A DNA stretch of 64,000 nt from Solidesulfovibrio fructosivorans JJ]. Lineage in GTDB: Bacteria > Desulfobacterota > Desulfovibrionia > Desulfovibrionales > Desulfovibrionaceae. The translations under genes and the position numbers were made by a program. The notes beneath the pieces were generated by a model. The model ran no database searches. It was not told the DNA's origin and saw nothing but the letters and a program-made list of their open reading frames with translations. Shown in pieces: positions 1-64,000 of the stretch. Every line of letters begins with the position of its first letter. The stretch's first letter is position 1. The DNA lies in contig NZ_AECZ01000009.1 in the NCBI RefSeq assembly GCF_000179555.1, positions 1 through 64,000 on the forward strand, written 5' to 3'.

Positions 1-51
1 ACTTTTAACGGTTACAGGATGCTGTCGATATCCATCTATAACCATTGAAAG

Positions 52-122
52 TTTTTAGGAGGGGAGAGCGCGAGAGGGGGACACTTTTTTCAAAAAGGGT
101 CCCCCTCTCGCATCCTCTTTTC
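52..122 (-). terminator. Recurrent hairpin element, subtype A, 3' of yjbQ
   Basis: A near-perfect palindrome (GCGAGAGGGG arms closing on CCC/GGG and an A/T loop) lies just 3' of the yjbQ stop on the minus strand. The same sequence with the same flanks recurs at 12284, 31270, 32083 and 34590. In the minus direction the stem is followed by a CTCTCCCCTCC tail and a T-rich run, as in an intrinsic terminator. Bases 1-50 resemble the spacer joining B and A elements near 34540-34590, so another gene probably converges from the left of the window. Confidence 0.7.
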
Positions 123-130
123 CTCCCCGC

Positions 131-526
131 CTATTGACCGAGCCATTGGGCCCAGACCTTGCGGTTCCTGGGGCCGTCCCATTCGCACAGGAAGATTCCC
201 TGCCAGGTGCCGAGCATGATGCGGCCGGCCGCCACGATGAGCGTCAGCGACGGGCCGACCAACGTCGTTTTGATGTGGGCGTCGCTGTTGCCTTCGACGT
301 GTCGGTAGCCGGCGTCCCGGGGCAGCAACCGCCCCATGGCCGCGACCATGTCGGCGACCACGTCCGGATCGGCGTCCTCGTTGACGGTGAGTCCGGCGGT
401 GGTGTGGGGGCAGAAGACGACCAGCGCCCCGTCGCGCCAGCCCCTGGCGTCCACGAGTTCCTGCAGGGCGCTGGTGAGCCGGATGAGTTCCTCGCGGCGG
501 GTGGTGTGCACCTCGAAGGTTTCCAT
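131..526 (-). CDS. yjbQ: YjbQ/UPF0047 family protein
   Basis: A 131-residue protein of the YjbQ (UPF0047) family. Some members have weak thiamine-phosphate synthase activity, but the physiological role is unsettled. The family signatures are clear: PHTTAGLTVNEDADPDV near residues 40-56, a H-x-EGNSDAHIKTTLVG block near 76-91, and LGTWQGIFLCEWDGPR near 105-120. These carry the conserved His and acidic residues of the trimeric beta-sandwich fold. The start is fixed by a strong AAAGGAGG site nine bases upstream; longer readings in the frame are only antisense-type extension. It sits 14 bp after cbiF and is probably cotranscribed with cbiET-cbiF. The element at 52-122 ends the transcript. Confidence 0.92.
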   Translation of the reverse strand: METFEVHTTRREELIRLTSALQELVDARGWRDGALVVFCPHTTAGLTVNEDADPDVVADMVAAMGRLLPRDAGYRHVEGNSDAHIKTTLVGPSLTLIVAAGRIMLGTWQGIFLCEWDGPRNRKVWAQWLGQ

Positions 527-540
527 AGGGTGAGCCTCCT

Positions 541-1326
541 TTAGCCGTCGTCGCGGACCGGACGAAATCCGTGACCGAAGGACGGGTCGTAGAGTTTGGA
601 GCATGTTCCCTGGCCGAGCCCGGGCAGCACCAAGAAAAGGGTTTGCCGGTCGACGCCGGCATGGCGCACCGTTTCGGCCAGGGTGGCGACGGTGGCCCAG
701 AGGCGTTTTTCCCCAGGCCAGCCCAGGCGATGGGCGATGGCCACCGGCGTGTCCCCGGGGAGTCCCGCTTCGCGCAGGGCGGCGGCCACGCCCTCGGGAT
801 CGCCGGCCGAGAGGTAGATGGCCAGGGTGGCTTTGTGCGCGGCCAGGGCGGCCAGGGATTCCCCCGGCGGCATGGGCGTGCGCCCGGCGAGCCGGGTCAG
901 GATCAGGCTCTGGGTCGTCTCCGGTTCGGTTACGGAGACGCCGAAGGCGGCGGCGGCGGCCGAGGCCGAGGTAACGCCGGGAATGACCTGATAGGGGATG
1001 TCGTCGGCGACCAGGAGCCGGGTCTGTTCGGACAGCGCGCCGTAAAGGGCCGGATCGCCGGTATGCACCCGGGCGGCGATGCCCCCGGCCCGCACGGCGT
1101 CTACGAGCAGGGCATGGGTCTCGGCCAGGGTCAGCGGCGCGGAATCGACCACCCGCGCCTCTTTTTTGGCCAGGGCCACCACGGCCGGCGATACCAGCGA
1201 GCCGGCGTAAAGGACCAGATCGGCCCGGCCGATGATCCGGGCGGCCTTGACCGTGAGCAGCTCCGGGTCGCCGGGGCCGGCTCCGATGAAATAGACGCCG
1301 CAAGGGACGTCGGGCGCGTCAGCCAT
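541..1326 (-). CDS. cbiF: Cobalt-precorrin-4 C11-methyltransferase CbiF
   Basis: This 261-residue SAM-dependent tetrapyrrole methyltransferase is the CbiF/CobM type that methylates C-11 of (cobalt-)precorrin-4 in cytoplasmic corrin-ring synthesis. The N-terminal GAGPGDPELLT motif (about residues 15-25) and the TGDPALYGA motif (about 90-98) form the SAM and substrate pocket typical of the family, and the length matches. The start codon overlaps the end of cbiET by 8 bp, so translation is coupled. Because cbiD and fused cbiET are also in the window, the anaerobic (early cobalt insertion) route is favoured over the CobM assignment. Confidence 0.93.
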   Translation of the reverse strand: MADAPDVPCGVYFIGAGPGDPELLTVKAARIIGRADLVLYAGSLVSPAVVALAKKEARVVDSAPLTLAETHALLVDAVRAGGIAARVHTGDPALYGALSEQTRLLVADDIPYQVIPGVTSASAAAAAFGVSVTEPETTQSLILTRLAGRTPMPPGESLAALAAHKATLAIYLSAGDPEGVAAALREAGLPGDTPVAIAHRLGWPGEKRLWATVATLAETVRHAGVDRQTLFLVLPGLGQGTCSKLYDPSFGHGFRPVRDDG

Positions 1327-2548
1327 GGCGGGATTCCTTGACGGCGGTTAGGACGAAGACGGGATTTTCGGCGCAAAACCGCAGGTCCCCGGCAAGCGGG
1401 GTTGCCGTCTCCGCCTGGACCTGGGTGAGGGTCACGGGCCAGCCCAGGGCGCGAAGCGTTTCCAGGGCGCTGTGCAGGCTGCCGAGCAGCACGCAGTTGG
1501 CGACCAGCCTGCCCCCGGGGCGCAGCCGCCGGCACAGTTCGGGCAGCAGGTCCGGCGCGTTTGTCAGGCCCCCGCCGATGAAAATGCGGTCCGGGTCCGC
1601 CAGCCCGGCCAGGGCGTCCGGGGCCTCGCCGTGGATGGGCGTCACGGTCAGCGCGCCGGTGCGGCGGATGTTGTCCATAAGCAGCGCATGCCGGGCCGGA
1701 TCGCGCTCCACGGCAAAGACCGGGCCGCCGAGGTTTAACAGGGACGCTTCCAGGGCCACGGCCCCGGTCCCGGCCCCCACGTCCCAGACGACGTCTCCCG
1801 GACGCGGTGCGAGCCCGGCCAGGGACACGGCCCGCACCGGAGCCTTGGTGAAGACGCGGTCGCTTCGCGAAAGCGCGTCGTCGGCAAGGCCCAGGCTGAG
1901 CGCGATTTCGGGCGGGTGCGTGCGTTCGACGAGCGTGAGGTTGAGCGGGGAAAAATCCTGGTTGGCCGCCTCGGCCAGACGCAGGCTGCGGCGGCGCTCC
2001 CCGGGCAAGCCCATTTCCTCCAGCACGTGCATCGTAAAGGCTGCGCCGCCGCGCCCAAGCAGCTTGTCCGCGATGACGGCCGGGGTGTTGACGGCGTCGG
2101 TGTAGACCGCTGCCGCGCCGTGGCGGACGAGGGCGGCGAAAAGGGGCGTCAGGTCGCTTCGGCCGTGGAGCGAAACGGCCGGGAGGTCCTGCCAGGGCCG
2201 GCCCAGCCGGGCGGCGGCGGCCCCGACGGCGGTGACGCTCGGGTAAAACGTCAGGCGATCGGACCCGAAACGTTCGACCAGCAGGCGGCCGATGCCGAAA
2301 AAAAGCGGATCGCCGTCGGCCAGCACGCAGACCGCCTCGCCGCTGTCGGTAGCGGTTTCGATGGCGTCGCACACGGCGGCAAGCGGACCGACGATGGGGA
2401 TGCGGCGCGCGGGATGATCCGGAAAAAGGGCAAGCTGGCGGGCGCCGCCGACCACCACGGCGGCCCCGGCCAGGGCGTCGGCCGGTTCCGGGGCCAGCCA
2501 TGGCCGGCCGATGCCGCAGCCGATGACGGCGACGCGCTTGGGGGTCAT
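1319..2548 (-). CDS. cbiET: Cobalt-precorrin-7 C5-methyltransferase / C15-methyltransferase-decarboxylase (CbiET fusion)
   Basis: A 409-residue two-domain enzyme. The N-terminal half (about 1-205) is a CbiE tetrapyrrole methylase beginning VAVIGCGIG with a LADGDPLFFGIG loop. The C-terminal half (about 215-405) is a CbiT class-I methyltransferase with DVGAGTGAVALEAS (SAM motif I) and an IFIGGGL block. Together they methylate C-5 and C-15 and decarboxylate the ring-C acetate side chain late in corrin ring synthesis; the CobL fusion of the aerobic route has the same layout. The ATG at 2546-2548 fits where CbiE proteins begin; the ribosome site is weak. It is the first gene of cbiET-cbiF-yjbQ and is divergent from the membrane protein at 2670. 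Confidence 0.92.
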   Translation of the reverse strand: MTPKRVAVIGCGIGRPWLAPEPADALAGAAVVVGGARQLALFPDHPARRIPIVGPLAAVCDAIETATDSGEAVCVLADGDPLFFGIGRLLVERFGSDRLTFYPSVTAVGAAAARLGRPWQDLPAVSLHGRSDLTPLFAALVRHGAAAVYTDAVNTPAVIADKLLGRGGAAFTMHVLEEMGLPGERRRSLRLAEAANQDFSPLNLTLVERTHPPEIALSLGLADDALSRSDRVFTKAPVRAVSLAGLAPRPGDVVWDVGAGTGAVALEASLLNLGGPVFAVERDPARHALLMDNIRRTGALTVTPIHGEAPDALAGLADPDRIFIGGGLTNAPDLLPELCRRLRPGGRLVANCVLLGSLHSALETLRALGWPVTLTQVQAETATPLAGDLRFCAENPVFVLTAVKESRHG

Positions 2549-2669
2549 GTCGGGTACTCTCCAGAGGTCATGCCCCCCTGTACGCGCGCGTCGGGCCGGG
2601 GTCAAAAGGGTGGTTGCCCTTTTGGCGGGGCTGGGTCAGAAGTGTTTCAATGTGAAAAAGGGGGGTGAT

Positions 2670-3374
2670 ATGCTCGATCAACGCATTGGCGTCAGGTTCA
2701 TGGGCGGGGCGCTGGCATCCCTGGGGTATACGGCGCTTTGCGCCGTGCTGGCGCTTTTTGTCATTCCGGCGGCCTGGGGCGTGGTGGCCTTTACGGCCTG
2801 GTGGTGCGGCGGGCTTGTCTTTTCCGACGGCACCCGGGCGGAATTTACCGGGCGGGGCGGCCGCGTCTGGCCGCTTTTTGCCGTGGCGGTTTTTTTGGCC
2901 ATTCTGCCAAGCCTCGTGACGGCGGGCATGGAACACAACGCCAGGACGACGTCCGTGCAGTTGCTGCTCGTGTTGGCGCTGGTGCCGTTCGACGTGGCGG
3001 TCAAGCTGCCCATCTACCGCTGGCTGTTCGCGAACATCCGGCTCGAGCCCGGCGGCGCGCCCCGGTTCCACGGACGATACCTGCCCTATCTCGGCTGGGT
3101 GCTGCTTTTTTACCTCACGGCCCTGACCGTGGTGCTGTGGCCCTGGGTGGCCACGGGGCTTGTGCGCTGGTTTTGCGACAACCTCGAGGGCGACGGCTAC
3201 GATGTCATGTTCGTGGGCACGGGCTGGGGGCTTCTCTGGCGCTCCGTCGTCTGGTTCGTCGGTTCCCTTCTCTTGATCCCCATTCCCTGGGTGCTGCGTT
3301 CCATGTACCGCTGGTGGACGGACAACCTCGAGCTTGTCCGCCATCCTGCCGACGCAACTTCCTTTCCCGCCTGA
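2670..3374 (+). CDS. Integral membrane protein of unknown function
   Basis: A 234-residue hydrophobic protein that I do not recognise. About six membrane segments can be seen (near residues 12-32, 34-50, 68-88, 94-112, 148-172 and 200-220). The loops are rich in Trp, Arg and Tyr, and the C-terminal tail contains WWTDNLELV. The start at 2670 follows AAAAAGGGGGG, and a longer in-frame reading upstream would overlap the cbiET promoter region. It is divergent from cbiET and converges on cbiD with a 7-bp gap. Its place between two cobalamin blocks hints at a link to corrinoid or metal transport, but no motif supports that. Confidence 0.75.
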   Translation: MLDQRIGVRFMGGALASLGYTALCAVLALFVIPAAWGVVAFTAWWCGGLVFSDGTRAEFTGRGGRVWPLFAVAVFLAILPSLVTAGMEHNARTTSVQLLLVLALVPFDVAVKLPIYRWLFANIRLEPGGAPRFHGRYLPYLGWVLLFYLTALTVVLWPWVATGLVRWFCDNLEGDGYDVMFVGTGWGLLWRSVVWFVGSLLLIPIPWVLRSMYRWWTDNLELVRHPADATSFPA

Positions 3375-3381
3375 TCTTCCG

Positions 3382-4482
3382 TTAAATGGGGCCAGGGGAG
3401 GCAGCGCCTCCCCTGGTCAGCATCACGCCATCGAAGTCGAACACGACGAGGGTGATGGCCGGGGAGCCGCCGGCAAAGCGGCGCATATGGGCCAGCGCCT
3501 CGCCGGCGAGCAGTTCGGCCAGGGCGCGTTTGGCTTCGGCCGAGGGGGCGATCTCGAAGGCATGACGGGCGGTGTTGGCCGTGGCCGCCTGCCGCGCTAA
3601 ATCCTCTGGCCAGCCGGCCAGGGCGCACCAGTCGGCCAGGGCGGAAAAATCGGTTTCCCCTTTATGGGCATGGGTGTTGGGCAACCCCTGGGCCATCTTG
3701 ACCAGCTTGCCGGGAAAGGCCGCCCAGACAATGGCCGCGAATTCCCGCCTGGCCGCTTCCGCAAGGGCGAAGGCGAAGAAATCCGCCGCCTGGACGCAGG
3801 CCGTTTCCGGCAGATCGGGGTAAAGGCTCCGCAGGAACGCCTCGCTGCGCCTGCCGGTGGAAAACCCGACCGTGCCATGGCCGAGCGCCTTGGCCACGTC
3901 GAGGGCTTCGGCGATGGAGGCCTTCCAGGCCTCGTGGCTAAACGGCCGCACGATGCCGGAGACGCCGAGGATGGAGATGCCGCCGACGATGCCCAGGCGC
4001 GGGTTGAGCGTCCGCTTGGCGATGGCTTCGCCGCCTTCCACCGTGACCACGGCCGCAAGTCCGCCCCCGTAGCCGCACTGGCGCGCCGCTTCGGTCAGGG
4101 CGGCGATGATCTGCTGGCGTGGCGCGGGATTGATGGCCGCCTGCCCGACCGGCACCGGCAGCCCCGGCAGCGTCACCCGGCCGACGCCCTCGCCGCCGTC
4201 AAGCGCGATCCCCGCTTCGGCCCGGCGCGTCACCCGGCAGCCGATGCGCGCCCCGTGGGTCGCGTCCGGGTCGTCGCCGCCGTCCTTGATGATGCAGGCT
4301 GCGGCTCCATCCCCTTCGCGCCGCGCTTCGGCCACGGCCAGGGACATACGGGAACCGTTCGGCAACGGCACATCGACGGTTCCGGGTACCGCCCCGCCAA
4401 GAAGCGTGAGCGCCGCCGCCTTGGCCGCGCCGGCCGCCGCCGTGCCGGTGGTGAAACCCTCGCGCAGCTTTTCCCCGGCCAT
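3382..4482 (-). CDS. cbiD: Cobalt-precorrin-5B C1-methyltransferase CbiD
   Basis: This 366-residue protein is CbiD, which methylates C-1 of cobalt-precorrin-5B in the anaerobic corrin pathway. It opens with the family hallmark REGFTTGTAAAGAAKAA (residues 6-22) and carries the IKDGGDDPDATHG block and the GGISILGVSGIVRPFS loop. Its start ATG overlaps the stop of cbiA by one base (TGATG), so the pair is translationally coupled. CbiD is specific to the anaerobic route and so sets the pathway type for this organism. Length is normal for the family. Confidence 0.94.
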   Translation of the reverse strand: MAGEKLREGFTTGTAAAGAAKAAALTLLGGAVPGTVDVPLPNGSRMSLAVAEARREGDGAAACIIKDGGDDPDATHGARIGCRVTRRAEAGIALDGGEGVGRVTLPGLPVPVGQAAINPAPRQQIIAALTEAARQCGYGGGLAAVVTVEGGEAIAKRTLNPRLGIVGGISILGVSGIVRPFSHEAWKASIAEALDVAKALGHGTVGFSTGRRSEAFLRSLYPDLPETACVQAADFFAFALAEAARREFAAIVWAAFPGKLVKMAQGLPNTHAHKGETDFSALADWCALAGWPEDLARQAATANTARHAFEIAPSAEAKRALAELLAGEALAHMRRFAGGSPAITLVVFDFDGVMLTRGGAASPGPI

Positions 4483-6161
4483 CAGTCCCTCCCTTTGGCG
4501 CAGCAGGCCGCGAAATGGGCCGCCGCCCGGGGATTGCCGCCGAAATGCAGGTGCACGTAGCTGCCGAGCGTGTTGCCGCGCAGAAATCCCTCCGGCGCGT
4601 CGATGGGCCCCTTGCGTCCGGTCAGGGCATAGACGGCCGCAACCTCGCCCGTGTCGCCGTCCAGGCGCGAATAATGGAACTCGTGCCCCCGCAGCCGGGT
4701 CCCGGCCGGCCCAAGCGGCGTGTCCGCCCGGGTGACCGCCTCCCGGTAGCCCAGGGCCGAGAACCGTTCGCCCATGATCGCCCGGAACGGAAACACCCCG
4801 GCCATGGCCTGGCTGCGTCCCGCTTTGTCGACAAGCGACTCCATCAGATACATGAACCCGCCGCACTCGGCCAAAACCGGCCGCCCGGCGGCGCAGAATT
4901 CCCGGATGGCCCCGCGCATGGCCGCGTTCGCCGCAAGCTGTTGCGCGAAAAGCTCCGGATAGCCGCCGCCCAGGTACAGTCCCCCCACACCCTCGGGCAG
5001 GGCCGTGTCCGCAAGCGGCGAAAAATACGCCAGTTGCGCTCCGGCCGCTTCGAGCAGCCGCAGATTCTCCGCATAATAAAAGCAGAATGCCGCATCGCGG
5101 GCGACGCCGATGAGGGGCGATGTGGAGGGTATGCCTCCGGCGGCCAGGGGCGCTGCCCCTGGACCCTGCCGGGGGACCACGGCTCCCCCGGACCCCCGTA
5201 ATGGGGGGAGGGATGGAATGAGGCGCGGCAGGTCCATGTGCGCTTCAATCCAGTCGGCCAGGGCGTCGAGGCGGGTAAGGGCCTCGGGGTCGGTTTCGGC
5301 CGTAACGAGCCCCAGGTGCCGCGAAGGCATGGCGATTGCCGGCCGGCGCGGCAACACGCCCCAAAGCGGCGTCTCAGGAAGCGCGACGGCCATGACCTCG
5401 GCCAAAAGCTCGCGGTGGCTGTCGCTGCCGGCGTTGTTGAGCGCCACGCCGCAAAAAGCGAGCTCCGGATCGAACCCCGTAAACCCGGACACCATCGCCG
5501 CCGTTGACCGGGCCATGGACGCGGCGTCCGCCACCAGCAGCACCGGCAGCCCGAGCGTCTTGGCCAGCCGGGCCGTGCTGCCGGCGTCGTCCGTGGCCGA
5601 GAAGCCGTCGAAAAGCCCCATCACCCCCTCGACCACCACCATGTCCGCGTCGGCCGCGTACCGGGCGAAGATCTCCCGCATGCCGTCCGGGCCGCACATC
5701 CAGTCGTCGAGGTTGTGGCTCACCCGGCCCGTGGCCAGCCCATGGTGCCCCGGGTCGATGAAGTCCGGCCCAACCTTGAACGCCTGCACCCGCAGCCCGC
5801 GCCGCGAAAGCGCCCGCATCAGCCCCAGCGCCACCGACGTCTTGCCGCAGCCGCTGCGCGTGCCGGCCACGACGAGGCCGCGCCCGGGGCGGGGGGATGG
5901 GTCGTCGGCGGGGCGCTGCCCCGGCCCCCGGCGGGGCTCCGCCCCTGCACCCCGCCGGGAGGCCAGGGGCCCCCCGGACCCCCCGTCCGGCTTTGGCTGG
6001 GCGGAGGATGGGTTGGTTGGCGGAAGGTCGGTGGGAGGAAGATGGAGTCGGCATTTGCCGGGACGGTGCCGCCGCTTCGCGGCAGGCTCGTCCCGGGCAA
6101 ATGCCGACTCCACCGCGCCGTCGCCCCGTTGGGGCGAAAGTGGCAAGGAAGAATCGTTCAT
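4482..6161 (-). CDS. cbiA: Cobyrinic acid a,c-diamide synthase CbiA, enlarged by repeat-derived segments
   Basis: CbiA amidates the a and c side chains of the corrin ring with glutamine and ATP. The P-loop GTRSGCGKTS is near residues 99-108, DDWM follows, and the class-I glutaminase half holds GGGYPELFAQQLA, the nucleophile Cys in ECGGFMYLM, and the HEFHYS motif. At 559 residues it is roughly 80-100 longer than usual. The excess sits in two places whose DNA is made of palindromic repeats: residues about 10-90 before the P-loop and about 320-342 in the interdomain linker. The ATG at 6161 is the only ATG upstream of the P-loop, with weak GGAA spacing, so the true start is uncertain. It heads cbiA-cbiD. 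Confidence 0.88.
   Translation of the reverse strand: MNDSSLPLSPQRGDGAVESAFARDEPAAKRRHRPGKCRLHLPPTDLPPTNPSSAQPKPDGGSGGPLASRRGAGAEPRRGPGQRPADDPSPRPGRGLVVAGTRSGCGKTSVALGLMRALSRRGLRVQAFKVGPDFIDPGHHGLATGRVSHNLDDWMCGPDGMREIFARYAADADMVVVEGVMGLFDGFSATDDAGSTARLAKTLGLPVLLVADAASMARSTAAMVSGFTGFDPELAFCGVALNNAGSDSHRELLAEVMAVALPETPLWGVLPRRPAIAMPSRHLGLVTAETDPEALTRLDALADWIEAHMDLPRLIPSLPPLRGSGGAVVPRQGPGAAPLAAGGIPSTSPLIGVARDAAFCFYYAENLRLLEAAGAQLAYFSPLADTALPEGVGGLYLGGGYPELFAQQLAANAAMRGAIREFCAAGRPVLAECGGFMYLMESLVDKAGRSQAMAGVFPFRAIMGERFSALGYREAVTRADTPLGPAGTRLRGHEFHYSRLDGDTGEVAAVYALTGRKGPIDAPEGFLRGNTLGSYVHLHFGGNPRAAAHFAACCAKGRD
5136..5199. repeat. GC-rich palindromic repeat inside cbiA (linker)
   Basis: This stretch holds GGGGCGCTGCCCC and CCCCCGGACCCCC blocks, with the two arms around GCCGGGGGACCACGGCTCCCCCGG forming a hairpin. 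The same blocks recur at 5909-5990. It is in frame and adds a Pro/Gly/Ala-rich segment (residues about 321-342) between the two CbiA domains. Confidence 0.6.
5909..5990. repeat. Second copy of the GC-rich palindromic repeat, N-terminal region of cbiA
   Basis: It shares GGGCGCTGCCCC, CCAGGGG and CCCCCGGACCCCC with the repeat at 5136-5199 and folds into nested GC hairpins. It encodes residues about 57-84, ahead of the CbiA P-loop, in a segment with no resemblance to CbiA proteins. Confidence 0.6.
6044..6116. repeat. Long inverted repeat at the 5' end of cbiA
   Basis: The arms GGAGTCGGCATTTGCC and GGCAAATGCCGACTCC are perfect complements, and the inner arms GCCGC/GCGGC close on a GAA loop. The hairpin lies within codons about 15-39 of the cbiA reading frame as called, or in its leader if translation begins later. 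Confidence 0.75.
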
Positions 6162-6183
6162 CGTCTTCCGCTTTGCGGCCCCT

Positions 6184-6262
6184 TTAAAGTTTTTGGGGAG
6201 GGTGGGGGTCCGGGGGAGGGAACCCTTTTTTTCAAAAAAGGGTTCCCTCCCCCGGCGCCTTC
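6184..6262 (-). terminator. Recurrent hairpin element, subtype B, 3' of the M99 peptidase gene
   Basis: In the minus direction the stem GGGAACCCTTTTTTGAAAAAAAGGGTTCCC is followed by the GGACCCCC tail and an AAAACTTT run. The same layout follows plus-strand genes at 31158, 31988 and 34486. It begins 15 bp after the stop of the gene at 6278 and so reads as its terminator. Confidence 0.7.
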
Positions 6263-6277
6263 GATCTCCCTTCTCCC

Positions 6278-7675
6278 TTACCGGCCCAGTTCCAGAGCGC
6301 CGCTTGTTTTGAGGCGCGTCAGCAGCTTGTCGTTTCGGGCCTTGGCCATGCGGGGGGCTTCGTCTGGTTGGAAGGCGGCGAGGATCATGCCGCAGAACTT
6401 GTCGCCCTTGTAGACTTCCACGCGGTAGATGGAGCCGTCCTTGTCCACGGAGTAGCCGGCCTTGAGGTCGTCGCGGCGGATGGTGAGGCCGCCTTCGTCG
6501 TCGTGGCCGGGTTTGGCGTAACCGATGACGTTGACGCGGTAGTCGTGGTTTGGTTCGACGACGAAGGAGCCCGCCACGTTGACGACGCTGCCGAAGGGCA
6601 CGGTGCGCCGCGTGCCGTCGATGGTCATGGGCACGGCGTCGAGGCTGGTGTCGTAGTCGAAGTATTGGGGGTCGAGTTCGGTCACGTTCTTGTTGCCGAA
6701 GTAGACCCTGAGGCTTTTGTCGGCCGAGACCAGGGCCATGATGGGGCTGCCGGGGCGGTATTCCACGGCGCTGCCCTTCTTGAGCGGGATGTAGCGCAGG
6801 CGTGCGCGGGCGTTTCGCAGGTCCAGGTAGACCTTGTTGTCGAAAAACGAGACGTCCACGTTGCTTTGCAGGGCTTCGGCCACCTGTTTGGTGTCCAGGG
6901 GAAAGGTGCGTTCGAATTCGATGCCGAAGGAATTGAGGAAGCTTTCGACCACGGCCAGGTGGTAGTAGGCGGACATGAAGGGGGTGATGTTCTTGCTGCC
7001 TTCGATGCCGAAAGCCGGCTTGCCGTGGTTGATGGCGAAGTAGGTCAGCGTCTTCGACATCTCCTTGGCGGTCTCGTTATTGAGGTCGTGGGTGTGGGTG
7101 TTTTTGACGTGGTAGGCGTGCAGCTCTTCGTAAAGGTGCTGGTTGGCGTCGTCCACGGCCTTTTGGGCCAGTGCCTGGAGGTCGCCGAAGCGCGCGCCGG
7201 GAACGCTGGTCTGGTCGATGATGACGGATTGGCCCCAGCGCGCCGGGCACTGCCAGTCGGAGACGTAGGTGGGGCTGTAGTAGCCCCAGCCGTCGTGCAG
7301 GTGGAGCACGGCGTCCACGCGCTTGTCGGTGATGATGGCCTTTATTTTCTGGATGGCCGCGTATTCCGGGTCCTTGGGGTCGAGGTCGGCGAACTTGCGG
7401 TTCATGTCGCCGTGCATGCCGCGCGAGTTGTGGATAATGGACAGGAAGTTGAGGTTGGGCACGACCCAGACCGCGCCGGTTTTGATCTTGTAGTGCGACA
7501 CGAGCAGGGCGGCGGTGTAGAAGCCGCCGGGCTCGTCGCCCTGGATGCCGCCGACCACGAGCACGGTCGGGCCGGGGCGGCCGGAGTCGAGTTTGTGCAG
7601 GGTGAAGTCGAGATTGCCGCCGAAGGCGGTCGATGCGAAAGCCGAGAGGAGAAGCGCGATCAGGATGGAACGCAT
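6278..7675 (-). CDS. Periplasmic M99-family metallocarboxypeptidase (Csd4/Pgp1-like)
   Basis: A 465-residue secreted protein with a cleavable signal peptide (MRSILIALLLSAFASTAFGG). The zinc site reads GGIQGDEPGG with Gln45 and Glu48, followed by His127 in LHLHDGWGYY. The Gln-Glu-His zinc set, in place of the usual His-Glu-His, is the mark of M99 enzymes. In Helicobacter Csd4 and Campylobacter Pgp1 these trim muramyl tripeptide to dipeptide and give the cell its helical shape. A vibrioid cell would need such an enzyme. C-terminal beta domains (about 290-460) match the family's accessory modules. The start has a GAGG site seven bases upstream. It is divergent from the gene at 7853 and ends at a B-type hairpin. 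Confidence 0.85.
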   Translation of the reverse strand: MRSILIALLLSAFASTAFGGNLDFTLHKLDSGRPGPTVLVVGGIQGDEPGGFYTAALLVSHYKIKTGAVWVVPNLNFLSIIHNSRGMHGDMNRKFADLDPKDPEYAAIQKIKAIITDKRVDAVLHLHDGWGYYSPTYVSDWQCPARWGQSVIIDQTSVPGARFGDLQALAQKAVDDANQHLYEELHAYHVKNTHTHDLNNETAKEMSKTLTYFAINHGKPAFGIEGSKNITPFMSAYYHLAVVESFLNSFGIEFERTFPLDTKQVAEALQSNVDVSFFDNKVYLDLRNARARLRYIPLKKGSAVEYRPGSPIMALVSADKSLRVYFGNKNVTELDPQYFDYDTSLDAVPMTIDGTRRTVPFGSVVNVAGSFVVEPNHDYRVNVIGYAKPGHDDEGGLTIRRDDLKAGYSVDKDGSIYRVEVYKGDKFCGMILAAFQPDEAPRMAKARNDKLLTRLKTSGALELGR

Positions 7676-7852
7676 GGGACCTCGACGTGGCGTTGTTTTC
7701 GCCTTGTTTACAACAAGGCGGGGCGCCGTATTCTTTAACCGATCCGGCCTCGGAAGTCATCCCGGAGCCTGCCGCCGGTATCGCTGGCGGCTTGACGCGG
7801 CATGGCCGAAAGACGATACTATAATACGGAATAACCCCAAGGAGCGTGCCGC

Positions 7853-8131
7853 ATGAAACCGGTCGATCTGCTGTACATGGGACTTGGCGCGGCCTTTTTG
7901 GCCAAGGACAAGTTCGAGGCGTTCGTGGACGAGATGGAAAAGCGCGGCGAGATGTCGCGCACCGAGGCCAAGAACTTCCTGGAAGACGCCAAGGCCCGGG
8001 CGCAACAGGAAGAGGAGGCGCTAAACGCCCGCATTCGCAAGGAGTTGCAGAAAGTTCTGGAAGGCATGGGCCTGGCCACCAAGGAGGACATTGCCGAACT
8101 CAAGGCGCTTATCGAGAAAAAGCCGTCCTGA
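7853..8131 (+). CDS. Small phasin-like coiled-coil protein
   Basis: A 92-residue, highly charged helical protein with an N-terminal hydrophobic patch (LLYMGLGAAFLA) and long Glu/Lys/Ala-rich helices (about residues 20-90). It resembles the phasin/PhaF-like family of granule-associated coiled-coil proteins, but no polyhydroxyalkanoate genes are nearby. Translation starts after AAGGAG, and the stop overlaps the next start (TGATG), coupling it to the AarF/UbiB kinase. A tiny coiled-coil protein coupled to a UbiB-type protein suggests an accessory role like that of UbiK/UbiJ in quinone synthesis; that is inference. Confidence 0.75.
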   Translation: MKPVDLLYMGLGAAFLAKDKFEAFVDEMEKRGEMSRTEAKNFLEDAKARAQQEEEALNARIRKELQKVLEGMGLATKEDIAELKALIEKKPS

Positions 8132-9681
8132 TGCCGTCCGGATTCGCGCCGCGCCGCGTCTGGCTGGCTTTTCGGTTCCTCCATACGGTCTTCGTGCTGG
8201 TGCGGCGCAAGGAGCGGTTTCTCGCCTTGCGCCCCTTGCCGCCGCGCCGGCTCAAAGAGGCCATCCTGACGCTCGGCGTCAGCTTCATCAAGCTGGCCCA
8301 GGTGCTGGCCACCCGGGCCGATTTTTTTACCGAGGACTATCTGGTCGAACTGCGGGGCATCCACGACGAGGTCGCCCCCATGCCCGAGTCCGATTTCCGG
8401 ACGGCCTTCGCCAGGGCCTTCGGCGCCGCGCCGCCGTTTGCCGCCTTTGAGGCGCAGCCGCTGGCCAGCGCGTCCATCGGCCAGGTGCATGAGGCGTATC
8501 TTGCCGACGGGAATAAGGTTGCGGTGAAGCTGCGCCGGTTGGGGGTGGAGCGGCTGGTGCGGGCGGATTTGCGGCTGGTGCGGGGCATGTTGTCCCTTTT
8601 CTCCCCGTTTTTTTCGCGGGCTACGAAAAATTCCGTGGAAGCCGTGCTGGCGGAATTTTCCGCCATGATCGTCAAGGAAGCCGACTTGTCCGTGGAGCTT
8701 GCCAACCTGCGCAAGTTCACCGACGCCTACGGCGACGGCGCGGTGCGGTTCCCTGCTCCCGTGCCGGAGCTTTCCAACGCCGACGCCCTGGTCATGAGCT
8801 TCGAGACCGGGTTTCGCATCGACGACAAGGCCGGGCTGGCCGCCGCCGGCATCCCCTTCCGCAAGGTGCTCGACGACCTGATCGCCTTTTATATCGAACA
8901 GATGCTGGTGCGGGGCTATTTCCACGCCGACCCGCATCCCGGCAACATCCTGGTGCGGCCGGATGGGGGCATCACCCTGCTCGATTTCGGCATGGTCAAG
9001 CGGCTTCCCGCCGACACCCGGGTGGCCATGATCGAGGTGGCCAAGACCGCCCACGACCGGGACTACGAGGGCTTCATCGTGGCCTGCAAGCGTCTGGGCA
9101 TCGTGGCCGCCGGGGCCGAGCCCACCGAGATGATGGAATTTTCCGAGCGCATGTTCGACATCTTCGGCGACGCCAGCCTGTCCGCCGCCTCCATGCAGGC
9201 GCTGGCCTTCTCGGTGCTCGATTCCATGAAGGACCTGCCGTTCAAGGTGCCTCAGGACGTGGTCTACGTCATGCGGGCGAGCACGCTGATCGAGGGCCTC
9301 GGCACCACCTACATCGAGAATTTCAACGGCGTGAAGGACATCCTGCCGCTTCTGCGCCGCAATCTGGCCCGGGCCATGGGCGCGGAGGCCGGGCTTTTTC
9401 CCACCCTGCGTTCGGAACTGACCAGCCTGCCGCTGACCTTGCGCCGGGCCAAGACGGTGCTGACGGACTTAAGCGAATCCAACCTGCGGGTGAAGCTCTC
9501 GCCCGAGACCCTGGAATACGCCGGCGAACGCCTGCGCCCCTATCTGCGCCGGGTGGCGTTGGGGATTTTGCTCCTTGCCGCCGCCTTTCTCGTGGCCCTG
9601 ACGCGGCCGCCCCATGCCGTGCCCATTGCCTGGACACTGTTTGCGGCCGGGGCGGTACGCATCTGGCTGGCTCTCCGTTAG
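8131..9681 (+). CDS. ABC1/AarF/UbiB family atypical kinase-ATPase
   Basis: A 516-residue member of the UbiB protein-kinase-like family, whose bacterial and mitochondrial members support isoprenoid quinone synthesis. Visible signatures are the KxGQ-type helix (SFIKLAQ, with Ala for the usual Gly, near residue 52), the Ala-rich loop ASIGQVHEAYL (near 112), HADPHPGNILV (near 269) and LLDFGMVKRL (near 286). Two hydrophobic helices at the C-terminus (about 472-512) anchor it to the membrane, as in UbiB. Sulfate reducers use menaquinone, so the partner is probably that pathway. The gene is translationally coupled to the small coiled-coil protein upstream and converges on the nitrogenase-like cluster. 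Confidence 0.88.
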   Translation: MPSGFAPRRVWLAFRFLHTVFVLVRRKERFLALRPLPPRRLKEAILTLGVSFIKLAQVLATRADFFTEDYLVELRGIHDEVAPMPESDFRTAFARAFGAAPPFAAFEAQPLASASIGQVHEAYLADGNKVAVKLRRLGVERLVRADLRLVRGMLSLFSPFFSRATKNSVEAVLAEFSAMIVKEADLSVELANLRKFTDAYGDGAVRFPAPVPELSNADALVMSFETGFRIDDKAGLAAAGIPFRKVLDDLIAFYIEQMLVRGYFHADPHPGNILVRPDGGITLLDFGMVKRLPADTRVAMIEVAKTAHDRDYEGFIVACKRLGIVAAGAEPTEMMEFSERMFDIFGDASLSAASMQALAFSVLDSMKDLPFKVPQDVVYVMRASTLIEGLGTTYIENFNGVKDILPLLRRNLARAMGAEAGLFPTLRSELTSLPLTLRRAKTVLTDLSESNLRVKLSPETLEYAGERLRPYLRRVALGILLLAAAFLVALTRPPHAVPIAWTLFAAGAVRIWLALR

Positions 9682-9694
9682 TGAAAGTACGACG

Positions 9695-10900
9695 CTACGC
9701 GCCGAAAAGCGCCTGCTCGAAAGAGGCGTAGCCTTTTTCCACCGCATATTCGTAGGGCATGTCCCAGTTGAAGCGGGCGCTTAAGGCGATATGCGGCACC
9801 GGGACAAAGCGCGCCTTGCGGGTGAGCAGGGCTTCGTAGCACGGGTCTGCGACAATGAAATCCACGGCCGGATCGTTTACGCGCTCGGCAATGGCCTGCT
9901 CGGCGTCGGTGTCCAGGTCGCGGGGGCCGCGCGCGGCGAGAACGCCCCGGCAACCGGGCGCGTCGGCAAAAAGCGCCTCGGACGGCGTCACGGACACCAC
10001 GTCCACCTCGGGCAGGCCGAAATCGCGGCGCAGGCAGTGCTTGATGCCATAGCTGACGACCGGCTCGCCGATGACCAGGGCGTGTTTAAAGGGCGCTGGG
10101 CGCGCGGGCGGCGTCGCCGGGGCGGCGGGACGTCCCTCCAGCATGGCCAGGATGTCGGCCAGTCCCTGCCGGCCGACGGGCAGGCCGGCCACATAGGGCG
10201 TGCCGTAGGCGGCCTGCATGCGCGCGGCCAGGGACAGGCCGCTTGCCGAAACCACCAGGTTGGCGGCCGCTTCCGGGGCCTCGCGTACGGCCTGGAGCGG
10301 GTCCTCTTGGCCCGGGCGGGCCACGGAAAAGACGCTGACCAGGGCATGGCCGGCTTGTTCAAGGGCCGTCAAAAGCGGCTGGATATGTTCCGGCTTGCCC
10401 GTGGACAGGTGGATGGCCCCGAGCACGTTCAGGCTTTTTCCCCGCTTCTTTGTCGGCGGAACCATGAACTTGTCGGCCAGGGCCAGAAACGCCTTGCCCG
10501 CGCCCTCGGGGTAGGGCTCCGAGCCGGCGGTCGGCACCATGAACACCGGCAACCCGGTGCGGGCTTCCAGCGTGCGGGCGAAGCCCTTGAGGTCCGTGCC
10601 GATGATCTCCGAGATGGGCGTGCCGGCCAGGGCGATGAACCGGCGGTCGAGCTCGGTTGCGACCTTGGCGATGTTGTCGATGAACTTGTCCTCGTTGCCG
10701 AGGATGACGTCCATCTCCAGCAGTCCGGCCCCGACCACGGTGGCCGGTCCCCGGTACCAGCGGGGCTCGTCCTCGATATTGATGTGCCAGGCCCCGCCGG
10801 CCGGGCCGTAGATCACCACCAGCCCGTCGAAATCGTACAGGGCCGAACTGACGCCGAAATAGCCTGTGGCCAGGGGCAGAAGCTTGTGGAAGATTTTCAT
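9695..10900 (-). CDS. Nitrogenase-like component, K/N-type subunit without cluster cysteines
   Basis: A 401-residue member of the NifD/K/E/N superfamily, last gene of the five-gene cluster. Superfamily landmarks remain: GPAGGAWHI where NifK/E have GPxxC, ELDV-like LLEMDVILGNEDKF, and AGTPISEIIGTDL where NifK has a Cys before EVIGDDL. Both metal-ligating Cys positions are replaced, and no Cys occurs in the first ~280 residues; the three that exist lie in the C-terminal domain. The subunit can therefore give no canonical Cys to an interface iron-sulfur cluster. The second ATG (10900) is chosen because GGAG is well spaced from it and overlaps the first ATG. It starts 25 bp after the D-like gene. 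It is not NifK, BchB or a recognisable NifN. Confidence 0.8.
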   Translation of the reverse strand: MKIFHKLLPLATGYFGVSSALYDFDGLVVIYGPAGGAWHINIEDEPRWYRGPATVVGAGLLEMDVILGNEDKFIDNIAKVATELDRRFIALAGTPISEIIGTDLKGFARTLEARTGLPVFMVPTAGSEPYPEGAGKAFLALADKFMVPPTKKRGKSLNVLGAIHLSTGKPEHIQPLLTALEQAGHALVSVFSVARPGQEDPLQAVREAPEAAANLVVSASGLSLAARMQAAYGTPYVAGLPVGRQGLADILAMLEGRPAAPATPPARPAPFKHALVIGEPVVSYGIKHCLRRDFGLPEVDVVSVTPSEALFADAPGCRGVLAARGPRDLDTDAEQAIAERVNDPAVDFIVADPCYEALLTRKARFVPVPHIALSARFNWDMPYEYAVEKGYASFEQALFGA

Positions 10901-10925
10901 GTGCTCCATCCTTGCGCTGTCGGGC

Positions 10926-12224
10926 TTAAATGAGGAACTGGCGCCGGTAGATCCAGTCGTGGTTGCTGACCGGATGGGCCATCGCCTGCCGGGTTTCCTC
11001 GAGCATCCACACGGCGTTTTCGTAGCCGTAGTGCTGCTCCTGGTAGCGCGACAGCGGCACGTTGACCGCCTTGGCGCAGAACATGCCGGCGTCCACGCCG
11101 TAGGCCAGGTCCACGTGGTCGAAGGCGGCCGTTTCGCCGCAGAGGTTCGGGTGGGAGACGTTGTAGACCCGGATGTGCGGCGCGACCTCGCGCAGGCGTT
11201 CGATCAGCTTCCATTCGTAGGGCTTGAAGGTGCCGCGCCCGAAGATGGTATCCACCGTGAGTCCCGCGTCCACGAAGGCCAGGGCCAGCTCGTAGGGGCT
11301 GCCGTTGATCGCGCATCCAATGGCGATGGTCTTGCCGCGAAGGGTGTCGAGGAGCGGTCCGGCGGCTTCCTTGGCGGCCTTCTCGGCGGCCGTCGTGTCC
11401 AGGTCGCGGCCGAGGGCCTCGCCTATTTTGGCGTACTGGGCGGCGATGGTCCCGAAGCCGTAGGCCGTGGGCACGAAAAGCGACGGGATGCCCAGCTCCT
11501 TTTCCATGCGTCCGGCCATGCCGTTGGCCAGCGGATGGAGCACCAGGGAATGCCCGGCCGAGGCCATGCGGGAAAACTCCTCGAGATCGGCGCAAAGGGG
11601 AATCTGGGTGAGGCGCGACAGGCCGGCCGCCCGCAGCACCGCGTAGAATTCGCCGTCCGGGGAAAGCGGCATGAAGGTGCCGAGCAGGTTCACGGCGTCG
11701 GGATCGGGCGTGCGCGGCGCATCCTTTAAAAACTCGAAAAACGAGGTGTAGGCCGAGGTGAAGGGCGATTCCTTGAGCCCGATGGTGATGGGGGCCATGG
11801 CCCCGAGGATGACGCGGCGGCCGGTGGCGGCCGTGAGCCGCTCGAGCACGCCGGTGAAATCCGTGCCCAGGATGTAGTCCGGGCAGCCGACGATGAGGAA
11901 GATGGCCTTTTCCGGCCGGGTGGCCGCGATGTCCCGCACGGCCTTCTCGATCTTGTCCAGATGCCGGCCCATGGTCATGTCCACTTCCTCGAGGCACAGC
12001 ATATAGAAGCGGTCGCCGAATCCTCGGGCATGGGCCATGAAGGCCGAGTGGCGCAGGCAGGCCGAGGGCCCGACCATGATGGAAAGCGACTCGGGCAAAA
12101 GGAGCGAGGTTTCGATGACGCCCCAGCCGGCCAGATTGGGGCCCACGCCCTCCAGCGGCGCGAAGGGGAAATCCTCCCGTCGCGTGAGCCGCGCCATCTC
12201 GATCGAGGCTTGTGTTGCGCGCAT
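10926..12224 (-). CDS. Nitrogenase-like component, D/E-type subunit
   Basis: A 432-residue NifD/NifE-superfamily protein. Three Cys lie where NifD binds its P cluster: Cys56 in VGPSACLRHS, Cys77 in FYMLCLEEVDM and Cys114 in VGCPDYILGTD. The Rossmann-type repeats of the fold follow. The C-terminal half has no obvious counterpart of the NifD Cys/His pair that holds FeMo-co, although C-terminal Cys occur (NLCGETAAF, GMFCAKAV). An AGGAG site precedes the start. With the Cys-free partner downstream, three Cys from this subunit could hold a cluster, much as BchN supplies three ligands in BchNB. The substrate is unknown. It is separated from the nifH-like gene by 133 bp containing a hairpin. Confidence 0.85.
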   Translation of the reverse strand: MRATQASIEMARLTRREDFPFAPLEGVGPNLAGWGVIETSLLLPESLSIMVGPSACLRHSAFMAHARGFGDRFYMLCLEEVDMTMGRHLDKIEKAVRDIAATRPEKAIFLIVGCPDYILGTDFTGVLERLTAATGRRVILGAMAPITIGLKESPFTSAYTSFFEFLKDAPRTPDPDAVNLLGTFMPLSPDGEFYAVLRAAGLSRLTQIPLCADLEEFSRMASAGHSLVLHPLANGMAGRMEKELGIPSLFVPTAYGFGTIAAQYAKIGEALGRDLDTTAAEKAAKEAAGPLLDTLRGKTIAIGCAINGSPYELALAFVDAGLTVDTIFGRGTFKPYEWKLIERLREVAPHIRVYNVSHPNLCGETAAFDHVDLAYGVDAGMFCAKAVNVPLSRYQEQHYGYENAVWMLEETRQAMAHPVSNHDWIYRRQFLI

Positions 12225-12283
12225 GGCGTTCTCCTGTTGTCTTCTCAGTCCCCCTTTCCCATCAGCTCATGAGAAAAGGAAAA

Positions 12284-12349
12284 AAGTTTAGGAAGGGGAG
12301 AGCGCGAGAGGGGAGAACCCTTTTTAAAGGGTTTCCCCTCTCGCATCGC
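12284..12349 (-). terminator. Subtype A hairpin between the nifH-like and nifD-like genes
   Basis: The A-type palindrome sits 8 bp after the stop of the NifH-like gene and about 60 bp before the NifD-like start. Minus-strand reading gives a GC stem followed by CCCTTCCTAAACTTTTTT. It could partially terminate transcription, giving more NifH-like protein than DK-like, or protect a processed 3' end. Confidence 0.65.
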
Positions 12350-12357
12350 TTCCTTTC

Positions 12358-13104
12358 CTATAATCCCATCATGGTCCGGGCGAGGTTGCGGAATTCGAGG
12401 GAGGTCGGCAGTCCGGGGTCGCCTTCCACGATGGTCCTGCCTTCTTCCTCGAAGGCGTGGATGGCCCGGTCGCGGGGGATGACGCCGAGGATGGTGGTGT
12501 CCATTTTGGCGGCGAAATCCTCCACCCGGGCCTTCTCGTCGGCCATGTCGCGGCAGTTGAGGATCAGCCCGCCGAGCTCGGCGTAGTGGCGGTCGGCGAA
12601 ATGGCGCAGGGCCAGGATGATGTTGCGGGCGGCGAGCAGGGCCATTTTTTCGCCCGAGGTGACGATGGCCACCTTGTCGGCGAAGCCTTCGCGCATGGGC
12701 ACGGCGATGCCGCCGCAGACGATGTCGGCCAGGATGTCGTAGAGCACCACGTCCGGGGCGTAGGTCGCGTAGGCGTTCATTTCTTCCAGCAGCTCGAAGG
12801 CGGTGAGCATGCCCCGGCCGAAGCAGCCGACGCCGGGAGTCGGGCCGCCGACCTCCAGGCAGGTGGTGCCGCCGAAACCGGTGCGGGCGATCTCGTCGAG
12901 GCTGGCCGGCCGGCCGTGTTCCTGGAGGTATTGCAGGATGGGCGGCGGGGTCAGGCCGCGCAGCAGATTGATGGTGGAGTCCGTTTTCGGGTCGCAGCCG
13001 ATCTGCATGACCTTGCGGCCCTCGAGGCTCAGGGCGGCCGAGAGGCTTGAGGTCACGGTGGATTTGCCGATGCCGCCCTTGCCGTAGATGGCGATCTTAA
13101 TCAT
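12358..13104 (-). CDS. NifH-like ATP-dependent reductase (nitrogenase superfamily)
   Basis: A 248-residue P-loop ATPase of the NifH/BchL/CfbC family. The Walker [10 protein letters not shown] starts near residue 9, DPKTDST follows, and the two Cys that bridge the homodimer [4Fe-4S] cluster are present: Cys94 in PGVGCFGRG and Cys130 in [14 protein letters not shown]. It should pass electrons to the DK-like complex with ATP hydrolysis. It is shorter than NifH (about 290) and lacks the usual C-terminal tail. The internal ATG at 13104 is the true start because it begins [11 protein letters not shown]; it overlaps the radical-SAM gene by 8 bp. Because of the neighbours this is neither nitrogenase NifH nor a chlorophyll-pathway BchL. 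Confidence 0.9.
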
Positions 13105-14110
13105 GCGCCGCTCCTTGCATCTTGAGGGAATCACCGCGACTGGAGCCGATCGTGCGTCCGGCGCGGGCCAGCACGTTTTTCGCCTCGTCGACGGAGACGT
13201 ACCGTTTTTTGGTGGTGATCTGGAATTCGTATTCGATTTTGTCTTTTTTGCTTTGGGCGAAGGGGTTGCAGTTGGGCATGATGACGTTGGCCCCGCCCTG
13301 GACGAGCGCTCGGTACTGGCCCTGGTCCGGGTCCAATGTCGCGACGGTGTTGGCCGCCGCCAGATGGGTGTTCCGGGTCACGATGCGGGTCAGGGCGAAG
13401 ACGCGCAGCATCAGTTCGATGTCCCCGGCCGGCTCGCTCCCGAGCGGCGTGCTGCCGTCCGGAATAAACGGCCCGATGTTGACCATGTCCGGTTGGAAGT
13501 CCTGGAAAAAGAGGATGTCGTCGGCCAGATCGTCCAGGGTTTGGCCGGGCAGGCCGACAATGTTGCCCACGCCCGTCTGGTAGCCCAGGTCCCGGATGGT
13601 CTTTAAAGCGCGAAGCCGCCCGGCCAGCGTGCGTCCGGGGCGCATCCGGGCGTAAAGCTCCGGGTTCATGGTCTCGTGCTTCATGAGGTAGCGGCCGGCC
13701 CCGGCGTCCCGGAAGGCGCGCAAATCGTCCGGCGAGCGCTCGCCGAGGCTCAGGGTGACGGCCACGTCGGCCTGGTCGAGAATCCGGCGCAGGATCGAGC
13801 GGACCCGCTCCCGGGTGTAGTAGCCGTCCTCGCCGGATTGGAGGACCACGGTGCGAAGCCCTGCGTCGGCCACGGCGAGGGCGGTCTCCACGACCGTATC
13901 CTCGGACATGCGAAAGCGCTCGATGGCGCGGTTGCTTGCGCGCAGGCCGCAATAAAGGTCGTCGCACGAGCAGTGGTTGGAAAAGTGCACCACGCCGCGC
14001 AGCTGGGCCTCGTCGCCGCAATGTTCCCGGCGCACGCGGTCGGCCTCCGTAAAAAGCGCCTTTCCGGCCGCCGGATCGCCCAGGGCGTCGAGGATTTCCC
14101 GTCTGTTCAT
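13097..14110 (-). CDS. HydE/PylB/BioB-like radical-SAM enzyme with unusual Cys spacing
   Basis: A 337-residue radical-SAM protein most like HydE, the maturase that builds the organometallic part of the [FeFe]-hydrogenase site: FSN..C..YCGLR near residues 43-57, [17 protein letters not shown], [12 protein letters not shown] and a Cys/Pro-rich C-terminal block. The cluster motif is odd. HydE has CxxxCxxC, but here it reads C47-S-C49-DDLY-C54, so the second Cys is two residues early and Asp sits where the ligand should be. The DNA reads this clearly. The ATG at 14110 follows AAAAAGGATGC and is 20 bp after the hydrogenase-like gene. It may make or modify a cofactor for the nitrogenase-like or NiFe-like protein. 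Confidence 0.87.
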
Positions 14111-14130
14111 GGCCGCATCCTTTTTCCCGC

Positions 14131-15792
14131 TTATTTCGCGTTGGTGCTTGTCACGCGGCCGGTGTCGGCGTCCTCGACGCGCAGCACGCAGGCGTTGCAG
14201 GGATCGAACGTGTGTATGACGCGCAAGAGTTCCAGTGGATTGGCCGGGTCGGCCACCGGGATGTCCAGCAGGGCCCGCTCCAGGGGGCCGGGAATCCCGT
14301 CGCCGCTTCGGGGGGAGAAGTTCCAAAGCGAGGGCACGAGCGCCTCGTGGGCGACGATCCGCCGGTTTCGCAGGCGGATGCGGTGCACGAGCGCGCCCCG
14401 TGTGAGTTCCGCCAGGCCGATGCCCTCGCCGCTGTCCGGGAGCGTGAAAGGCACCTGCAGGACCGGGTTTTCCGCGTCGAGGCAGCGGTCGAGGTCGCCG
14501 AGCCAGGCCGTGACGGAGCGGATGCAGGCCACGGATTCGATGCCCCGGGCCAGCACCCGGCCGATGACGGAATCAAGCGCTCCAAGCGGCAGACCGAGCG
14601 CTGTCAAGGCCGCGTCCGCAAGCTCCCGGACCATGGCGTTGGCGCGTCCGTAGGCTCCGACGATGCGGGCCACGGGCCCGACCTCGCAGGCCCGGCCGGC
14701 ATGGCGCGGCGCGCTGAACCAGCGGAAATCGTCGTTTCGCCAGTGGTAGGCCGTTTCCCCCGGGCCGAAGCGCAGCCGGTAGCGGTCCTTGTCCCGCTCG
14801 GCCCAGCCCGGGTCCGTCTCGTCGGTGACCGCGTCCGGGCTGGCCGGCGCGGCCTGGCCGGCGTCTTTAACCGTGAAGACGCCGCCCGGGAAAAGGGCGT
14901 CGCCCCCCTCCGGGCCGGGGAACTCCCCCCAGGACAAAAAGGCGTCGGAGCGGCCCACGGCGGCCCAATCCTTATAGATGCCGCCGACGAGCAGAACGTC
15001 GGGCAGGAAGGTGCCCTCGATAAATTGCCGGCACTCGCCCAAAAGCGCCGCGCAGGCGGCCCGGGCCGTGGGGGAAAGGTCGGGATTGCCGCCGCCGGTC
15101 AGGCTGGCGCTTTGGGGGAGCCCCCCGATATGCCAGGTGGCGTTGGCGGCCAACGCGCCGCGCAGGATGCCCTGGGCTCTCGTCAGCTTGGTCCGGATGT
15201 CCATGGCCGGCTGGATGTGACTCAAAACGAGCAGGCTGGCTTCGGGCGAGGCGTTCTGGGCCGGGTGGCCGGCCTTGCCCACGGAAAAGACCGTGCCGCC
15301 GTCGCCCGCGGCCAGGGCGGCCAGCAGGCCTTGCGCCTCTTGGTAGAATTTCGCCCCGGCGGCGAGGGAGGGGCTTTTTTCGCGGGCAAAGGCGGCCGTC
15401 TTTTCGGGCGAGGCGCGCAGGGCGGCGGCGAGGTCCAGCCAGTCGTTGCTATAGAACAAGTAGAAATGGGTGAGATGGTCGAGAAGGTACTGGAGCGCGT
15501 GCACGATGTTTCGCGCCAGACGCGCGGATTCGGGCAGGCGTATGCCGATGAGCCGTTCCAGGGCCCGGGTGGCGGCCAGGGCATGGCCGGCGTTGCACAG
15601 GCAGTGGGGGCGCTGGGCGAAAAAGGATTCCTCCCCGGACAGTCTGGCCCCGAGCAGGTAATTCATGTTGTGGAGCATCTTCCCCGTGCTCCAGGCCCGC
15701 GCCACCCGCCCCTTGGCGCGAAGGACGCTGATGATGAAGAGGTTGCCTTCGCACAGGGCGATGCCGGCGTTTTTTTCGGGGTGTATGGACAT
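14131..15792 (-). CDS. NiFe-hydrogenase large-subunit homologue with altered active-site ligands
   Basis: A 553-residue protein that aligns along its whole length with group-1-type large subunits: ARAWSTGKML near 31-40, ARNIVHALQYLLDH, TRGALVHRI, ALVPSLWNFSPR and DPCNAC near the end. The metal-binding motifs have changed. L1 reads R61-P-H63-C64-L-C66-NAGH, so the terminal-ligand Cys is His with a new Cys beside it. L2 reads D530-PC-NA-C-VLR538, so the final His used as Mg ligand and cleavage marker is Arg. The N-terminal TRIEGH is CEGN. There is no small subunit, endopeptidase or hyp gene nearby. It may be a scaffold, a different metal site or an enzyme subunit working with the nitrogenase-like proteins. 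First gene of the cluster. Confidence 0.85.
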   Translation of the reverse strand: MSIHPEKNAGIALCEGNLFIISVLRAKGRVARAWSTGKMLHNMNYLLGARLSGEESFFAQRPHCLCNAGHALAATRALERLIGIRLPESARLARNIVHALQYLLDHLTHFYLFYSNDWLDLAAALRASPEKTAAFAREKSPSLAAGAKFYQEAQGLLAALAAGDGGTVFSVGKAGHPAQNASPEASLLVLSHIQPAMDIRTKLTRAQGILRGALAANATWHIGGLPQSASLTGGGNPDLSPTARAACAALLGECRQFIEGTFLPDVLLVGGIYKDWAAVGRSDAFLSWGEFPGPEGGDALFPGGVFTVKDAGQAAPASPDAVTDETDPGWAERDKDRYRLRFGPGETAYHWRNDDFRWFSAPRHAGRACEVGPVARIVGAYGRANAMVRELADAALTALGLPLGALDSVIGRVLARGIESVACIRSVTAWLGDLDRCLDAENPVLQVPFTLPDSGEGIGLAELTRGALVHRIRLRNRRIVAHEALVPSLWNFSPRSGDGIPGPLERALLDIPVADPANPLELLRVIHTFDPCNACVLRVEDADTGRVTSTNAK

Positions 15793-15884
15793 GCGGCGGT
15801 CTCGTCAGGCTCCAGGCGGCGGGGCGCGGCTTGCGGTCTTCGTCTTCCCGTGGAGGCGCGTGGCCCCTTCCTTGTGGATAAGAA

Positions 15885-15913
15885 AATATAAAAGGTGTCA
15901 CCAGTACGATCAA
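15885..15913 (-). promoter_or_regulatory. Sigma70-type promoter of the nitrogenase-like cluster
   Basis: On the minus strand TTGATC (15908-15913) and TATATT (15885-15890) are spaced exactly 17 bp, about 90 bp upstream of the hydrogenase-like start. No sigma54 (GG-N10-GC) promoter was seen, unlike typical nif genes. Confidence 0.55.
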
Positions 15914-16204
15914 GCCCATGCCGCTTTGAAAAGGAACGTTGTTTTCGAGGGCGAAGCGTTACCCGTGCGGCAGCGGGCAAGAGGGGTCGGAAGGCATATC
16001 GCGGACCGGCCGGAGACGACGATGCGAGGCGGACGGCGGGGCGATCGTCGCGAAATTCATGCAGGCTGCGTGGCGAGCATGCGGGCCAATGGCATCACCA
16101 GCTTTTCGCGAAAACGCGATGCGCTGTTATTGGGTTCCCTTTTCGTTATGGTCGTAACCACTTGTTTTTTAGACCTCTCCCAGCTTTCTGTCAAAAGGAA
16201 AAGG
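15914..16204. other. Non-coding interval between the zinc-ribbon gene and the nitrogenase-like cluster
   Basis: I see no gene with a ribosome site and typical coding pattern here. The base composition is slightly less GC-rich than the flanking genes. It may hold upstream control sites for the cluster promoter; no clear operator palindrome stands out. Confidence 0.5.
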
Positions 16205-16262
16205 GGAGGGCGCTTTGGGGGGCCAGGGGAAACCCTTTCGTAAGACAAGGGTTCCCCAGGCA
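16205..16262 (-). terminator. Terminator of the zinc-ribbon gene
   Basis: An imperfect inverted repeat (CCTGGGGAACCCTT / AAGGGTTTCCCCTGG in the minus direction) begins a few bases after the stop at 16269 and is followed by a GCCCCCC tail. It is a diverged relative of the recurrent hairpin family. Confidence 0.5.
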
Positions 16263-16268
16263 TCTTAT

Positions 16269-16478
16269 TTAACCGAAACGGCTGATATCGGTTTTGCAGG
16301 CGTCGTCCCATTCCAGGCAATCGAGGTCGGTGATGGCCTCGAACTGGTTCAGGCAGCGCTGGCACTTCCGGGCCACGGCCACCTTGCCGCCCTTGATGTC
16401 GGCCTCGGTCGCCTCGACCGTGACCTTTTCCCCGCAGCTCGGGCAAACGGCCGTGAATTTCGCTTTCTTTTCCGCCAC
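16269..16478 (-). CDS. Small zinc-ribbon protein
   Basis: A 69-residue protein with two CxxC pairs (CPSC near residues 12-15 and CQRC near 39-42), a typical zinc ribbon, then an acidic tail with two more Cys (Cys54, Cys61). Translation most likely starts at GTG 16478, which lies six bases after AAGGAG; the longer ATG reading has no such site. Function is unknown; such proteins may bind nucleic acid or act as metal chaperones. It has its own terminator and is divergent from the ThDP enzyme. Confidence 0.75.
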   Translation of the reverse strand: MAEKKAKFTAVCPSCGEKVTVEATEADIKGGKVAVARKCQRCLNQFEAITDLDCLEWDDACKTDISRFG

Positions 16479-16669
16479 GTCGCACTCCTTTGACAGGTTT
16501 TCCCCCGGCGCGCGGCACATGGCGGCCAGGGTATTTTCAACGGTAGCACTCCAGGCCGGGCGGAGGCAATGCGCGCCGCCCTTCGCCCGCAACCCGGCCA
16601 CATCCTTGACGCCTGTCCGCTCCCGAAGCATCATGGCCTACGTGATGCAATCCCAACACGGGAGGGGTC

Positions 16670-18400
16670 ATGCGGACCACGGCCTATCTGCTTGAAAGCC
16701 TTGTCGCCGAGGGTGTGGGGCACACGTTTCTGGTCCCCGGCGGCCTTGTCGATCCTTTTCTGCCCGATCTCGCCGCCACGCCGGGCATGACGCCCATTGT
16801 GGCCGCCCACGAATCCGGCGCCGCCTACATGGCCGACGGTTACGCCCGGGCCTCGGGCCGTTTCGGGGTGGCCCTGGCCATCGGCGGACCGGGCGTGACC
16901 AATCTGGTGACCGCCGCCGCCTCGGCCCGGGCCGACGCCTCGCCGGTGCTCTTCGTCACCGGGCAGGTGCCGACCGACTGGGAAGGGCGCGGCGGGTTCC
17001 AGGACTCCTCACCGGCGTCGCTCAACGACGTGGCCTTGCTCTCCCCGGTCACGGCGCTCTCGGTGTCCGTGGAAAATCCGCACCTTACCCATCACCACCT
17101 GCGGGCCTGCCTGACGCGCATGCTGGCCGGTCCCAAGGCCCCGGTCCACATGAGCCTGCCCCTGGACGTGCAGCGCGCGGAAGTCCCTTCGCCCTGGGAG
17201 GCGCTCGACGACTCGGTCTACCGGCCCCGCTTCGTGGACGGCAGCGCCGTGGAGCGGCTGTGGCGCGTGCTGGTGCCGGACGGCGGCGGCGAGGCTCCCA
17301 CGCGGGTGGCCATCCTGGCCGGGGCCGGGGTGGAGAAATCCGGGGCCACGGACTGCCTGGTCGCCTTTGCCGAACAGTTCGAAATCCCGGTGGCCACGAC
17401 CTTGCGGGCCAAAGGGGCGTTCCCGGAAGACCACCGGCTTTCGCTCGGCATCTTCGGCTACGCCGGCCACCGCCACGCCATCGAAACGTTTCTGTCCGGC
17501 CGGGTGGAGGTGCTCATCGTGCTCGGCAGCGGCCTGTCCCAGCGCGATACCCTCTTCTGGGACCGGAAGATGCTGCCCACGCGCGCCCTGGTCCATGTGG
17601 ACGTGGACCCGCCCGCCATCGGCCGCACCTTCCATACCCACGTGCCCATCGTGGGGGACTGCCGGGCAGCGCTGACCCTGATGATGGAGGGCGGTTCGGC
17701 CCGGGTGATGCACCTGCGGGCCGGCAACCAGGCCCGGGCGGCCTGGCTGGCGTCCATCCGGGCGTCCGGACCGCGCGAGTACGACCCCGGGCACGCCGCA
17801 AGCGAGGACGTGCCCCTGCACCCGGCGCGGGTGGCGGCCGAGCTGCGCCAGGCCCTGCCCCGGGACGCGGCCGTGGCCGTGGACTCGGGGGCGCACCGGG
17901 CGTTTTTCGCCCATTATTTCAAGGCATACGGTCCGCGCACGTACTATACGGCCTCCAACCTCGGCCCCATGGGCTGGGCCATCCCGGCGGCGGTCGGCAT
18001 CAAGGCGGCCCTGGGCCAAACGCCCGTCGCCTGCGTCACCGGCGACGGCTGCATGCTCATGCATGGCATGGAGGTGGCCACGGCCGCCCGCTACGGCCTG
18101 CCGATCCTCTTTGTGGTGGTCAACAACAACGCCCTGGGCAACGTCTGGCTGCGGGCCATCCAGGAAGGACCCGGCCCCGGAGCCCTGGCCGAGCTGCCCG
18201 GACACGACTTCGCCGCCTTCGGCCGGGCCATGGGCGCGCGGGGCCTCACGGTGACAAGGCCCGAGGAACTGGCCCCGGCTTTCGCCGAAGGCCTGTCCGG
18301 AGAAGGGCCTTGCGTGGTGGACGTGCGCTGCGACAGACGCTTCACCACGCCCGTCACGCCCTACTCCGAAGCCAAAAAAGAGTGGGTGGACAGCGATTGA
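16670..18400 (+). CDS. Thiamine-diphosphate-dependent enzyme, acetolactate-synthase-like
   Basis: A 576-residue protein with the three-domain layout of acetolactate synthase and related ThDP enzymes. The catalytic Glu lies in AAHESGAAYMADGYAR (near residue 49), and the ThDP/Mg motif GDGCMLM...NNNALGN spans about 460-490. A central domain (about 190-330) has a VAILAGAGV start. No ilvN-type regulatory subunit follows, and neighbours do not name a pathway, so it may be a benzoylformate- or sulfopyruvate-decarboxylase-like enzyme or a catabolic acetolactate synthase. GGGAGGGG is placed well ahead of the ATG. It converges on the phosphate transporter with a shared terminator. Confidence 0.85.
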   Translation: MRTTAYLLESLVAEGVGHTFLVPGGLVDPFLPDLAATPGMTPIVAAHESGAAYMADGYARASGRFGVALAIGGPGVTNLVTAAASARADASPVLFVTGQVPTDWEGRGGFQDSSPASLNDVALLSPVTALSVSVENPHLTHHHLRACLTRMLAGPKAPVHMSLPLDVQRAEVPSPWEALDDSVYRPRFVDGSAVERLWRVLVPDGGGEAPTRVAILAGAGVEKSGATDCLVAFAEQFEIPVATTLRAKGAFPEDHRLSLGIFGYAGHRHAIETFLSGRVEVLIVLGSGLSQRDTLFWDRKMLPTRALVHVDVDPPAIGRTFHTHVPIVGDCRAALTLMMEGGSARVMHLRAGNQARAAWLASIRASGPREYDPGHAASEDVPLHPARVAAELRQALPRDAAVAVDSGAHRAFFAHYFKAYGPRTYYTASNLGPMGWAIPAAVGIKAALGQTPVACVTGDGCMLMHGMEVATAARYGLPILFVVVNNNALGNVWLRAIQEGPGPGALAELPGHDFAAFGRAMGARGLTVTRPEELAPAFAEGLSGEGPCVVDVRCDRRFTTPVTPYSEAKKEWVDSD

Positions 18401-18429
18401 GGGGCAGGGAACGAGAAGAAACGGGGGGA

Positions 18430-18466
18430 CGCCTTTCCGCAAGAACGGTGTCCCCCTTCCTTTTTC
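18430..18466. terminator. Bidirectional terminator between convergent genes
   Basis: GGGGGAC and GTCCCCC arms with inner partial pairing, followed by a T-rich tract (TTCCTTTTT), lie between the stops at 18400 and 18474. On the minus strand an AAGG-rich tail follows. Confidence 0.6.
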
Positions 18467-18473
18467 GGCCTCG

Positions 18474-19484
18474 TTACCGGGCGATGCCGGTGAGGGCGAG
18501 CAGCCAGTAGCAGGCCGCCGAGGCCAGGGCCGCCGCCGGGATGGTCATGACCCAGGCCATGACCAGTCGGCCGGCCACGCCCCAGCGCACGGCGGACAGG
18601 CGCTTGGACGCGCCCACGCCGATGACCGTGGTGGAGATGGTGTGGGTGGTGGAGATGGGCGCGCCCAGGACCGAAGCGCCGCTGATGACGGCCGCCGCCG
18701 CCGTTTCCGCGGCGAAGCCGTGGATGGGCTCGAGTTTGAAGATCTTGTGCCCCATGGTCTTGACGATCTTCCAGCCGCCGGAGGCCGTGCCGAGGCCCAT
18801 GGAGGCGGCGCAGGCGAGTTTGACCCAGAAGGGCACGGTCATTTCCGGAATCGAACCGGCCAGGAACAGGGCCAGGGTGATGATGCCCATGGTCTTCTGG
18901 GCGTCGTTTAGGCCGTGGCTGGTGGCCATGAAGGCCGAGGACAGGATTTGCAGCTTCTTGAAAAGGCCGTTGACCCGGTGCGGCGTGCTGCGGCGCACCA
19001 GCCACGACAGGAGCACCATGAGCAGGTAGCCGGACACGAACCCGGCCAGGGGCGAAAGCACCAGCGGCAGCAGGACCTTGTGGGCGATGGAGCCGTAGCT
19101 CGGCGTATCCCAGCCGCCATAGGCCACGGCCGCGCCGATGAGCCCGCCGACCAGGGCGTGGGACGACGACGACGGCAGTCCCCAGTACCAGGTGAGCAGG
19201 TTCCAGATGATCGCCCCCATAAGCGCGGCCAGGACCACGCCCTGGCTGCCGGAGACCACGTCGGGCCGCACGATGCCGCTGCCCATGGTATGGGCCACGG
19301 CCGTGCCCAGAAAAGCGCCCACCAGGTTCAGGACGCCGGCCATGCACACGGCGGTCAGCGGCGAGAGCACCTTGGTGGAAACGACCGTGGCGATGGCGTT
19401 GGCGCTGTCGTGGGCGCCGTTGGTGAAATCGAACAGCAGCGCGATGCCGACCACCGCGATGAGCAGCACCGGGATATCAGGCAT
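18474..19484 (-). CDS. pit: Low-affinity inorganic phosphate transporter (Pit family)
   Basis: A 336-residue polytopic membrane protein of the PiT family, importing metal-phosphate complexes with protons or cations. The two inverted PD001131-type signatures are visible: FTNGAHDSANAIAT near residues 20-33 and SHGLNDAQKTMGIITLAL near 193-210. About ten membrane segments can be counted. The start overlaps the upstream DUF47 gene by 8 bp, the classic partnership for bacterial Pit transporters. Confidence 0.93.
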   Translation of the reverse strand: MPDIPVLLIAVVGIALLFDFTNGAHDSANAIATVVSTKVLSPLTAVCMAGVLNLVGAFLGTAVAHTMGSGIVRPDVVSGSQGVVLAALMGAIIWNLLTWYWGLPSSSSHALVGGLIGAAVAYGGWDTPSYGSIAHKVLLPLVLSPLAGFVSGYLLMVLLSWLVRRSTPHRVNGLFKKLQILSSAFMATSHGLNDAQKTMGIITLALFLAGSIPEMTVPFWVKLACAASMGLGTASGGWKIVKTMGHKIFKLEPIHGFAAETAAAAVISGASVLGAPISTTHTISTTVIGVGASKRLSAVRWGVAGRLVMAWVMTIPAAALASAACYWLLALTGIAR

Positions 19485-20112
19485 TTTTGAGCACCACGCC
19501 TTCGAGCACGTCGGAGAGGGATTCGGTGCGCTCGACGGCCGCCTCGATGCGGTCGAACAGGTGCTTCCATTTGACGATTTCGAGAATGGCCGCGTAGCCG
19601 GCGCAGTCCTCGCCGCCGTCGTAGAGTTCGCCGATGCCGACCATGATCAGGGTTTCGCACTCGTGCTTGAGGCCTTCGATCTTGAGAAACTGCTGCTCGG
19701 CCTGCTTGTTCTGGCGCATGTGCGCGAGCACGGCCCCGATTTCCTCGATCATGGCCCGCAGGTTGCTGATGATGCGCCGGGCGGGATAGCGGATGCGGTC
19801 GAAGCCGAAAAGCCCCACCCGGGAGGCGATGGCCTTGATGAGGTTCAGGATGTCTTCCTGGGTGAGGTTGATCTCGTGGATGTCCTCGCGGTCGATGGGC
19901 GTAATGAAGGTGAGTGAGAGTTCCTTGGCGATGCGCCGGCTGATGGTGTTGCCCTCGGACTCGATGATGGTGATGCGCCGGCAGCGATCCTCCACGTCGT
20001 CGAAGGTGGTGAACAGTTCGTCGAGGATGATCGCGGCCTTGACGAGTTTACGGTGTTGCTCGGCAAACAGGTCGTAGAATTTCACGGACCTGGGAAACAG
20101 GCTGAACCCCAT
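19477..20112 (-). CDS. DUF47 / PhoU-like Pit accessory protein
   Basis: A 211-residue helical protein of the DUF47 family, distant relatives of PhoU that act with Pit transporters. Typical features are the N-terminal FPRSVKFYDLFAEQ motif, the central TPIDREDIHEINLTQEDILN stretch (about residues 72-92), and helices with E-x-x-x-D metal-binding repeats. It is translationally coupled to pit (8-bp overlap). Together they form a two-gene operon with the sensor kinase gene just upstream on the same strand. Confidence 0.9.
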   Translation of the reverse strand: MGFSLFPRSVKFYDLFAEQHRKLVKAAIILDELFTTFDDVEDRCRRITIIESEGNTISRRIAKELSLTFITPIDREDIHEINLTQEDILNLIKAIASRVGLFGFDRIRYPARRIISNLRAMIEEIGAVLAHMRQNKQAEQQFLKIEGLKHECETLIMVGIGELYDGGEDCAGYAAILEIVKWKHLFDRIEAAVERTESLSDVLEGVVLKNA

Positions 20113-20183
20113 GGCGTCTCCGCTTTGTTAACTGCTTGTATGGGGGAAACCGCGCGTCGGGGCGGTTTCCCGAAATCGCGTCG

Positions 20184-21896
20184 TTACGCGCCGGCCAGGG
20201 GCAGGCGCACCACCCGGACGGCTCCATTCAGCGCCGCTTCCCCGCCGTACGGCGCAAGCTCCGCCTCGGGCAGGACGAGGTCGAGATTGGCCGGTCCCAT
20301 GAAACGCACCTCCACGAAACCCGCTTCCCGGGTCACGCTGACGGTCAGGCTCACGTCGTTCGGCGTCTGGGACAGAAGCGAGCCGAAGGCCCGCACCATG
20401 GCCTCGTGTCCGGCCAGCACGGGAAAAGATCCCGGCGGCGGGGTTTCCAGCCGCGCCGTCACCGTCTTGGCCCGAAACAGCGGCGCATGGGTGGCCATGG
20501 CCTGCTTGAGGGCGGACAGCGCGTCGCTGGCCGCGGCGGCCCTTGCGGCGGCGTAGCGGTCGCGGGCGGCGGCGAGCAGGTCGTCGATGATGGCCTTCAT
20601 GTCGTCGGCGGCGCGAACCACGGCGCTTAGGGCCTTGGCCATGGCCGTGCCGTCCAATCCGTCCGCAGGGGCCGGAGGATTTTCCGGCGCGCCGTCCGGC
20701 CGTTCGGTGAGCATGGTCAGCGCCGTTTCGGCGAATCCGCGCACCTTGGTCAGGGGCGTGCGCAGGTTGTGGGAGGCGTCGATGACGAAGTCCCGGAAAA
20801 TGCGGTCCATGGTCGCGGCCTCGGTCACGTCGTGAAAGGTGACCACGCGGCCGGCCGTGTCCGGGTCGCCGGGCAGCGCCGCCACGGTCACCTCGGTCAC
20901 CCGGGTGTTTTGCAGTTCGAAGCGCCCCACGCGTTGGGCCACGCCGGCCTCCGGGTCGAAGGCGGCCAGGGAGCGCTCCACGCAAAGGGGCATGCCTGCC
21001 TCGAGGGGCGAGCGGCCGACGATATCGGCCTTTTTGGGAAACATCTCCCGCAACGCCCGGTTGGCGGCCACGATCCGTTCCTGGCCGTCCAGGATAACCA
21101 CGCCTTCGGCCATGCTCTCGAACACCGCTTCCTGGCGCTGGCGGTGCTCCTCGATTTCCCGGACATGGTCGCCGATGCGCTCGGCCAGCACGTTGATGGC
21201 CGCGGCCAGCGGCGCGAAATCCCGGGCCGGCACGATGTGGATGCGCCGGTCGTAGTGTCCCTGGCCCACGGCCGCGACCACGTTGGCGATTTCACCGATG
21301 GAGCGGGACATGCCGCGCGCCAGGCCGAAGGCGGCCACGCCCCCGGCCAGAAACACCAGGGCCAAAACGGCCAAGAGCGCGTCGCGAAACCGCGACAGCT
21401 CCCCGCCGAGGGCCGACACCGGCAAGGCCAGGCGCAAAATGCCCGCCGGCACGCCGTTGCCGCCGGCATAGGCCTTGGCCACGTAGACCATGTCGCGGCC
21501 GAGCGTCCTGCTTTTGCGCACGTCCTTGCCGATGCCGCCGGCTTCGGCCTGGCGCACCTCGGGCCGGCCGGCGTGGTCTTCCATGGCGGCCACGCCCTCG
21601 GCCCGCACGGCCGAATCGGCCACGACCCGGCCGGAAACGACATAGGTGAAGCGAAGGCCCAGGTGCGTGCCGAGAGTGTCGGCGAAGTGGGCCAGATCGG
21701 TTTCGGTCTTGAGGCCCGGTTCGCGGGCCAGCAGGAACGCGACCATGTCCAGGGAGGACTTGGCCCGTTGTTCCGCTTCCTCCACCAGGGCCCTTTCGGC
21801 CTGATTGGTGACGAATATGAACACCCCGCACAGGACAAGCAGGAAAAATCCCCAGGTCCAGAGAAGAAAATGCAAGCGGATGGAACGATTGGCCAT
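20184..21896 (-). CDS. PhoR-like membrane sensor kinase with degenerate ATPase domain
   Basis: A 570-residue membrane protein. One helix at residues 8-28, an extracytoplasmic domain (about 30-160), a second helix (about 165-187), a HAMP linker, a PAS domain (about 265-370) and a HisKA helix with ASHNLRTPLTKVRG. The C-terminal region is short and lacks the ATP-binding boxes: no NxxxNA N-box, no DxGxG and no GTGLGL. It reads FGSLLSQTPNDVSL and ends in a loose RLPLAGA. Autophosphorylation is unlikely. No response regulator lies nearby. Placed upstream of the Pit pair, it may sense envelope or phosphate state and act by binding or phosphatase activity. AAGGAAC precedes the start. Confidence 0.85.
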   Translation of the reverse strand: MANRSIRLHFLLWTWGFFLLVLCGVFIFVTNQAERALVEEAEQRAKSSLDMVAFLLAREPGLKTETDLAHFADTLGTHLGLRFTYVVSGRVVADSAVRAEGVAAMEDHAGRPEVRQAEAGGIGKDVRKSRTLGRDMVYVAKAYAGGNGVPAGILRLALPVSALGGELSRFRDALLAVLALVFLAGGVAAFGLARGMSRSIGEIANVVAAVGQGHYDRRIHIVPARDFAPLAAAINVLAERIGDHVREIEEHRQRQEAVFESMAEGVVILDGQERIVAANRALREMFPKKADIVGRSPLEAGMPLCVERSLAAFDPEAGVAQRVGRFELQNTRVTEVTVAALPGDPDTAGRVVTFHDVTEAATMDRIFRDFVIDASHNLRTPLTKVRGFAETALTMLTERPDGAPENPPAPADGLDGTAMAKALSAVVRAADDMKAIIDDLLAAARDRYAAARAAAASDALSALKQAMATHAPLFRAKTVTARLETPPPGSFPVLAGHEAMVRAFGSLLSQTPNDVSLTVSVTREAGFVEVRFMGPANLDLVLPEAELAPYGGEAALNGAVRVVRLPLAGA

Positions 21897-22082
21897 GCGT
21901 GTTCCTTATGTGGCGAAGGCGTTTCGACACTGTGACTATTTCGTGACGCAGAGATATAGGCGGCCAGGGCTCCGGGGGCAAGGGGCAACGCGGGATTCGC
22001 CCGCGCCGGCGTATGTCGCGGCGCGACGGTGCGAGGCCCTGCGGGGGGGCGAAGGGAACGTTTCCGTTTGGCGTGGGGACGG

Positions 22083-22465
22083 GTACAAATCCTTGTCCCG
22101 GATTCGTGACTCTTTTGCGGGCGGTACAGAATCCTGTACGCGCCAGGACGCCGGCCGCCGCGGACAGGCTCCCAAGTCGACTCTATAACATATTGAAGAT
22201 GATAGAAAAAAATGTTGAGGCGGCCGAATGACGTGTTCTGGCACGGCGGCTGCTAAGGAAAAAGTATCCTTCCTCTACACAACACTTTTTGGAAAAAGGC
22301 TTTTCGGGTGGCTCCCGGAAAGCCTTTTTCATTTTGGACCCGGGCGCATCGCCGCCGGTCGGGCGTTCCCAGGTTTTCCGGGGGCGGGCCGCCACTCGCG
22401 CGGCCAGCCCGGCACGGCCGGATCGCCTCCAGGTTTTTTTGGGGTACGGGTACAAAATCCTGAAC
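22083..22465. repeat. Three copies of a 16-bp GTACA..ATCC motif
   Basis: Related sites occur at 22083-22098 (GTACAAATCCTTGTCC), 22124-22139 (GTACAGAATCCTGTAC, nearly palindromic) and 22450-22465 (GTACAAAATCCTGAAC). They lie in a 712-bp interval without protein genes (21897-22608), around the candidate small RNA. They could be operators or parts of a short repeat. Confidence 0.35.
22161..22336 (+). ncRNA. Candidate small RNA with promoter and strong terminator
   Basis: CGGACA (22161-22166) and TATAAC (22184-22189), 17 bp apart, could drive a transcript of about 140 nt that ends at a near-perfect hairpin (22292-22330: AAAAAGGCTTT... paired with ...AAAGCCTTTTT) followed by a T-run. No open reading frame longer than ten codons in this stretch has a ribosome site. 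The hairpin also lies downstream of tonB on the other strand and may simply terminate tonB. Confidence 0.3.
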
Positions 22466-22608
22466 ATGGGGGCGCGGGGCTTCGGCCTTGCGCAAGGGGA
22501 GAGGGGGCTTGGGAGAGGGTTTCCCGCGCCCTCCCCGCATGGCCGGGAGCGGCCCGGGCCGCTCCCGCCGTTTTTTATGCCCGCCCGGGAGCGGTCCGGC
22601 GAGGCGGC

Positions 22609-23691
22609 TCAGTTCAGCTTGAAGTGGATGGTCAGCAGGGCGCGGCAGGGCACGGGCCGGCCGCCTCGTTTGGCCGGAAAAAAGGTGGAGGCCTTCACCG
22701 CCGCCAGCGCCGACCGGGCGAATTCCAGGCCGCTTTGCCGCACGACCTCGGCGTTTTGGAGTTCGCCCGACGCGTTTATGAAAAGGCGCAGCACCACCGA
22801 GCCTTCCTCGCCGTCGATGCGGGCGTTGGCGGGATAGCGGGGCAGGGTGCGATGGCGAAAGGTCGGGCCGTCGCCCCTGCCGAACGCGCCCACGTATTCC
22901 CCGCCGCCTCCGCCGCCGGGCCCGGTGCCGCCCAATCCCCCCGTCCCCGGACCATGCCCCGGCCCCTTGCCGCCTCCCTGGCCGTCGATTCCCGGCGCGC
23001 CTTCCCCGCTTCCCATCCCTGCTCCCTGGCCATGGCCGGCTGTTGCGGCAACGGCCGGCGCGGCTTGCGGCCTCGGTTCCGTTTTGGCCGACGCGGCCCT
23101 CCGACGGGGCTGGCGCTTGACGGCGTGTTTCGTTGCGGGCCGCGCCTTGGGCGTGGGTTCCGGCTTGGGTTTGGGCGCGACGGCCGGAGTCGGTTTGGGC
23201 TCGGGCGGCGGCGTCTTTTCCGGTGCGGGGACGGGGACGGCTTGCCGCGGCGGGGCGGCCGGTTCGGGCGGAGGACTCGGCTCCTCCGCCTGGGCCGTTG
23301 TCCGAGGCGGGGCGGGGGCCGGGGCTGGAGCTGTTTCCCCGGCCGGCCTGCCGTCGCCGCCGCCGGGCAGTTTCCCGTCCCCGCCGGAACCGCCCAGACC
23401 GCCGAGATTGAGTTCGACCACGGTTTCGAGCGGCGGCTCTTCATGGGGCAGGGTGAACACCCCGGCCGCGGCCAGCGACACCAGCAGCACGGCGTGCAGT
23501 CCAAGGGAGAGCGCGAGCCAAAGCCAGGGCGTTTCACTTTGGCGCGGCTCGTCCGCGGGCGCATTGAAAAGCGCGCTCCCTATGCTTTCCAGTTCGTCCA
23601 GACCGCACTGTTCGCAGATGAGCGGCCCGAGATCAAGATAAGCCGCGTCCTGTTCCGGATTGTGGAGCATTTGTCCGGTATAGTGTTCCAT
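22609..23691 (-). CDS. tonB: TonB energy-transducing protein
   Basis: A 360-residue TonB. An unusual cytoplasmic N-terminal extension of about 55 residues with a CEQC pair precedes the membrane anchor (about 57-80). A long Pro/Lys/Ala and then Gly-rich periplasmic spacer (about 85-270) follows, ending in a TonB C-terminal domain with LPRYPANARIDGEEGSVVLR and a VVRQSGLEFARSALAAVK segment. It spans the envelope, coupling ExbBD to outer-membrane receptors, most obviously the receptor starting at 24167. The first ATG lacks a clear ribosome site, so MLHNPEQ eight codons later is an alternative. A 21-bp palindrome lies about 60 bp upstream. Confidence 0.88.
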   Translation of the reverse strand: MEHYTGQMLHNPEQDAAYLDLGPLICEQCGLDELESIGSALFNAPADEPRQSETPWLWLALSLGLHAVLLVSLAAAGVFTLPHEEPPLETVVELNLGGLGGSGGDGKLPGGGDGRPAGETAPAPAPAPPRTTAQAEEPSPPPEPAAPPRQAVPVPAPEKTPPPEPKPTPAVAPKPKPEPTPKARPATKHAVKRQPRRRAASAKTEPRPQAAPAVAATAGHGQGAGMGSGEGAPGIDGQGGGKGPGHGPGTGGLGGTGPGGGGGGEYVGAFGRGDGPTFRHRTLPRYPANARIDGEEGSVVLRLFINASGELQNAEVVRQSGLEFARSALAAVKASTFFPAKRGGRPVPCRALLTIHFKLN

Positions 23692-23749
23692 GGATACCGT
23701 GCGTGACGGACGATGAGCCGCTTGTTTGAATGGAAAACACGTTGAGCGT

Positions 23750-23770
23750 CACGATTTTATAAAAATCGTG
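23750..23770. promoter_or_regulatory. Palindromic operator candidate upstream of tonB
   Basis: A 21-bp palindrome, CACGATTTT-ATA-AAAATCGTG, lies upstream of tonB. A closely similar sequence (CACGCTTTTATAAAAA) lies upstream of exbB at 33455-33474, and a half-site (TATAAATCGTG, 23918-23928) overlaps the receptor promoter. It does not match the Fur consensus well. Confidence 0.5.
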
Positions 23771-23888
23771 TACTATTGCTATTTTGGAAACCTTCCTCTA
23801 TTGGACTGCCAAAGTCAAGGTGCGCTGCTGTAGCGCCAATTTATTCCTTTTTTTATTGCTTAAAATTTTTTGCTATAACGTCTTTTTT

Positions 23889-23918
23889 TTGAGAGTCCCT
23901 TACTGTCATGCATATAGT
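23889..23918 (+). promoter_or_regulatory. Promoter of the TonB-receptor/ECF operon
   Basis: TTGAGA (23889-23894) and TATAGT (23913-23918) are separated by 18 bp in an AT-rich island that stands out from the GC-rich genes. Transcription would start near 23925, leaving a leader of about 240 nt before the receptor. The TATAAATCGTG half-site covers the predicted start. Confidence 0.5.
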
Positions 23919-23924
23919 ATAAAT

Positions 23925-24166
23925 CGTGATAGTGTCTACAGCAGTCAAAAGATCGTCGGGCCTTTGTGCGGGTGACTGCGCGCCTGTGGGGGGAAAGCTG
24001 CTCCCGCCGGCAAGGGCTCCGACCGGCGGCTGCAATACGGCCGGCCGCCGGCATGCAAGCCCGAGAGGGCGGGCCGTGTGGAGGGAAAGGGACCGGCGAC
24101 GCGAAGCGCCGTCGGCGATGTCGGGAACCAAAGGGCTTGCGAAAGCGGGTCGACTACGGGGGGAAC
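23925..24166 (+). ncRNA. Structured leader RNA, possible riboswitch
   Basis: The untranslated leader contains three strong hairpins in series: CCGCCGG/CCGGCGG (24004-24029), ACGGCC/GGCCGT enclosing GCCC-GAGA-GGGC (24037-24077), and CGACGC..GCGTCG-like arms (24091-24118). Unpaired purine-rich runs (GAGGGAAAGGGA) lie between. I looked for cobalamin, TPP and molybdenum-cofactor riboswitch signatures and did not find convincing ones. Long structured leaders ahead of uptake operons often bind the imported ligand. Confidence 0.4.
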
Positions 24167-26248
24167 ATGAAACGTTTCATGGTCATGGCGTTTGTTGCAG
24201 GCCTGTGCCTGACGCCGTCGCTGTCCGCCGGGCAGCAGTCGGGGGAGGCGGACACCCAGATGAGCGATATGGTGGTCACGGCCACGCGCACCGAGCAGCC
24301 GATGAAGGATGTGCCCGGCCGCGTCGTCGTCATCACCAGGCGGGAACTCAAGGAAATGCCTGTTCAGACCGTGGACGAGGCGCTTTCCTACGTTTCGGGG
24401 GCCCACGTATACCGCCCGAGCGGGGTGTTCAGCTTCAAGGCGGTGGTGTCCCTGCGCGGGCTCGGCAACGAGCAGGGCCGCACCCTGGTGCTCATCGACG
24501 GCGTGCCCCAGAACAGCTCCGACATGGGCGACGTGAACTGGAACCGCATCAACCTCGAGGACATCAAGCGCATCGAAATCCTCAAGGGGCCGGCCGCCTC
24601 GATCTACGGCAACAACGCCATGGGCGGCGTCATCAACATCATCACCGAGAAGCCGACCAAGATCGCCTCGGCCTCGGCCTCCACCACCTACGGCACCTAC
24701 GACGACTGGCAGGTGCGGGGCGTGGCCGCCCTGCGTACCTCCGAGGAGCCCAAGGCCCTCTATCTGCGGGCCTCCGCCCGGTACCACAACTCGCCTGGCT
24801 ACATGGCCACGCCGAGCGACGAGCAGACACCCTTTTCGGTCAATTCCTTCATTCGGGAAAAGACGCTCAACATCAAGGCCGGCTGGGACATCAACGAAAG
24901 CAACAATCTGGAATTCCAGTACACCAAGGACAACCAGAAAGCCGGCGAGGGCACGGAATACTTCGCCTACGACGGCAAGAACCGGGGCTACGACACCGAC
25001 GCTTGGCAGGGCAAGTTCACCGGGTCCTGGGGCGGTTGGTCCGCGATGGTGAACGCCTATTTCCAGGATGTGCACTACGACCGCACCAACGAATCCTGGT
25101 CGGACTACACGAACATAGACGCCTACAGCCGCACCGATTCCAAGGTCGATCGCAAAAACTACGGCCTGCTGACCAACCTGTCCAAGGTCGTGGGTTTCAA
25201 CACCTTCACCGTGGGCTTCGACTACAGGCTCGGCATCATGGACGGCACGGACTATGGCCGCACCGATCCTATCTTCGCCACGGACTACGGCAAGATCCGC
25301 AGCTACGGCATCTTCGGCCAGGATCAGCTCAAGTTCCTGGACGACAAGCTCATTTTCCTGGCCGGCCTGCGCTACGACAACGCCACCACCTTCGACGGCC
25401 ACTACGACACGAACATCGCCAAGCTGAGCAAGTACACCGAGTATTATCCCGATCATACCTGGGACGACTGGAGCCCCCGCGCCTCGGTCAAATACTTCTT
25501 CCTGGACAACCTGAGCGCCTACCTGTCCTACGGCCACGCTTTCCGCGCCCCGCTTCTCGACGACATGTACCGCACGGGCAAGATGAAGGGCGGCTCCAAG
25601 ATCTCCAATCCGTCGCTCGGACCGGAAAAGCTCGATACCTACGAAGTCGGCTCGGACTGGCAGCCGCTGGAAAACGTGCGCCTGTCGGGATCGGGCTATT
25701 TTTCCGTGGGGCGTGATTTCCAGTCCTACGTGACGGTCCTCCCCGGCATCTTTCAGAAGCAGAACATCGGCGAAGTGCAGATCTGGGGCATGGAGCTCAA
25801 CGGCGAATGGGACCCCTTCAAGTTCCAGGACATCGACGTGCTCAAGCGGTTCACGCTCTTCGCCAACTACACTTTCAACGATTCGCGGGTGGCCGACTTC
25901 CCGGGCCGGCCGGATCTCGTGGGCAAGCTGTTGCCCTATGTGCCGCAGAATTCGTTCAATGGCGGTTTCAATTGGCTCAACAAGTACGTCAACGCCAAGT
26001 TTGCCGTGCAGTACGTGGGGCTCATGTACGGCGACGACCTCAATACCGACGCCAACATCATTCCGCCCCATGCCCTGGTCAATGCCAAGCTTTGGCGTAA
26101 TCTGGATTTTCTGGGCGGCTACGGCAAGAACTTCACCGTGTCGCTTTCCGGCGAGAACCTGCTCGACCACCAGTATGTCGACGCGCACAACCCCAACACG
26201 TTAAACCCCGGACGGATGCTCTTTATGGAACTGTCATGCAAGTTCTGA
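24167..26248 (+). CDS. TonB-dependent outer-membrane receptor
   Basis: A 693-residue TonB-dependent receptor. The signal peptide (MKRFMVMAFVAGLCLTPSLSAG) is followed by a TonB box-like SDMVVTATRTEQPM (about residues 34-47), a plug domain (about 50-165, with LRGLGNEQGRTLVLIDGVPQ and GPAASIYGNNAMGGVINI) and a 22-strand barrel ending in the aromatic LFMELSCKF. The ATG at 24167 follows GGGGGGAAC. The gene overlaps the ECF S component by 13 bp, so the receptor and inner-membrane importer are translationally linked and share a substrate. Plug and barrel resemble the BtuB/siderophore group, but the ligand cannot be read from sequence. Confidence 0.93.
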   Translation: MKRFMVMAFVAGLCLTPSLSAGQQSGEADTQMSDMVVTATRTEQPMKDVPGRVVVITRRELKEMPVQTVDEALSYVSGAHVYRPSGVFSFKAVVSLRGLGNEQGRTLVLIDGVPQNSSDMGDVNWNRINLEDIKRIEILKGPAASIYGNNAMGGVINIITEKPTKIASASASTTYGTYDDWQVRGVAALRTSEEPKALYLRASARYHNSPGYMATPSDEQTPFSVNSFIREKTLNIKAGWDINESNNLEFQYTKDNQKAGEGTEYFAYDGKNRGYDTDAWQGKFTGSWGGWSAMVNAYFQDVHYDRTNESWSDYTNIDAYSRTDSKVDRKNYGLLTNLSKVVGFNTFTVGFDYRLGIMDGTDYGRTDPIFATDYGKIRSYGIFGQDQLKFLDDKLIFLAGLRYDNATTFDGHYDTNIAKLSKYTEYYPDHTWDDWSPRASVKYFFLDNLSAYLSYGHAFRAPLLDDMYRTGKMKGGSKISNPSLGPEKLDTYEVGSDWQPLENVRLSGSGYFSVGRDFQSYVTVLPGIFQKQNIGEVQIWGMELNGEWDPFKFQDIDVLKRFTLFANYTFNDSRVADFPGRPDLVGKLLPYVPQNSFNGGFNWLNKYVNAKFAVQYVGLMYGDDLNTDANIIPPHALVNAKLWRNLDFLGGYGKNFTVSLSGENLLDHQYVDAHNPNTLNPGRMLFMELSCKF

Positions 26249-26817
26249 AAAAGCGCGGTCTGACCACGGCCCAGGTCGTTTTCTTCGCCTCCATGGTGGC
26301 GCTTGATTTCGGCTGGGGCATGGTCTTCAAGACCGCGCTGCAAATGACGGCCATTCACGCGGTGGCGCGACTGGAAATGGTCGTTTCGGTCATGCTCATG
26401 GTGATAACGCGTCTGATGCTCGATCGCTTCGGCACGCTTATCGCCTATGAACTGGCCTGGGGCCTCCTGGCCGCCGTCTTCATGCCGGCGGCCGGGGGCG
26501 ACCCCGGTTTCATGAAGCTCGTGCCCGCGGCCGTCCAGGGCCTGGTCTACGACGCGCTTTTCACCTGGCTGCGAAACTCCATGCCCCTGGGTCGGGCCTA
26601 CGTGGCCATGCTGGTCGGCGGGCTCATCGGCCCAAGCGCCGCCATGGTCGCGCGCGTGGCCATGGGCATGCCCTGGGCCACGGCCTCGCAAGTCCTTTTC
26701 GGCATCTCCCTGGTCACTTCGCTCGGCATCAACGCCCTGGGCGTGTGGCTGGCGCTCACGGTCTGGAAACGGGTCGGCGGCCTGGCCGCCGTGGCCATGC
26801 TGCGGCTGCGGACATGA
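26236..26817 (+). CDS. ECF transporter S component (substrate-binding membrane protein)
   Basis: A 193-residue, five-to-six-helix membrane protein. It lies immediately before an ECF ATPase and T component and has the size and hydrophobic pattern of S components, which capture the substrate. I cannot place it in a named S family. The start overlaps the receptor end by 13 bp, and the stop overlaps the ATPase start (ATGA). A charged N-terminus (MQVLKKRGL) and a conserved Asp-Phe-Gly-Trp stretch in helix 1 (ALDFGWGMVFKTAL) may face the substrate. Confidence 0.8.
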   Translation: MQVLKKRGLTTAQVVFFASMVALDFGWGMVFKTALQMTAIHAVARLEMVVSVMLMVITRLMLDRFGTLIAYELAWGLLAAVFMPAAGGDPGFMKLVPAAVQGLVYDALFTWLRNSMPLGRAYVAMLVGGLIGPSAAMVARVAMGMPWATASQVLFGISLVTSLGINALGVWLALTVWKRVGGLAAVAMLRLRT

Positions 26818-28232
26818 TCGAACTGGAGGGCGTATCCTTTGTGCCCGTCGGCGCGGACCGGCCCATCCTGGCCGACGTGAGCCTGCGCATCGCCGCGGGC
26901 GAGCGGGTGGGCATCGTCGGTCCCTCTGGCGCGGGCAAATCCACCCTGGGTTATCATCTGTGCGGGGCGCACCGGCTGGCCCTGGCCGGCGAGACCACGG
27001 GCGTGCTGCGCTACGACGGCGCGGACGGGACGGAAGGCGCGCCGTGCGGGTTTGCCGGGCTGGTCGGCCAGAACCCCGAGGCCCAGCTTTTTTGCCGCAC
27101 GGTCTACGAGGAGCTGGCCCTGGCCCTGCGCGTGCGCGGCGAGGACGAAACGCGCTGCGCCGCCGTGGCCGACGCGCTTCTCGACCGCTACGCTTTCGGC
27201 GCGCGCCGCGATGCCCCCGTTTCCAAGCTGTCCCTCGGCCAAAAGCAGCTGACCGCCGTCCTGTCCATGCTGGCCATGGAACCCAGGGTGCTGCTTCTCG
27301 ACGAGCCCACCAGCTACCTGGACGCCGCCGCCGCGGACCGGCTCTTCGCCCATCTTGGCCGCCTGTGCCGCTGCCACGGCTGGATCGTCCTGGTCATCGA
27401 GCACGACCTGGCCCGGCTGTCCGGGTTCGCCGAGCGGGTGCTGTCCGTGGCCGACGGCAGGCTCGTGGCCGACGGCCCCTTCGAGGCCCACGCTTCCGAC
27501 GGCGATCCGGCCATGGCCGCGCCCCTGCCGCCTTTCGCGCCGGTCGATGCCGCCGGGGAGCCGGCCGTCGCTTTTTCCGACCTCTCCTTCGCCTACGCCA
27601 AGGGCGAGCCGGTGCTGCGGGACATCGATCTGGCCGTGCGGCCGGGGGAATCCGTGGCCCTGCTCGGTCCCAACGGCGTCGGCAAATCGACTCTGCTGCG
27701 CCTGGCCAAGGGACTTTCCAAACCGGGTTCCGGTACGGTCCGCCTCGGGGAGGGGCTTCTCCCGTCGCGCGACGTGGGCCTCATGTTCCAAAATCCCGAG
27801 GACCAGATCTTCGCCCATACCGTGGAGGCCGAGTGCGGCTACTGGCTGGCCAACCTGGGCGTGCCCCGGGAGGAACGGTCCCGGCGTTGCGGCGACGTGC
27901 TCGCCGGCCTGGGACTTTCCGGCATGGACGAGCGGGCGCCGTTTTCCTTGAGCTTCGGCGAGAAGCGCCGGTTGTGCCTGGCCGCCGTCCTCGTGGCCGG
28001 GCCGGCCGTGTTGTGTCTGGACGAGCCCACGACCGGCCTCGACGACGCCAACATGGTCCACATGGCCGGCATCGTCCGGCGACTGGCCGGGGAGGGCAAG
28101 GCCATCCTCTTCGCCACCCACGAGGGCGCCTTCGCGGCCATGGCCGCCACGCGCTGGGTGCGGCTCGAAGAAGGCCGCATCGTTTCCGACGGACCAAACC
28201 CCCATCTTACGAGCCATGATCGCCACGCTTAA
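26814..28232 (+). CDS. ECF transporter ATPase, two fused ATP-binding domains
   Basis: A 472-residue protein with two ABC ATPase domains (EcfA and EcfA' in one chain). Domain 1: Walker A GPSGAGKST (about residues 39-47), Q-loop GQNPEAQLF, signature LSLGQKQ, Walker B LLLDEPTS. Domain 2: GPNGVGKST (about 285-293), Q-loop FQNPEDQIF, signature LSFGEKR, Walker B LCLDEPTTG. It powers substrate uptake with the S and T components. The start overlaps the S gene (ATGA), and the end overlaps ecfT by 17 bp. The signature in domain 2 has LSFGE rather than LSGGQ, common in CbiO-like proteins. Confidence 0.92.
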   Translation: MIELEGVSFVPVGADRPILADVSLRIAAGERVGIVGPSGAGKSTLGYHLCGAHRLALAGETTGVLRYDGADGTEGAPCGFAGLVGQNPEAQLFCRTVYEELALALRVRGEDETRCAAVADALLDRYAFGARRDAPVSKLSLGQKQLTAVLSMLAMEPRVLLLDEPTSYLDAAAADRLFAHLGRLCRCHGWIVLVIEHDLARLSGFAERVLSVADGRLVADGPFEAHASDGDPAMAAPLPPFAPVDAAGEPAVAFSDLSFAYAKGEPVLRDIDLAVRPGESVALLGPNGVGKSTLLRLAKGLSKPGSGTVRLGEGLLPSRDVGLMFQNPEDQIFAHTVEAECGYWLANLGVPREERSRRCGDVLAGLGLSGMDERAPFSLSFGEKRRLCLAAVLVAGPAVLCLDEPTTGLDDANMVHMAGIVRRLAGEGKAILFATHEGAFAAMAATRWVRLEEGRIVSDGPNPHLTSHDRHA

Positions 28233-28926
28233 AAACGCCTCGGCCCTGGGCAAGTGCTTCTTTGCCGTGTCCCTTTCCGTCTATGCCTTTTATTGCCAGG
28301 ACTGGCGGGTGCTGCTCGGACTGATCGCCCTTTTGGCCGGGCTGCTCGCCGCTTCGGGCGACTGGGACAAGAGCGTGTGGGTGATGTTCGTGGTCTTTGC
28401 CGCCTCGTTGCCCACGCTGCTGGTCATTTTCGTTCTCGGCGGCGTGGAGGAGGCTTCCACCTGGCGCGAGGGCGTGTGGCTCGGTCTTTCCTGGCTGTCC
28501 GTTTTCTCCCTGCGCCTTTTCCTGCTTGTTTTGGCCGATATCCTGGTGGTCAAGTGGACGACCTTTTCCGACCTGCTCCTGTCCCTGCGCGGGGTGCATC
28601 TGCCGGGCAAGGCGGTCCTTTTCGTCTCCACCCTGGTCACCATGGTCCCGAACGTCTTTTCCCTGGCCATGCACGTCGTCACCGTGCAGCGCTGCCGGGG
28701 CTTCGAGCCGAAACGGCTGGTGAACCCGAAAAACATTCTGCCGCTTTTCGTGCCGGTCTTCCTGGCCCAGGTGAAGCGCTCCACGGACCTGGCCCTGTCC
28801 CTCGAAATGCGGGGCATTTCCGGCAATGCCCTGGGGCGCGGGGCCAGATTCCGGCTCACGCCTGGCGATGCGGTGCTGGGCGTTGCGGCGATTCTTATCT
28901 GGTTTCTGGGCCGGGGCTGGGCTTGA
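28216..28926 (+). CDS. ECF transporter T component (EcfT)
   Basis: A 236-residue membrane protein with about five helices. It carries the two coupling-helix motifs of EcfT: QRCRGF near residue 161 and SLEMRGISG near 194-202 (the ARG-type loops that touch the ATPases). It joins the S component to the fused ATPase. Overlap with the ATPase gene is 17 bp. A gap of 67 bp follows before the radical-SAM gene, which has its own AAGGAG site. Confidence 0.9.
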   Translation: MIATLKNASALGKCFFAVSLSVYAFYCQDWRVLLGLIALLAGLLAASGDWDKSVWVMFVVFAASLPTLLVIFVLGGVEEASTWREGVWLGLSWLSVFSLRLFLLVLADILVVKWTTFSDLLLSLRGVHLPGKAVLFVSTLVTMVPNVFSLAMHVVTVQRCRGFEPKRLVNPKNILPLFVPVFLAQVKRSTDLALSLEMRGISGNALGRGARFRLTPGDAVLGVAAILIWFLGRGWA

Positions 28927-28993
28927 CGCCGCCTGCCCTTGATGCTGCGATACAATGCGACCGCGCGGATCAGGCGCGGCAAGGAGCGATGCG

Positions 28994-30001
28994 ATGGAAT
29001 GCGGTTTTTGCGAACGGCGCTGCCGGCTCGGACCGGAAAGTTTCGGTTACTGCCGGATGTACCGGGCCGGGGATAACGGCGTGGAGGAGCGATTCCCGGA
29101 CAGGTGGTGCGCCACCGCCGTCTCCCGGGTGGAAACCGTGCCCTTTTACCATGCCTGGCCCGGAGCGCGCTGCCTCATCATCGGCACGGCCGGCTGCAAC
29201 TTCGACTGCCGCTATTGCTCCAACGCCGAAGTGGTCAAGGTCGATCCGGCCGGCCTGAGCGACATCATGCTCGAACTGTCCCCCAAGGCGTTGGTGGACA
29301 AGGCCCGCAAGCACGGCTGCCACGCCATCGTCTTTTCCGTCAACGAACCCACGGTCTCGCTGCCGAGCCTCGAACAGGTGGCCCGGGAAGCCCGGGACGC
29401 GGGCATGCCCATGGGCTGCCTGACCAACGGCTACGCCACCGTTGCGGCGACCGAGCGGCTGGCGGAGGTCTTCTCCTTCGTCAACGTGAGCCTCAAGGGC
29501 CTGTCGCCTGATTTCTGCAAGGAGTATCTGGGCGTGCCCGACGCCGGGCCGATCCTGCGCAACATCGAGGCCCTGGCCCGCAAGGTCCATGTGGAGGTGA
29601 CCACGCCCGTCATCGAAGGCGTCAACGACCACGAGCTCGACGCCATGGCCGTTTTTCTGGCCGGCATCCGCCGCGACATCCCCTGGCACGCGTTCCGCCT
29701 TTTGCCGGAATACAAGATGCAACGGGAAGACTACCCGAGCATCGAGGCCATAAGCGCCAAGATCGAGGACTGCGGCCGCCGGCTCGATTACGTCTATTTC
29801 CACAACTTCATCGGTTCGCGCTGGGTCAACACCCGCTGCCCGTCCTGCGGCGCGGTGGCCATCGAGCGCCATAGCCTGGGCTGCGGCGGCGACAAGCTCG
29901 ACACCTTCCACTGCCATGGCGACGCCTGCCCGTCCTGCGGCGCGCGCATCTCCCTGTGCGGCTCCCATATGGCCTGGAACATCAAGGAGGCTTCGGCATG
30001 A
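28994..30001 (+). CDS. Radical-SAM enzyme with N- and C-terminal Cys clusters (PflA/AmmeMemoRadiSam-like)
   Basis: A 335-residue radical-SAM protein of the COG1180 type. The N-terminus has CGFCERRC and a further YC (possible iron-sulfur or zinc site). The core motif CNFDCRYC (CxxxCxxC, about residues 70-77) is canonical, with NEPTVS following. The C-terminus holds paired zinc-ribbon-like CPSCG motifs and CHGDAC. The chemistry is not identifiable. The ATG at 28994 follows AAGGAG; the stop overlaps the next start (ATGA), so the two proteins are made together. The context suggests modification of the imported compound or of the protein next door. Confidence 0.85.
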   Translation: MECGFCERRCRLGPESFGYCRMYRAGDNGVEERFPDRWCATAVSRVETVPFYHAWPGARCLIIGTAGCNFDCRYCSNAEVVKVDPAGLSDIMLELSPKALVDKARKHGCHAIVFSVNEPTVSLPSLEQVAREARDAGMPMGCLTNGYATVAATERLAEVFSFVNVSLKGLSPDFCKEYLGVPDAGPILRNIEALARKVHVEVTTPVIEGVNDHELDAMAVFLAGIRRDIPWHAFRLLPEYKMQREDYPSIEAISAKIEDCGRRLDYVYFHNFIGSRWVNTRCPSCGAVAIERHSLGCGGDKLDTFHCHGDACPSCGARISLCGSHMAWNIKEASA

Positions 30002-31143
30002 GTCTGGCCATTCTCGACGCGCGGCAATGGCAGCAGGTGGTGGACCTGCAAAGCGGCCGACCGACCGAGTCGGACGCGCCAGTGACCGGCATGGTCAAGG
30101 GCCTCCTCGACCGCCATCCCTTTCCCGGCGACCGCGACCGGGGCAGCAACGCCTGGGTCACGGACACGACCCTGGACCTGATCGACCGCTACGATCCGGG
30201 GTTCGCCTTCCTGTCCTATTCCCAGCAGTATTATTCCTGCCGCTACAGCCCGCTTACCCCCGAGGAGCGCCGGGAACACGTGGCCGGCGCGTTCGCCGAG
30301 GCGGCCCGCTTCGCCGCGGCGTCCGGCATGACCACCGTGCTGGTCGGCACGGGCGAGCTTGTGCCGGCCGAGACGCCCATCGACCTGGAAAACCTGGACG
30401 GCCTGGCCGTGACCAGCAACTGGTGCGCCCACTATGCCGGGCTCTACGACCTGTCGCCCCGTGACCACGACACGCTCCGCCATCATCCGAGCCTTTCGCG
30501 CATCGTCTCGAAACAGGATATCCTCGACCTCTTCGGCGGCGGCCCGGCCGACGGAGACCGGTTGCCCGAGTACATGGCCGTGGCCGCCACCGGCGGCTAT
30601 TTCAAGGGCACGTCCCTGCGCCGGCTGCTCATGATCCCGGAGCCGAGCGCCGTGATTCCGGTCTCGGCCAACCTCGGCCCCGTCGCCTCCCTCACCGGCA
30701 TCCGGGCGCAAATCCTTTCCCGGCTCGCCGCCGGGGAACGCATGGCCCTGGCCCTTGTCGAAGGCGTGGGCTGCGCGGAATTCGGCGTGCCGGCAACGAC
30801 CTGCGCCAACGGCCTGGACTGGTTTCGTTACGAACCCGGCGACGCCCAGTTCCTGGCCATATCCACCGGCCGGCACCCCATTTTCCAGCACAACGGCGGC
30901 TACCGCTATTACCTCGACGACGACGAACGCAAACCCTACCCGTTTTCCGGATACTTCACGGAAATCCCCCCCGACACCATCGGTGCAGCCTACAGCGGCC
31001 GCAGTATCGCCGTGGGCAACCGCAGCATGTTCATGCACGTGTGCACCGGTTGCGACGTGACCTGCGAATGCTTCGCCCGTAACCTCTACAACCAAGGCCT
31101 CATGGCCGTTATCCATCGTCAGGATAAGATGGAGATGAAATAG
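29998..31143 (+). CDS. Uncharacterised protein with Cys-rich C-terminus, partner of radical-SAM
   Basis: A 381-residue protein that I do not recognise. It is soluble, with no signal peptide or membrane helix. Conserved-looking segments include WVTDTTLDLIDRYDPGFAF near residues 52-70, YYSCRYSP near 77, a MTTVLVGTGELVP strand, and a run of Asp/Glu/Tyr near 308-314. Near the C-terminus stands CTGCDVTCEC (residues about 351-360), a dense Cys set that could hold an iron-sulfur cluster or metal, or be a substrate for modification. Its start overlaps the radical-SAM stop by four bases. A B-type hairpin ends the operon 15 bp after the stop. Confidence 0.8.
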   Translation: MSLAILDARQWQQVVDLQSGRPTESDAPVTGMVKGLLDRHPFPGDRDRGSNAWVTDTTLDLIDRYDPGFAFLSYSQQYYSCRYSPLTPEERREHVAGAFAEAARFAAASGMTTVLVGTGELVPAETPIDLENLDGLAVTSNWCAHYAGLYDLSPRDHDTLRHHPSLSRIVSKQDILDLFGGGPADGDRLPEYMAVAATGGYFKGTSLRRLLMIPEPSAVIPVSANLGPVASLTGIRAQILSRLAAGERMALALVEGVGCAEFGVPATTCANGLDWFRYEPGDAQFLAISTGRHPIFQHNGGYRYYLDDDERKPYPFSGYFTEIPPDTIGAAYSGRSIAVGNRSMFMHVCTGCDVTCECFARNLYNQGLMAVIHRQDKMEMK

Positions 31144-31157
31144 GATTTGTAATGTGA

Positions 31158-31235
31158 CCGGGGGGAACCCTTTTCTGAAGAAAAGGGTTCCCCCCGGACC
31201 CCCTTCCCAAAAGACTTTTATAAAAGTTAACCGGT
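31158..31235 (+). terminator. Recurrent hairpin element, subtype B, end of receptor/ECF operon
   Basis: Perfect arms GGGGGGAACCCTTTTCT / AGAAAAGGGTTCCCCCC followed by GGACCCCCTTCCCAAAAGACTTTT. It follows the last gene of the operon on the same strand. Confidence 0.75.
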
Positions 31236-31269
31236 TAATATTTATCCAGTTGTAAATTCACCAAGTTAT

Positions 31270-31338
31270 AAAGTTTAGGAAGGGGAGAGCGCGAGAGGGG
31301 AGAACCCTTTTTAAAGGGTTTCCCCTCTCGCATCCTCT
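31270..31338 (-). terminator. Recurrent hairpin element, subtype A, orphan copy
   Basis: The same A-type palindrome as at 12284 and 32083. Here no minus-strand gene ends beside it; the methyltransferase on the plus strand starts at 31362. A minus-strand gene may have been lost, or the element was duplicated as part of a B-A unit. Confidence 0.65.
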
Positions 31339-31361
31339 TTCCCCTTCATAAGGATCTTCGC

Positions 31362-31982
31362 ATGCGCGACAATGAGGTAGCGGGGTTTCTGGCCATCAGC
31401 CGGGAGGTGTTCGCGCCGGTCTATCCCTATTACGCCGCGCGCTTCGTTCGGGAATCGGGCCTGCGCGGCGGGCGTTGCCTCGACCTCGGCTGCGGCGGCG
31501 GGGACCTGGGGCTGGCCGTGCTCGGGCTGGGGGCCTTCGAGGCTATTTTGTACGACAAGTTGCCGGCCATGTTGGTCGCGGCCCGGGACAACGCGGCCGG
31601 GCGCGGCATGGCCGACCGGACGCGGGTGCTGCTCGGCGATGTGGCCGCGCTGCCGCTGGCCGACGGGTGCGTGGATCTGGTCGTCAGCCGGGGCTCGGTG
31701 ATGTTCTGGGACGACCTGCCCAGGGCATTCCGGGAGGTGCGGCGGGTGCTCACGCCGCAAGGGCGGGCCTATCTCGGCGGCGGACTTGGGTCGCCGGCCA
31801 TGCGCGAGGCCATCTGCGAACAAATGGTCGGACGCCATCCGGCCTGGGCCAACGGCGTGCCGCCGCACCGGCCTGGCACCGACCCGGAGACCCATGCCCA
31901 GATGCTGCGCGCCGCCGGCATCGACGACTTCGTCATCGAGCCCGACGACACCGGCCACTGGCTCAGTTTCGGGGGAGAGTGA
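31362..31982 (+). CDS. Class I SAM-dependent methyltransferase
   Basis: A 206-residue Rossmann-fold methyltransferase. SAM motif I reads LDLGCGGGDLGLAVL (about residues 40-54), an Asp ends strand 2 (YDKLPAML), motif II is GDVAALPLADGCVD (about 93-106), and the post-II FWDDLPRAFREVRRVL segment is typical of UbiE-like small-molecule methyltransferases. The substrate is unknown. The start follows AAGGATC. It lies between hairpin elements, so it forms its own transcript, yet sits between the ECF operon and exbBD and may act on the same metabolite. Confidence 0.87.
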   Translation: MRDNEVAGFLAISREVFAPVYPYYAARFVRESGLRGGRCLDLGCGGGDLGLAVLGLGAFEAILYDKLPAMLVAARDNAAGRGMADRTRVLLGDVAALPLADGCVDLVVSRGSVMFWDDLPRAFREVRRVLTPQGRAYLGGGLGSPAMREAICEQMVGRHPAWANGVPPHRPGTDPETHAQMLRAAGIDDFVIEPDDTGHWLSFGGE

Positions 31983-31987
31983 AAGAG

Positions 31988-32047
31988 CCGGGGGGAACCT
32001 TTCTGAAGAAAGGTTCCCCCCGGACCCCCTTCCAAAGACTTTTAATA
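31988..32047 (+). terminator. Recurrent hairpin element, subtype B
   Basis: GGGGGGAACCTTTCT and its complement with a GGACCCCCTTCC tail, immediately after the methyltransferase stop. Confidence 0.75.
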
Positions 32048-32082
32048 GAATAAAATTAAGTAGATCGAACTAATTCAGCTAT

Positions 32083-32148
32083 AAGGTTTAGGAATGGGAG
32101 AGCGCGAGAGGGGAGAACCCTTTGCAAAAGGGTTTCCCCTCTCGCACT
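32083..32148 (-). terminator. Recurrent hairpin element, subtype A, 3' of exbD
   Basis: GCGAGAGGGG arms around a CCCTTTGCAAAAGGG core. It lies 6 bp after the exbD stop on the minus strand and faces the B element of the convergent methyltransferase. Confidence 0.75.
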
Positions 32149-32153
32149 TTTCC

Positions 32154-32561
32154 TCAACTCTTCTTTTCTTCCTCGGCCACCACGCCGAGCCTGTCCACGC
32201 CGGCGGCTTTGACCACGCCCATGACCGCAACCACGGTGCCGTAGGGCACGGCCTTGTCGGCCCGGAGAAAGAGCTGTTTTTTCTGGGCGCTCACGAGCTG
32301 TCGCACCTGACCTTCCAGGTCGCCGAGTTCCACCTGGTACTTGTCGAGATAGAGGCTTCCGTCGGCCTTGATGGTCAGGACCACGCTTTCGTTTTCCTTG
32401 GGCAGCACGGAAACCGCGCGGGTCTGGGGCAGGTCGACCTGCAGCCCCTGGGTCATCATGGGCGCGGTGACCATGAAGATGATGAGCAGCACCAGCATCA
32501 CATCCACGAAGGGCGTGACGTTGACCTCGCCGAGGAATTTTCCCGAGCCGCCCGTCATCAT
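32154..32561 (-). CDS. exbD: ExbD/TolR-family energy-transducer subunit
   Basis: A 135-residue inner-membrane protein with a short cytoplasmic start, one membrane helix with the proton-carrying Asp (VTPFVDVMLVLLIIFMV, about residues 15-31) and a periplasmic domain. With ExbB it forms the proton-driven motor that powers TonB. Its start lies 2 bp after the exbB stop, giving tight coupling. TolR is the alternative, but tonB and a receptor lie nearby and no tolB or pal is seen. Confidence 0.9.
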   Translation of the reverse strand: MMTGGSGKFLGEVNVTPFVDVMLVLLIIFMVTAPMMTQGLQVDLPQTRAVSVLPKENESVVLTIKADGSLYLDKYQVELGDLEGQVRQLVSAQKKQLFLRADKAVPYGTVVAVMGVVKAAGVDRLGVVAEEEKKS

Positions 32562-32563
32562 GG

Positions 32564-33304
<741 letters not shown>

Positions 33305-33421
33305 CGGGCTCCCCCTGGATGATGTGCGATGCGGTATGGTCGCGGGTTTGCGGGCGGCGCGGAAAAGACCATGCACCAGTCGTCTATCTTGGATCGGTTC
33401 AGCGAATATGCGCTTTATCGC

Positions 33422-33450
33422 AATATGGAGGAGCGGCCGCAGCGCGTCAA
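33422..33450 (-). promoter_or_regulatory. Promoter of exbB-exbD
   Basis: In the minus direction TTGACG (33445-33450) and CATATT (33422-33427) are 17 bp apart. The leader to the exbB start is about 110 nt. Confidence 0.5.
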
Positions 33451-33454
33451 GTGA

Positions 33455-33474
33455 CACGCTTTTATAAAAAATAG
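33455..33474. promoter_or_regulatory. Operator candidate upstream of exbB, matching the tonB site
   Basis: CACGCTTTTATAAAAAATAG agrees at most positions with the left and central part of the tonB palindrome (23750-23770) and lies just upstream of the exbB -35 box. Confidence 0.45.
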
Positions 33475-33874
33475 TTCTTGCGGCGGACGCGGGAACAGAC
33501 ATGCGGGAGTGGATCGTTTCCGGGAAAGGGCTTACAATATCGTTTCCGCCATACATATATTCCTGTGCGTCATGGAATCCGGTGCGCGTTACAGCGGTGT
33601 TTGGCCTGGCGAAACGTGTTCGCCGAGGAGGCGGGTCGGGCAGGGCGGCCCCGCGTCTCTCGGAAGGGGGGCCGGGCGGGCGTTGGACAGCGACCGGGCG
33701 GCATGCCCGTCAAAAGCCCTTGGCGTCCGGGGGCGTCTCCAGTAATATGAAAAGAAAGACCGTATCGGGTTTGGGCCTCGACGTCACGGTGGGCCGGTTA
33801 CGCCCCTGCGGGACGTCGGGCATTTTAGGACGGAACCGCGTGTAACAGCGTGTGCGATAGGGAAGGAGGGAACC
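33475..33874. other. Non-coding interval before the SGNH hydrolase
   Basis: About 400 bp in which several short overlapping frames are open, but none has a good ribosome site or a recognisable product. The first part is AT-rich and could contain the promoter of the plus-strand gene at 33875. No further feature seen. Confidence 0.4.
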
Positions 33875-34468
33875 ATGCGCGTGGCTTTTGTGGGAGACTC
33901 GCTGATCGTCGGCGTGGGTGATCCCTGCTATCTCGGCTGGGTGGGACGGCTTTGTGCCGCCGCGTCCACGGCCGGGCTTGCGCTGACCATGTACAACCTC
34001 GGCGTGCGCTCCGAGACGAGCCGGCACGTCAAGAATCGGGCCGGACGCGAATTGCCGCCGCGCCTGCTCCCCCGCGACGAGGCCCGGGTGGTGCTGTCGT
34101 TCGGGGTCAACGACGCCAAGGTGGAAAACGGCCGGCGCAAGGTGGAACTGGCCGAGTCGGTGGACAACCTTTTTGCCTGCGCCACCTACGTTTCCAAGCT
34201 GTGCCCGCTGCTGGTGGTCGGACCGCCGCCGGTGCTCGACGACGCCCACTGCGCACGGGTGGAGGAGATTTCCGACGCCTTTGCCAGGGCCTGCGACGAT
34301 ATGGGCGTGGCCTATCTGGAAATGTACCGGGCGCTGGGCCACGATGCGACCTACCGCAACAGCCTGGTTGCGGGCGGCGACGGCTACCACCCCGAAGCCG
34401 CCGGCTACGCGGCCATGGCCACGCGCGTCGAGGCATGGGACGCCTGGCGCGCTTGGTTTCGATGCTGA
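33875..34468 (+). CDS. SGNH/GDSL-family hydrolase
   Basis: A 197-residue esterase-fold protein with all four blocks: FVGDSLIVGVGD (nucleophile Ser9), Gly in YNLGVRSET (about residue 43), GVND (about 74-77) and DGYHP (catalytic Asp and His, about 169-173). It has no signal peptide, so it acts in the cytoplasm on an ester or lipid-like substrate. GGAAGGAGGG precedes the start. It is closed by a B-type hairpin and converges on the rlmD-like gene. Confidence 0.88.
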   Translation: MRVAFVGDSLIVGVGDPCYLGWVGRLCAAASTAGLALTMYNLGVRSETSRHVKNRAGRELPPRLLPRDEARVVLSFGVNDAKVENGRRKVELAESVDNLFACATYVSKLCPLLVVGPPPVLDDAHCARVEEISDAFARACDDMGVAYLEMYRALGHDATYRNSLVAGGDGYHPEAAGYAAMATRVEAWDAWRAWFRC

Positions 34469-34485
34469 AGATCTCTTAAAAAATG

Positions 34486-34552
34486 AGCTGGGGGGAAACT
34501 TTTTTGGAAAAAAGTTTCCCCCCGGACCCCCTTTCAAAAAACTTTTACCGGT
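34486..34552 (+). terminator. Recurrent hairpin element, subtype B
   Basis: GGGGGGAAACTTTTTTG / complement, then GGACCCCCTTTCAAAAAACTTTT, 17 bp after the SGNH stop. Confidence 0.75.
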
Positions 34553-34589
34553 TACGGCATGTTGCCATTGTTCCACCCATAACCGTTAA

Positions 34590-34654
34590 AAATTTTGGGG
34601 AGGGGAGAGCGCGAGAGGGGAACCCTTTTTTCAAAAAGGGTTCCCCTCTCGCAC
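34590..34654 (-). terminator. Recurrent hairpin element, subtype A, 3' of rlmD-like gene
   Basis: GCGAGAGGGGAACCCTTTTT / AAAAAGGGTTCCCCTCTCGC is a perfect 20-bp inverted repeat, the best copy in the window. It lies 14 bp after the minus-strand stop. Confidence 0.8.
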
Positions 34655-34667
34655 GTTTCTCATTTCT

Positions 34668-36020
34668 TCATCTCCTCAATTCCAACGCCGCCACCACTTC
34701 GATGTGGGCGGTGTGGGGGAAGAGGTCCACGGGCGTGACCTGGGTGAGTGTGTAGAGGTCGCTTAGGATTTTGAGGTCCCGGGCCAGGGTGGCCGGGTTG
34801 CAGGAGACGTAGACGAGCTTTTCCGGCGCGGCGTCCATGACGGCGGCAAGGGTTTGTCCGTCCGCCCCGGCGCGCGGCGGGTCAAGGGTCACGACCGCCG
34901 GTTTGGTCGCGGCCAGGTCGGCAAGGACCGTTGCCGCGTCCCCGGTCTTGAACACGCAGTTTTCGCGTTCGGAAAGCTTGGCCGATTTTTGGGCGTCGGC
35001 CACGGCCCGCTTGTCCGCCTCCACGCCGTAGACCGTCTCGAAGCCGGGGGCCAGGGCCAGCGCGATACCGCCGCAGCCGCAGTAGACGTCCCAGAGCGCC
35101 CGGTCCGGGGCCGTGCCGGCCGCTTGGGCCACCACGGCATAGAGTTTTTCCGCCGCCGTGGTGTTGGTCTGGGCGAAGGCGTCGGCCGAGATGCGAAGCC
35201 GCACGTCCCCGATGCGCTCCTCCAGGTGGTCGGTGCCGAGGGCGAAGACCTGCCGCTCGCCGATGGCCACGGTCGTGGGGGCGCGGCGCACGGAATGGAC
35301 GAAGCCCGAGACGTCGGGAAAGCGTTCCAGCAGGGCTTCGCCGAAATGATGGGCGGCGTCGCCGGCCCGTCGCGAGGGGCCGGTGATCAGATGAACGAGC
35401 CGGCCGCCGGTGGCCAGGGAGCGGCGCACCACGAGGTGTCGCCACACGCCCTTGCCCGTGCGCGGATCGTAGGCGGCAAGGCCCGTGGCGGCGCAGGCCT
35501 CGCGGGCGAAGGCCAGGATATCGCCGGTCCGGTCGTCCATGAGCAGGCATTTTTCGATGTCGAGCACCCGGCCCGGGCGCTGGCGTTCGTGCAGTCCCAG
35601 ATGCAGCCGGCCGGCAAAGGCGAACTCCATCTTGTTGCGGTAGCCGTACGTTTCCGGCGAGGCCACGGCGGGGGCGACATCCACGTCCCGAAGTCCGCCC
35701 AGGCGGGAGAGGGTTTCGGCCACTTGCTGGCGTTTCCAGAAAAGCTGGGCCGCATAGTCCAGGTCCTGGTGCAGGCAGCCGCCGCAAACGCCGAAATGGG
35801 GACAGGGGGCGGCCACGGCCTGCGGCGCGGGAGTCAGCGTCTCCACGGCCCTGGCCTCGGCAAACCCCTTTTTGACCCGCGTCACCTTGGCCCGCACCGT
35901 GGCCCCGGGCAACCCGCCGTCCACGAACACCACCAGCCCGTCCACCCGGGCCACACCCTTGCCGCCAAACGCCAGCCGGTCAACGGTCAGCGTCAGTTCC
36001 GTGTCTTCTCGCATGTCCAT
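34668..36020 (-). CDS. rlmD: RlmD/TrmA-family RNA (uracil-5-)methyltransferase
   Basis: A 450-residue class-I methyltransferase of COG2265, which makes 5-methyluridine in rRNA (or tRNA). An N-terminal TRAM domain (about 5-65) is followed by iron-sulfur Cys in CPHFGVCGGC plus a later Cys, a SAM-binding DVYCGCGGIALALA segment (about 315-328), DPPRAGADG, and the catalytic Cys in YVSCNPATLARD (about 402-413). The start ATG at 36020 is followed two codons later by another ATG; either could be used. RlmD, RumB and TrmA cannot be told apart with certainty. Confidence 0.88.
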   Translation of the reverse strand: MDMREDTELTLTVDRLAFGGKGVARVDGLVVFVDGGLPGATVRAKVTRVKKGFAEARAVETLTPAPQAVAAPCPHFGVCGGCLHQDLDYAAQLFWKRQQVAETLSRLGGLRDVDVAPAVASPETYGYRNKMEFAFAGRLHLGLHERQRPGRVLDIEKCLLMDDRTGDILAFAREACAATGLAAYDPRTGKGVWRHLVVRRSLATGGRLVHLITGPSRRAGDAAHHFGEALLERFPDVSGFVHSVRRAPTTVAIGERQVFALGTDHLEERIGDVRLRISADAFAQTNTTAAEKLYAVVAQAAGTAPDRALWDVYCGCGGIALALAPGFETVYGVEADKRAVADAQKSAKLSERENCVFKTGDAATVLADLAATKPAVVTLDPPRAGADGQTLAAVMDAAPEKLVYVSCNPATLARDLKILSDLYTLTQVTPVDLFPHTAHIEVVAALELRR

Positions 36021-36158
36021 GCCCGGCCTTATGCGCGAGCCCGGCCCCGGACGCAAGGGCGCAGGCGCGGGGGCGGGGGCGGCCGCCATTTCGAGTGCCG
36101 CCTAACCAATTGCCTCGGCGGGAAATTTCGGCTAGGGGGTGAAAGTCGGAGGAGGTCG

Positions 36159-37910
36159 ATGACACGCAAGCATATCCTTATCGCCAGCCTGGTGTGCCTT
36201 TTCCTGACCCTCGCCGTGGCCGGCATGGGGTATCGGGCCAAAAGCGACACCGAGGCCGTGGTCACCGACCAGTTCAACAACCAACAGTTGTTGCTGGCCC
36301 AGAAGATTGCCGGCGACATCACCGACCATTTCGCTTTTCTGCGCACCTGCCTGCAAGGCCTGTCGCTGATGTGGCGCGAGGAAACCGCGGCCGACGCCAA
36401 GCCGTGGCTGGCCATGCCGGCCTTTTACGACATCTTCGCCCAGTGGAACGTGACGGCGCTTGGGGTGTTGCGGCCCGGGCACGACACGCCCATGTTTTAT
36501 GACGCCTCGGGCACGCCCTTGTCCGGGCCGGGACTGTGCCCGGGCTGGTGCCACGACCTTTTCAGCGGTTCCCCCAACATCGGCCGCATTGCGCTCAGTC
36601 GCGTGTATTCCCCGGACAAAGGCCCCTTTGCCGGGCGTCTGCTGGTGAACATGACCATGCCCCTGGCGGATGACTCCGGCAGCGTGGGCGGGTTGGTTCT
36701 CGTGGTCGACGCCGCCGCCGTGGCCGCCCGCTACGCCCATGACGTGCGCTCCGGCGAGACCGGCTATGCCTGGGTCATCGACGACAAGGGCGTTTTTCTC
36801 GACCACTATGACAAGGCCTTTATCGGCCACGATTCCCTGGCCGTGCGCCGGCAGCGCGATCCGGGCATCGACTGGTCGCGGCTGACCTGGCTCGTCAATA
36901 CGCGGATTCTCAAAGGCGCGCAGGGCACGGACTGGTACATCTCGGGCTGGCACCGGGGCCGCACCGGCGTGATCCGCAAATTCGTGGCCTACTGTCCGGT
37001 GCGTCTGGACGCCGGCGAGGACCGGGCCAACCGCTGGGCCGTGGCCCTGGCCGCGCCCGAGCAGGAAGTGCAGGGCATCATCGGCCGGCTGGTGGTGCGT
37101 CAGTGGCTCATTGTCGGGCTGTTCGAGCTGGTGGTCTTCGCCGGGTTCGCCATGACCATGCATCTGGCCCTGCGCTGGTCCAAGACCCTGGAACGCGAGG
37201 TGGACAAGACCTCGCGGGAGTTGCTCGGGGCCCAGGAAAAGCTGATCCGGGCCGAGCGCTTCGCGGCCATCGGCGAGGCGGCGGCGCGGCTGACCCATGA
37301 GATAAAAAATCCGCTCATGCTCATGGGCGGGTTCGCCAACCAGGTGCGCCGGCATCTGCCCGAGAAGGCGGCCGACGCCGAAAAACTCGGCATCATTGAG
37401 GAGGAGGCCAAGCGCCTGGAATCGCTCCTGACGGAAGTGCGCGATTTCACCCGCCCCGCCCCGCCCCAGATCGAGCCCCGGGACTTCAACGCCACGGTCA
37501 AGGAGTCGCTGGCCATCATGGCCGAGGCCCTGTCCTCGCGCTCCATCGAGGTCACGAGCCGGCTGGACGGGGATATGCCTCCCGTGCCCCATGACGCGGC
37601 CCGTCTCAAGCAGGTCTGCATCAACCTCATCAAAAACGCCGCCGAGGCCATGGAAACGGGCGGCAAGCTCACGATCGTCACCCAGGCGGTCGGGGGCAAG
37701 GCCCGGCTCATCGTGGCCGACACCGGCGGCGGCATTGCCGACGACGTGCGCCAGCGGGTGTTCGACCCCTTTTGCACCACCAAGGAATCGGGCACGGGCC
37801 TGGGCTTGGCCGTGTGCCAGCGCATCATCGAGGACCATCACGGCGAGATCGGATTCACGAGCGCCGCCACGGGCACGACCTTTACCGTGGATCTGCCCCT
37901 CGGCGGCTAG
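36159..37910 (+). CDS. Membrane-bound sensor histidine kinase with periplasmic Cache-like domain
   Basis: A 583-residue kinase. A helix at residues 5-25, a periplasmic domain of about 285 residues with Cache features (GYAWVIDDKGVFLDH), a second helix (about 312-334), a coiled linker, the H-box RLTHEIKNPLMLMGG (about 380-394), the N-box NLIKNAAEAME, DTGGGIADD and GTGLGLAVCQ. All catalytic boxes are intact. GGAGGAGG lies six bases before the start. No response regulator is adjacent. Its end overlaps the convergent small gene by 29 bp. Confidence 0.9.
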   Translation: MTRKHILIASLVCLFLTLAVAGMGYRAKSDTEAVVTDQFNNQQLLLAQKIAGDITDHFAFLRTCLQGLSLMWREETAADAKPWLAMPAFYDIFAQWNVTALGVLRPGHDTPMFYDASGTPLSGPGLCPGWCHDLFSGSPNIGRIALSRVYSPDKGPFAGRLLVNMTMPLADDSGSVGGLVLVVDAAAVAARYAHDVRSGETGYAWVIDDKGVFLDHYDKAFIGHDSLAVRRQRDPGIDWSRLTWLVNTRILKGAQGTDWYISGWHRGRTGVIRKFVAYCPVRLDAGEDRANRWAVALAAPEQEVQGIIGRLVVRQWLIVGLFELVVFAGFAMTMHLALRWSKTLEREVDKTSRELLGAQEKLIRAERFAAIGEAAARLTHEIKNPLMLMGGFANQVRRHLPEKAADAEKLGIIEEEAKRLESLLTEVRDFTRPAPPQIEPRDFNATVKESLAIMAEALSSRSIEVTSRLDGDMPPVPHDAARLKQVCINLIKNAAEAMETGGKLTIVTQAVGGKARLIVADTGGGIADDVRQRVFDPFCTTKESGTGLGLAVCQRIIEDHHGEIGFTSAATGTTFTVDLPLGG

Positions 37911-38253
37911 CCCTTGGGCGTCGGGTCGCGGTTTTTCCCCGGGGCCTGTTCTTCGGCCCGAACCCGGCCGCGTCCAGGCAGGCGAAAATATTGGGATGCA
38001 GCGCGTCGTCAAGCATGCTGTCCGGTTCGTTGGCGTCGTAATAGCCGCACCAGATTTCCTCGAACAGGCTGTGCGGCAACCGCGACAGGTCCGCCACGCC
38101 AAGCCGGCACAAGACCGGCCGGCCGCGCTGCCAAGAGCGGGCCTCGTAGAAATACTGCCCCCGGTGGTTGACCTTGGCTTCGAAACGGCAGTCGGCGAGC
38201 AGGACGCCGATCAGCCGGGCCCCTTCATCGAGCGAATACCCCATGCCGGTCAT
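37882..38253 (-). CDS. Small conserved-looking protein, likely iron-regulated
   Basis: A 123-residue protein of unknown function. The N-terminal 95 residues look folded (YFYEARSWQRGRPVLCRLG, LPHSLFEEIWCGYYDANEP), and a basic Arg/Lys/Pro-rich tail of about 25 residues follows. AAGGAGG is placed well ahead of the ATG. It lies 70 bp downstream of the 54-residue gene and probably shares its Fur-box promoter. The 3' end overlaps the sensor kinase on the other strand. Confidence 0.7.
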   Translation of the reverse strand: MTGMGYSLDEGARLIGVLLADCRFEAKVNHRGQYFYEARSWQRGRPVLCRLGVADLSRLPHSLFEEIWCGYYDANEPDSMLDDALHPNIFACLDAAGFGPKNRPRGKTATRRPRASRRGADPR

Positions 38254-38323
38254 GCGCTATCCTCCTTCTTGTGGCAACAATGCCTGCTTGTCGCGTCCGT
38301 GCGGGCGTCCGCCACGGCGCGGC

Positions 38324-38488
38324 TTATTTGATTTCCCCGGTCTTTTGCGGCGCGGGGCTCTTTGGGGGCGTGAAAGCGGCGGCTTCGCGGCCGTCCGGGG
38401 TGTCGGGGTGCAGCCGGGACGGGCCGAAGAAACGCTTGGCCCAGGCACCGGCCTGGCGGCGTGACGAGATAGATGCTTGGGACAGCAT
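38324..38488 (-). CDS. 54-residue small protein under a Fur-box promoter
   Basis: A short frame of 54 codons beginning MLSQASISSRRQAG and ending in PAPQKTGEIK. A GGAG site lies well spaced upstream of the ATG, and a near-consensus promoter with a Fur box lies 55 bp further upstream. It is basic with no membrane helix. Function is unknown; small iron-responsive proteins are often induced in Fur regulons. It is the first gene after the promoter and is followed by the 123-residue protein. Confidence 0.6.
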   Translation of the reverse strand: MLSQASISSRRQAGAWAKRFFGPSRLHPDTPDGREAAAFTPPKSPAPQKTGEIK

Positions 38489-38541
38489 GGCTTTTTCTCC
38501 TGCGTTGCGGATGTCCGGCCGCGGCCGGTTAATGGAATCAG

Positions 38542-38570
38542 TCTATAGCGATAATGAAATTCATTGTCAA
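38542..38570 (-). promoter_or_regulatory. Strong promoter with embedded Fur box
   Basis: On the minus strand, TTGACA (38565-38570) and TATAGA (38542-38547) are 17 bp apart. Between and overlapping them lies GATAATGAAATTCATTGTC (38550-38568), matching 16 of 19 positions of the classic Fur box. Iron-loaded Fur would block RNA polymerase, so the genes at 38324 and 37882 should be induced by iron shortage. Confidence 0.75.
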
Positions 38571-38692
38571 TTGCAATCCCGTGACGATTTGCCGTCCAAG
38601 GCGTCGGGAGGCATGGCGTCGGCTCCGGCCGCGGGTTGCCGGCGAGGGCGAGAAGGGCTACGTATGGCCGCAACTTGTCGCAGGAGGTCCGC

Positions 38693-40435
38693 ATGGCCGC
38701 GTTTCGCCTGGCATTGTGCCAGATCAACCCCACGGTCGGGGACGTCGGGGGCAATGTGGCCAAGGTTTTGGCCGGGCTTGACCAAGCCCGCCGGATCGGG
38801 GCCGATCTCGTGGTTTTTCCGGAAATGGTCGTCCCCGGCTATCCGCCGGAGGACTTGCTGCTCAAATCCGATTTCGTGGACGCCTGCATGGCGGGCGCGC
38901 GGCGCATCGCCGGTCAGGCCCGTGGGCTGACGGCGGTTTTCGGCTGTCCGTGGTTCGAGGACGACCTCGTAAACGCCGCCATCGTCGCCCATGACGGGGA
39001 GATCGCCGGCATCACGGCCAAGCGCTATCTGCCCAACTACGGCGTGTTCGACGAGAACCGCTATTTCGCCACGGGCCGGGGCAGCGCGGTCTATGATCGG
39101 GACGGATTCGTTTTCGGCGTAAGCGTGTGCGAGGACATCTGGTATCCGGGCGGGCCGCCGGCCGAACAGGCTCACGGCGGCGGGGCGAGGCTTCTGGTCA
39201 ATATTTCCGCTTCCCCGTACCACCGGGGCAAGGGGGCGGGCCGGGAGCGGATGCTTTCCACCCGGGCCTCGGACAACAGCGCCTACGTGGCCTATGCCAA
39301 CATGGTGGGCGGCCAGGACGAGCTGGTTTTCGACGGCCACAGCGTCGTTTTCGGCCCGGACGGGGGACTTGTGGCCCGGGGGAAGCAGTTTGCCGAGGAC
39401 ATGGTCGTGTGCGACCTCGATCCCGGCCAGCCCCGGCGGCAGCGCCTGCTCGATCCGCGCTGTCGCAAGTGGGAGCCCGAGCTGGAGCACCGTCCCAGGC
39501 GCATAAGCCTGCCCCATGTCGCCGACGCCGTGCGCGCGCCGCTCGATGCGCCCGCTATGCCGCCGCTTTTGGACGACGTCGCCGAGGTCTACGAGGCGCT
39601 GGTCCTTTGCACCGGGGATTACGTGCGAAAATCCGGATTCGGCGGGGTGTGCATCGGGCTTTCCGGCGGCATCGACTCCTCGCTGACGGCGGTCATCGCG
39701 GCCGATGCCCTGGGGCCGGAGAATGTGTTCGGCGTGGCCATGCCCACCCGCTATTCCTCGGACGACAGCCTGGAGGACGCCAAGGAGCTGGCGGAAAAGC
39801 TCGGCATCACCTTCCACGTGGTGGCCATCGAGGAAATATTCAAGGCATTTCTCGGCACCTTGTCCCCGCTTTTCGGCGACCGGCCTTTTGACGTGACCGA
39901 GGAGAACCTGCAACCGCGCATTCGCGGCACGCTGCTCATGGCGCTTTCCAACAAGTTCGGCCGGCTGGTTTTGACCACGGGCAACAAGTCCGAGGTCGGG
40001 GTCGGGTATTCGACGCTCTATGGCGATACGGCCGGCGGTTTTTCCGTGATCAAGGACGTGCCGAAGACCCTGGTGTATGCGCTGTCGCGCTGGCGCAACG
40101 AGCGGGCCGGCACGGACCTGGTTCCGGCGCGGGTGCTGGTCAAGCCGCCGACGGCGGAGCTGCGGCCCGACCAGAAGGATTCGGATTCGCTGCCGGAATA
40201 CGATGCCCTCGACCCGGTGCTGGCGGCCTATGTGGAGCGGGGGCTTTGTCCCGCGGCCATGAAGGCGGCGGGGATGGACGCGGCGGTGGTGGACCGGGTG
40301 ACAAGGCTTGTGGACAGAAACGAGTATAAGCGGCGGCAGAGCCCGCCCGGGCCGAAGATCACGCCGCGCGCTTTCGGCAAGGACTGGCGGCTGCCCATCG
40401 TCAACCGCTACGATCCGCATAAAAACGGGGACTGA
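38693..40435 (+). CDS. nadE: Glutamine-dependent NAD+ synthetase
   Basis: A 580-residue two-domain enzyme that makes NAD+ from deamido-NAD+, ATP and glutamine. The N-terminal nitrilase-type glutaminase (about 1-265) has Glu in VFPEMVVPGYPPEDLL, Lys in TAKRYLPNYGVFDENRYF and Cys in GVSVCEDIWYPGG. The C-terminal synthetase domain has the P-loop GLSGGIDSSLTAV (about 322-334). The start at 38693 follows AGGAGG. Length is normal for the two-domain form. Confidence 0.94.
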   Translation: MAAFRLALCQINPTVGDVGGNVAKVLAGLDQARRIGADLVVFPEMVVPGYPPEDLLLKSDFVDACMAGARRIAGQARGLTAVFGCPWFEDDLVNAAIVAHDGEIAGITAKRYLPNYGVFDENRYFATGRGSAVYDRDGFVFGVSVCEDIWYPGGPPAEQAHGGGARLLVNISASPYHRGKGAGRERMLSTRASDNSAYVAYANMVGGQDELVFDGHSVVFGPDGGLVARGKQFAEDMVVCDLDPGQPRRQRLLDPRCRKWEPELEHRPRRISLPHVADAVRAPLDAPAMPPLLDDVAEVYEALVLCTGDYVRKSGFGGVCIGLSGGIDSSLTAVIAADALGPENVFGVAMPTRYSSDDSLEDAKELAEKLGITFHVVAIEEIFKAFLGTLSPLFGDRPFDVTEENLQPRIRGTLLMALSNKFGRLVLTTGNKSEVGVGYSTLYGDTAGGFSVIKDVPKTLVYALSRWRNERAGTDLVPARVLVKPPTAELRPDQKDSDSLPEYDALDPVLAAYVERGLCPAAMKAAGMDAAVVDRVTRLVDRNEYKRRQSPPGPKITPRAFGKDWRLPIVNRYDPHKNGD

Positions 40436-40526
40436 GGCGGCGCGGCAGGGGAGCAGCGTAGGGACCGAGAAGTGACTGCGGACCGCGGCCCAAAGCGACC
40501 GGAAGTGACCCGTTCGCAAAACCGGC

Positions 40527-40555
40527 TTGACGCCCCGTGACGCCGCGTGTATCTA
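40527..40555 (+). promoter_or_regulatory. Promoter of tRNA-Thr
   Basis: TTGACG (40527-40532) and TATCTA (40550-40555) with 17-bp spacing, placing the start about 10 bases before the mature tRNA. Confidence 0.45.
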
Positions 40556-40571
40556 GCTTTTCCTCACACGC

Positions 40572-40647
40572 GCCAGCGTAGCTCAGTTGGTAGAGCAGCT
40601 GATTCGTAATCAGCAGGTCAGGAGTTCGAGTCTCCTCGCTGGCTCCA
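40572..40647 (+). tRNA. tRNA-Thr (anticodon CGT)
   Basis: A complete 76-nt cloverleaf: acceptor GCCAGCG/CGCTGGC, D-arm GCTC/GAGC, anticodon arm GCTGA-TTCGTAA-TCAGC with CGT, T-arm AGGAG/CTCCT with TTCGAGT, and an encoded CCA end. CGT reads ACG, threonine. Confidence 0.97.
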
Positions 40648-40655
40648 AAAATTTC

Positions 40656-40687
40656 AAGGCCTTATCTCGGCAACGAGGTAAGGCCTT
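40656..40687 (+). terminator. Terminator downstream of tRNA-Thr
   Basis: A 14-bp stem (AAGGCCTTATCTCG / CGAGGTAAGGCCTT, one G-T pair) closes on GCAA and is followed by CGTCGTTTTT. Confidence 0.8.
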
Positions 40688-40843
40688 CGTCGTTTTTGCT
40701 AACGTATTGCGAACTCGGATCGCAACGATCGGCTCCCCCGTGCACCGAATTTAATCGTTTCCCGCCTCATACCCATACCGCTGCCGGTATAGCTGGAGGT
40801 TGGAGGCCTCTCGGTCCATGTCCTTCATCCACGGCGGTGAAGC

Positions 40844-41280
40844 ATGCGGACTGAGTCCAGAACCCCAGTCTCTTCGTCGAAAATCGGAGGGAATCGCTGC
40901 GGGCATGACCCCAAACAGCCCTTGCTAACTCCTGCCAGCCCGATCCGAAAAGGCAAGGGCGGCTTGCCTCGCATCCTCTCCCTGGCTGCCGAGCGAACCA
41001 AGTTTTGGTATGACCATCCCAAGAAATGCCCTCTGCTGCTGACCAAAGACAACCGCAAGATCAGGAGCGAACGCCGCGAGGCATGTCTCGTAGTCTTGGA
41101 GACGCTACTCTCCCACCTCGACTTGGCGTCCCTGTGCCTCGGCGTGCCGACCCTGGCCAACGGCTTCATCGACATCGACATGAAAATCATTGTCCGCGAT
41201 TCCGGCCTCGGCCAGCGTCGGTGCGAGCGGGCCATCAGGCAGATTAAAGAAGCCGGCTTCTCGACCAGCTCCACCTGGAA
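40844..41280 (+). pseudogene. Remnant of a plasmid replication-initiator (Rep-like) gene
   Basis: Within an open frame running to 41584, only the segment around residues 30-145 has a protein-like look: KGKGGLPRILSLAAERTKFW, the helix RRACLVVLETLLSHLDL-type stretch, and GLGQRRCERAIRQIKEAGF, which resembles the winged-helix core of plasmid replication initiators. The frame then runs through sequence that is antisense to the toxin remnant, so the true gene is cut short. No convincing start. It sits directly after the tRNA, a usual integration site. Confidence 0.5.
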
Positions 41281-41353
41281 GCTGACGCGGAAAAGCTCCT
41301 CAGGACCGTCTTTGGCGAAGTCGATTGATCGGTCGCAAGCCCTCTCACCCAAC

Positions 41354-41683
41354 TCATTCAAACAATTCGGCATGGGTGCCCGCGCGAACGAAAACAATCA
41401 GGCTGTTGGACGATGCTTCCGCGAGTCGGTAGGCAAGCAGAAAATCTCCGCCGACGTGACATTCACGATATCCCTCCCAAGTACCTACGAGTGGGTGATC
41501 GGACCATTCAGGTGCGAGCGGCCCGTCATTGGCAATCAGCAACAGCATGACTTCCTTGAGTCGCCGCATATCGTATCGGCCTGAACGCTCCAACCGCTTC
41601 CAATCTTAGAGGAAGGGCTTCGTATAATCGGCCGCCCTCGGCAGTGGAGCCCGTTTACTGCTGGCCGGCTTCTTCGATGGCAT
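41354..41683 (-). pseudogene. YafQ/RelE-type toxin gene with in-frame stop
   Basis: The larger part encodes a YafQ-like mRNA-interferase fold: RYDMRRLKEVMLLLIANDG, SDHPLVGTWEGYRECHVGGD and IVFVRAGTHAELFE, including the catalytic-type His. In the same frame upstream is PRAADYTKPFL, the usual toxin N-terminus, then a TAA at 41606-41608 where most relatives have Lys, then DWKRLERSGR. A single stop therefore splits the gene. The initiator ATG would lie at 41683, inside the antitoxin remnant. Confidence 0.65.
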
Positions 41684-41726
41684 TGAACACTTCCGCAGCA
41701 CTCTGGAAACGCGCGCGGCGAGTCTT
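41655..41726 (-). pseudogene. RelB/DinJ antitoxin remnant (C-terminal codons only)
   Basis: Minus-strand codons read KTRRARFQSAAEVFNAIEE followed by AGQQ and a stop, matching the C-terminal end of RelB-type antitoxins. Upstream sequence carries no antitoxin N-terminus and runs into the leader of the gene at 41807. The antitoxin is therefore truncated and the module is dead. Confidence 0.5.
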
Positions 41727-41806
41727 AACAGAGGCCGTCCCAGGTTTCCCTCGCAAGACAAGAGTCGAACGGGTATATAGACGACAAGCACGGAGAAGTT
41801 CGCATC

Positions 41807-44847
<3,041 letters not shown>

Positions 44848-44851
<4 letters not shown>

Positions 44852-46062
44852 AGGATAAACTGCGAATTCAGGCCGAGTTGTTGGCCGAGGCAGGCAAGGC
44901 TGAGACTGGAGAGAATTTTTCTCGGGAGGAAATACGGCAAGCATTTCACGAGCTTCATGTTCACCAAATTGAATTGGAAATGCAAAACGAGGAACTTCGC
45001 CGGGCCCAGGTGGAACTGGAAGCAGCCCGGGCGCGCTACTTTGACCTCTATGACTTGGCTCCGGTCGGATACTGCACGGTCAGCGAGCCAGGGCTGGTCC
45101 TGGAAGCCAATCTCACTGTCGCAACGATGCTTGGTTTGAACCGAGATGCGTTGGTCGGGCAGCCTTGGACCCGTTTTGTTCACAGGCAGGATCAGGACGT
45201 ATACTACAAGCGACGCAAAAAGCTTTTTGAGACCTCCGTGCCGGCCGCATACGAATTGCGCTTGCTGCGAAAAGACGGGACCGAATTCTGGGCGCACCTG
45301 GCGGCCACCATCGCCCAGGATGCCGAAGGCGCTCCCGTATGCCGCATCGTGGTGCATGACATCACGGCGCGCAAGCAGGAGGAACAATTTCGGGAGAACG
45401 TCGAACGCATCATTAAGCATGACATCAAGGGCCCCCTTATCAACCTTTTCAGCCTGGCACAGTTGGTCATGGATGGGGTGAACGATATTTCCATGATGCA
45501 GGCCTTTCCCCAAATCATGCTCGGCATTCGGCAGGTGATCCACCTTATCCATTCCGTCGAGCCGTTACGGCAAATGGAGAGAGGCGAGTACACCCCCGCC
45601 AAAGAGTCGATCGAAATCTATCAGATTCTCGGCACCGTGAAAGAATCCCTCGCAGTATTGTCCTCACAGGACCAGGTGGGCATCGTTCTCCAGGCGACGG
45701 CTTTGGATTGCTCACCCGGAGAGGCTCGGCTCTGCGGGGAAGCCTTTCTCATCGAAGACATGTTCATGAATCTGGTGAAAAATGCCGTGGAGGCCTCGCC
45801 CCCGAAGGGGCGGGTGACCGTCACCTGCCAAACGGTGCCGGGTGCGCTACGCATTATCATCCACAATGCCGGCGCGGTGCCGGAAGCCGTCCGGGACCGG
45901 TTCTTCGAGAAGTATGCCACGGCCGGCAAGGTTTACGGCACGGGTCTGGGGACATACAGTGCCCAACTCATCGCCAAGGCGCACGGCGGCCGCATCGAGC
46001 TTGCCACCTCCGAGGCCGAAGGGACCACGGTGACCGTCGTGCTTCCCTGCTCCGCCGCTTAG
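44848..46062 (+). CDS. Soluble PAS-domain histidine kinase coupled to CheB-CheR protein
   Basis: A 404-residue kinase without membrane helices. An N-terminal helix (FHELHVHQIELEMQNEELRR, about residues 33-52) is followed by a PAS domain (about 68-180), a H-box KHDIKGPLINLF (about 190-201), a N-box MNLVKNAVEASP and a G2 box YGTGLGTYSAQL. The G1 box is loose (NAGAVPEAV), so ATP binding may be altered. The start overlaps the fusion gene by four bases. The pair probably forms one signalling unit; the output is not visible here. Confidence 0.87.
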
Positions 46063-46596
46063 CATTCCTGCGGCCTGAGCGCCGGCCAGTGAGCCGGGCC
46101 GCCAACACAGCCGGAAGCCTTTCGCTGCACGCCCCGCATACCAGTTTTTACGACCGAGAACTCCACAGGCGTGTTTTCCGGGAGTGTTTGTGACTTGTTC
46201 ATGGCTCGATTCCTTTCGCCAATCCAGACAGTAAAGTCCCAAAAGCCCCGGGACGACGTGGGATCCATGAATATAACAACTTATAGTGCAGTCATATCGA
46301 AGCGAAATGATAGTCTGCAATGCCCAGAATTTCGATTTCAATAAGTTTGCATCTTGAGTAACTATATAATAAATTACAGTCATTAGCCAATGATAGTTGG
46401 AATTTTATTCCATAACCGCAGCATAAATTTCAAAAAATACATCGTGACAATATTCGATCATGTCTTATTATATTGGATGCATAAACGACAGATACGTATT
46501 TGCCGTAACGATCTTCCAGCCCAGGTGCGTATCGATGCGCCACCATTTTAGGGAAAGCGGCGTTATCGAGAAATGCCGCAATAAGGAGTTGATATT
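46063..46596. other. AT-rich non-coding interval
   Basis: The last ~300 bases are clearly AT-rich (many ATA/TAT runs) compared with the flanking genes. No gene with a ribosome site is visible. It may hold the promoter of the AAA+ gene and be a seam of foreign DNA. Confidence 0.4.
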
Positions 46597-47676
46597 TTGG
46601 ATCAAAAAATATTCGAGTCACCTGCCCCCGAGGTGTGTGCCAGCAAGATTTTCGAGGCCAGCGGCGCCAAATTCGATGCGGACGTCGCGACCGACCTCTG
46701 GCAGAAAATCATGCAACACAAGTGGATCCTGTCCGAAAGGCTGAACCGGGATGTCGGATTCAGGATCGCCTGCAACGACTTCCTCGAAAATATCGGAACG
46801 GACGAGGAACTCGCCACGCACAACCAGGAAAAACTGCTTGTGCAAATGGGAGCACGCACCATCAGCCGGGACATCTGGGACACCATCTCCGACACCCAGC
46901 CACCCAAGCAGCTGATTCAAAAAAGGATTGTCCTCCCCTTGATTGAAGGGGACCTCTCACGGAAGCACGGCGTCATCCCGCCCAAGACCATCATATTTTT
47001 CGGTCCTCCCGGCACGGGCAAGACCCACTTCGTCAAGGCCATGGCCGGAAGGCTGGCCTGGTGGTTCATTGAAATCGCGCCGAGTATGCTCATGATCGAC
47101 GGCGTGGACAGGATAGGGGCGCACCTACGCGAAATAATGGAAAAAGTACGCGGCCTGGATGAAGTCGTCCTCTTTATTGACGAGTTCGAGGAGTTCGCCG
47201 GCAGTCGGGATAGTGCCAACCGGGTCGACAGGTCCATTACCAACGAATTTCTCAAACAGGTGCCGCTTATAAAAAGCCAGGGCAACAAGGTATTGCTCGT
47301 GTGCGCGACCAATTATATCCGTCAGCTGGATGCCGCCCTGCTGCGGCCCGGACGCTTCGATTGCATCATTCCGGTGGGAACCCTGGATGACGACGGAAGA
47401 AGAACCATTCTCGAATACTATTTGGCGAAGATGAACACCGGGATTATTGATATGGACCGCATCGTGCCCTTGACGGTGAAGTTCACTCCGGCGGACCTCG
47501 AATATCTCTTCCAGATCGTCGCCCAACATGCTTTTGAAATGGAATGCGAGAGCAGGAGCAATATCCCGGTGACGACGGACATGATCACCGAGGAAATCGC
47601 CGCCTTCAGACCGTCCCTTACGGAAGCCATGGTCGAGGAATTCAAGGAAGACGTCGCCACCTATTCGCGGGTCTAA
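46597..47676 (+). CDS. AAA+ ATPase with unknown N-terminal domain
   Basis: A 359-residue AAA+ protein. Walker A FGPPGTGKTHF (about residues 133-143), Walker B VVLFIDEFEEF (about 190-200), sensor 1 LLVCATN and the arginine-finger region LLRPGRFD (about 250-257). The N-terminal ~100 residues contain KWILSERLNRDVGFRIAC, a segment I have seen in bacterial proteins of unknown function. Translation starts at TTG, with AAGGAG well spaced. The codon use is less GC-biased than neighbours. A standalone remodelling ATPase, perhaps acting on a membrane or partner complex. Function unknown. Confidence 0.85.
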   Translation: MDQKIFESPAPEVCASKIFEASGAKFDADVATDLWQKIMQHKWILSERLNRDVGFRIACNDFLENIGTDEELATHNQEKLLVQMGARTISRDIWDTISDTQPPKQLIQKRIVLPLIEGDLSRKHGVIPPKTIIFFGPPGTGKTHFVKAMAGRLAWWFIEIAPSMLMIDGVDRIGAHLREIMEKVRGLDEVVLFIDEFEEFAGSRDSANRVDRSITNEFLKQVPLIKSQGNKVLLVCATNYIRQLDAALLRPGRFDCIIPVGTLDDDGRRTILEYYLAKMNTGIIDMDRIVPLTVKFTPADLEYLFQIVAQHAFEMECESRSNIPVTTDMITEEIAAFRPSLTEAMVEEFKEDVATYSRV

Positions 47677-47828
47677 CGCGCCTGAAACATCGCGGGCGGC
47701 CTCCTCGAATTTCGTACGGGAGAGGCTGCCTGACAATGCAAAAACGCGCTTCCTGCTGCCGGCAACGCATCACCCCAAGCCCAGGGCATACTTCTGAAGA
47801 GTCTTCCCGTCCCATCCTTTTCACCATT

Positions 47829-48917
47829 TCAAGGTTCGGGCGACGACGTGTCGTCCGCCTCATTTTGGGCATCGAAAAATATTTCGAGGAAGAGAAACGA
47901 GATGCTGAGCGCCAAAGGTCCATACAAGAGACCAAGGGGGCCAAACATCAGCACCCCGCCGATGATGGAGACGAAAACCCAGACCAGGGACATGCGCGCC
48001 GTGCCGCGCATGAAAAGCGGGCGCACGACGTTATCGACCGAACTGACGACCAGAAGCCAGTAGAGCGCAAGGAAGATCGCCATTTTGACCGAGCCTGTGG
48101 CGATAAGGGAAATAATCGCCGGAAGCATGATCAGGCTGAGTCCCACAACGGGTATCAGCGATGCAATGACCGCGACGGCCCCCCAGAGCAGCGGACTTAT
48201 CCCCGCGATCCAAAGCCCGATGCCGGTGACCACCCCGATGGCGACGCTGGTGCCCAGCCCTCCCAGGAGCACGGCCTGGGACACCGCCTTGAACCGCGCG
48301 ATGATCGCGTCTTCCTGATCCCGCCGCAGCGGCGACGCCTTGCGCAGCAACTCCGTGAGACGTTCCCCTTCGGCCAGAAGATAAAAAAGGAACATGACCA
48401 GCACGAGCAGTTGCAGCCCCATGCTGGCAACCCCTTTGCCGGCCGAAAGGAACCACAGGCCGATGTCCCCCCCGGAGGACAAGGCCAAGGTCTCGATTTT
48501 GCGCAAATCGATTGAGGATACGTCAAGGTAGCCTTTGGCCCAGTTCGGCAGGGGAAGGGCGTGGATCCAGGCCACGGCTTCGGTAAGCCCGCCGGTCCGA
48601 AACCAGGTGATGGTCGTGTGAATGAACGTGACGGCCTCGCTGGTCAGCAGGGTCACCAGCCCGGCCAGCGGCAGAAGCACGAACAGGATTGTCAGCAGGG
48701 TCAGGATGGTTGCGGCAAGGAACCGGCGCGTTTGGACCGGGCGGGGCAGGTGCCTCCGCAAGGGGTGTACCAGGGTGGCCAGGACCAGGGCGAGAACCAT
48801 GGCATGCCTGAATGGCCACAGGAGTGTGCCCATGATCGCGATGGCCGCCAGGAAGATGGCCAGAAGAAAAGGCCGATAGAAGTCCGGTGATGGTGCCATG
48901 TTTTTCGCCAGTGGCAT
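47829..48917 (-). CDS. AI-2E-transporter-family (PerM/YdiK-like) membrane permease
   Basis: A 362-residue polytopic protein of the AI-2E exporter superfamily. About eight membrane helices, with the family's central region (SVAIGVVTGIGLWIAGI near residues 225-241) and a hydrophobic C-terminal part, GGVLMFGPLGLLYGP (about 320-334). Members act as exporters or Na+/H+ antiporters; the substrate cannot be assigned. A second ATG six codons in (MAPSPDF) may be the true start. It converges with the AAA+ gene. Confidence 0.85.
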   Translation of the reverse strand: MPLAKNMAPSPDFYRPFLLAIFLAAIAIMGTLLWPFRHAMVLALVLATLVHPLRRHLPRPVQTRRFLAATILTLLTILFVLLPLAGLVTLLTSEAVTFIHTTITWFRTGGLTEAVAWIHALPLPNWAKGYLDVSSIDLRKIETLALSSGGDIGLWFLSAGKGVASMGLQLLVLVMFLFYLLAEGERLTELLRKASPLRRDQEDAIIARFKAVSQAVLLGGLGTSVAIGVVTGIGLWIAGISPLLWGAVAVIASLIPVVGLSLIMLPAIISLIATGSVKMAIFLALYWLLVVSSVDNVVRPLFMRGTARMSLVWVFVSIIGGVLMFGPLGLLYGPLALSISFLFLEIFFDAQNEADDTSSPEP

Positions 48918-48991
48918 TTATGTCCCGCATCGTCGCAGGCGGCGTCTCCGGTCCCGGGGAGTCTCGTGAAACGGGAGGACCACCGGCGCGA

Positions 48992-49354
48992 CTACTTCCC
49001 GATACGGAAGTCAAAGTGCTCGGCGCCGATCATGCCGGCGCCAGTACCCGAGAATCCGGCGGTGACGAACTCGAAGGAGCCAAGGCGGCCGTCTTCGCAG
49101 GTGACCGTGCCATTGCCTTTCTGCTGGGACGCATGAACAAAATCACCCTTGCAGATCACGCCCTTGTTCGTCGTGAGGGTCAAATTCCCATCGCCCCAAA
49201 AATGCACCGTCGCCTTCCCGGTGAAGGTCTCGGTGCTGTTGAGCACCGCTCCATGGATAGGAAGCGTCATTGCATGTGCAGGAAATATCAAGACAAGAAA
49301 CAGGATTGCGAAAGCAGCAGCCAGCTGGGAACAAAGTTTGAATAAGTTGTACAT
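48992..49354 (-). CDS. Small exported protein of unknown function
   Basis: A 120-residue protein with a signal peptide (FAILFLVLIFPAHA, cleavage after about residue 28). The mature part of about 92 residues is rich in Gly and Thr and contains Cys in GVICKGDF and TVTCEDGRLG that could form a disulfide, with SFEFVTAGFSGTGAG after. AAAGG lies ahead of the start. An AT-rich stretch upstream (TGGACA, then TATAGT at 18 bp in the minus direction) probably holds its promoter. Similar short periplasmic proteins occur widely without a known job. Confidence 0.75.
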   Translation of the reverse strand: MYNLFKLCSQLAAAFAILFLVLIFPAHAMTLPIHGAVLNSTETFTGKATVHFWGDGNLTLTTNKGVICKGDFVHASQQKGNGTVTCEDGRLGSFEFVTAGFSGTGAGMIGAEHFDFRIGK

Positions 49355-49645
49355 GGCGGCCTTTTTTTAAAATATTTTTTAAAAACCATTTCACGAGCGT
49401 TTCTCAAGAGAATGGTCTAGAGTTTTTTTGCTACTTTTACTATATATTACATTATAATATTTTGTCCATCCTGCCTGGATATCTTTGCGGCATTCTTCCG
49501 AGGCCTCCTAAGGGACGATTTGCGCAAAGACGCCCCGTCCCTGGGGAGGCTCATCCCGAAGCTCCGCAAGAAGCGCGGGGAAGAGCCCCTTTCCCGTGGG
49601 TATTCCCCTGAGCGACGGGCACAGACGCCTTAAACGGCGCTGCCG

Positions 49646-52600
49646 TCAGCGTACATCCACCGCGACATGGTGTTCCCGGCGGTCATCCGCCAGGGGGATC
49701 AGGCCCTGCGCACGTCCAACTCCCGTCTCGATCGTTTCGTTGACCATGACGCCGTCCAGCGTCACCTGGATTTTCCGCCTGGCCTTTTCGCCAAGACGCC
49801 TGACCGTGATATGATACACGGTTTCGCGGTGGCGGTAGTGGATTTTGTAGGAATCCCAATGCGTCGGCAGGCACGGCGCGATGCGCAGCCGGTCCACCTC
49901 CAGGGTAAGGCCGAGCAGCGTTTCCACGGTCAGCCGGTACATCCAACCGGCCGCCCCGGTGTACCAGGTCCAGCCGCCCCGACCCGTGTGGGGCGGCGCG
50001 GCGTAGAGGTCCGCGCTCATGACGTACGGCTCGACCTTGTAGCGGGCGATGGCCTCCGGAGAATTCCCGTGACTGACCGGGGTAAGCATGGAGAAGTACT
50101 CCCAGGCGCGTTCCCCCTCCCCAAGCCGGGCCAGGGCCATGGCGGCCCATATCGCGGCATGGGTGTATTGGCCGCCGTTTTCCCGCACCCCGGGCACGTA
50201 GCCCTTGATGTAGCCGGGGTCGAGGTCCGAGGCGTCAAAGGGCGGGGCGAGCAGCTTGATGCACCGTGCGTCGCGGTCCACGAGACGCTCGTCCACCGCC
50301 GCCAGGGCCTGCCTGGCCCGTCCGGGATCGCCGCCGCCGGACAGGACCGCCCAGCTCTGGCTGATGGAGTCGATCTGGCAGTCCACGTTTTCCGACGAGC
50401 CAAGCGGCGTGCCGTCGTCGAAGTAGGCCCGGCGGTACCAGTCGCCGTCCCAGGCCTGGGCCTCGATGTTCTCGCGCAACCGGGCGGCCTGCACGGCGCA
50501 TGTCTCCGCCATGGCCGCGTCCCCCCGGCCGCGCGCCAGACCGGCGAACAGCTCCAGGTTCTCGAACAGAAACCAGGCCAGCCAGACGCTTTCGCCCCGG
50601 CCGCCCCGGCCGACGCGGTTCATGCCGTCGTTCCAGTCGCCGCAGCCCATAAGCGGCAGGCCGTGCGCGCCGAAACGCAGCCCGTGGCGGATGGCCCTCG
50701 CGCAATGCTCATAGAGGCTGGCCGTTTCCGACGAGCGTTGCGGCTGATCGTAATACGACTCCTCGTCGGGATCGAGTTCGCGGCCTTCCAAAAACGGCAC
50801 GACCTCGTCGAGGACGCCCGTGTCCCCGGTCGTCAGCACGTACCGGGCGGTTGCGTAGGGCAGCCACAAATAATCGTCGGAGAAATGGGTGCGCACGCCC
50901 TGGCCATTGGGCGGATGCCACCAATGCTGCACGTCGCCCTGGAGGAACTGTCGCCCGGCGCAGCGCAGCAGCTGTTCGCGGGTCAGCCAGGGCGCCGCAT
51001 GGACCAGGGCCATGGTGTCCTGCAACTGGTCGCGGAATCCGTAGGCCCCGCCGGACTGGTACAGGCCGCTGCGGCCCCAGAGCCGGCACGACAGCGTCTG
51101 GTAGAGGAGCCAGCCGTTGGCCAGCACATCGAGTGCGGGATCGGGCGTCTCCACGTTGACCGCGCCAAGGGTGCGGTTCCAGTGTTCCCACACCGTTTCC
51201 AGGGCCTGGCGCGCCCCGGCCGGACCGCCGAAGCGTTCGATGAAGTGCCGCGCCTCGTCGGCATCCCCGGCCGCGCCGAGGAGGAAGACGATCTCCCGCT
51301 CTTCTCCCTCGGCCAGTTCGAGCCGGGTCTGGAGGGCGGCGCACGGATCGAGGCCGGCCCCGGTCCTGCCCGAGAGAAACTTGCGGCCAAGGGCGGCGGG
51401 ATTATTCGGGCTGCCGTTTCGGCCGAGGAATTCGGTCCGGTTTCCGGTCACCGTGCGTTCCCGCTCGCTGACCTGGGCAAAGACGATCCGGCCGCCGCAT
51501 TCCCGGCCGTAGGCGTTGCGGGCGAAAACCGCCCCGGTCAGGGGGTCCTTTTCGGTCACGATGTGCGGGATGTTGGTATGACGCCACTCCCCGAGCACCA
51601 GTTCGAAGTAGCCGGTCAGCGACAGGCGGCGCGGCCGCCCAGAATGGTTGCGCAGCCGCGCCACCAGGAATTTGACCGGCGCGTCCATGGCGACATAGGT
51701 GGAGAGTTCCGAAAAGATGCCTCCCTCGTCATGCTCGAACACGCTGTAGCCGAAGCCGTGCCGGCAGACATAGCCGGACCGGCCTCGGGCGGGAAGTCCC
51801 GTCGGCGACCAGAACGCCCCTGTCCGCTCGTCGCGCAGGTAGAGCGCCTCGCCGCCGGCGTCGCCGACGGGGTCGTTGCGCCAGGTGGTCAGCCGGAATT
51901 CGTGGGCGTTTTCCGCCCAGGTGTAGGCGCTGCCGCACTCGCTTGCGACCGTGCCGATGTGGGGGCTGGCGATGACGTTGACCCAGGGCGCGGGCGTGGT
52001 CTGGCCGGGCTCCAGGCTGATGACGTATTCGCGTCCGTCGGGCGTAAATCCTCCCAGGCCGTTTTCCAGAATGCGTTCGCGCGCGGGAAGCATCCCGACC
52101 GGTTCGGGGGGCTGTCGTGATGAGGTTTCCAGTCGTTGCGGCAAACGCCTGGCCGGCGGGCGGCGTTCCACCTGCTCGGCCAGGGTCTCGGCGGAATCGC
52201 TCAGCACGACCCGGGCGACCGTCTGGAAAAGCACCCGGTCCTCCTCGGAGAGTTCTTCGGCCCGGCGTACGAAAACCCCGCCCGGCCGGTCGATGACCGC
52301 CGCTTCGGGCCCGGCGTGGACAAGCCCCATGATCCGGTCGTGAAGCGCCGCCCGGTAGCCCGAGTAATCCTCGTTTACGATCACCAGATCCGAGGCCAGT
52401 CCCTTCATGCGCCAATAGGCATGGGCCGCGAGCATCTGCGCGACCAGATCGATGCGGTCGCTGTCGCCGATGCGAACCAGGACGATCGGCAGGTCGCCGG
52501 AAATGGCGAAACGCCACAGCCCGGACTGGCCCAATTGGTTTCTGGTGATGACGCTTGGCGCGGCGCGGTGCAGGGCGTTGCCGAAAACGACGCAGGAGGC

Positions 52601-55600
52601 CAGACGTCCGTAGACCTGGGCGTCGGCTTCGGCCGCACCCAGGTGGCGCAGCGCCTCCTGGCTTTGAAACCAGGCCATTTCAAAGGCCCGCTCGACGAAG
52701 TGCCGGTCGCCATACTTGTCGATGACGGCCAGGGCGGCCTCGCGCGTGTCCGCGACGCCGGAGATGATCTGCACGGTCACCGCGGCGTCGGGGGACAAGG
52801 GTATGGCGCGACGGATGGCGACGATGGGATCGAGCACCGCGCCGGCGGTATTGGAGAGCGCCTGCGGGCTGCCGTCGCCGGACAGGGCCAGGGGATTGGC
52901 CGCCGTTCGCCCCCGCCCGATGAAGGCGGCACGGTCGGTCTCGTAGGAGGGTTCGCCGGCGGCCACGCCGGGAGCGGCGAAGAGGTGGAACAGCCACGGC
53001 GTCCGTTCGTCCGGCGTGCGCGGCCGGCGCGTGCACAGGATCGCCTGCCGGTCGGGCAGAATCTCGGTCTGCACGAAGAGGTTGCTGAAGGCGGGGTGGG
53101 ACAGGTCGGCATTTTGCGGGGCGAGCACGACCTCGGCGTAGCTTGTCACCTCGATCTGCCGGGGATGCGCGGACAAGTTGGTCAGCGTGAGCCGACGGAT
53201 CTCGACGTCGTCCTCGGGCGAAACGCTGATCTCGGTGTGGGTTTCGATGCCCTGGTCGCGTCGCCGGTATTCGGCCCGCGCCTGCACGAAGGCCGCCTCG
53301 TAGCGTTCGGCCGGGCGCAGCGTCGGCTGGTGGGCGCTGGACCAATACCGCCCCGAGTCGCGGTCGCGCAGATAGATGAACGTGCCCCAGTCGTCGCAGG
53401 TGGCGTCCTCGCGCCAGCGGGTGACGGCCAGATCCTGCCAGCGGCTGTAGCCGCCGCCGGCGCTGGTGGCCATGACGTGGTACCTGCCGTTGGAGAGCAG
53501 ATGGACTTCGGGCAGGGGCGTATCCGGGTCGGTGAAGACGCGCATGATCGCGCCCGCTTCCGTGGCCGGCGGACGGGCGGCGGCGCTCACTTCGGCGGTG
53601 TGCGGGTGCAGCGTGGCTTCGTTTTTCGGCACCCGCTCCTGCAGAAGCGACTGCGTCGCCCGGATGGAGGGCGCGGCCATGAACCGGCGTTGCATCGGCT
53701 CGTCCAGCAAGACCTGGGCGAAAGCCAGCAGACTCATCCCCTGGTGGTGCGCCATGAAGGCGCGGATGACGGCGTGATTTTTTCCCCGGGGCACGCGCGC
53801 GGGGGTGTAATCGATCGCCTCGTAGAAGCCGTAGACGCCCTGGAAGCTCTCGGCGGCAAGGCGCTCCAGGTTGCGGCAGGCTTCCCGTGGCGCCACGAGC
53901 AAGGCCAGGGCGCTGGCATAGGGCGCGATGACCAGATCTTCGCCGAGCCCCCGCTTGAAGCCCAGGCCGGGCACGCCGAATGCCCGGTACTGGTAGGCCT
54001 GGTTCAGGTCCACGGCGTTGTAGCAGGATTCGGAAATGCCCCAGGGCACGGCGCGCTGCCGGCCGTATTCGATCTGGCGCGACACGGCGGCCTGGCAAGT
54101 CTGTTCGAGCAACGTATTGGCATAGCTCGGCATGACGAGTTGCGGCATGAGGTACTCGAACATCGAGCCGCTCCAGGAAATCAGGCTCGGGTCGCCGCCA
54201 TGGCTCGTCAGCAGGCGGCCCAGGGAAAACCAGTGCTTCTGCGGCAGCTGCCCTTCGGCAATGAGCAGGAAGCTGGTCAGGCGCGCTTCCGAGGCGAGCA
54301 GGTCGTAGCAGGATGGGTCGCGCCGGCGTTCGCCCACGTCGTAGCCGATGGCCAGCAGGTCGCGCGACGTGTCGTAGAGAAAGGTGAAATCCATGGTCGC
54401 CAATTCGTGGCAGCGTTCCAGCAAGTCGTCGATGACGCCAAGGCGTCGCCGGGCTTCCCGGGCCTGGGGGGGCGTTTCGGCGGTGAGCGCGCCCTCCCCG
54501 GCCAAGGACGCCAGGGTCGGGTTGTGCTCGCGCGCTTCTGCCCCTGGCGCAAACAAGCGGAGCTCTTCGCACAGGGCATGGACCTGCCGGTTGAAGGCTT
54601 GCACCCAATCATGCAGCGCGGCGTCGGCGGCGTCGTCCCGGGGCAGTGCGGCCAGCAGGCCATTCCCCATGGCCGTGAGCGCCGCCAGGACCGCGCCGAC
54701 GGCCGTCAGGTCGCCTGGTGGGCCCTGCTGCCTGGCGTCGCGTAGCGCGTCTTGAAGCTGCGCCACCTGCCTGGCGATATCCGGAGCGCGCGAGGCGGAG
54801 ACGTGTTCGGCCAGCACCCGCACGGTATCCTCGAGCCCTGCCAAGGCTCGGGGGGACAGCACCGGCCGGTCCTTGAGCTCGGCCAGTCCCGCCTGCAAGG
54901 TAAGCAGGCAGCCGGCCAGATTGCCGCTGTCGACTGTGGAGACGTATTGGGGACGAAGTGGGGCGAGTGAGCGCGTGTCGTACCAGTTGTAGAAATGGCC
55001 CCGGTAGCGTTCCAATTTTTCCATTGCCGCCAGGGTGGCCTCGGTACGGCGCAGCAATTCTCCGGTGCCAATGTACCCGAAATCCCAGGCGGCCAGATTG
55101 GCCAAAAGGGACAGGCCGATATTCGTCGGCGAGGTGCGCGAGGCGAGCATCTCCGCCGGGTATTCCTGAATGTTGTCGGGCGGCAGCCAGTTGTCGCGCG
55201 GGCCGACGAATTGCGCGAAGAAGTGCCAGGTGCGCCGGGCCGCTCCCCGCAAAAACGTTCGCTGGTCAATGGTCAGCACTTGTACCGGGGCCGTAAGCGG
55301 CCGGCTGATCCACCAGGCCACGACCGGCGAGACCAGCCAAAGGAGCAGGACGGGCGCGCAGGAGAGCAGGACCGCCGGTTGGCCAAGCGTCAGCGCCAAG
55401 GCCAGGACCGAGGCCAGGCTCGGCGCGAACCACATCTCCAGGGCAAAATCGGCCAGGGAGCGGCGTGCGTTGCGCCGCGCATAGGCCGGTCCGTGCCACA
55501 GCAGGAGGCCGCGCCGCGTGAACAGCATGCGCAGGCCCGAGCCGGCGATCGCGTCCAGGCAGACAAGCGCCTCGTAGGGCAAAAAGGCCAGGGTCAACAG

Positions 55601-58300
55601 CGTCAGCAGCAGCGGGCGGCCGGCCGATTTGCCGGTCTGGCGCAACTGCGCCAGCCAACCCCGATCCCCGGGCTTGCGCACGAGTTCGAGCAAGGCGCCC
55701 GGCAACACGGGCAAAAAGACCACCCCCACGACCAGCAGCGTCCAGAACCAGGCCGGCCCGGGCCCAAAGAGCCAGCCCAGGACCAGCAAGGCGCACAGCG
55801 AAGGCGCGACGAGACTGCGGCGCAGGTTGTCGCACAGCTTCCACACCGACAGGGCCGTCAGCGGATTGGGTTGTCGCCGCGCTTTTCCGCCGCCAGTTCC
55901 GGCGGGCCCGGGCACGCGCGGCATAAGCCAACCGGCCAGTTGCCAGTCGCCCCGTATCCAGCGGTGCCGCCGGCTGACGTCCATGGCGTAGCTGATCGGG
56001 TGTTCCTCGATGAGGTCCACGTCGGTCACCAGGGCGGAGCGGGCATAGCCGCCTTCCAAAAGGTCGTGGCTCAGGATGAGGTTTTCCGGAAAGCGCCCGT
56101 CCACGGCCTGGCGGAAGGCGTCCACATCGTAGATGCCCTTACCGATGAACGATCCCTCGCCGAAAATGTCCTGGTAGGCGTCGGACACCTCGCGGGTATA
56201 GGGATCGATGCCGGCCTCGCCCGCGAAAAGCTTCGTGAAACGAGACTGCCCGGCGCTGGCCAGACTGATGGACACGCGGGGTTGCAGGATGGCGTGCCCG
56301 CAGACGATGCGCCCCTTGGCGACGTCGTAGACCGGACGGTTGAGCGGATGGGCCATGTTGCCCACAAGCGCCCGGGCCGCGTCCCGGGGCAGTTGCGTGT
56401 CGGTGTCCAGGGTGATGACGTAGCGGATCGAAGAGAGGATGGACGCATCGCCCACGATCTCCGAGAAAGCGGACGCGGCTTCCCCCCGCAGCAGGGCGTT
56501 GAACTGTTCGAGCTTGCCGCGCTTGCGTTCGTGGCCCATCCAGGTCCGCTCGGAAGGGTTCCACTCCCGGGGCCGATGGAACAGGAAGAAGACGCACGGC
56601 CGGTCGTCGCGGTAGGTGGCGTTCAGGGCCATAAGCGCCGCGCGGGCATGGGCGAGCGAGGCGGCGTCGTTTGGCAGCACGCGCTCGGGCGCATCGGGGA
56701 AATCCGTCAGCAAGGCGAAAAACAGATTGGGGTCGCGATTGCCGAGGTAGCGGATCTCCAGGGCTTCGACCAGGCTGTCGATGTCTTGGGGGGAGCCGAG
56801 CAAGGTCGGAACGACCACCATGGTGCGGTGCTCGGCCGGGATGCCTTGGGAAAAATCCAACCGGGGCAGGGTGCGCGGCGGCAAAAGCCAGGTCGCGGCC
56901 AGGTTGACCAGCGGGACGGCCAAGGCCGAACCGCCGAGCGCGCCGGTGATCGCGACAAGCCAATACTGCCAGTCTCCCGGCGCGAACCCGCCGAAAGCGG
57001 TCAACGCGACCCAGACTGTAAGGCTGGTCAGCAGCAGGATGGAACCGAGGTACAAGACCAGACGGACCGTCCGGTGCATCCGTCCTGCCCGGGCCGCCAG
57101 CGACAGGCGGCACTCGACCGCCCGTTCCAGCAGGGGGCGTCCCTTGTCGAGCAGGTAGTAGCCGACATGGGCGGTGCGGTCGTCGGCGCCGCGGCGCTGC
57201 GCCGCCGCGCGCGCCAGCAAAAGGACCTGCCGGGTCACCGCCAGTTCGCTTTGTGAACTGCCCCTGGCCACCTCCTCGACGACATGCCGGTATCGGTCGC
57301 GGGTGGCGAAATCCTGGAGGGCGTGCATCCCGGCCGGATCCTCGCGCAAGGTCTGTTCGACGAGGCTTAAGGACTCGACGTATTTCTTCCAGTCCATGGC
57401 CCCGATGAACCGCAGGCTGCCGATGCTGTTGGCGATGGAAAGCTGGTTGGTCGCGGCGGTCCGGCCGGCCGCCTCGGACAGTTGGGTGGCGGTCACTCCC
57501 TGTTCGAGGAGTTTTTGGCCGATCCAGGTCTGAATGAAGGCCATGGAGGCTCCCTGGGTATGGAGCCGGGCATGGAATTCCTCCACAAAGGCCGCGGTCA
57601 ACGGCACATCGGCGTTGGCGAATTCGGCCAGCAGCAGGATAAGCTTTTTCGGTTCCTTTTCCGCCGTGGCCTGCATGCGTTGCGCCCAGAAGATGGCCGC
57701 GTCGCGTTCCTCGCGCCGACGCGCGATGCGGATCGCGATGCGGCGGATGTTTTCCAGCAGCGCGAGCTGGAGCATGATCGGGAAGGCCCACAATTCGCCC
57801 AGCATCAAGGGTGTGGCGGTCTGGTAGGCGGCAATGAACTGGGTGGCGTTGTCGTTGTCGACGCGGCCGTCCATGTGCGAGATCAGTTCCAGCGCCAGGT
57901 CATAGATGCGGGGGAATCCGGCCGACGGCCCCTCGGCCAGTCGCGGCAACTGCCGGCTGTAGCCTCGGGGCAGATGCCGGCGGGCCAGACTGATCTGCTG
58001 CTCGATGAGATAGAAATTATCGAGCAACCAGGCCTCGGCCGGCACGACCCGCCCCCCCGGCATGGCCGTGACCGTCACGATGTCGTAGGCCGCCCGCAAC
58101 GCCCGCGCATTGTCCGCGAGCCGAGGCAGCAACATGTCCGGACCGGGGTGCGGATCAAGGACGTGCAGGCCGGCCAGTTTGACGGCGTGAAGCGTGAGCT
58201 GCTTGAGACTATACAGTTCCGAGCGCAGCAACTCGGTATTCTGATCGTTACGCAGGGCGTGGCGCGCCCGGGTTTTCAATCCGAACTCTTTCATGCGCAT
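49646..58300 (-). CDS. ndvB: Cyclic beta-1,2-glucan synthase (NdvB/ChvB-like)
   Basis: A single protein of about 2884 residues, close to the ~2870 of Brucella Cgs. It combines an N-terminal helical region (about 1-430), membrane helices, a family-84 glycosyltransferase (about 500-830, with [19 protein letters not shown]), more membrane helices (about 840-1060), a glycoamylase-like domain ([12 protein letters not shown], about 1420) and two C-terminal phosphorylase-type (GH94) regions with YGFRDQLQD and GDWNDGMN (about 2450-2570). It builds, cyclises and sizes periplasmic cyclic glucan. The ATG at 58300 follows AAGGA; two other ATGs lie within 60 bases. It is unusual outside alpha-proteobacteria and is on the presumed island. 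Confidence 0.9.
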
Positions 58301-58517
58301 GTGCATTCCTTGATCGAGCCCGAGATCTTGCGCGCAGGTGTGGCCTCCCGTCATCTGTTTGCGGCGATCTTAAGCCTGGTTGTCACCCTTGTATTTGGTC
58401 TCAACATTCGGTGAGATTGCTGTGCGTTATTGCCAAGAGACCGAGGCGCGCGCTCCTGCGACGCTGGCACAAGGCACCACGCGTCCTCGGCCGTTGCTCC
58501 CTTTGGCCGCTCCTGCC

Positions 58518-60044
58518 TCACAGGGGATGGGAGGTGTTCTCCAGAGGCTCGTCGGCCCACCCATCCTTGGCCTGCAAGGCCCGCTTGGCGACTAACTGAA
58601 AGTGCCGGCCGAGGATGGCCAGTTCCACGGCTACGGGCAGGGCCTTCCGCTTGGTCAGGGCTGTTTTTATAATGAGCTTCCAATACCCGAACCTGGCCCG
58701 GGACAGGATGCCGATGCGCCACAGGCTCTTGAGAAAGGCGCGGAGATCGCTCCAGACAAGCTTGCCCCGGGCTGTCGGATTGTAGTTTTTTAGAAATGTA
58801 TTGATACGGTCATAGTAATACTCGGGTGCGTAAAGCGTGGACAGAAGGTTTTTGTAGCCGTTGATCAGGGTTTCGCGGCGCATGATCGGGATGAAGTTCA
58901 GGCTGGCGTCCGTGTTCTCGCCCGTGGCATTGCCAAGGAGCCGGTTTTCGGCCTTGAGCCGGCTCCACAGCCGTGTCTTGGGCATGGCGGTAAGAATGCC
59001 GACCATGGCCGTGACCACCCCGATTTTCTGGATGAAGCGGATTTGCTGTTCGAAGATGCCTTCCGTGTCGCTGTCGAACCCGACGATGAACCCGCCCATG
59101 ACCTGTAAGCCGTTTTGATGCAGGATCTTGATGGCTTGGGGGAAATCAATGGCCACGTTCTGCTTTTTGCCGCATTCCTTGAGGCTGTCCGTGGAAGGCG
59201 TCTCGATGCCGATGAAGACCTTATGGAAATTGGCCTTGCTCATCATACCCACCAGTTCGCCATCCCGGGCCAGGTTGATGCTTGCCTCGGTCATGAATTT
59301 GAAGGGATAGCCATGCCGCGTCTGCCAGTCGATGAGCCGGGGCAGGAACTGCTTCACCGAGGCGATATTGCCGATGAAATTGTCGTCCACGATAAAGACC
59401 GGGCCGCGCCAGCCGGCGTCGTGAAGGCTTTCTATTTCATGCAGCATCTGGTCGGGGGATTTGACCCTGGGACGTCGGCCGTTGAGGACCACGATGTCGC
59501 AAAACTCGCAATCGAACGGGCAACCGCGTGAGTATTGCACGGACATGGTGACATAGTCCCGGAAGTTGATCAGATCCCATTGCGGGATGGGCGTGCAGGC
59601 GATGTCCGGCCGCTCGGAGGTGGTGTAAAGAGGCTTGGGCGCTCCCCGGCGCAAGTCCTCGAGAAAGAGCGGCAAGGTGGTCTCGGCTTCGTTGAGGACG
59701 AAATGGTCCACGCCCTGGAAACGCTCGGGTTGGGCGGTAAAGGCCGGTCCGCCGGCCACGATGCGTTTCCCCATGGCCTTGGCGCGGGCGATGACGTCCT
59801 TGGCACCGGCTTCCTGCACGACCATGGCGCTGATAAAAACCATGTCCGACCAGGCCAGGTCCTCGTCGCGAAGGGGCGCGACGTTGGCATCGACAAGTCG
59901 CTTGTCCCACTGCGCCGGCAGCATGGCGGCGACCGTCAGCAGGCCCAGCGGCGGAAAGGCCGCTTTTCGGGAAATAAACGGCAAAATATGTTTGAAGCTC
60001 CAGAAGGTGTCTGGATAAACTGGATAAACCAGAAGAGTTTTCAT
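58518..60044 (-). CDS. B12-binding radical-SAM protein with DUF4070-like C-terminus (HpnP-like)
   Basis: A 508-residue protein. An N-terminal cobalamin-binding-like domain (about 1-140) is followed by a radical-SAM core with CPFDCEFC (about 181-188), DNFIGN and a GFDSDTEGIFEQQ segment, and a DUF4070-like C-terminal part (about 370-500). This architecture is shared with HpnP (hopanoid C-2 methylase) and many methylases of unknown substrate. No squalene-hopene cyclase or other hpn genes are in the window, so hopanoid methylation is only one option. GGGGGA lies upstream of the start. Confidence 0.82.
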   Translation of the reverse strand: MKTLLVYPVYPDTFWSFKHILPFISRKAAFPPLGLLTVAAMLPAQWDKRLVDANVAPLRDEDLAWSDMVFISAMVVQEAGAKDVIARAKAMGKRIVAGGPAFTAQPERFQGVDHFVLNEAETTLPLFLEDLRRGAPKPLYTTSERPDIACTPIPQWDLINFRDYVTMSVQYSRGCPFDCEFCDIVVLNGRRPRVKSPDQMLHEIESLHDAGWRGPVFIVDDNFIGNIASVKQFLPRLIDWQTRHGYPFKFMTEASINLARDGELVGMMSKANFHKVFIGIETPSTDSLKECGKKQNVAIDFPQAIKILHQNGLQVMGGFIVGFDSDTEGIFEQQIRFIQKIGVVTAMVGILTAMPKTRLWSRLKAENRLLGNATGENTDASLNFIPIMRRETLINGYKNLLSTLYAPEYYYDRINTFLKNYNPTARGKLVWSDLRAFLKSLWRIGILSRARFGYWKLIIKTALTKRKALPVAVELAILGRHFQLVAKRALQAKDGWADEPLENTSHPL

Positions 60045-60314
60045 GATGTATCATCCCCCGCCCGTTGGCATGTGTCACATCCGAGTCCGGCACTTCCTTC
60101 ATGTATAGCGCAAAAAATAAAAAAGTTCTTTAACAATTATTCTCACCGCTCCTTCCTGTGAAGCCTCGTTCTGCGATACAACTTGTCGATTTTCATAGAC
60201 AAATAGTTCTCTGGACTTGAGGCTGCAACATAACTGTCTGACGGCACTGGCGAATATGCCGACTTATAAAGACACCTTCCCTATGTCACTCTAAGAGCAC
60301 GTGGTCAGTCGCTT
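60045..60314. other. Non-coding interval upstream of the radical-SAM gene
   Basis: About 270 bp, AT-rich near 60110-60250. Promoter elements for the minus-strand radical-SAM gene are likely here but not clear enough to place. Confidence 0.35.
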
Positions 60315-60548
60315 TCAAATTGGTCTTCTCGCCGGTTTATGATTTTGGATGACCCCGGCCGGCTTACCGTCCAGGTAACCCACGTACGCACCGTCCAGCT
60401 TGACATTTGTCCCGTCCAGCAGCGACGTCCGGTGAATCTTTCCGCCCATGACTGGGGCCTGGCCGTCAAGGTCCAGGCCGGACGCCTTGAGATCCGACCG
60501 CGTCCCCCATCTGTTCACAAAGCACGGCCAAACGCCGTCCGCTTCCAC
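60315..60548 (-). pseudogene. Fragment of a plasmid/phage primase-type protein
   Basis: About 77 codons read APVMGGKIHRTSLLDG, GAYVGYLDGKPAGVIQNHK and then lose the pattern. This matches the conserved motif of TraC/primase-like proteins of conjugative plasmids and phages (PVxDGKxHR ... GAYVGHLDGxPAG). No start or further domain remains, so it is a remnant. Confidence 0.5.
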
Positions 60549-60567
60549 GCATCAAATGCACGGCGCG

Positions 60568-60598
60568 TTGACAACCCCTTGGAGAAAAAGTAGATAAT
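60568..60598 (+). promoter_or_regulatory. Promoter of the cyo operon
   Basis: A perfect TTGACA (60568-60573) is followed 19 bp later by GATAAT (60593-60598). Transcription would begin about 30 bp before cyoA. Confidence 0.5.
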
Positions 60599-60635
60599 TG
60601 AGTAAGTCTGGATTTTTCAAGACATTGGGGGGCAC

Positions 60636-61562
60636 ATGAAAAAAAGTGTGGTCGTCGCGCTCGTTGCCCTGGCGTTGCTTGGCATCGCGGCGTCGCTTGC
60701 CGGTTGCAGCGAGATGGTCCTTCTCCATCCCAAGGGACCCATTGGCGATTCGCAGCGGCGGTTGATCATCGTGGCCTTTGTCCTGATGCTGCTGGTCGTC
60801 GTGCCGGTCATCGTCATGGCCATCTGGTTCCCGCTGAAGTACCGGGCCTCGAATCCCAAGGCGAAATACGATCCCAAGTGGACCCACAGTGGCCGGATCG
60901 AAACCGTGGTCTGGCTCGTGCCCCTGGCCATCGTGCTGGTGCTCTCGGTGATCACCTGGCGCGAGACCCACCGCCTCGACCCGTACCGCCCCCTCGACGT
61001 CGGGGTCGCGCCGCTGCGCATCGACGTGGTGAGCCTCGATTGGAAGTGGCTTTTCATCTACCCCGAGCAGGGTATTGCCGTGGTCAACGAGCTGGTGTTC
61101 CCGGCCCGGGTGCCGCTGAGCTTTCGGCTCACCTCGGACACGGTCATGACGTCCTTTTTCATCCCCCAGCTTGGCAGCCAGATTTACGCCATGGGCGGCA
61201 TGCAGACGCGGCTGCACCTCATGGCCGATGTCGAGGGCGTGTACGCCGGGCAAAACCAGCAATTCAGCGGTCGCGGTTTCTCGACCATGACGTTTGCGGC
61301 CAGGGCCCTGTCACAGCAGGACTTCGAGGCCTGGGTGCAAAAGGTCAAGGCTTCGCCTGACAAGCTCGATATCGCTCGGCTCGACGCCCTGCGAAAGCCA
61401 AGCGAGAAGGTCCCCGTCCAGTTCTTTTCCTCGATCGCCCCGGGGCTTTTCGAATACGTGATGCACAAGGCCGCGCCCATGGCCCCCCATTACGGCGATA
61501 TCATGATGCACGCCCAGGGGCATGGCGGACACGGCCAGCCCGATGCCGCACAGGAGCGTTGA
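60636..61562 (+). CDS. cyoA: Quinol oxidase subunit II (CyoA-like lipoprotein)
   Basis: A 308-residue subunit II of the heme-copper oxidase superfamily. A lipoprotein signal with the lipobox LAGC (Cys24), two membrane helices (about 40-65 and 88-110) and a periplasmic cupredoxin domain. The CuA-binding Cys and His of cytochrome c oxidases are missing, which marks a quinol oxidase (bo3-type). It has a His-rich C-terminal tail (HAQGHGGHG). First gene of cyoABC; cyoB begins 1 bp after its stop. Confidence 0.9.
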
Positions 61563-61563
61563 C

Positions 61564-63549
61564 ATGCTTGGAAAACTGACTCTCGCCGCGATCCCTTACC
61601 ATGACCCCATCGTCATGGGGGCGGTCGTCGGTTCCGTGCTGCTTGGCCTGCTCATCCTCGGGCTCATCACCTACTTCAGGAAATGGCCCTACCTTTGGCG
61701 GGAGTGGCTCACCAGCGTCGATCACAAGCGAATCGGCGTGATGTACATCATCGTGGCCCTGATCATGCTGTTGCGGGGCTTTTCCGACGCCATCCTGATG
61801 CGCTCCCAGCAGGCCATCGCCATGGGCGCCTCCCAGGGGTTCCTGCCGCCCGACCACTTCAACCAGATTTTCAGCGCCCACGGCACGATCATGATTCTTT
61901 TCATGGCCATGCCCTTTCTGACCGGGCTGATGAACATCGTGGTGCCGCAGCAGATCGGGGCCCGCGACGTGGCCTTTCCGTTCCTGAACGCGGTGAGCCT
62001 GTGGCTGACCGTGGCCGGGGCCTTGCTGGTCATGGTCTCGCTTGGGGTGGGGGAGTTTTCCAAGGCCGGCTGGTCGGGCTACGCGCCCCTGACCGAACGG
62101 GCTTTCAGCCCGGGCACCGGCGTCGATTACTGGTTGTGGTCCCTCCAGATCGCCGGCGTGGGTTCGGTTCTGACCGGCGTCAACTTCCTGGTGACCGTCC
62201 TTATGATGCGCGCCCCGGGACTGAGGCTCATGCGCCTGCCGCTTTTCACCTGGACGTCGATCTTCACTAACGTGCTGCTCATTTTCTCCTTCCCGGTCCT
62301 GACCGTGGCCCTGGCCCTTGTCGCGCTCGACCGGTACCTGGGCATGCACTTTTTCTCCAACGGCTTCGGCGGCAACATGATGCTCTATACCAACCTCTTT
62401 TGGACCTGGGGCCATCCCGAGGTGTACATCGTCATCCTGCCGGCCTTCGGCGTTTTTTCCGAAGTCGTGGCCACCTTTTCGAGCAAGCGCATCTTCGGCT
62501 ACACCTCGCTCGTCTATGCCACGGCCGCCATCATGTTCCTGTCGTTCGCCGTGTGGGTGCACCACTTCTTCACCATGGGCGCGAGCGTCAACGTCAACAT
62601 CTTTTTCGGCATCTCCACCATGCTCATCGCCATCCCCACAGGGGTGAAGGTCTTCAACTGGCTTTTCACGATGTATCGAGGCCGAATACGCCTGACCACG
62701 CCGCTGTACTGGACCATCGGCTTTTTGACGACCTTCGTGCTCGGCGGCCTCACCGGCGTCCTCATGTCCATTCCGCCGGCCGACTACGTGGTCCACAACA
62801 GCCTGTTTCTCATCGCCCACTTCCACAACATGCTGATCCCGGGCACGCTGTTCGGCTTTCTGGCCGGCTACGTCTACTGGTTCCCCAAGGCCTTTGGCTT
62901 CACCCTTGACGAAACCTGGGGCAAGCGCACCTTCTGGTGCTGGTTGATCGGCTTCTACCTGGCCTTTGTGCCGCTTTACATCCTGGGTTTCATGGGCATG
63001 CCCCGGCGCCTGCAACACTATGACAACCCGGCCTGGCAACCGCTGCTCATCATCGCGGCCGTGGGCACGCTGATCATTTTATGCGGCATCGGCTGCATGC
63101 TGATGCAACTCGTCGTGAGCCTGAAAAACCGCCAGGCCAATCTGGACGTGACAGGCGATCCCTGGGACGGCCGCACCCTGGAGTGGGCCACGTCCTCGCC
63201 GCCGGCCATCTACAACTTCGCCACCATCCCCGTGGTGCACGACATCGACGCCTTCTGGGACATGAAGGAAAAGGGCATCGCCTATGCCCGGCCGGACCAT
63301 TATGAAGACATCGAGATGCCGAAGAACACCGGATACGGCTTTATCATCGGCATTCTCGCCTTTCTGTTCGGCTTCGCCATGATCTGGCACATCTGGTGGC
63401 TGGCCCTGACCGGCCTGCTCGGCATCGTCGTGGCCGTGATCGCCCGGGCCGGCGATGACGACATCCACTACGTCATCCCCGCCGCCGAGGTCGAACGCAT
63501 CGAGAACCAGCGCCGCCAAGCCATGGCGGCCGCGCCGGCGGGTTCGTAA
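61564..63549 (+). CDS. cyoB: Quinol oxidase subunit I (CyoB-like)
   Basis: A 661-residue catalytic subunit with about 15 membrane helices. It has the heme and CuB residues of the bo3 family: His in [15 protein letters not shown] (about residue 106), GHPEVY with the cross-linked His-Tyr pair (about 284-289), HHFFTMG (about 333), and the heme ligands in AHFHNM (about 421). The K- and D-channel residues are plausible. It reduces oxygen with quinol and pumps protons. Translation starts at ATG 61564, one base after cyoA. A terminal oxidase in an organism that looks like a sulfate reducer points to oxygen defence or microaerobic respiration. Confidence 0.93.
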
Positions 63550-63589
63550 GGACCATGCTTCCTACCGGGATCTTTTACGAGGTGACACG

Positions 63590-64000
63590 ATGACCACGGA
63601 CACAGCGACCATGACCGGGCCGGTCGGACACGGCGCCGATCACGACGCCCCGGGCCTGCACGCCCTGGGCTTCTGGCTCTATCTCATGACCGACCTGATC
63701 GTGTTTTCGGCGCTTTTCGCCACGTACGTGGTGTTGGCCCCCAACACGGCCGGCGGTCCCTCGGCCAGGGAGCTCTTCCACCTGCCCGAGGTCTTCGTCG
63801 AAACCATGCTGCTGCTGACGAGCAGCGTGGTTTTCGGCTACGCCTCGCTGGCCCTTGGGGCCGGGAAAAAAGGCCTGGGTCTGGCCGGATTGGCGCTGAC
63901 CTTCCTGCTGGGACTGGGCTTTATCGTCATGGAACTGGGCGAATTCCACAGGCTGATCCTGGCCGGGGCCGGACCGCAGCGCAGCGGGTTTCTTTCGGCC
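63590..64000 (+). CDS. cyoC: Quinol oxidase subunit III (CyoC-like), partial
   Basis: The start of subunit III, cut by the window end after 137 codons. Helices at about residues 25-47, 70-90 and 95-115, with GFWLYLMTDLIVFSALFATY near 27-46 and the conserved Glu in FIVMELGEFHRLI (about 110-122), typical of the oxidase subunit III family. GAGGTGA precedes the start, 40 bp after cyoB. Confidence 0.9.
   Translation, partial: MTTDTATMTGPVGHGADHDAPGLHALGFWLYLMTDLIVFSALFATYVVLAPNTAGGPSARELFHLPEVFVETMLLLTSSVVFGYASLALGAGKKGLGLAGLALTFLLGLGFIVMELGEFHRLILAGAGPQRSGFLSA

Follow-up and report, generated by a model that had tools for sequence, protein, structure and literature searches.

The window, a 64,000-nucleotide stretch of Solidesulfovibrio fructosivorans JJ] (NZ_AECZ01000009.1, positions 1 to 64,000), carries five genes, L, E, H, D and K, in which homologues of a NiFe-hydrogenase large subunit and of HydE stand before three nitrogenase-like genes (Table 1). 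The initial annotation described them as same-strand genes with spacings of 20, -8 and 25 bp and one hairpin gap, and all five open reading frames are indeed found on the minus strand. L and E are 20 bp apart, E and H overlap by 8 bp, and the D–K gap is 16 bp, or the proposed 25 bp when counted from the second Met of K. The hairpin corresponds to an inverted repeat within the 133-bp H–D gap; no T run follows it, and the terminator scan made no call there. As to the proposed single promoter, one sigma-70-like match lies upstream of L, but it is no evidence alone because shuffling the upstream region yields 0.8 such matches by expectation. All five genes are under purifying selection (window compared with genome G109). 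As had been stated earlier, neither a small subunit nor nifB, nifEN or any hyp gene is recognised next to the operon in the window; hypC in particular was not found in the window, and the window-genome member of the hypC neighbour cluster is an out-of-frame ORF.

Table 1. Genes and sequence features of the L-E-H-D-K operon in the window.
Feature	Position	Strand	Length	Assignment	Score or basis
L	14131-15792	-	553 aa	NiFe-hydrogenase large-subunit homologue	PF00374 338.5 bits
E (= E*)	13097-14110	-	337 aa	HydE homologue	TIGR03956 268.8 bits, cut-off 254.6
H	12358-13104	-	248 aa	NifH-type Fe protein	PF00142 258 bits
D	10926-12224	-		nitrogenase component-1-like subunit	PF00148 95.3 bits
K	9695-10909	-		nitrogenase component-1-like subunit	PF00148 89.7 bits
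Inverted repeat in H–D gap	about 12304-12344	-			read from sequence
Sigma-70-like match upstream of L	15885-15913	-		weak match	promoter scan

The H protein has the P-loop GKGGIGKST, and its Cys94 and Cys130 are invariant in 22 of 22 sequences. The invariant cysteines of D are Cys56, Cys114 and Cys383, and the alignment of K contains no invariant Cys (GPAGGAWHINIEDEPRW); the P-cluster region has two invariant Cys in D and none in K. All three proteins score far under the NCBIfam cut-offs for Nif, Bch and Cfb models. Against the NifHDK models, H reaches 275.8 bits where the cut-off is 394, and D and K remain below 50 bits where it is about 500; against CfbC and CfbD, H reaches 273 of 402 bits and K 26.7 of 268, and D is unlisted for CfbD. 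The closest solved chains to D are the 'nitrogenase' alpha chains 9d9u_A and 9fmg_A (partial profile match, E 8e-19), which we take to be methylthio-alkane reductase (Mar). The comparison of H, D and K with the known groups is thus one of model and structure-database scores. No nifB or nifEN is recognised beside the operon, and none of the findings suggests that it fixes nitrogen or reduces a tetrapyrrole.

The E protein, here E*, scores above the NCBIfam cut-off for HydE, and its AF2 model (pLDDT 88) predicts the HydE fold, superposing on 3iiz with Z 46.4 and an rmsd of 1.8 over 324 aligned positions. In place of the CX3CX2C present in the inspected HydE sequences outside its clade, CX3DX2C stands in 22 of 22 E* sequences, which form one clade in the tree (support 100/100). 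Alignment with T. maritima HydE places an extra invariant cysteine, Cys281, in the motif PNCNPF of E*. The [4Fe-4S] cluster would be held by two Cys together with either the Asp or Cys281, a third Cys relocated to the PNC loop; the replacement of Cys by Asp in a radical-SAM motif poses a sharp structural question by itself.

In L, the L1 motif RxCGxC is absent from 18 of 18 sequences and C[LI]CN..H stands there, and PCNxC on the L2 side is kept in all 18, with 17-18 residues beyond it. A profile alignment with the D. fructosovorans large subunit retains counterparts of both Fe-bridging Cys and shows the RxC position lost in 18/18. Judged from the aligned residues, a Ni-ligand position is lost from L and the Fe-bridging cysteines are retained. 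There is no H at the cleavage-site position. The AF2 model of L resembles 2frv_B (Z 36), and its C-terminal hairpin does no more than hint at a retained tail because the pLDDT is a middling 67. The dN/dS of L is 0.37, and neither the window neighbourhood nor the set of genes that recur around the operon in relatives includes a recognisable NiFe small subunit.

The five-gene arrangement is not due to chance. The order L-E-H-D-K is kept as a unit in 19 of the 247 genomes of the window's family, that is, in all 19 with a D match at E <= 1e-200 (a contig end cuts L in one), which bears out the conserved system proposed at the outset. In genera outside that of the window, identity to the window proteins is 33-52% for L, 64-75% for E, 74-85% for H, 64-75% for D and 62-74% for K. 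E-H-D-K is also found in two members of the Desulfofervidaceae and in a single Desulfobacterales bin, and 10 genomes of genus g40 have a second architecture, HydE-HydF-H-D-K-H-D-K-HypF, which carries no L.

The operon of the relatives sits among hyp genes, hydF, aspA, hydA, hydB and the gene for the TM1266 regulator, a setting of genes for assembly of the [FeFe]-hydrogenase cofactor, the H-cluster, from which hydG is missing; the window genome has it apart from the hyd genes. A hydF is found in the flanking stretch in 8 of the 19 genomes, both Desulfofervidaceae and all 10 g40 genomes with the second architecture. K is followed by hypC in 13/19, and hypC, hypD and hypE adjoin the operon in some of the relatives, with the HypD motifs and the C-terminal PRIC of HypE intact wherever the genes are complete. 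HydF and HydA occur together in 21/21 family genomes with H-D-K, and HydF also in G319 and G351. These Hyp genes need not be dedicated to the operon, because an Ech-type NiFe hydrogenase, as found in G162 and G227 (large subunit of 361 aa with CSLC and DPCVSC), would also need Hyp. The idea that these two genomes lack a NiFe hydrogenase, so that their Hyp proteins would serve the H-cluster, was dropped: no NiFe large subunit was reported for them at E <= 1e-10, and the Ech-type subunit was found at E <= 10.

Neither corrin genes nor sulfur-metabolism genes recur beside the operon in relatives, which bears on two readings of H-D-K as a substrate reductase. A tetrapyrrole substrate was raised in the initial annotation in view of corrin genes nearby in the window (0.5-6.2 kb), and nitrogenase-like enzymes acting on tetrapyrroles include DPOR, COR and CfbCD. 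However, it is hyd and hyp genes, not corrin genes, that recur beside the operon, so this link is rejected, and with H, D and K so far under the Bch and Cfb cut-offs a tetrapyrrole reductase is barely credible. The second reading is a reductase of the Mar or isethionate reductase (Isr) type, for which E, as the radical-SAM partner, would build the cluster and L would be a bystander. This would agree with the closest matches of D, taken as Mar, and with the radical-SAM gene that also precedes H-D-K in Mar and Isr operons (PMC11423573). It is nonetheless very improbable: the genes that recur beside the operon are hyd and hyp rather than sulfur-metabolism genes, L is a conserved member of the unit in 19/19 family genomes, and E is a relative of HydE, whereas IsrB is reported to be closest to BciD (PMC11423573).

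The operon and HydG tend to exclude each other. With HydG counted as present at 356 bits or more, it is missing in 16 of 21 family genomes with H-D-K, compared with 12 of the 118 genomes that are HydF-positive but have no H-D-K (Fisher p = 1e-9); with the curated HydG cut-off (312) it is missing in 15 of the 21 (p = 1e-8). Proteins of a HydG-like group at 310-350 bits were taken for paralogues, since they accompany a HydG of ~900 bits in other g40 genomes; the HydG-like proteins of G162, G642 and G645 (325-333 bits) lie just above the curated cut-off. Within genus g5 alone, HydG is missing in 6 of 7 genomes with H-D-K versus 1 of 22 without (p = 1e-4). H-D-K alone does not explain the absence of HydG, because 12 HydF-positive genomes, 8 of them with HydA and several of them drafts, miss both.

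Comparison of hyd loci locates this loss. The locus of G088 and G041 in genus g41 reads hydB-hydA-hydF-hydE-aspA-hydG-TM1266, and G069 of the same genus, which has L-E*-H-D-K with E* as its only HydE relative, keeps it minus exactly hydE and hydG, its DNA being 85-86% identical to that of G088 in hydB-hydF and aspA. Between G048 and G117 the locus differs by a missing hydG only, and G024 has only an N-terminal piece of hydG left at the hydG position; the loci of G224 and G208 give no nucleotide match and were compared by gene order. The L-E*-H-D-K genomes comprise 14 that are HydG-less and five that keep HydG, and E* is the sole HydE-family match in 10 of the 14 and in both Desulfofervidaceae. 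A replacement of HydG by the operon, as suggested by these gene contents, is well supported by genomics. The operon cannot simply be a replacement in the other five (the window genome, G065, G088, G109 and G208), because HydE, HydF and HydG are kept there.

We consider it probable that L-E*-H-D-K is an alternative maturation system for the H-cluster that takes the role of HydG and, in most HydG-less genomes, that of HydE as well; HydF, AspA, the TM1266 regulator and HydAB are retained alongside. Between the two guesses made at first, a reductase with a new metal centre or a maturation system for one, maturation is the better, and an ATP-driven, nitrogenase-type reductase within such a system is supported. 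The centre itself is most likely the known H-cluster rather than a new one, because the operon of the relatives keeps company with hyd and hyp genes, usually without HydG.

The operon might instead produce a different organometallic cofactor, required by some unknown enzyme, with shared precursors accounting for the HydE- and NiFe-like parts and the hyd neighbours. The five genomes that pair the operon with complete HydEFG would suit this reading, as would the altered metal ligands in L, E* and D-K. The anti-occurrence with HydG, the loss of hydE and hydG at an otherwise kept locus and the lack of any other recurrent candidate enzyme among the neighbours in relatives make this quite improbable. 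Another possibility, which we regard as unlikely, is that H-D-K, E* and L use low-potential electrons to activate or repair the H-cluster or a HydF-bound precursor rather than make it, HydG being dispensable where HydE and HydF suffice with Hyp-derived or environmental CO and CN. NifH-type proteins do donate electrons, and in work cited by PMC9431212, co-expressing HydF and HydE in the absence of HydG yielded about 1% of full HydA activation from trace diatomics. However, HydE is also missing in 10 of the 14 HydG-less genomes, where E* is its sole relative, and a conserved D-K pair plus L exceed the needs of an electron donor.

For H-cluster maturation by the operon, we infer the order and chemistry of the steps as follows. 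Hyp proteins, which build the CN/CO-ligated Fe unit for NiFe hydrogenases, would make an Fe unit ligated by CN and CO, and HypC/HypD would pass it to L, which would hold it and which keeps the Fe-bridging cysteines but not the usual Ni site. H would hydrolyse ATP and feed low-potential electrons to D-K, and D-K would reduce and/or edit the ligands that this Fe unit carries, for example from FeII(CN)2CO towards the FeI(CN)(CO)2-type synthon that normally comes from tyrosine via HydG. E* would then perform the HydE-type step, and its product would go to HydF, which would complete the [2Fe] precursor and load HydA. A complete second route, leading from carbamoyl phosphate via Hyp Fe(CN)2(CO), L as Ni-free scaffold, D-K editing and E* to HydF with no HydG, canonical HydE or tyrosine-derived CO/CN, is a tentative proposal that we hold to be possible; its D-K cluster would be unusual, and we know of no nitrogenase-like enzyme that uses an organometallic Fe unit as substrate. 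A point against H-cluster maturation by the operon is that its versions in the Desulfofervidaceae and g40 lack L.

An operon-based H-cluster route appears to be undescribed in the open-licence PMC literature, which covers neither preprints outside PMC nor most subscription journals. If true, it would be a second natural way to build the H-cluster, among the most studied organometallic cofactors, joining the metallocofactor worlds of nitrogenase, [NiFe]- and [FeFe]-hydrogenase and giving nitrogenase-like enzymes a new kind of substrate. It would also explain how [FeFe]-hydrogenases persist in HydG-less bacteria and offer another laboratory route for producing these enzymes.

The operon differs from molybdenum nitrogenase in that H, D and K fall below the NifH, NifD and NifK models and no nifB or nifEN is recognised beside it. 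It shares with DPOR/BchLNB, CfbCD, Mar and Isr the ATP-dependent architecture of H and D-K, and no NifEN is recognised in it; unlike these reductases, it has H, D and K far below their models (Bch and Cfb scored), a P-cluster region with two invariant D Cys and no invariant K Cys, and a hydrogenase context. A radical-SAM gene is a further likeness to Mar and Isr (PMC11423573). HypCDEF maturation of NiFe hydrogenases is resembled in the intact-motif HypC, HypD and HypE next to the operon in some relatives and in the homology of L to the client large subunit, whereas the missing adjoining small subunit, the changed L1 motif, the cleavage site without H and a different target cluster set the operon apart. 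Compared with HydE/HydF/HydG maturation, HydG is missing in 14 of 19 operon genomes, E* has CX3DX2C, and H-D-K, L and Hyp genes stand instead; the two systems are alike in their HydA target, their HydF scaffold, their AspA and TM1266 neighbours and the kinship of E* with HydE.

The order given in the initial annotation, five genes L-E-H-D-K on the - strand, is borne out by the open reading frames and spacings read from the window. L (a NiFe-hydrogenase large-subunit homologue) and E (a HydE homologue with CX3DX2C, here E*) are 20 bp apart, E overlaps the nitrogenase-like H by 8 bp, the 133-bp H-D gap contains an inverted repeat, and D and K are separated by 16 or 25 bp, depending on which start codon is used. 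The window is part of contig C9 of a 4.67-Mb genome. Compared with G109 (G-numbers denote the genomes compared), dN/dS is 0.37 for L, 0.18 for E, 0.08 for H, 0.10 for D and 0.16 for K, all five genes being under purifying selection. The kinase gene directly downstream of K, directed towards K, has a similar counterpart near the operon in G024 and G109; corrin-biosynthesis-like genes close to the operon do not recur near it in relatives in the neighbourhood comparison.

Coordinates of the operon and of side features in the window and in relatives (C, contig; L, fetched stretch)
Feature	Location	Strand
L-E-H-D-K operon	window 9695-15792	-
ABC1/UbiB-like kinase gene	window 7846-9681	+
Corrin-biosynthesis-like genes	window 541-6161	-
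hydG piece, G024	L201:2730-3110	
Diverged HydE, G226	L052:15850-16737	
HydG-like protein, g40	G162:C69:36798-38093	
HydG-like protein, g40	G642:C57	
HydG-like protein, g40	G645:C54	
Second HydF, g8	G048:C1:2335459-2336610	
Second HydF, g8	G105:C1:3350-4504	

The same order occurs in 19 of 247 family genomes, all with D at high score (G244 is counted although a contig end cuts its L). Nine relatives from named records, six apparently already among the family genomes and two apparently identical to the Desulfofervidaceae G319 and G351, include Desulfovibrionaceae, the two Desulfofervidaceae and one Desulfobacterales bin, whose contig begins inside E so that L cannot be scored there. The Desulfofervidaceae have E-H-D-K without L in the cluster, and a phylum sample of 395 genomes adds just these two. 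Genus g40 has a more distantly related version, in which the H-D-K set is doubled, in 10 of 79 genomes.

Both cluster cysteines and the P-loop of Fe proteins are present in H. Three cysteines of D are invariant (Cys56, Cys114 and Cys383) and none of K is; at these places the D and K of g40 carry between one and three. H, D and K score far under the NCBIfam cut-offs of Nif, Bch and Cfb proteins, and the best solved relatives of D are 9d9u/9fmg, which we take to be methylthio-alkane reductase. E* is related to HydE by model, profile and fold (AF2 model pLDDT 88; Z 46 to T. maritima HydE) and forms a single clade with 100/100 support in a tree of 51 rows, 22 of them E* and some near-copies (one gene read twice). 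Asp replaces the middle Cys of CX3CX2C in all 22 E* sequences, the motif being kept in the other HydE sequences printed from these genomes, and the Cys of PNCNPF is invariant in E* and absent from aligned HydE (tryptophan in T. maritima). L aligns end to end with group-1 NiFe large subunits (fold Z 36; model pLDDT 67). RxCGxC is missing from all 18 L sequences, with C[LI]CN..H in its place in 17 (the G105 copy lacks the first Cys); PCNxC is retained in 18/18, each time followed by 17-18 residues, and the cleavage-site position is H in none of the 18. Two retained cysteines, Cys66 and Cys535, are presumably the counterparts of the two Cys bridging Ni and Fe, and the lost Cys presumably that of a terminal Ni ligand.

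Gene maps of relatives reveal three architectures. In the first, L-E*-H-D-K, hydF lies within the fetched stretch in 8/19 genomes, usually with aspA and in several also with hydA, hydB and TM1266, hypC is immediately 3' of K in 13/19, and hypD and/or hypE lie beyond hypC in 7/19 (a short hypD piece only in G208), counts limited by contig ends (hydF is on other contigs in G024, G212 and G244, for example). The Desulfofervidaceae have hydA-hydB-TM1266-(hypE-hypC)-aspA-hydF-E*-H-D-K-hypF(-hypD), and ten g40 genomes, some ended by contig breaks, have hydA-hydB-TM1266-hydE-hydF-H-D-K-H-D-K-hypF-hypC-hypD-hypE. Gene names were checked against NCBIfam on ten representative proteins, nine of them over the curated cut-off; the 123-aa HydB has a sub-cut-off match alone, to [FeFe]-hydrogenase A6. 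The H-cluster motifs TSCCP and MPCxxK are present in every HydA copy that is complete within a fetched stretch, and the third motif, in the pattern written for this analysis, in all of these copies but that of G061; full-length HypD proteins carry CGTH and GCPVC, and HypE ends in PRIC wherever the gene is complete. AspA is a known partner of the hyd operon, as aspartate ammonia-lyase can supply the H-cluster bridgehead nitrogen (excerpt of PMC11736057). The Hyp genes of relatives may serve NiFe hydrogenases as well, and an Ech hydrogenase is present in G162 and G227.

At thresholds of E <= 1e-90 for HydF, 1e-105 for HydG and 1e-60 for HydA, the 247 family genomes comprise 139 with HydF, 120 with HydG, 160 with HydA and 21 with H-D-K, all 21 of which have HydF and HydA. 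In comparisons that ignore shared descent, HydG is absent from 16 and present in 5 H-D-K genomes versus 12 and 106 of the 118 HydF-positive genomes without H-D-K (p = 1e-9); requiring HydA as well gives 16/5 versus 8/101 (p = 9e-11), and the curated HydG cut-off, which shifts G162, gives 15/6 versus 12/106 (p = 1e-8). The comparison within genus g5 gives 6/1 versus 1/21 (p = 1e-4). HydG is also absent from G319 and G351 and, save for a 328-333-bit paralogue in two of them, from eight further genomes, of g40 (67-94% completeness). Such g40 HydG-like proteins, of about 310-350 bits, adjoin a ~900-bit HydG in other g40 genomes and are probably a separate family. E* is the sole HydE relative in 10 of 14 HydG-less L-E*-H-D-K genomes, a second HydE lying above the cut-off in G024 and G048 and under it in G224 and G226 (220 and 166 bits). 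That of G226, adjoining hydF, is strongly diverged, has the longest branch of the HydE tree and is possibly decaying. The g8 genomes G048 and G105 have a second, weaker HydF (about 350 bits, open frame >500 aa).

Replacement of HydG is countered by the retention of HydEFG in five L-E*-H-D-K genomes, that of the window among them, and by twelve HydF-positive genomes with neither HydG nor H-D-K. Eight genomes with HydF and HydA and neither of the two (G011, G042, G103, G155, G163, G203, G207 and G099), mostly drafts and several in g42, may reflect missing contigs or a third route. A HydA match without HydF at E <= 1e-90 occurs in 30/247 family genomes, which include near-complete G002, G045 and G098 and also two with weak HydF pieces or drafts; HydA could be an orphan in these genomes or be matured by a further route. 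As excerpted, PMC9431212 cites work in which HydF and HydE alone, without HydG, gave about 1% HydA activation, and hydG was not found there by motif in five of eight Clostridium acetogens.

Comparisons within genera locate the loss at the hyd locus. In g41, G088 (both systems) and G041 (HydEFG alone) have hydB-hydA-hydF-hydE-aspA-hydG-TM1266, and the L-E*-H-D-K genome G069 has hydB-hydA-hydF-aspA-TM1266, with hydE and hydG gone, DNA 85-86% identical to G088 either side of the absent hydE and HydA 91% identical. In g8, G117 has hydA-hydB-TM1266-hydG-aspA-hydE-hydF, and G048, which has L-E*-H-D-K, keeps this order minus hydG. The g5 order hydF-hydE-hydG-TM1266-hydB-hydA (G208, G220 and G201) lacks hydG in G224 and both hydE and hydG in G212 and G148. 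Another L-E*-H-D-K genome, G024, has an N-terminal hydG piece (about 130 matched residues) between TM1266 and aspA, at G117's hydG place, an apparent remnant.

Co-conservation, context, anti-occurrence and gene loss are observed by genome comparison. Judged from sequence, H-D-K and E* (with L) probably act in H-cluster maturation in place of HydG. H-D-K with E*, joined by L in the window's family, would take over the work of HydG and HydE. The chemistry can be sketched only tentatively: the starting material could be a Hyp-made Fe-CN-CO unit, and a NiFe large subunit without a small subunit would belong to the set because L would be a HypC client; for the Desulfofervidaceae and g40, HypC/HypD are possible direct donors. 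An ATP-driven reductase would account for how the Fe(II) cyanide/carbonyl unit, which is low-spin and inert, could reach the reduced state with different ligands that HydF needs.

No nitrogenase-like complex tied to H-cluster assembly was found in the open-licence PMC literature, judged by titles and abstract openings. Nitrogenase-like systems treated in that literature are isethionate reductase (nflBHDK/isrBHDK; PMC11423573), NflDK of heliobacteria (PMC9147875) and the methylthio-alkane reductases that are the subject of PMC12552129.
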